Under the pieces are notes generated by a model. That model searched no databases and was not told the origin of the DNA. It saw nothing but the letters and a program-made list of their open reading frames with translations. A program made the translations under genes and the position numbers. Of a stretch of DNA of 20,968 nucleotides, positions 1 to 20,968 are shown in pieces; the first letter of the stretch is position 1, and each line of letters begins with the position of its first letter. Source of the DNA: a virus; IMG/VR virus record IMGVR_UViG_3300020439_000105, positions 1-20,968 of that record. One strand, 5' to 3'.

Positions 1-695
1 TCGTCTGAACCTTTACCTTTAGTGTTTGCGGTTGCGATGACATTGAAACCTGCAGTGGGTCGAACAAACTTTCCGATTTTTTTAAGAAAGACTCCATTTC
101 CTTCAAGAATGCTTTGGAGACAGAGAATTTTGTTAGAAGCGAGGTCGATCTCGTCAAGGAGCAAGATAGCTCCTCGTTCGAGTGCTTCAATGACTGGGCC
201 ATTGTGCCAGACGGTTGCACCATCAACAAGGCGGAAACCGCCAATAAGATCATCTTCATCAGTTTCAATAGTAATGTTTACACGGATGAGTTCCCGACCC
301 AATTGAGCACACGCTTGCTCAACCGAGAATGTTTTACCGTTTCCAGAGAGACCAGTAATGAACGATGGATAGAATAGACGGGACTGAATAATTTTTTTAA
401 TAGAACCGAAATTGCCAAACTTGACGAAGGTATCATCTTTTTCAGGAATAAGATTTTGCTGAACTGCAGGCATAGCAGCAGGAGCACTATAGGACACTTC
501 CAAATCTTGAACTGTCTCTTTTGTTACTTCCAGGTTCCACTTACCACGACCAACTTTGTATTGTGCCAGTTTGTTAGTCACAGTTTGATAATTAGTATCA
601 TTCATCGCACACCATCCACGAATTTCGGCACTCGTCACAGACTCACCGTAGAGAGCCTGGAGAGAGGTGCGAATGTAGTCGGGGGAGAGAGACAT
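1..695 (-). CDS. cobS: CobS-like AAA+ ATPase (partial, 3' end outside window)
   Basis: The reading frame opens with ATG at 695 (MSLSPDYIRTSL) and stays open for 231 codons to the window edge, so the C-terminus is missing. A Walker A motif GLSGNGKT lies near residues 118-125 and a Walker B motif ILLLDEID follows about 60 residues later, with a conserved IATANT sensor-like segment near the edge. This is the MoxR/CobS branch of AAA+ proteins. In bacteria CobS pairs with CobT to energise cobalt insertion by CobN in B12 synthesis, and cyanomyoviruses are known to carry a cobS homologue. The first 80 or so residues look like a small helical N-terminal domain. It lies downstream of a terminator and a TATAAT box and follows a CobT-like VWA gene with one small gene between. 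Whether it acts on a chelatase or on another target cannot be told from sequence. Confidence 0.85.
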   Translation of the reverse strand, partial: MSLSPDYIRTSLQALYGESVTSAEIRGWCAMNDTNYQTVTNKLAQYKVGRGKWNLEVTKETVQDLEVSYSAPAAMPAVQQNLIPEKDDTFVKFGNFGSIKKIIQSRLFYPSFITGLSGNGKTFSVEQACAQLGRELIRVNITIETDEDDLIGGFRLVDGATVWHNGPVIEALERGAILLLDEIDLASNKILCLQSILEGNGVFLKKIGKFVRPTAGFNVIATANTKGKGSD

Positions 696-724
696 AATGT
701 GGTTTGTTTGTTTCAACTGAAGTT

Positions 725-730
725 ATTATA
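725..730 (-). promoter_or_regulatory. Candidate -10 box (TATAAT) before the cobS-like gene
   Basis: A perfect TATAAT on the minus strand sits 30 bases upstream of the cobS-like ATG and only three bases after the T-tract of a terminator. The position 17 bases upstream falls inside the terminator hairpin and has no recognisable -35 element. It could be a sigma70-like promoter or a degenerate late promoter (TATAATAA against TATAAATA). A restart site here would explain how the gene is expressed beyond the terminator. Confidence 0.4.
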
Positions 731-733
731 CAA

Positions 734-757
734 GAAAAAAAGGGGTCCGAAGACCCC
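734..757 (-). terminator. Intrinsic terminator after the 99-aa gene
   Basis: Read on the minus strand, GGGGTC-TTCG-GACCCC forms a 6-bp GC-rich stem with a canonical C(UUCG)G tetraloop, followed directly by seven T residues. It begins about 11 bases after the stop codon of the 99-aa gene. The core is identical to the terminator behind the major capsid gene. Confidence 0.9.
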
Positions 758-768
758 CTATAGACAGT

Positions 769-1068
769 TCAAGAATCGGACGCTAGGTAATCTTCAAGTT
801 CTTGAACCAGACTGTCTTTACTGTGCCTTCTGTCCAGTTCAATACCGACGGTTCTACCGTATTCTTCCAATTCCTTTTTAGTCATATCATGAAGTGACAA
901 ATCACTCTCATAAGGAATAAGTTCAACCTCTTCTTCCACCTCAGCAGTAGGTTCTTCTACCACTTCTTCTACTGCAGGTTCCTCTACTACTGGCTCCGCT
1001 ACAGGAGCAGGTGCTGGTGCAGGAGTAGGGGCAGAGTTACCCCTGACTAAATCCCCAAATCTAGACAT
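769..1068 (-). CDS. Acidic Pro/Ala/Glu-rich protein with SAP/HeH-like C-terminus
   Basis: A 99-aa protein. Residues 1-11 (MSRFGDLVRGN) are followed by an Ala-Pro repeat segment and a Glu/Val-rich low-complexity stretch to about residue 50. The last 40 residues (around DMTKKELEEYGRTVGIELD and a following SKDSLVQELEDYL helix) have the helix-extended loop-helix pattern of SAP, HeH and Rho N-terminal-like domains, which often contact nucleic acid. No function is known to me. A GATAAATA late-promoter octamer lies 25 bases upstream, an AGGT ribosome-binding site precedes the ATG, and an intrinsic terminator follows, so it may be a single late transcription unit. An intrinsically disordered acidic arm joined to a small binding domain would suit a structural or packaged protein, but that is inference. 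Confidence 0.8.
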   Translation of the reverse strand: MSRFGDLVRGNSAPTPAPAPAPVAEPVVEEPAVEEVVEEPTAEVEEEVELIPYESDLSLHDMTKKELEEYGRTVGIELDRRHSKDSLVQELEDYLASDS

Positions 1069-1092
1069 TTTGATTACCTATTACTATAGAAA

Positions 1093-1100
1093 TATTTATC
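1093..1100 (-). promoter_or_regulatory. Late promoter GATAAATA for the 99-aa gene
   Basis: The minus strand reads TGATAAATA, in which the TGA is the stop codon of the upstream CobT-like gene and GATAAATA matches seven of eight positions of the T4 late consensus TATAAATA (cyanophage form NATAAATA). The distance to the downstream ATG at 1068 is 25 bases, similar to the other late promoters here. Confidence 0.6.
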
Positions 1101-3249
1101 AAGCAACAAGTTCCACAAACTCTCCAAGAATCTTTTTGTTCATCTTCTTGGTCTTGAGACTCTTCACAAATGCAGATTTGATTTGAGTCTTTGTTGCATC
1201 TTCGGCAACTTCAAACTCAGACTCCTTAGAAAGGGAGTTAGAAGAAATACCAAAGTAGGTATCATATCCAGAATTCTTGAGAGAGAATGCTTTCTGCTTC
1301 TTCCATTCTTTCATAGTATCGTCATGAAGTTTTCCATAGTATCCACAATACCGACGAACAAAACTTCCAGCATCACGAGACTCAAGGACACGAATACCGA
1401 TAAAATTAACTTCGGGGAAATTGTCCTTCAGATTGCGGAGAAGAATATCAGTAAATTGGTGCCAATCACAATCAAGAGAATATGTATTTCCAGTCTTACG
1501 ATCCCTAAGAATGCAGTTAGGAGTAACTGAACGACACCCGATAGTGGGTTCGGATTCCCAAGAACGTTGAACTTCAGCATGACGCTTAAGGTCATATCCT
1601 TCACCATCAGTCAAAACAACACACTGGACTTTCTGAAGTTTGTTCTCTTTCTTGAACTTGGGAAGAATCTTATGAAGAGTAAGCAGAGTCTCATTCAAAG
1701 GAGTTCCAGAAAGACCCATACCAGGAGGAGTGGGTGCATAGCAACTGTTGTAGCGACTGAAAGATTGTGCAAGACGGAAAACAGTTTTCATTTGGTCTTC
1801 CATAGTCTTACCATTCACTTTGCTAGTGAAAATATTGACAAGAGAGAACCACTCACCAACATGGAAGATTCCATCACGTCGGGTATAAGGAACATCACGA
1901 ACAGTAACCTTACCATTTTCATCAGTATGGACGTGAGGATAATCGGAAGTGAAAGAATATACCTCAAACGGAATAGCAACTTTTTTACAGAACCAAATAA
2001 GATTGAAAAGTTGCTTGACAGTATCCAGCATCACGTCACACATAGACCCGGACCAATCAAGAATGAACACCAGACCATGATTCTTGCCGTCAGCAAGGGT
2101 GGTGACCTTCTTAAAGAGGTCTTCGTTGTACTTATAGGTATGAAGTTTAGAGCAGTCCAGAATGCCTGTACTGGCAGTAGTGGCACGAGCATAAGAGTCT
2201 GCTGCCTTGCGACATTCAAACTCTTTCACCAGATAGTTGACCTCTTTCTGAGCAGAACGTTTAAATTCTGCAAACCTTTTATCAACTTCACCAAAGACAG
2301 ATTCTTCTGAGAGTTCGGCTTCCTCCAACCAATTAGACCAATAAGTCTTGGCATTATCATGAACCAGATTATTGGGAATAATAATTTGGTCAATTTTTAG
2401 GTCAGGAATCTCAACATAAACATTCTCATATCCATCCATAGATGCAAGTTCTTTGATTGCATCTTCCAGAGAATTGGCAGTCTTTACATCCAAATCATCA
2501 AGTTCTTCCTCTTCTTCAGAGAACTCATCCTCAATCTGAGACTTAGGTTGTTCGCCACCAATTTCACCACCCTCAGAATCAGAGGTAGATTCAGTCTCTG
2601 TACTTTCACCAGACTGTGCTTCAGGCGATTGTTGTCCTTCCTCATGTTCTTGCTGATGTTGGTCAGTTTTGACTTGATTCTCCTTACAATACTTGTAAAG
2701 CCGCTCTGCCACTACAAGAACTTCATCAAAAGTCTCAGTATCTGCAATTGCATCAATAATTTCTGTTTCTTCACCACTCCCAATAGGAACTAGAGTGTAG
2801 TTACCAATCTTGAACCGCAGATTTGCACGGTCTGCAAGATTCATCAGACTGATATCTTCATCTGCGACTTGGAAGAAATCTTGTTCAGCAAGTTCTTTGT
2901 ATCCATTAAAGAAAGTCTTAGAGAGACCGGCATAACGACGCTTCATCAGTTTCTCAATACGAGCATCCTCAACAATATTGACAAACTGAGGAGGAATCTT
3001 GACTTCCTTCAACCAGTTGCGGTCAGGAGTGTAAAGTGCATGACCAACTTCATGACCGACAAGCATATCGTATACAACGCTGCTTGCTCGCTCCCACATA
3101 GGAAGAGTCAGCACACGAGTATGAACATTAAACTGAGCAGTCTCTACTTTCTTGTGTTCTACAACAAGATCTTCGGTTGCCAGGAGTTTAGCAAGTTGCG
3201 ATTTGATCTCGTGATTGACTGCCATAATGTTTCGTTCGTATGGACTCAT
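1099..3249 (-). CDS. CobT-like VWA-domain protein with HExxH motif
   Basis: A 716-aa protein. Residues 66-70 are HEVGH within a conserved VGHEVGHALYTP segment, and a downstream VEDARIE (93-99) offers glutamates that could complete a gluzincin-type zinc site. Residues about 195-255 are an acidic Glu/Ser/Gln-rich linker. From about 390 a von Willebrand A domain begins with MIDAS residues DWSGS (398-402), a threonine in GTPLNE (516) and aspartate in LTDGEG (548). This layout resembles CobT, the VWA partner of CobS, and cyanophage homologues are often labelled peptidase. It probably works with the CobS-like ATPase. The start could be ATG 3249 or ATG 3225 (MAVNHEIKSQ); the latter shortens the overlap with the upstream small ORF and I find it at least as likely. 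Neither start has a clear Shine-Dalgarno sequence. Whether the HExxH motif is catalytic is unknown. Confidence 0.9.
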   Translation of the reverse strand: MSPYERNIMAVNHEIKSQLAKLLATEDLVVEHKKVETAQFNVHTRVLTLPMWERASSVVYDMLVGHEVGHALYTPDRNWLKEVKIPPQFVNIVEDARIEKLMKRRYAGLSKTFFNGYKELAEQDFFQVADEDISLMNLADRANLRFKIGNYTLVPIGSGEETEIIDAIADTETFDEVLVVAERLYKYCKENQVKTDQHQQEHEEGQQSPEAQSGESTETESTSDSEGGEIGGEQPKSQIEDEFSEEEEELDDLDVKTANSLEDAIKELASMDGYENVYVEIPDLKIDQIIIPNNLVHDNAKTYWSNWLEEAELSEESVFGEVDKRFAEFKRSAQKEVNYLVKEFECRKAADSYARATTASTGILDCSKLHTYKYNEDLFKKVTTLADGKNHGLVFILDWSGSMCDVMLDTVKQLFNLIWFCKKVAIPFEVYSFTSDYPHVHTDENGKVTVRDVPYTRRDGIFHVGEWFSLVNIFTSKVNGKTMEDQMKTVFRLAQSFSRYNSCYAPTPPGMGLSGTPLNETLLTLHKILPKFKKENKLQKVQCVVLTDGEGYDLKRHAEVQRSWESEPTIGCRSVTPNCILRDRKTGNTYSLDCDWHQFTDILLRNLKDNFPEVNFIGIRVLESRDAGSFVRRYCGYYGKLHDDTMKEWKKQKAFSLKNSGYDTYFGISSNSLSKESEFEVAEDATKTQIKSAFVKSLKTKKMNKKILGEFVELVA

Positions 3250-3394
3250 AATACGACGAAACCCGCTTGATATGCGGGTTCATGTGACGCTTCTTAAATT
3301 GTCTGAGTGCTTCTTTACGTGCTCTCATCGCTTGGGGTTTGAGAGTAGGTTTCTGCTCCTTTTTGGAGTGATGTTTCCAGTTTGGGACTTGCAT
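3188..3394 (-). CDS. Small basic protein, hypothetical
   Basis: A 68-aa ORF rich in Lys, Arg and His (for example RARKEALRQFKKRHM at residues 24-38). It fills the otherwise empty gap between gp46 and the CobT-like gene and its 3' end overlaps that gene by 62 bases, or 38 if the CobT-like gene starts at 3225. The start at 3394 is preceded by a weak purine stretch (AAGAAAA). The strongly biased, protein-like composition and gap-filling position support it as a real gene. The basic character would fit binding to nucleic acid or to an acidic partner, but no family is recognised. Confidence 0.55.
   Translation of the reverse strand: MQVPNWKHHSKKEQKPTLKPQAMRARKEALRQFKKRHMNPHIKRVSSYYESIRTKHYGSQSRDQIATC
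3260..3280 (-). other. Hairpin upstream of the CobT-like gene
   Basis: AACCCGC and GCGGGTT form a perfect 7-bp stem around a 7-base loop. It lies inside the small basic ORF and 11 bases upstream of the first possible start of the CobT-like gene. No T-tract follows, so it is not an intrinsic terminator; it could affect translation of the downstream gene. Confidence 0.4.
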
Positions 3395-3408
3395 TTTTCT
3401 TGAGTGCG

Positions 3409-5121
3409 TTAGGACACCATAGTTGAAAAACCTTTTACCTTATCAAACTTTAAGACACTTTCAAATTTGTCATGTAGATCAGTCTTGTGAGAGATGACAA
3501 AGATATTAGCATCTTTAATCACATACCGAATGATCTTAAGAAATTCTTCTGTTCCAAATCCGTCAAGTGATGAATCAAATACCTCATCCATAATCAGCAA
3601 GTTAGTATTCACCGAATTCTTGAGTCGTGCAACTTCTCTCCAAGTAAAGAGTAATGAGAGGTCAATTCTCATTTTCTCTCCTTCACTAAAAGAAGAATAT
3701 GAGAAGTGTTCATGAATTGGTGATTCAACGGTTTCATTAAATTCGCCATCAAGTTTAAAGTTGATGTAGAAATCCATCATCTGCAGATAACGATTTACTT
3801 GCTGATTAATGAACGGAAGATATTTCTTAATGATCTTCGTTTTTACGCCATCATCCTTGAGTAAGGAATAGGCAAAATCGTAATGAACGATTTCTTGTTT
3901 TTTGTCTGAGAGGTCTTCTATTGTCTTTTGGAGATTTTCTCGAAACTCTTCTAGTTTCTCATGTTCAGTATTTCTGTTTTGTAGGTTACTGGTAATAGTT
4001 TGAATTTCATGTTCAAGATCTCTGATTTGTCTTTGGTTGAGACTAATCCGAGTATTGTTTTGAGAAATGCCATGTGTTAGCTTTGTAATCTCCTGTGATA
4101 GGGCAATAAACTGACGCTCTCTTTCTTGTTCAGACTTAATTGTTTTCTCAAGTTCTGCATAACCATCTTTAAGTTCCTTTGCTTTATTTTGAGCATCACT
4201 AATTCTATTTACACGAAACTCTTCTTCAATCTCCTGTGTACAGGTGGGGCATACCGTATTTTCAGTAAAAAACTTATGTTCTTTGGTAATTGTACTTACC
4301 TTTTGAGACAATTTTCCTTTGAGATTGTTTAGTTTTGATAACTTATCAGCAGCACCAGTAACCTCTTCTTGCTCCTTAGTATAACGATGAATATCTTCTT
4401 CAAGAACTGCATTCTGCTTCATATATGCAACTAATTCTTCATCCAACTTGGAGATTTTTTCATTATTGGAATCAATATTTGCATTACCACGATTCTCAAG
4501 TTCTTCAATAAAATTTTGTTGCATCTTCATCTTATCTTTGAGAGTATCTTTCTTCAACTCCAAAGATTTAACTTGATCTCTACGAACACGAATTTGATCT
4601 TTGATAAGTCCATTCATCGCAGAAAAGATACGAATATCAAGAAGATCCTCAATTACCTCACGACGATTTGATGTCGTCAATTGCATAAAGGGTACAAAGG
4701 TGCTGCTACCCAGAATCACAATTTGAGTAAAAGACTTATAGTTTACCTTGAGAATATTTTCTTCCAGAATACGTTGATTAGAACGATCATCTGCTTCCTT
4801 GTGCAAAGGAACACCGTTCACCTCAATATCAAAGACATTTGGTTTGATTCCACGACGAACCAAATATTCTTTATTGTTAACAGTAAATTCAATCTCAACC
4901 ACACATTCTCTTTCATTAGTAGTATTCACTAACTGTGGTTTATTGATTTTACGAAAAGGTTTATTAAACAAACCAAAGGTAAGTGCATCCAGCATAGTGG
5001 ATTTACCAGCACCGTTTGTTCCGATGATTAGATTTGTGTGATGTTGTTGAAAGTCAATTTCAGTAAAGTGATTTCCGGTAGAGAGAAAGTTTTTATATCT
5101 AATCTTTTTGAAGTTTATCAT
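3409..5121 (-). CDS. 46: Recombination endonuclease subunit gp46 (SbcC/Rad50-like)
   Basis: A 570-aa SMC-like ATPase, close to the T4 gp46 length. Residues 34-42 are the Walker A motif GTNGAGKST. Heptad-rich coiled-coil arms (about 175-285 and 310-410) flank a zinc hook CPTC at 291-294. The ABC signature SFSEGEK lies at about 477-483 and Walker B NLLIMDE at about 507-513, followed by a D-loop-like SSLD. With gp47 it forms the Mre11/Rad50-type complex that resects DNA ends for recombination-dependent replication and helps degrade host DNA. The start overlaps the preceding DUF3110-like gene by 23 bases in another frame, suggesting translational coupling. Confidence 0.96.
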   Translation of the reverse strand: MINFKKIRYKNFLSTGNHFTEIDFQQHHTNLIIGTNGAGKSTMLDALTFGLFNKPFRKINKPQLVNTTNERECVVEIEFTVNNKEYLVRRGIKPNVFDIEVNGVPLHKEADDRSNQRILEENILKVNYKSFTQIVILGSSTFVPFMQLTTSNRREVIEDLLDIRIFSAMNGLIKDQIRVRRDQVKSLELKKDTLKDKMKMQQNFIEELENRGNANIDSNNEKISKLDEELVAYMKQNAVLEEDIHRYTKEQEEVTGAADKLSKLNNLKGKLSQKVSTITKEHKFFTENTVCPTCTQEIEEEFRVNRISDAQNKAKELKDGYAELEKTIKSEQERERQFIALSQEITKLTHGISQNNTRISLNQRQIRDLEHEIQTITSNLQNRNTEHEKLEEFRENLQKTIEDLSDKKQEIVHYDFAYSLLKDDGVKTKIIKKYLPFINQQVNRYLQMMDFYINFKLDGEFNETVESPIHEHFSYSSFSEGEKMRIDLSLLFTWREVARLKNSVNTNLLIMDEVFDSSLDGFGTEEFLKIIRYVIKDANIFVISHKTDLHDKFESVLKFDKVKGFSTMVS

Positions 5122-5374
5122 TCTTAGGAGGAATTACGATGTCGTTAGGAGTTATCACTGCATATTTGTAATTATAGTGCTTACATGTCTTTATGGCAAG
5201 CTCATCGTCAACTTCTACAATATCCATCACAGCATCTTCTTGGTCTTCAAGCATCATGGCATATCTTTCAGCATCATCCTCTTCCTCAAACAGAAATAGG
5301 ACTTTGTGCCCATACTGGTCTTGAACGGCATAGGCACCATCGTCCTTTTTATCTCTGAGAGTTAGAAGATACAT
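5099..5374 (-). CDS. DUF3110-like small protein
   Basis: A 91-aa protein lying between gp47 and gp46. Its core, with FLFEEEDDAERYAMMLEDQ at about residues 27-45 and a C-terminal DIVIPP, matches my memory of DUF3110, a small family found in cyanobacteria and plants in which a conserved FEEEDDAxRFAxMLE helix and a terminal IPP segment recur. It has no signal peptide or membrane segment. Its ATG shares a base with the gp47 stop (TAATG), and its 3' end overlaps gp46, so it is translated within the nuclease operon. Its role is unknown; it may be an accessory of the gp46/47 nuclease or an acquired host protein. The family assignment is by eye. Confidence 0.85.
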   Translation of the reverse strand: MYLLTLRDKKDDGAYAVQDQYGHKVLFLFEEEDDAERYAMMLEDQEDAVMDIVEVDDELAIKTCKHYNYKYAVITPNDIVIPPKNDKLQKD

Positions 5375-6408
5375 TATTCAACTTCGCAAGCTTGTCTATA
5401 CAAATCCTGGAAGATACCCTTAATTACAGTTTTATCAAATTCAAAATCAGACTCATCAATATAACGATTTAGAATTGAAATTGTATTCTCTTCTTCATCA
5501 ACTTCAAATTCTTCAGACTCATGAATATCAAAATTTTCAACAATCTTGAGTTCTTGAATTCCAGCAGAATGAAGTTTATCAATAAACTTTTCAAAGTCCT
5601 TTGGATTAGTCTTTTTACGGACGATAACCTTCACAATTTTACTTTCATATTGTGAAGCATTAAACAACTTGTAGTTGGTATCTTCGTAGTAGATGTTATG
5701 AAATAATTTATAAGGGTTATTGATTGGAGTCAGAGTAAGGTTTTCCGTATCAAATATATGAAATCCTCTAGTATCGTTGACATCCGTCCAGTACATTTCG
5801 TAGGGGTTTCCAAGGTAAAATACCCGTCCATCATCCGATCGAGTGTGATAGTGACCGGAGAAGACATATTCGAACTTCTCAAATAGTTCGCTCGACAGAC
5901 CATGTTCCATGATGATTTGTCGATTAACTCTAAATCCTTGGAGTTCAAGGTGCCCCATCGCGACCTTGCTAGTTGTCTTTTTAATAAGTTGATAAGATGC
6001 TTCTTCATTTCCTTGATTAATCCACGGCAAAAATAGAATATCTAATCCACCAACTTTGACTTCTGTAGGTTGACTATAAGTCTTGATATTTGAATAAGTT
6101 TGAAGAAGAAGTTCTGGTGAATTTACTTCGTTTGTATTCTTGTAATATGTATCATGATTACCAATAATCATATGCACATCGTAATCTTTGAGATTATCAA
6201 AGACGACTCTCTTAGACCACTCAAGACTTTGATAATCAATTGACTTGCGACTATCAAACGCATCACCCATATGAATGACTGCCTCAACACCATGCTCTTT
6301 CAGGGCAGGGAAGAAGACATTCTGATAGAAGAGTTCAAAGTAGTCATGGAGATACTTAGAACCCTTCCTGGCACCATAGTGAGTGTCTGTGATGATTGCT
6401 ACTTTCAT
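5374..6408 (-). CDS. 47: Recombination endonuclease subunit gp47 (SbcD/Mre11-like)
   Basis: A 344-aa calcineurin-like phosphoesterase, near the 339 aa of T4 gp47. All metal-binding motifs are present: TDTH (D8, H10), HMGDAFDSR (D49), IIGNHDTYY (N84, H85), MGHLE (H153) and FSGHYHTR (H186, H188). It is the manganese-dependent nuclease partner of gp46. The acidic C-terminal third (about 290-330) is probably the region that contacts gp46, as in Mre11. The ATG overlaps the stop of the upstream 83-aa gene by four bases. Confidence 0.96.
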   Translation of the reverse strand: MKVAIITDTHYGARKGSKYLHDYFELFYQNVFFPALKEHGVEAVIHMGDAFDSRKSIDYQSLEWSKRVVFDNLKDYDVHMIIGNHDTYYKNTNEVNSPELLLQTYSNIKTYSQPTEVKVGGLDILFLPWINQGNEEASYQLIKKTTSKVAMGHLELQGFRVNRQIIMEHGLSSELFEKFEYVFSGHYHTRSDDGRVFYLGNPYEMYWTDVNDTRGFHIFDTENLTLTPINNPYKLFHNIYYEDTNYKLFNASQYESKIVKVIVRKKTNPKDFEKFIDKLHSAGIQELKIVENFDIHESEEFEVDEEENTISILNRYIDESDFEFDKTVIKGIFQDLYRQACEVE

Positions 6409-6656
6409 TTACGTTGATCAGGTGGCAGAAGATATTTGGGATCGTAACTAATTTCGTGATGTGGTTTCAAATCTGGATCAGGAGTACTTTCTTCTCTCGA
6501 TCGTTTTTTATTGATAACGATAAACTTGTCATTTGCGAAAGTTCCTGCAATACTACATTCAATTTCGGTTCCATCTTCCCAGATAGGTTCACCATTTTTC
6601 TTTCGCATGTCTAGTGCTTCTTCTAGACGTGCAATAATGTCGTCAGTGATTTTCAT
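6405..6656 (-). CDS. Conserved-position hypothetical protein, 83 aa
   Basis: I do not recognise a domain. The N-terminus (MKITDDIIARLEEALDM) is a likely amphipathic helix, the middle looks like beta strands (IECSIAGTFANDKFIVINKK), and the last 30 residues are Pro/Asp-rich and probably disordered. Both ends overlap neighbours by ATGA (gp55 upstream, gp47 downstream), so it is co-translated with the late sigma factor and the nuclease. No transmembrane or signal sequence is seen. Confidence 0.8.
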   Translation of the reverse strand: MKITDDIIARLEEALDMRKKNGEPIWEDGTEIECSIAGTFANDKFIVINKKRSREESTPDPDLKPHHEISYDPKYLLPPDQRK

Positions 6657-7177
6657 CGATTACGATACTGAATTTGGTCTTTGATGCTATTATACTCCGA
6701 ACTGTGTCCAGAAAGCAAGCTATCATCAACCATCATGACCTCATCAAAACCAGTCTTCTCAATAATTTTGGTTTTGATTTCCAGTTGCTTTTTCTCCTTA
6801 CCAATTCTACGAAGAAAAGCGTAGTGGATAATTTGAGTAAAATATGCAAAAGGATTCTTTGACTTCTCTGGGTCAAAGTTATGAATATATTGAACACAAT
6901 TTTCGATGCCGTCAGAAATCATATCCTCACGGAACATATAGTTAACAAAGTTCGGTTTGTAGGAGAGGTGTGTTGCAATCTTTAAAAAACACTCACCAAG
7001 ATAATTTGGAATAGGAGGTTTTCCTTCCCATTGCTTTGCTCTTTCTTGTTTTGGTTGTTCGGTGAGGTCTTTATCGAAATTCTTTTTGTATGATTTTTCT
7101 ACCCTTGCACGGTAGTTAATCATCGCCTCCAACAACTCTTTGTTATTAACATAATGTTCTGATTTCTTCTTGGGCAT
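6653..7177 (-). CDS. 55: Late-transcription sigma factor gp55
   Basis: A 174-aa minimal sigma factor; T4 gp55 has 185 aa. Residues about 84-130, including MISDGIENCVQYIHNFDPEK and NPFAYFTQIIHYAFLRRIGK, match sigma70 region 2, the part that binds core RNA polymerase and melts the -10 region. gp55 directs host polymerase to TATAAATA late promoters, several of which are present in this window. A strong sigma70-type promoter lies 36-65 bases upstream, in keeping with synthesis before late transcription starts. The C-terminus (DQIQYRNR) is polar and basic and lacks the hydrophobic-acidic clamp-binding tail of T4 gp55. Confidence 0.93.
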   Translation of the reverse strand: MPKKKSEHYVNNKELLEAMINYRARVEKSYKKNFDKDLTEQPKQERAKQWEGKPPIPNYLGECFLKIATHLSYKPNFVNYMFREDMISDGIENCVQYIHNFDPEKSKNPFAYFTQIIHYAFLRRIGKEKKQLEIKTKIIEKTGFDEVMMVDDSLLSGHSSEYNSIKDQIQYRNR

Positions 7178-7212
7178 AATTCATTACTCTTAAAGTATTA
7201 TAAGTTGTTTTA

Positions 7213-7242
7213 ATTATAACACACTTTTTAAGGGCTTGACAA
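7213..7242 (-). promoter_or_regulatory. Sigma70-type promoter for gp55
   Basis: On the minus strand TTGTCA (7242-7237) and TATAAT (7218-7213) are separated by 18 bases, and TGT directly before TATAAT gives an extended -10. The predicted transcription start is near 7206, about 30 bases before the gp55 ATG. A second, weaker TATAAT lies at 7202-7197. This is the best host-type promoter in the window and lies in its longest intergenic gap (7178-7291). Confidence 0.8.
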
Positions 7243-7291
7243 CATCATGAAATATAAGTAGAATACCTTTGTTAGGTTTGAAGATGAGGCT

Positions 7292-7726
7292 TTAGCTTTC
7301 TTTAGAGTCTTCTACTTCTAACTTGTAAATATCTTCTAGTTTTTTACGAGCATCTTCTACTGAAGATATGTATCCCATTTTCTCTGATGGTTTTACTTTA
7401 CCTTCAGAATTTTGACTAGAAGGACTGTAAATATCCATATCATCTTCATCTTCTAAGTAATTTTTATATATTTCAATTAACTTATCATCATGAGTTTCTG
7501 TCATGGTTAAAATTCTATCTGGTTTTATAATAAAGATATCATCAGAAGACATTTCAATCCATGATTTAACTTTGATATGCATTCCTCGATGACTATTAAC
7601 AATTTTCATCGTAATGGGATTTTGAAGCATGATGACTGGATCACCTTCATTCTCATCAACACATATTAAAGATAATATTTCTTCACCGGATATAAGTTTT
7701 ATAATTGCGTAAAATTCATCTCCCAT
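7292..7726 (-). CDS. Possible Sm-like protein, hypothetical
   Basis: A 144-aa protein. The N-terminal 75 residues look like a small all-beta barrel: FYAIIKLISGEEILSLI, then VIMLQNPITMKIV, then an IIKPDRILTMTE strand. The pattern of a conserved GEE turn followed by an NP strand recalls Sm-like proteins attributed to cyanophages, but I assign this only tentatively. Residues 85-120 are Asp/Ser-rich and disordered, and the C-terminus is a helix (SSVEDARKKLEDIYKL). It starts one base after the uvsW stop and is probably co-transcribed with uvsW; the gp55 promoter follows. If the Sm-like fold is right, RNA binding would be a natural hypothesis. Confidence 0.8.
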   Translation of the reverse strand: MGDEFYAIIKLISGEEILSLICVDENEGDPVIMLQNPITMKIVNSHRGMHIKVKSWIEMSSDDIFIIKPDRILTMTETHDDKLIEIYKNYLEDEDDMDIYSPSSQNSEGKVKPSEKMGYISSVEDARKKLEDIYKLEVEDSKES

Positions 7727-7727
7727 A

Positions 7728-9191
7728 TTAGTTCTTAAGCGGTATGTTTACTATGTCGTAATTAAAGTTTTCCTCATTATAGACTTTGATTCTTTCGATT
7801 AAATGATTAAGTGTATAATTTTTCCTGGATTTGTAGGATATGTCGTCAGCAATATCATAGAGTGTTGCCTTTGTTTTGTTATTTCCTTTCCTGAGTACAC
7901 GTCCAATAGACTGGAGATTCCGTATTCTAGACTTGGAAGGAGAAGCAAAAATGACATTATGGAGATTCTTAATGTTAATTCCCGTACTGAATGTTCCGTA
8001 TGAAGCGACAATAATCGCGTTATCTTCCTTTTCAGTAATCTCCCTTACTAATTCTCTATTTTCAGTATCCACTCCACCATGGACAAAAAATACGTGCCTA
8101 TCATCCACCCTACCGTTATTTATCATTTCGTATAATGGTTGTCCATGCCCTTCAACTCTTGCAAATAATATGAGCGTATTACCTTTAAGATCGAGTGCTA
8201 AATTACGAATGAACTTATTACGTCTTTCGTGATTTATGATATACTGGACCTCTTCCTCAAAGTTTTCAAACTTATGTGCAGGGTGTTTCAATAGAAGTAC
8301 ATTAATATCTAACTTGGCAACATGACCTTTGGCCATGAGTTCTTCGGTACGAATAATTTTATATGATGGTCCAAACAGACCTTCTAAAACCCACTTATGC
8401 GTCTGTGTACCGTCTAATGTACCAGTAAATCCATAACGATACTTTGCATCAGCAAGTTTTGTCATTATAGATATTAAAGACTTCGATTTAAATTGGTGTG
8501 CTTCATCTCCAACGACCACATTAAATCTTGAAAAGTAATTGCGGGGGAGTTTGTAGATGGACTGCCAGGTGGTAATAATCACCTGAGAATCGGTTTCTCT
8601 TTCCCGTCCCGCATAAATCTTGTGGCAAAATGAACCTACGTCCCAACCATAGTCTTCAAAATCTTTATACATCTGTTCTACTAGCGAAGTCGTCGGAACG
8701 ACTATCAGAATATTTCGTTGCTTCTCAACGTGATATCTCACAACAGAGTATATCATCAGAGACTTTCCAGAGGCAGTTGGGGATATCAACAACCTTCTAT
8801 TATGTTTTAGGGCGTCGTGTACTCCCTCTACTTGGTAATCGCGTGGAGCATACTTAGATATAGCAGTCATGTAATCTTTCACGCCTTCTTTTGAGATCAT
8901 ATCATTTGTCTCAAAAGGAAGACCATAGAATTTATTATTTACAAATTCATATGTGTATCCATGGTTATCACAAAACTGTGTAACCTTATCCAATAAACCG
9001 ACATATATCTCTCCAGTCTGAGTATTGAATAGACGAATTTTTCCATCCCAGTACTTATTTCTATACTGAGGCATAAATTTTGCACCCGGTACTTCAAAGG
9101 TAAATTGGTCTGCTAACTCGTAGTAGATATGTGGATCTGCTTTTACCTGAAGATATACCTCGTTCTTTTTAGAAATAATCAAATGAGACAT
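7728..9191 (-). CDS. uvsW: UvsW RNA-DNA and DNA helicase
   Basis: A 487-aa superfamily 2 helicase; T4 UvsW has 503 aa. Residues 1-100 form the UvsW-type N-terminal domain. Motif I is SPTASGKS at 137-144, motif II is GDEAH at about 228-232, motif III GFTGT at about 254-258, and motif VI QSIGRVLRKG lies in the C-terminal RecA-like domain. UvsW unwinds R-loops and branched DNA, drives fork regression and branch migration, and helps switch T4 replication from origin-dependent to recombination-dependent initiation. It lies close downstream of uvsY. A short hairpin abuts its start codon. Confidence 0.95.
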   Translation of the reverse strand: MSHLIISKKNEVYLQVKADPHIYYELADQFTFEVPGAKFMPQYRNKYWDGKIRLFNTQTGEIYVGLLDKVTQFCDNHGYTYEFVNNKFYGLPFETNDMISKEGVKDYMTAISKYAPRDYQVEGVHDALKHNRRLLISPTASGKSLMIYSVVRYHVEKQRNILIVVPTTSLVEQMYKDFEDYGWDVGSFCHKIYAGRERETDSQVIITTWQSIYKLPRNYFSRFNVVVGDEAHQFKSKSLISIMTKLADAKYRYGFTGTLDGTQTHKWVLEGLFGPSYKIIRTEELMAKGHVAKLDINVLLLKHPAHKFENFEEEVQYIINHERRNKFIRNLALDLKGNTLILFARVEGHGQPLYEMINNGRVDDRHVFFVHGGVDTENRELVREITEKEDNAIIVASYGTFSTGINIKNLHNVIFASPSKSRIRNLQSIGRVLRKGNNKTKATLYDIADDISYKSRKNYTLNHLIERIKVYNEENFNYDIVNIPLKN

Positions 9192-9194
9192 ACA

Positions 9195-9211
9195 TATAGG
9201 TCAAACCTATA
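9195..9211 (-). other. Hairpin abutting the uvsW start codon
   Basis: TATAGGT and ACCTATA form a perfect 7-bp stem with a 3-base loop, ending three bases before the uvsW ATG. It fills most of the 25-base gap between the 61-aa gene and uvsW and would cover the ribosome-binding region. In T4 uvsW is a late gene whose timing matters, so a translation-control role is possible. Confidence 0.4.
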
Positions 9212-9216
9212 GGTAT

Positions 9217-9402
9217 TTAGTTCATATGCTGAAACTGATACTCCAAAAGAAGTTTAAAAAAATTATCTCTCATCGCAATTAAATCTCTTTGCTCATCGGG
9301 GTGACCACCAGACCATTTCTCAACTGCCTGAGATAACCCCTCATGTATCATTTTTATTCCTCTATAATTTAACTCTATTGAGTAATAAATTTCGTCGTTC
9401 AT
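9217..9402 (-). CDS. Small hypothetical protein, 61 aa (paralogue of the next upstream gene)
   Basis: The protein reads YYSIELNYRGIKMIHEGLSQ, then VEKW, and ends with FFKLLLEYQFQHMN. It shares spacing and residues with the adjacent 71-aa protein: a short beta-like start, an IHE helix, a conserved Trp, and a terminal LLLEYxF. It overlaps the upstream gene by ATGA. No function is recognised. The compact helical make-up suggests a small partner protein of the UvsY/UvsW recombination cluster, which is inference from position. Confidence 0.8.
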   Translation of the reverse strand: MNDEIYYSIELNYRGIKMIHEGLSQAVEKWSGGHPDEQRDLIAMRDNFFKLLLEYQFQHMN

Positions 9403-9614
9403 TTTCCTACCTTAAAAGCGTATTCCAATAATAATCTATTTAAAAAATCTTTTATTTGCTCCAGTCTTTCTTTCTTTTCTGGGCATGACACCCAATTATC
9501 TAGATGGAGATTTACTGATTCGTGAATCTGTCTAACATCCTCTACTCCCAAATCTATTGAGATATACGGGACATTTTCATCAAAATCTTTTTCGTAAAGA
9601 TAGTCGTCGTCCAT
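9399..9614 (-). CDS. Small hypothetical protein, 71 aa (paralogue of the next downstream gene)
   Basis: An acidic N-terminus (MDDDYLYEKDFDENVP) precedes a core ISIDLGVEDVRQIHESV, then DNW, and ends in FLNRLLLEYAFKVGK. The core aligns without large gaps to the 61-aa product next door, so the pair probably arose by tandem duplication. Its ATG shares a base with the uvsY stop (TAATG). No domain is recognised. Confidence 0.8.
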   Translation of the reverse strand: MDDDYLYEKDFDENVPYISIDLGVEDVRQIHESVNLHLDNWVSCPEKKERLEQIKDFLNRLLLEYAFKVGK

Positions 9615-10048
9615 TAGTTAAATCCTGCTTGGAAACGGTGCCATTCAATAGCGTTTTTAATTTGAAAAGTTCTATTTGAAATATTTTTAATAACTTCTTC
9701 AAGAAATTTCAACATTACATCATAATATCTAATTTTCATATCAATTACATTTAGTTTCTCATCTGCCTCTATATGCCTTTGTAATGCATCTTTCTCTCTA
9801 ATCTTATATGGAAAGGGTTCTTCGGCATAAACCTCTTGTGGTGCCTTTCCGGTGTAATAATTATACCTTTCAAGTCTTACTTTACTGTATGACTCTCTCG
9901 CTTTTTCTCTCAAGAGAGTAATTGTATTGTAGAGTGTGTAATACTTGGAATGTAATTGTGGAATTTTTAATGATTCATCATGTAAGTTATCAGGATCGAT
10001 TTGGGAATCTTTTGCCCACATCTCCTGAATTTTGTCAAGGTCCATCAT
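9614..10048 (-). CDS. uvsY: UvsY recombination, repair and ssDNA-binding mediator
   Basis: A 144-aa protein; T4 UvsY has 137 aa. The N-terminal LDKIQEMWAKDSQID and the following DESLKIPQLHSKYY match the T4 UvsY signature region. The rest is mainly helical and rich in Lys/Arg/Glu, in line with the helical oligomer that loads UvsX recombinase onto gp32-coated single-stranded DNA. The start overlaps the stop of the upstream tail gene by ATGA, and a second ATG follows immediately, so the true start may be one codon later. Its neighbours uvsW, gp46 and gp47 belong to the same recombination pathway. Confidence 0.93.
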   Translation of the reverse strand: MMDLDKIQEMWAKDSQIDPDNLHDESLKIPQLHSKYYTLYNTITLLREKARESYSKVRLERYNYYTGKAPQEVYAEEPFPYKIREKDALQRHIEADEKLNVIDMKIRYYDVMLKFLEEVIKNISNRTFQIKNAIEWHRFQAGFN

Positions 10049-10593
10049 AAGCGAGTTCTTCCATTAGGTCCTAGGATATCGTACATAGTATACTTGAAAG
10101 TGACCTCTGCTGTAAAGTACTGTATGTCAGTTTCTGTTGCTTCAAATTCCAAAGATGTCAAATATGTTGGAAATAAATCTTTAAATTTGACAATTGCAGA
10201 AGTTCTAAAGTTACTGTTCAAAATATGAAGACTTCCATCACTAAATTGTTTTGAATAATCTTCAATATCATCACCTTCTTTTAGCAAGTCATCAAATTCT
10301 TTCAAAGATTCTGGACTTCCAAGACCTCTCAACCAATTATGAATCAACATGTAATTTTCTAGATTTTCATCTACCAAAAATCTTAATGATAAATCTCCAT
10401 AAGACAATTTATCTCCAGGAACATCAACATCCTTTAAGTATGATGGTTGATTGATAGTTCCTAAACTGATTTCTGGTATTCTAGAAGAGTTGGAGAAAAA
10501 ATCTACCTTGGGGTGTTTTGCTAAAGTAAATTTAAATCCAACAGGAGATAGAAAATTTCTATTCTCTATCTGCCTACCAAATGCATTTGCCAT
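10045..10593 (-). CDS. 3: Tube-fold protein, probable tail completion and sheath stabiliser (gp3-like)
   Basis: A 182-aa protein. It begins RNFLSPVGFKFTL, has DENLENYMLIHNWLRGLG near residues 75-92, and ends with DLFPTYLTSLEF, TDIQYFTAEVTFKYTMYDIL. The final segment parallels the tail tube protein in this window (DIFPTNISTIDLNYETTDTIQEF...), so the two probably share the tube fold. Cyanophage genomes commonly place a gene annotated gp3, the tail completion and sheath stabiliser, just after the capsid gene, which supports that name. A tube-initiator (gp54-like) identity is an alternative. It follows the 51-aa gene by two bases and is probably driven by the late promoter at 10765-10772. Confidence 0.6.
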   Translation of the reverse strand: MANAFGRQIENRNFLSPVGFKFTLAKHPKVDFFSNSSRIPEISLGTINQPSYLKDVDVPGDKLSYGDLSLRFLVDENLENYMLIHNWLRGLGSPESLKEFDDLLKEGDDIEDYSKQFSDGSLHILNSNFRTSAIVKFKDLFPTYLTSLEFEATETDIQYFTAEVTFKYTMYDILGPNGRTRL

Positions 10594-10595
10594 TA

Positions 10596-10751
10596 TCAGT
10601 CAATAATAATATTAAACCACTGCTCACTCATTCCACTAATAATTTTATCGGCAGATTCTTTGTCTTCTGCATATCCTTCAGCAATCAGATGCTCAACAAT
10701 TTTCTCATAGTGCCCATGAGCTTCTTGTGTTTCTCTAGGTGTTGGTTTCAT
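10596..10751 (-). CDS. Small hypothetical protein, 51 aa
   Basis: The translation runs from MKPTPRETQEAHGHYEKIVE to a C-terminus SADKIISGMSEQWFNIIID with a TGA stop. It looks like a compact helical domain, and the SADKIISGMSEQW ending resembles short conserved tails I associate with cyanophage hypothetical proteins. It lies directly behind the capsid terminator under a perfect TATAAATA late promoter; the predicted leader is only about eight bases, with no Shine-Dalgarno sequence. The function is unknown; late expression and position suggest a virion or assembly role. Confidence 0.75.
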   Translation of the reverse strand: MKPTPRETQEAHGHYEKIVEHLIAEGYAEDKESADKIISGMSEQWFNIIID

Positions 10752-10764
10752 GGTTCAAAGCGTT

Positions 10765-10772
10765 TATTTATA
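10765..10772 (-). promoter_or_regulatory. Late promoter TATAAATA for the 51-aa gene and gp3-like gene
   Basis: A perfect match to the T4 late octamer, 13 bases before the ATG and seven bases after the end of the capsid terminator's T-tract. By T4 spacing the start of transcription would be near 10759, leaving an almost leaderless message. Confidence 0.8.
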
Positions 10773-10779
10773 TTTAGAT

Positions 10780-10806
10780 AAAAAAAGAGGGGTCCGAAGA
10801 CCCCTC
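10780..10806 (-). terminator. Intrinsic terminator after the major capsid gene
   Basis: The minus strand reads GAGGGGTC-TTCG-GACCCCTC, an 8-bp stem with a C(UUCG)G tetraloop, then seven T residues. It starts about 23 bases after the gp23 stop codon. The central 16 bases are identical to the terminator at 734-757. Confidence 0.93.
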
Positions 10807-10829
10807 TGAGAAAACCTTGTGAAAAAGAA

Positions 10830-12194
10830 TCACATGAGGTTGGAAACAATAACACGTCTGTAGTAACGGTTGTCGTTCTGGACGATACCACCGGTAGTAG
10901 CACCACCAGCAGCGCCAGCGAATGGGTTAGCAGCAAGACCATAACGAGTCTTGAAGCCGATCTTAGGCTGGAAGGTGTTCTCGCCAACAGCACGGACCAT
11001 CTGAAGAGGAACGTATGGGCAATAGAACAGACCTGCGTCATAAGGTGAAGAACCCTTATAACCAGCGACGAAATACTGGAGACCGTTCGAACCGCCAACT
11101 GCATTAGCAGAATATGGATCGATGTAGACACGATACTTACCAGCAAGTACACCAGCGAAGGTGTTACCGGTGTCATCAACGTTCAGGTTAGCGTTGAGTG
11201 CAGGGGTGTAATCAAGTACGCCTGCCATGGTGAGTGCGGAAGCAACATCTGCGGAACACAGAATCATGTTGCCCTTTCCTCTACGAGTCTCTTGGGCGAT
11301 TGCGTTTGCTTCGCGCTCGATTTGGAACAGAAGACCCTTGAACTTCTCAACAGACCAGCGACCGTTGGAATCAACGTCCAGATCGAAACGACCAGGAGTT
11401 GCAACGTTTGCTTGAGCACCAGGACGTGCAGACTTGTAGATGGTTCTGATGACTTCGCGGTTGATCTCAGCAAGAATCTCAGTAGAGAGAATATTTGCGA
11501 GTTCAGCCTCAGCATTCAGACCATGGATTGCCTTGAGGTCTTGTGCCAGTTCCAGGGAGTACTCTGCCTTGAGTGCTCTGGACTTTGCAGTAACAGCGAC
11601 CTTCTCGATCGAGAAGCCCATCTGGTTGAAGGTCTGACCATCACCGAGGTCTTCAGCCTGAGCGGTATCCATACCGCGACCAACGGAATATGCATTTCCG
11701 CTTTCGCCAGAGTTGCCGAGCAGAGCAGGGTTGCTACCAGCTTGACCAGTAGTACCGAAACCAGTAGTACCACCAACACCACTATTAGCGGTATATGCAC
11801 CACTAGTGTCAATTCCGCTGTTAGAGAATGCGGTATCTGCTTCGTCGAAGAGTGCCTCAGTACCGGACATGCCGTCATAACGGGCTCTCATAGCGAAGAT
11901 GAGTCCAGTAGGACCATTCATTGGTTGAACGCCTGCGAGGTCATATGCGACCAGGTTAGGCATTGCACGTCTGATCAGGGAGATCAGAACTGGATCGAAG
12001 TTTGAAACTCCACCATTTGAAACGGAGTTAGTAGGTGCTTCGGAAAGGAACTCGCGCTCCTCACGAAGTACTTTTTCTTGGTTCTCCAGGAGAACTGCGG
12101 TGACCATTCTACGATGGGAGTCGGTAATACCGCCTTCGTGGTCGAGAATAGGTGCCCACTTCTCCTGAAGGTGTTCAGCATTGAAACCTTGCAT
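10830..12194 (-). CDS. 23: Major capsid protein gp23
   Basis: A 454-aa major capsid precursor. The N-terminus MQGFNAEHLQEKWAPIL matches the T4-like LxEKW propeptide motif. FLSE|APTNS at residues 49-57 fits the gp21 protease consensus (I/L)xE, so maturation probably removes residues 1-52. The conserved core includes VSNFDPVLISLIRRAMPNL, ERF-like segments QMGFSIEKVAVTAKSRALKA and LANILSTEILAEINREV, and the C-terminal KIGFKTRYGLAANPF. A Gly/Ser-rich loop covers about 125-175. A strong AGAAGGT ribosome-binding site precedes the ATG and a strong terminator follows, as expected for the most abundant virion protein. No late octamer is seen in the 45-base gap upstream, so it is probably transcribed from the gp22 promoter. 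Confidence 0.97.
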   Translation of the reverse strand: MQGFNAEHLQEKWAPILDHEGGITDSHRRMVTAVLLENQEKVLREEREFLSEAPTNSVSNGGVSNFDPVLISLIRRAMPNLVAYDLAGVQPMNGPTGLIFAMRARYDGMSGTEALFDEADTAFSNSGIDTSGAYTANSGVGGTTGFGTTGQAGSNPALLGNSGESGNAYSVGRGMDTAQAEDLGDGQTFNQMGFSIEKVAVTAKSRALKAEYSLELAQDLKAIHGLNAEAELANILSTEILAEINREVIRTIYKSARPGAQANVATPGRFDLDVDSNGRWSVEKFKGLLFQIEREANAIAQETRRGKGNMILCSADVASALTMAGVLDYTPALNANLNVDDTGNTFAGVLAGKYRVYIDPYSANAVGGSNGLQYFVAGYKGSSPYDAGLFYCPYVPLQMVRAVGENTFQPKIGFKTRYGLAANPFAGAAGGATTGGIVQNDNRYYRRVIVSNLM

Positions 12195-12239
12195 TTGAAT
12201 TTACCTTCTAAAGTTTTAGTTTGACTTATGATTTAAAAA

Positions 12240-13400
12240 TCACTTTTTTGAGACTCTGCCCAGGGTATTCAGATATGACTCCATAAGAGGAGATACTGAA
12301 TCGTCAGTTGTCATATCAGAATCTTCGGAAATAGTATCCGATTCGTCTCTTTGAGCAACTGCATTTTCCGAGAAGTAAGACTTTCTCAGAGTAACCAGTT
12401 TCTCACGATAGTTCTCTTCACTATCAAACTCAACATTTTCGGCAAGAGAAGCGAGTTTATCCTTCTGTGAAAGTGCGAGACCTTCACAAACCTCGGAGAA
12501 GATTGCGTCAGCAACCGACTCAGCTAATCTTTGATTTAAAGCAATATTAGATTTAATTTGCTCGTTGAGTTTATCTTCCATCTCATCTAATTTCTCTACC
12601 ATAGTAGAGAGTACATCATACTTCTCTTCAGGGATAGTTACATAATGTTCTTCAAAAAGACTCTTCATTCCGGTGAGGAATGATTCGGTCATTTCAGTCT
12701 TGAGACCTTGCTCAATAGCGAGTTGATTTTCTTTGACCCACTCTTCAGCAACATACTCAAGATATGCATCAACTCTAGTAGTCAGTTCTTCCTTGATGGT
12801 AGAAACTTCCTCTTCAAGAGTTGCTTCATATTGTGCCTTCAGTTCTTCTTGAACTTCAGAAACTTTTGTCTTGATAGCAGTTTCGAAGATGGTACGTGCT
12901 TTCTCTTGGAACTCCTCAGAAAGCTCTTCACCAGCAAGAAGTGCTTCAACATCTTCTTCGATGTTGTATTCTGCCTTGATTTCTTCCTCTTCAGAAACAA
13001 CTTCCTCTTCAGTAGTTTCTTCTTCAGCAACTACTTCAGTCTCTGCAGTTTCTTCGGTAGTCTCTTCTTCAGCGACTACTTCAGTTTCTGCTGTTTCTTC
13101 TGTGGTCTCTTCTTCGGCAACGACTTCTCCTTCAACTTCTTCCTCTTCTTTTGCCATCTTTTTCATTGGTTCAGCAGGTTTTGCACCTCTGTTAACAATG
13201 TCTTTGACAGTCGCTAAAGAAGGCTCCTTAAGTTTTGCGGAGTCGTCATCGACTTTATAGTTTTCTGGTGTAGGACCGCCGAGATCTTCCACTGCAGGTT
13301 GCCCAGGAGTTGAATGGGACAACTTTTGCATTGGTTCAGCTGCAGCAGCACCCTTGGTTACTACGTTTTCCATTTCTTGTAAATTGCTACCAACGGACAT
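12240..13400 (-). CDS. 22: Prohead core scaffold protein gp22
   Basis: A 386-aa, very acidic protein in the gp22 position between gp21 and gp23. Residues 14-27 (VTKGAAAAEPMQKL) and 69-82 (VNRGAKPAEPMKKM) are a duplicated motif. Residues 92-139 are a Glu/Thr/Val repeat of 15 residues encoded by a 45-bp tandem repeat. From about 140 to 345 the protein is long helix and coiled coil, typical of scaffolds. NLQE|M (residues 6-10) and KLKE|P (56-60) fit the gp21 cleavage rule, in keeping with destruction of the core on maturation. Two overlapping late octamers lie 33 bases upstream; the gene has no obvious Shine-Dalgarno sequence. Confidence 0.92.
   Translation of the reverse strand: MSVGSNLQEMENVVTKGAAAAEPMQKLSHSTPGQPAVEDLGGPTPENYKVDDDSAKLKEPSLATVKDIVNRGAKPAEPMKKMAKEEEEVEGEVVAEEETTEETAETEVVAEEETTEETAETEVVAEEETTEEEVVSEEEEIKAEYNIEEDVEALLAGEELSEEFQEKARTIFETAIKTKVSEVQEELKAQYEATLEEEVSTIKEELTTRVDAYLEYVAEEWVKENQLAIEQGLKTEMTESFLTGMKSLFEEHYVTIPEEKYDVLSTMVEKLDEMEDKLNEQIKSNIALNQRLAESVADAIFSEVCEGLALSQKDKLASLAENVEFDSEENYREKLVTLRKSYFSENAVAQRDESDTISEDSDMTTDDSVSPLMESYLNTLGRVSKK
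13012..13130 (-). repeat. 45-bp in-frame tandem repeat in gp22
   Basis: Units at 13012-13056 and 13057-13101 and a partial third from 13102 repeat with a period of 45 bases (15 codons). Copies differ mainly at synonymous positions and encode the acidic unit EVVAEEETTEETAET. The exact period and conserved frame point to expansion by replication slippage or unequal recombination, retained as protein sequence. Confidence 0.85.
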
Positions 13401-13428
13401 TTGATTAAATATTTTTTGTATTAATCTA

Positions 13429-13440
13429 TATTTATTTATA
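13429..13440 (-). promoter_or_regulatory. Late promoter(s) for gp22-gp23
   Basis: The minus strand contains TATAAATAAATA: a perfect TATAAATA (13440-13433) overlapping AATAAATA (13436-13429) by four bases. It starts two bases after the gp21 stop codon and lies about 30 bases upstream of the gp22 ATG. The staggered pair could give two start sites. Confidence 0.82.
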
Positions 13441-13442
13441 AA

Positions 13443-14093
13443 TTAAAGATTTGAGAGAAATTCGCTGAATAAGTTCAGCTTATGCTCTTCAAGTGCTTTT
13501 TGGTCAACGAGAGTGTTAATTCTCTTCTGAGTCTTTTCTGCGAGTTGTTCACGAAGAATTCCTCCATCCCAAACCCACTCTTTTCCTTCCATAATTCCTT
13601 GAACAAAAGCATCAGGTGCAGAAGGATCAGCAACGATATCAGCAGCAGTTGCTAACATGAAATCTTCGCCAACGACTTTGATTCCATTATGATTCTCTCG
13701 TAAAGATCCAACACCACGAGAAGAAACTCCAAGCATTACACCTTCATCGAGAAGAGAAGATGCAATCTTACCCATAGGGGTGTTAAGGATTTGTGCTTTT
13801 CCTCTAAAATTAGATCCCTCTCTAACCAGAGAAGTAATTTTATGAGAAACTCTATCCAGATTTACGGTAGGACCATCAGGATGACCAAGTTCTCCGAGAG
13901 CACGTCCCTTTTGAACAAAAGCTTCGTTATAACGATCAACTTCTTTTTCAAGAGTTGACATAGGATACATTCTTCCATTACGATTTTTTAAATCGCCTTG
14001 AAGAAATACACCTTCGATGTATAACCTCTTATTGACACCCTTACCTTCGGTAATGATCTGTACGTTTGAAATTTCTTCTGTGATGAGTTTCAT
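13443..14093 (-). CDS. 21: Prohead core protease gp21
   Basis: A 216-aa serine protease of the T4 prohead (assemblin-like) class; T4 gp21 has 212 aa. GELGHPDGPTVN places the catalytic His at residue 71, and MLGVSSRGVGSL places the nucleophile Ser at 124 or 125, in the same surroundings as T4 LGVSSRG. ILNTPMGKIAS just before it is also conserved. It processes scaffold, portal-core and capsid proteins in the prohead. IITE|G at residues 13-17 fits the protease's own cleavage rule and may be a self-processing site. Confidence 0.95.
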   Translation of the reverse strand: MKLITEEISNVQIITEGKGVNKRLYIEGVFLQGDLKNRNGRMYPMSTLEKEVDRYNEAFVQKGRALGELGHPDGPTVNLDRVSHKITSLVREGSNFRGKAQILNTPMGKIASSLLDEGVMLGVSSRGVGSLRENHNGIKVVGEDFMLATAADIVADPSAPDAFVQGIMEGKEWVWDGGILREQLAEKTQKRINTLVDQKALEEHKLNLFSEFLSNL

Positions 14094-14098
14094 TTTTC

Positions 14099-14335
14099 TT
14101 AGTTTGTAAATGCGACTACAGTTGCTTTGACACTGGCGGTCGCACCAATAGCTGCGCCAATTTCTTTTTCAATAATAATTGATGTATTGGCAAACAAAGT
14201 GAATGACGCTGGAGTTGCATTAGCAACTGTCACAACTTCAGTAGATCCAGTGTTAACCAATCTAACAAGTCTTGCTTCTGCAATACTTGCTTCACCTGCT
14301 GCTTTTTCAGTAGCTAATGGTTTGACGATCATCAT
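14099..14335 (-). CDS. Small hypothetical protein, 78 aa, in the gp68 position
   Basis: It lies between the gp67-like gene and gp21, where T4 has prohead core protein gp68, but the sequence is not gp68-like. It starts MMIVKPLATEKAA and continues as alternating hydrophobic strands (ARLVRLVNTGSTEVVTVANA, SFTLFANTSIIIEKE, ASVKATVVAFTN), low in aromatic residues and rich in Ala, Val and Thr, suggesting a small beta sandwich. This could be a capsid decoration or core accessory protein. The ATG overlaps the upstream stop (ATGA), and the second ATG is an alternative start. Confidence 0.82.
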   Translation of the reverse strand: MMIVKPLATEKAAGEASIAEARLVRLVNTGSTEVVTVANATPASFTLFANTSIIIEKEIGAAIGATASVKATVVAFTN

Positions 14336-14499
14336 TCTTCTGATTCCTCTACTTCGATTTCATCAAACATAGATGCTCCGACTGCTGGACGAAGAGATTG
14401 AATTCTCTCTGCCGCCTTTCCATACAGAACGTCTTTCAGTTTGTCACTAATATCGGAAGCAGATTCATCGGCACCGATTAAATTTACAATTTCTTCCAT
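14332..14499 (-). CDS. 67: Prohead core protein, gp67-like (55 aa)
   Basis: The short translation is MEEIVNLIGADESASDISDK, then a helical LKDVLYGKAAERI, then SMFDEIEVEESEE at the C-terminus. Position directly between portal gp20 and the gp21 cluster, small size, helical middle and acidic tail all fit the T4 gp67 (PIP) core protein. A TATAAATA promoter lies 26 bases upstream, overlapping the portal stop codon, and the stop overlaps the next ATG. T4 gp67 is somewhat longer (about 80 aa). The assignment rests mainly on gene order. Confidence 0.78.
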   Translation of the reverse strand: MEEIVNLIGADESASDISDKLKDVLYGKAAERIQSLRPAVGASMFDEIEVEESEE

Positions 14500-14524
14500 G
14501 AAAAATTAATATAACTATATTTTC

Positions 14525-14532
14525 TATTTATA
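14525..14532 (-). promoter_or_regulatory. Late promoter TATAAATA for gp67-gp21
   Basis: A perfect late octamer that contains the TAA stop codon of the portal gene (ATA TAA ATA). It lies 26 bases upstream of the gp67-like start. Confidence 0.8.
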
Positions 14533-16186
14533 TCTCGGCAGCTTTGCCGTCCGCATCAGTAATTCCACCATTTATTTCTGGTTCCATAGGAACATCTCCA
14601 AGCATTTCTCCACCATCTTCACCTTCTGCTGGTAATGGCTCTCCCGTAACAGGATCTATAGAACTTGGGTCTGGAATGATTCCATTTTCAATTTCCTTTT
14701 CAATTTGATCGTCCATTTCTTCAATTTCAGAATCAGTTTGACGAAGAACTTTCTTACGTACCCATTCTGTAGAATAGTACTTTCCAATATAAGGTTCAAT
14801 AGTTGCTAAGATACCAAGACGCTCATTAAGCATTTCAGTTTCTTTTAATTCAGCAAACTGATTATCATATAAGAAATCATATTGAATATGATCGCTGATT
14901 GTATCCCAATCTTCTAATGATACAATATTTTTGAGAATCAATTGTGTCTTCAGCATGTCATTAAACATTTGAGCAAATCTCTTTCTCAAACGTCCGACAA
15001 ACTTGGAAAACTTAAGTTCGTCTCTCAAAATTTCAGAAGAACGGCCAAGATTGAATCCCCCATCAGCAGCAATTCTTGATTCTGGAACCCCAAGTGACCT
15101 GTAAAGTTTCTTTTGGAAGTACTCAATATCAGAAAGTTCGCCAAGATTTTGACCACCAGGAAGTGTAGAAATTTCAGTTCCTCTACCACCTTCACGGCGA
15201 GGTAACCAAAAATCTTCAAGCATACTCATATGCTTGCGGTCATCACGAACTTCACCAGTGTTTGCATCATATATTTGTTTGTTACGATAACGCATCATAA
15301 CATCACGAAGATATTGTTCTGCCTTTACTTTTGGGAGATTGCCAACATCAATATAGAAAATACGACGTTCTGGTGCTCTTGATAATCTATAAATCACCAA
15401 AGAATCTTCAATCATACGAAGTTGATTGAGTGCTTTGATTGCCTTATGTAAATATGAAAGAATCGATCCCTTATTTCTATCTACAAGACCTGAAGTGCAA
15501 TATGTAATTGCATCTTTGGCAATTTTAGTTCCTTTAGTTCCACCACCACCATTCATAACTCCAGTAGGATAATTTGGTTTTGGGGTAAATACAAAGTATT
15601 CTTCAATTTCAGGTGCAATTGCAGTATTATTTTTTTGTCCTGGAATATTTGGTCCTATAAGATTTTTATCTTTTTTCTTTTCTTGGCGGACAAACCGCAT
15701 CTTCATCGGATCAATATATCTTAATTCTTTAATTCCTTCCTGGGGATTTTTTAGATCAATTACTTTATGATAATAAAGTCTTCCATCAACATACCAATTT
15801 CTAAAAATTTCATGCGATTTTTTATCAAAATCTAAAAGTTCTTTAATATATTTGAATTCTTGTCTAATTGCTTTTTTTAATTTATCTGTTGCATTCAGAT
15901 TTGAAAGTTCTATCTCTATAGGAGAATCGTAAAGGTCACTAACGAGTGCCTCATTTACAACATCTTCTATAGCATTGTCGCACTCTGGGTGCAACGACAT
16001 TTCTCTATATCTTTTAATTAAATCAAATTCTGTTCTATATTGCCCTTCAATATCTACATACGAACCATAAAATCCACTGCTTATATAGTTGTCAACCCCG
16101 TCCTCATTATTTTGAGGAACGGGGGAAACTATACCTTTGGATTTTTTTTCTGTATCCTCAATAGAAAAACCAAAAAGTTTTGCCAT
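14528..16186 (-). CDS. 20: Portal vertex protein gp20
   Basis: A 552-aa protein; T4 gp20 has 524 aa. The N-terminus reads MAKLFGFSIEDTEKKSKGIV. Conserved T4-like portal segments include YREMSLHPECDNAIEDVVNE, KSHEIFRNWYVDGRLYYHKV, KELRYIDPMKMRFVR, RAPERRIFYIDVGNLPK, and SLGVPESRIAADGGFNLGR. The C-terminal 60 residues are Glu/Gly/Pro-rich. The dodecameric portal nucleates prohead assembly, serves as the DNA gateway and binds terminase gp17 during packaging. The ATG follows gp19 by 32 bases with only a degenerate late-like octamer (GCTAAATA at 16223-16216) between. The cyanophage g20 gene is a widely used marker for this virus group. Confidence 0.96.
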   Translation of the reverse strand: MAKLFGFSIEDTEKKSKGIVSPVPQNNEDGVDNYISSGFYGSYVDIEGQYRTEFDLIKRYREMSLHPECDNAIEDVVNEALVSDLYDSPIEIELSNLNATDKLKKAIRQEFKYIKELLDFDKKSHEIFRNWYVDGRLYYHKVIDLKNPQEGIKELRYIDPMKMRFVRQEKKKDKNLIGPNIPGQKNNTAIAPEIEEYFVFTPKPNYPTGVMNGGGGTKGTKIAKDAITYCTSGLVDRNKGSILSYLHKAIKALNQLRMIEDSLVIYRLSRAPERRIFYIDVGNLPKVKAEQYLRDVMMRYRNKQIYDANTGEVRDDRKHMSMLEDFWLPRREGGRGTEISTLPGGQNLGELSDIEYFQKKLYRSLGVPESRIAADGGFNLGRSSEILRDELKFSKFVGRLRKRFAQMFNDMLKTQLILKNIVSLEDWDTISDHIQYDFLYDNQFAELKETEMLNERLGILATIEPYIGKYYSTEWVRKKVLRQTDSEIEEMDDQIEKEIENGIIPDPSSIDPVTGEPLPAEGEDGGEMLGDVPMEPEINGGITDADGKAAEI

Positions 16187-16218
16187 AGTATAAACTGACT
16201 AGACTGTTATTTTACTAT

Positions 16219-16818
16219 TTAGCTGATGTCTTCTCCACCTGCTTGAGCGTCAGTTCCTCTAAATGCTTCCCAATAATGGACTTGCATTTCTACGGTAAAC
16301 TCTTGGATCGTATCAGTAGTCTCATAATTCAAATCAATCGTAGAGATATTCGTTGGGAAAATATCCCAGAACTTATAAGATCTGAGAACTCCTCCATTAC
16401 GATCAAGTTGCTTAACTGTTGCATCCTTATAGTAAGTATTTGGATCAGTAAGTCCAGTTGCATCAGTCATTTTGTTGATTTTATTCATCCACTTTTCAAA
16501 AGCAGAACGAATCGAGAAATCAACATCATTAATGACAGTAATTGTCCAAGTTTCAAATGTTCTATCACCTGCTACTTTCAGAATACGACCTCTGAAAGGA
16601 ACATCAACAGAAGCAATTGTAGAGGCAGGCAATGCTGCTGCCTTTACAAGGAATCTGGACTTTTCAAGAACTTCTGACTGATTAGCAGGTTTTGCTGCAT
16701 CAGGGAATGCTAATACTACTTCAAATAGATTGGGTCTTGCACCACCACCAGATAACTTACTCTTAAAATCACTAATTGTTCTTACTGGTGAGGTATTACG
16801 TTGTTGGCGACTAGGCAT
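16219..16818 (-). CDS. 19: Tail tube protein gp19
   Basis: A 199-aa protein (T4 gp19 has 163 aa) located between sheath and portal as in T4. Signature segments are SKLSGGGARPNLFEVVLAFP, AAALPASTIASVDVPFRGR, FETWTITVINDVDFSIR and the C-terminal DIFPTNISTIDLNYETTD. It forms the inner tube of the contractile tail. A GAGG ribosome-binding motif lies about 10 bases before the ATG. It follows the sheath gene by 19 bases, so it shares the gp18 promoter. Confidence 0.93.
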   Translation of the reverse strand: MPSRQQRNTSPVRTISDFKSKLSGGGARPNLFEVVLAFPDAAKPANQSEVLEKSRFLVKAAALPASTIASVDVPFRGRILKVAGDRTFETWTITVINDVDFSIRSAFEKWMNKINKMTDATGLTDPNTYYKDATVKQLDRNGGVLRSYKFWDIFPTNISTIDLNYETTDTIQEFTVEMQVHYWEAFRGTDAQAGGEDIS

Positions 16819-16837
16819 TTTTCTTTAATCCTCTAAA

Positions 16838-19561
16838 TTAAACGTTACCGATGACTTCATCAAACGAAACGCCAGATCTGGTGGCGACAAACGAAAGACC
16901 AATAAAGTTAATTGATCTTGCGGGTTTGATATAAATGTCAGCCACAAACTCATTATTGTCTATGACTGCACCTGTGTTATTTGTTTCGTCGCAAATAACT
17001 ACATAATCTTGAATACCTCTCTTCGCTTGAACATCACGAAGGAAAGGTTCAACAACGTTTACAAAGTTAGTTCTTGTAATTTCATCGTTGAATTCAAAGA
17101 GTTGATCTTTTGCAGCGGCAGAAATTGCATCTTCAAGATAGATAAACAAACGACGAACGTTGATTCTATCGAATGCAGATGCCTTAGCAAGTCCTGTCTT
17201 ATCACCAAAAAGAACAATACCAGCACCAGGTGAGAAGATAACTGAATTAACTCTTTCAGAATACAGGCGATCTCTTTGAGATTGATTTGGATTGTATGCC
17301 AACTTGACTGCATTCAGAATTGCACCTCTTGAGGTTCCTGCAGGAGAGAACCAGGGGAAGTTGTCAATATCATTACGAGCACACAGTCCAGCAATATCTC
17401 CGTTCAAAGGAACATAGCGGAAAGTATTTGCAAATCTATCGTACATATACTTATATCCACTATCAAATACTGCATAAGATGAAGAAGGAATCATGGAATA
17501 GTAAGCGAGTACATTATTTGTAATCGTCTCGTCACTTCTTAAAACATTTGATGCTCCATCACCAGATTCACTTAGGAATGCTCCTCTATATGGGGAGATG
17601 AACGCTACTGCATCTTTTCTTTGTCCTGCGACACTAATTAAAAGACTTGCTAAAGATGCTGCCTTTTCTTTGCTATAATTTGCAGAACCCATAATAAGAA
17701 AATCTACATCATATTTCTCTTTATTAATGAAGAGATTATATCCAATAGTAATTTTACTCAAATCTGGAGCAAGTGCTCCATCGGAACCAATAATTGATCC
17801 ACCATCATAATTAGTACCACCACTCAATTCATAATTATGTGTTCCTGCACCACCAAAGATAATTGGACCACTCGAACTATCTTCAGTATCTTGATCCCAT
17901 GAAAAATCAGTTGATGCCGTGTAACCGGAACTAAATCCGGAAGCAACAACACCTGCAGGTGAAGATCCGCCAAATACATATGCCGAATTTGTCTTCAGAT
18001 ATGATCTCCAGTAAGATGGTGATCCAACAGAATACTGTGAATCTGTTGCTTTAGAGAGATTTAAATGCTTCTCTAAAATTGTTCCTGCATTTCCGGTGAT
18101 TTTTCCTTCACCATCAATAATTACAACGTGAATCTCGTCGAATCTCGATCCTCTTTCTGCAGCATACTCAGAAGTACCTGGTCTATCTGCTATTTGATTC
18201 CAAGGAACAGTCTTTACAATTCTTGTATCACCTACTGTCTCTCTAGAAATTGAAAGAGTTTGTTCATCATACCAGTCTTTAGCACCAGTTGGAGTTACTT
18301 CACTAGTTGCACCATTTAAGAAAGATGTTACAGAAACAAATTCTCCACCAACCTGCAAAAATCCACCAGCGTTAACTTTATCAGAAACATCAGAAGCAGT
18401 ATTTAACTTAACTTCCGTGCCGGTATCAGAAACCTCTTCTGTTACTGTAGCAATACCACCATATTTCTTGAGATACTTAACTGATGTACCATCAGTATGA
18501 TCTGCACCAGGTGTTCCTTCTGCTTCTCTTGTAACTCCGGAAATTTGACCGTTTCCTAGAGTTGCTCCACTAAGAGAAATGAGTTCATTTCCAATAACTA
18601 AGAAATCATTAGCAGTAAATGCTTCTGTGAACCCAGCAGTTGCAATACCAATAACTTCTGCACCATCTGCCAAAGATGCACCACCTTGCATATCAAGAGT
18701 TAAGGTTGACTCCAAATGATATGAAGTAATTGCGACACCTGCAGAAATTGTTGCCGCAGTTTCTCCTAAAACACCCCTTGTAACTTGAACGGAGGTTGTT
18801 CCTGCACCTGCACCGACAACAGAAATTGCATGTCCAGATCTAAATCTATACGTACCGTTATAGGTGTAATCTTGAGAAGTTTCGACAGCTGATGAACCGG
18901 TACCAACTACGCGAGAAATAAATTTGACATAGATTTCATTCTTTTCAACATCCTTTCCAGTTACAATACCTTTAAAATCGCCGGTAAGATCCGTTGTATC
19001 TCCATTACCAATAATTAAATTATCTTCAGTAAATGGAGTTGTAGATTGTCTTACCCCATCACCAGTACTAATACCAGCAATATCACCTGCTTCTAATGTG
19101 AGAATCTGATCTGCCTTTGAGTCAATAACACCAACTCTAATTCCGTTTGCCCAGGATCCTGGATTCCTAGCAACTACGAATTTTCCGTTAATGGTGTTTG
19201 TATCATATTGTTTGATTTCATAATCTTCAACACTTTTGACCTTGATACTCGATGATATACCAGTATTTGCAAAAGCGTTTGCTAAGTTGTCAGAATCTGA
19301 TCTAACAACACTCATCTGAGCACCATATGCAAGATATGATGACGCAGTTAACCAATGCTCATAGTGGTTATCGTTATTGTAAGGCTTACCGAAATTATCG
19401 AGTAAATCCTTTTCTGATCCGATGATAAGTGGAAGATCTACTGGACCCTGTGCAAAAGGTGCAACAAGGCCACCAATATTAGCGGAAGAAGGATCAACTC
19501 TTCCAACGGTGAGATCAACTTCCCTTACTTTAATTCCAGGAGATGCTAAATTTACTGGCAT
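16838..19561 (-). CDS. 18: Tail sheath protein gp18, enlarged
   Basis: A 907-aa sheath, well above the 659 aa of T4 gp18. The N-terminus (VNLASPGIKVREVDLTVG) and the C-terminal half from about 600 (ITIGYNLFINKEKYDVDFLI, GIVLFGDKTGLAKASAFDRI, FIYLEDAISAAAKDQLFEFN) are the conserved, inter-subunit parts. Residues about 150-455 look like an insertion built of repeated small beta modules with GNE/GGE turns and RGxxGE/REaeGT motifs; a second Gly/Ser-rich variable part covers about 530-600. The insertion should be on the outside of the tail. A GAGGGA ribosome-binding site and a CATAAATA late promoter precede it. Confidence 0.95.
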   Translation of the reverse strand: MPVNLASPGIKVREVDLTVGRVDPSSANIGGLVAPFAQGPVDLPLIIGSEKDLLDNFGKPYNNDNHYEHWLTASSYLAYGAQMSVVRSDSDNLANAFANTGISSSIKVKSVEDYEIKQYDTNTINGKFVVARNPGSWANGIRVGVIDSKADQILTLEAGDIAGISTGDGVRQSTTPFTEDNLIIGNGDTTDLTGDFKGIVTGKDVEKNEIYVKFISRVVGTGSSAVETSQDYTYNGTYRFRSGHAISVVGAGAGTTSVQVTRGVLGETAATISAGVAITSYHLESTLTLDMQGGASLADGAEVIGIATAGFTEAFTANDFLVIGNELISLSGATLGNGQISGVTREAEGTPGADHTDGTSVKYLKKYGGIATVTEEVSDTGTEVKLNTASDVSDKVNAGGFLQVGGEFVSVTSFLNGATSEVTPTGAKDWYDEQTLSISRETVGDTRIVKTVPWNQIADRPGTSEYAAERGSRFDEIHVVIIDGEGKITGNAGTILEKHLNLSKATDSQYSVGSPSYWRSYLKTNSAYVFGGSSPAGVVASGFSSGYTASTDFSWDQDTEDSSSGPIIFGGAGTHNYELSGGTNYDGGSIIGSDGALAPDLSKITIGYNLFINKEKYDVDFLIMGSANYSKEKAASLASLLISVAGQRKDAVAFISPYRGAFLSESGDGASNVLRSDETITNNVLAYYSMIPSSSYAVFDSGYKYMYDRFANTFRYVPLNGDIAGLCARNDIDNFPWFSPAGTSRGAILNAVKLAYNPNQSQRDRLYSERVNSVIFSPGAGIVLFGDKTGLAKASAFDRINVRRLFIYLEDAISAAAKDQLFEFNDEITRTNFVNVVEPFLRDVQAKRGIQDYVVICDETNNTGAVIDNNEFVADIYIKPARSINFIGLSFVATRSGVSFDEVIGNV

Positions 19562-19596
19562 CTTGTTTTCCCTCGCAATCCAGATTTAACTAAAAA

Positions 19597-19604
19597 TATT
19601 TATG
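19597..19604 (-). promoter_or_regulatory. Late promoter CATAAATA for gp18-gp19-gp20
   Basis: CATAAATA on the minus strand matches seven of eight bases of the late consensus and lies 36 bases upstream of the gp18 ATG, in the 84-base gap after the zinc-ribbon gene. Confidence 0.7.
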
Positions 19605-19645
19605 GAAAAGGGTATTTTCAGCGGGGAAACGATGCATGAACAATA

Positions 19646-19876
19646 CTACCAGTCAGGATACTCCCACTTATCAAAAACTTTATTTGACATTCTATTTGCT
19701 GTAACTCTTATTACTGTACATTCTTTACATTCATAAGAATATGCTGATGCCGAAGTTCTATCCTTTCTAGTTCTATAAAAGTCATTCAATAAGTTTTTAA
19801 TTATTCCACATGAACGACATTTTCTATCGAGAAATAATAGATGTTCTAGTTCAACTTGATCATCAAAATCCATCAT
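19646..19876 (-). CDS. Small zinc-ribbon protein between gp17 and gp18
   Basis: A 76-aa protein with two CxxC pairs: CRSC at 20-23 and CKEC at 50-53, separated by 26 residues that include NDFYRTRKDRTS. This spacing suggests a treble-clef or zinc-ribbon, as in the metal-binding half of some HNH or endonuclease VII-like proteins, but no HNH catalytic His is evident. The ATG overlaps the terminase stop by ATGA, so it is translated with gp17 and may assist packaging; similar small proteins occur near terminase in cyanophages as far as I recall. Confidence 0.8.
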   Translation of the reverse strand: MMDFDDQVELEHLLFLDRKCRSCGIIKNLLNDFYRTRKDRTSASAYSYECKECTVIRVTANRMSNKVFDKWEYPDW

Positions 19877-20968
19877 CTATAGTCCCACATATATGACATG
19901 TCTCCATATTCATCAGTATGCCATCTATCTCCGCTAGAATCTACAAATGATTCCATATTTGAGATGCCATCTTCAATAAATCCAAAAGGTGCCATATCCT
20001 GCTCTATCTGATTCTTTTGCTCCTCATATATTCTTTTACGAACATCATTTTCGGTCATTTCTTTGAAATAGTCTTGTGCAACCAACCAAGAAAAAATGAC
20101 TAAGCACATTGCAAGATCATCATTACATCCTTCTTCAGCTTCAAATGAATTTCCTTTTTGTGCAAAAGTCGTTAACTCTGAAATTACTTCATAGTCTGTA
20201 GTGATCAACTTATCATCTTCAATTAAAGTTTTTAAATTTGAACATCCTAACTTTTTGACTGAAGAAGTTGTTCTTACTCCAAGTTGAGATTTTTTTCCAC
20301 TAAAACCAGATCCAACAACTTGCCCGTTTCTTCCTCTCATAGCACACATGAGAATATTTTCATATTCCAAATCATATTGGAGAATACTCGCAACTTGATC
20401 TCCAATATCATTTACTTCTATCAACAACCAAGATTCATTATATCCCATCGCGACATCATAAATGACGCTTGGAAATAACATGGGTTTAATTTCATTATTC
20501 CTGTACTTTCCTACTACTTTATAAGGAAATTCTGTTATATCAAAGATAATAAAAGCAGAATAATCGTTTCCTAGTCCACGAGCAACATCAACTGTAATTA
20601 AATAATTGTGCCCATCTATTGGATTTTCGTATATATCTAGTCCTGCATTTCTTTGTATTGGATCTTCATATGCTAATGCTTTCAACTTTGCTGGCGCAAT
20701 AAGAGTATTAACTGATCCTAAAAATTCGCACTCAAACTCAACACGAAACTGTTCTTCAGAAGTGTTTGCAATAGTCTGTTCCTTCCATACAACGTCTCTT
20801 CCAGGAACTTCTGACCAATGAACTTCTGTTGGGATATATTCATTCTTATTTCTTTCCGCATCATGCCACATACGGTAGAAGTGATTCATACCATGTGGAG
20901 TGGATACAATAATTACTTTGGTGTTTTTACCAGAAGTAATAGTAGGATAAACAGATGCAAAGAACGAG
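19873..20968 (-). CDS. 17: Terminase large subunit gp17 (partial, 5' end outside window)
   Basis: The frame is open to the right edge and gives 364 residues of the C-terminal part. The edge sequence SFFASVYPTITSGKNTKVII followed by STPHGMNHFY contains the ATPase coupling motif (T4 VSTPNGMNHFY). The nuclease domain is complete: first acidic residue in ITVDVARGLGNDYSA, a glutamate in LLIEVNDIGDQVA, and the last in GCNDDLAMCLVIFSW, matching the D-E-D triad of T4 gp17 (D401, E458, D542). It pumps DNA into the prohead through gp20 and cuts the concatemer. The N-terminal ATPase Walker motifs are outside the window. Confidence 0.96.
   Translation of the reverse strand, partial: SFFASVYPTITSGKNTKVIIVSTPHGMNHFYRMWHDAERNKNEYIPTEVHWSEVPGRDVVWKEQTIANTSEEQFRVEFECEFLGSVNTLIAPAKLKALAYEDPIQRNAGLDIYENPIDGHNYLITVDVARGLGNDYSAFIIFDITEFPYKVVGKYRNNEIKPMLFPSVIYDVAMGYNESWLLIEVNDIGDQVASILQYDLEYENILMCAMRGRNGQVVGSGFSGKKSQLGVRTTSSVKKLGCSNLKTLIEDDKLITTDYEVISELTTFAQKGNSFEAEEGCNDDLAMCLVIFSWLVAQDYFKEMTENDVRKRIYEEQKNQIEQDMAPFGFIEDGISNMESFVDSSGDRWHTDEYGDMSYMWDYR

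Follow-up and report, generated by a model that had tools for sequence, protein, structure and literature searches.

A cobS-linked gene pair of T4-like cyanophages as a candidate AAA+/VWA protein-remodelling machine with a predicted metalloprotease domain

The cobS gene is nearly universal in T4-like cyanophages. It is used as a marker and routinely placed among the vitamin B12 auxiliary genes; the usual argument has phage CobS serving a ribonucleotide reductase that depends on B12. A T4-like cyanophage-type fragment of 21 kb (IMG/VR virus record IMGVR_UViG_3300020439_000105, 20,968 nucleotides, hereafter the window) carries a cobS-like gene close to a gene for a VWA protein, and raises the question of whether this pair makes vitamin or handles proteins.

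Layout of the locus and the AAA+ subunit

All main genes of the window lie on the minus strand. By order and similarity to phage S-SM2 we take them to include gp46, gp47, a gp55-like sigma factor and a UvsW-like helicase, followed by structural genes. The features of the locus are as follows.

3–716, minus: CobS/MoxR-type AAA+ ATPase ORF; 3' end beyond the window edge, start at TTG 716 or at an ATG near 695
769–1068, minus: small ORF of 99 aa between the AAA+ and VWA genes
1093–1099, minus: ATAAATA, a T4-late-promoter-like element; overlaps the 3' end of the VWA gene and precedes the small ORF by 25 b
1099–3249, minus: VWA protein of 716 aa with a predicted zincin domain; PHROG 459 ‘peptidase’ (E = 3e-260), named CobT in PMC8651126
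2953–3054, minus: putative zincin motif, HEVGH (66–70) and N91..E94-D95-A-R97-I-E99, from conservation and model helices
1606–2058, minus: VWA MIDAS, D398xS400xS402, T516 and D548, from alignment A3

The ORF coordinates bear out an earlier note on this DNA, which had described the two genes as lying on one strand with a small gene between them. Its identification of a CobS/MoxR-type ATPase from the Walker A motif GLSGNGKT was likewise confirmed, with an AAA_5 domain (E = 4.5e-17), a Walker B motif (LLLDEID) and sensor 1 (ATANT) also present in the window protein, and with the LERF arginine finger of this AAA+ class, together with STRRL, read from aligned full-length close relatives. In two such relatives, L004 and L006, the protein counted from the ATG runs to about 365 aa. 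The window ATPase also matched PHROG 249 (E = 4.5e-86), and its relatives in the PDB are midasin, NorQ, CobS and CbbQ. Against the TIGR01650 CobS model the protein, cut by the window edge, scored 32.7 bits versus a cut-off of 558.6.

A zincin-type motif in the VWA partner and its relation to CobT

The nearest isolate for the 716 aa protein is Synechococcus phage S-SRM01, from a reservoir (62% identity), with S-SM2 at 58%. The earlier note had described a CobT-like VWA protein with a complete MIDAS, and the MIDAS part of that description stands. In alignment A3 (53 sequences with a mean column identity of 38%, including bacterial and Asgard archaeal proteins from Desulfallas, an Aeromonadales bin and a Helarchaeota contig) F379, D398, S400–M403, D548 and G549 are invariant, and T516 is kept in at least 90% of the homologues. 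What had been overlooked is an N-terminal zincin motif, HEVGH at residues 66–70 followed by N91..E94-D95-A-R97-I-E99. Invariant residues of A3 in this part are P50, H66, E67, H70, N91, E94, D95, R97, E99 and G108. HExxH is intact in all 142 environmental T4-like homologues read from IMG/VR loci, with N..ED.R[IV]E downstream, and is also kept in proteins of phages Ochrobactrum OC, HTVC008M, S-CREM2, DLP6, PhiR41, CRP-810, Mae-Yong and Saratov-12 and of a Rhizobium phage; the Saratov-12 protein has no equivalent of E94.

An AlphaFold2 model of the protein (mean pLDDT 81, pTM 0.74) displayed, at about 90 pLDDT, a helix (17–25), three short strands and two further helices (57–73 and 87–105), with H66, E67 and H70 on the second helix and E94–E99 on the third. 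In the model, these elements follow the order to be expected for a small Glu-zincin-like domain: in mini-Glu-zincin metallopeptidases (PMC3890501), too, a small sheet precedes the HExxH helix and an acidic helix comes next. The window domain differs from these in being fused to a VWA domain and in having no sequence-level family match. Foldseek matches of the model were confined to the VWA half, with no PDB zincin among the matches listed. The best were NorD VWA domains bound to NorQ (E = 3e-4; 12% identity overall), and NorQ/NorD likewise joins a MoxR AAA+ protein to a VWA partner. The MIDAS domain of human midasin was a further match. Folded as a single sequence, the N-terminal 197 residues gave a pLDDT of 36. 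The window VWA protein alone produced only chance matches in a PDB sequence search and matched no known protease family. The best Pfam hints were found in relatives, namely a match of S-CREM2 to Zn_peptidase_2 (E = 0.0025) and, for a single A3 member, one to DUF2201_N (E = 0.0033). Plasmids searched with the protein of the Ochrobactrum phage gave no match. Judged by sequence, the conserved HExxH and downstream acidic ligand that zincin metallopeptidases require are present, with a presumed third ligand, and the VWA partner carries a probable metalloprotease domain.

Alternatively, the zincin domain could be inactive and act as a protein-binding module as in CobT, which would make the pair a pure remodelling chaperone. 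Loss of the site in CobT and in related VWA proteins of phages nickie and BUCTxx99 points to non-catalytic use of the fold; the two phage proteins have no HExxH but retain an adjacent CobS-like gene, so ring and VWA protein can work protease-free. We nevertheless consider an inactive domain unlikely, given that H, E and H are kept without exception in 142 of 142 homologues that vary in other positions (mean column identity in A3, 38%). The nickie and BUCTxx99 loci (L185, 2974–5058, and L188, 3492–5477) offer natural protease-dead forms for comparison.

As for the label ‘CobT-like’, it survives as a statement of distant homology and fails at the level of family models. The window VWA protein matched neither Pfam CobT (PF06213) and CobT_C (PF11775) nor the NCBIfam CobT models, which are matched by more distant phage members, e.g. 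PhiR41. It has the VWA domain with MIDAS and the adjacent CobS gene of a CobT, but reads HEVGH at the N-terminal site, which is degenerate and has no HExxH in canonical bacterial CobT. Among 51 bacterial PF06213 proteins read, taken from a single bacterial order and from the broader phylum surrounding a Rhodobacteraceae bin, 49 had no HExxH before the VWA domain, and the aligned CobT region reads RxHD..TH.RY.P...YEAMETARCEAMGARDMPG. Of the two exceptions, one (L216) has a stray HExxH elsewhere and the other (L217) is phage-type, with HECGH and N..EDPRVE. The latter, encoded in bacterial genome G065, scores just above the Pfam CobT cut-off and is probably a prophage protein.

A phage profile found solved CobT (E = 3e-16) over the VWA half only. 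Comparison of the phage and CobT N-terminal domain profiles gave a weak, short match (probability 31, E = 5e-4), so N-terminal homology rests on bridging PhiR41-type proteins and the alignment. In a tree of VWA domains, bacterial CobT grouped as a single clade (100/100) nested among zincin-bearing lineages (88/98), with long branches limiting confidence, while the T4-like clade lay apart from the CobT side (100/100). Three changes of motif state were seen on the tree, the losses in nickie and BUCTxx99 being separate from that in CobT. The CobT of chelatases appears to be a derived branch in which the protease site was lost.

Spread of the pair and the vitamin B12 question

The VWA protein was found in 463 phage records, and searches with CobS and with the VWA protein gave the same totals by group (Synechococcus 365, ‘Cyanophage’ 61, Prochlorococcus 24, Pelagibacter 3). 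CobS lies downstream of the VWA gene in 128 of the 142 IMG/VR loci read, and the other 14 contigs end no more than 1.9 kb from the VWA gene. The AAA+ and VWA genes, a MoxR-type AAA+ gene and a MIDAS-VWA gene side by side, are paired beyond chance. The earlier note's view of them as a pair of the same general kind as CobS/CobT and NorQ/NorD, to which midasin can be added, is supported, and the frequent lone occurrence of one gene that it had named as evidence against a two-part machine was not seen in T4-like cyanophages. The pairing, which it had offered as a new inference, had already been published, as cobST in PMC8651126, where the viral cluster is described and called cyanophage core, and as MoxR with a metallopeptidase-VWA protein in PMC7824862.

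The cyanophage core combination of cobS and ‘peptidase’ (PHROG 249 and PHROG 459) consists of the same genes in the same order, and the window is another member with nothing essential different. Group 2.2 jumbo phages, compared by description (PMC7824862), have the same domain order, metallopeptidase then VWA, beside MoxR; the window phage, by contrast, is T4-like. Similar pairs were found in phages of diverse hosts (Vibrio, Escherichia, Rhizobium), and the zincin-VWA loci of Desulfallas, Aeromonadales and Asgard origin each adjoin a MoxR-type gene. On the Helarchaeota (Asgard) contig L102 (3875–8289) a zincin-VWA protein (IHESWH ... VNIIEDARIE) comes after an AAA_5 ATPase, and by this contig the pair appears to reach archaea. 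The Desulfallas contig L101 (4278–9336) encodes a MoxR-type ATPase, a zincin-VWA protein and then a PD-(D/E)XK nuclease, and this locus may be a prophage. Phage S-CREM2 has a divergent CobS-like gene beside its zincin-VWA gene (L084, 5998–9252), though PMC10665884 reports no cobS. In Pumpernickel, a CobS-like ATPase stands beside a non-VWA neighbour.

In PMC8651126, cyanophage cobT is said to be ‘mistakenly’ annotated as a peptidase and hijacking of host CobN is proposed; the pair would then act as CobS and CobT in a cobaltochelatase that, with host CobN, raises cobalamin in infection. Both phage proteins are indeed distant homologues of bacterial CobS and CobT, and cyanobacteria have CobN without CobS or CobT (PMC9227772). 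However, hosts already perform this step, probably via ChlI/ChlD (PMC9227772), and the occurrence of like pairs in the Vibrio, Escherichia and Rhizobium phages also speaks against the proposal. Bacterial CobT is partnered by CobN and has no HExxH, whereas the window protein keeps an intact zincin site and is unmatched by CobT models. No CobN gene was present in nine complete phage genomes bearing the pair, which extends the earlier note's observation that none is visible in this DNA. With a conserved AAA+/VWA pair and no phage CobN, a target other than a chelatase, as that note had suggested, is plausible.

Ribonucleotide reductase provided a further line of evidence. Among 13 phages checked, all ten that bear this enzyme have class I (small subunit), which argues against a B12 role for the pair, and none of the 13 had a class II NrdJ above the curated cut-off. 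Class I ribonucleotide reductase needs no B12. A class II enzyme as the source of the phage's cobalamin need was rejected for the 13 phages tested. On sequence grounds the peptidase label of cyanophage cobT is supported. The CobN proposal is weakened, and we regard a cobaltochelatase working with host CobN as unlikely.

Gene neighbourhood, the late-promoter-like element and proposed function

Replication, recombination or repair genes, identified by annotation alone, lie within about 6 kb of the pair in 12 lineages. Across these lineages the neighbours include gp46/47, the clamp and its loader, DNA polymerase, primase, UvsX/RecA, ligase and a DnaB-like helicase, and in CRP-810 endonuclease V is the repair gene near the pair.

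The small ORF between the two genes starts with MSRFGDL (MSRFG[DE]L) and has a Pro/Glu-rich middle and a C-terminal ‘MTKKELEEYGRTVGIELDRRHS’ segment. It evolves fast, the strict start pattern being found in 29 of 135 loci, and has a conserved tail, ‘ELE.YGR..GIELDRRHS’. Weak PHROG matches were to an endonuclease VII family and to prohead protease inhibitors, and the product is possibly an adaptor or client. Of 140 homologous loci, 80 have ATAAATA where the VWA gene ends, in most cases 22–25 nt ahead of the next ATG; upstream of the VWA gene it occurred in 2 of 138 loci versus 3 expected by chance. In total the window holds late-promoter motifs at the chance level (7 versus 5.8), and only position and conservation single this one out. 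The window ORFs that start at 19561 (gp18-like), 13400 (gp22-like) and 14499 have similar elements 26–36 b ahead of them. The small ORF, and perhaps CobS, may be boosted late.

This possible late boost keeps alive a further explanation, proposed for group 2.2 jumbo phages in PMC7824862, that the pair is a virion-assembly machine which remodels and trims structural proteins. The zincin-VWA-MoxR anatomy matches that proposal, and the same paper cites a precedent, an archaeal virus whose tail assembly involves a MoxR-VWA system. The motif just ahead of the small ORF and CobS fits as well, but upstream of the VWA gene itself it is no more frequent than chance predicts, and in most lineages the pair is housed in the replication module. 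In addition, the virion proteome of S-CREM2 (PMC10665884, Table 3) includes the prohead protease and scaffold and not the pair proteins ORF55 and ORF56, although assembly factors may leave the virion. On this evidence, a role in assembly seems possible, if somewhat unlikely.

We therefore favour, with moderate confidence, a two-part protein-remodelling machine with a probable metalloprotease in the VWA partner, and not a cobaltochelatase: since the VWA protein keeps a zinc-protease signature that the B12 proteins have lost, it is more likely to unfold and cut proteins than to make vitamin. In such a machine the AAA+ subunit would form a hexameric ring, by analogy with NorQ, CobS and midasin, on which the VWA protein would dock via its Mg2+ MIDAS. 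ATP-driven motion would remodel a client and present it to the N-terminal zincin domain, which would cleave it. Judging from the genes around the pair, candidate clients are proteins of replication, recombination or repair, or a host protein handled during phage replication. A broader claim would make the ocean ‘B12 gene’ cobS one half of an AAA+ metalloprotease that acts at the replication stage, clearing or maturing replication-machinery proteins, and would derive bacterial CobT from such proteases by active-site loss. It is speculative and, taken whole, quite doubtful.

Collectively, the gene pair is well known and probably misnamed; ordinary as a pair, it is more interesting as a test of the role of cyanophage cobS. 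One published statement calls the peptidase label mistaken and another gives relatives a metallopeptidase domain; the case allows a direct test between them. Should cobS prove to be half of a remodelling protease, many ecological interpretations of B12 metabolism in phages would have to be revised.
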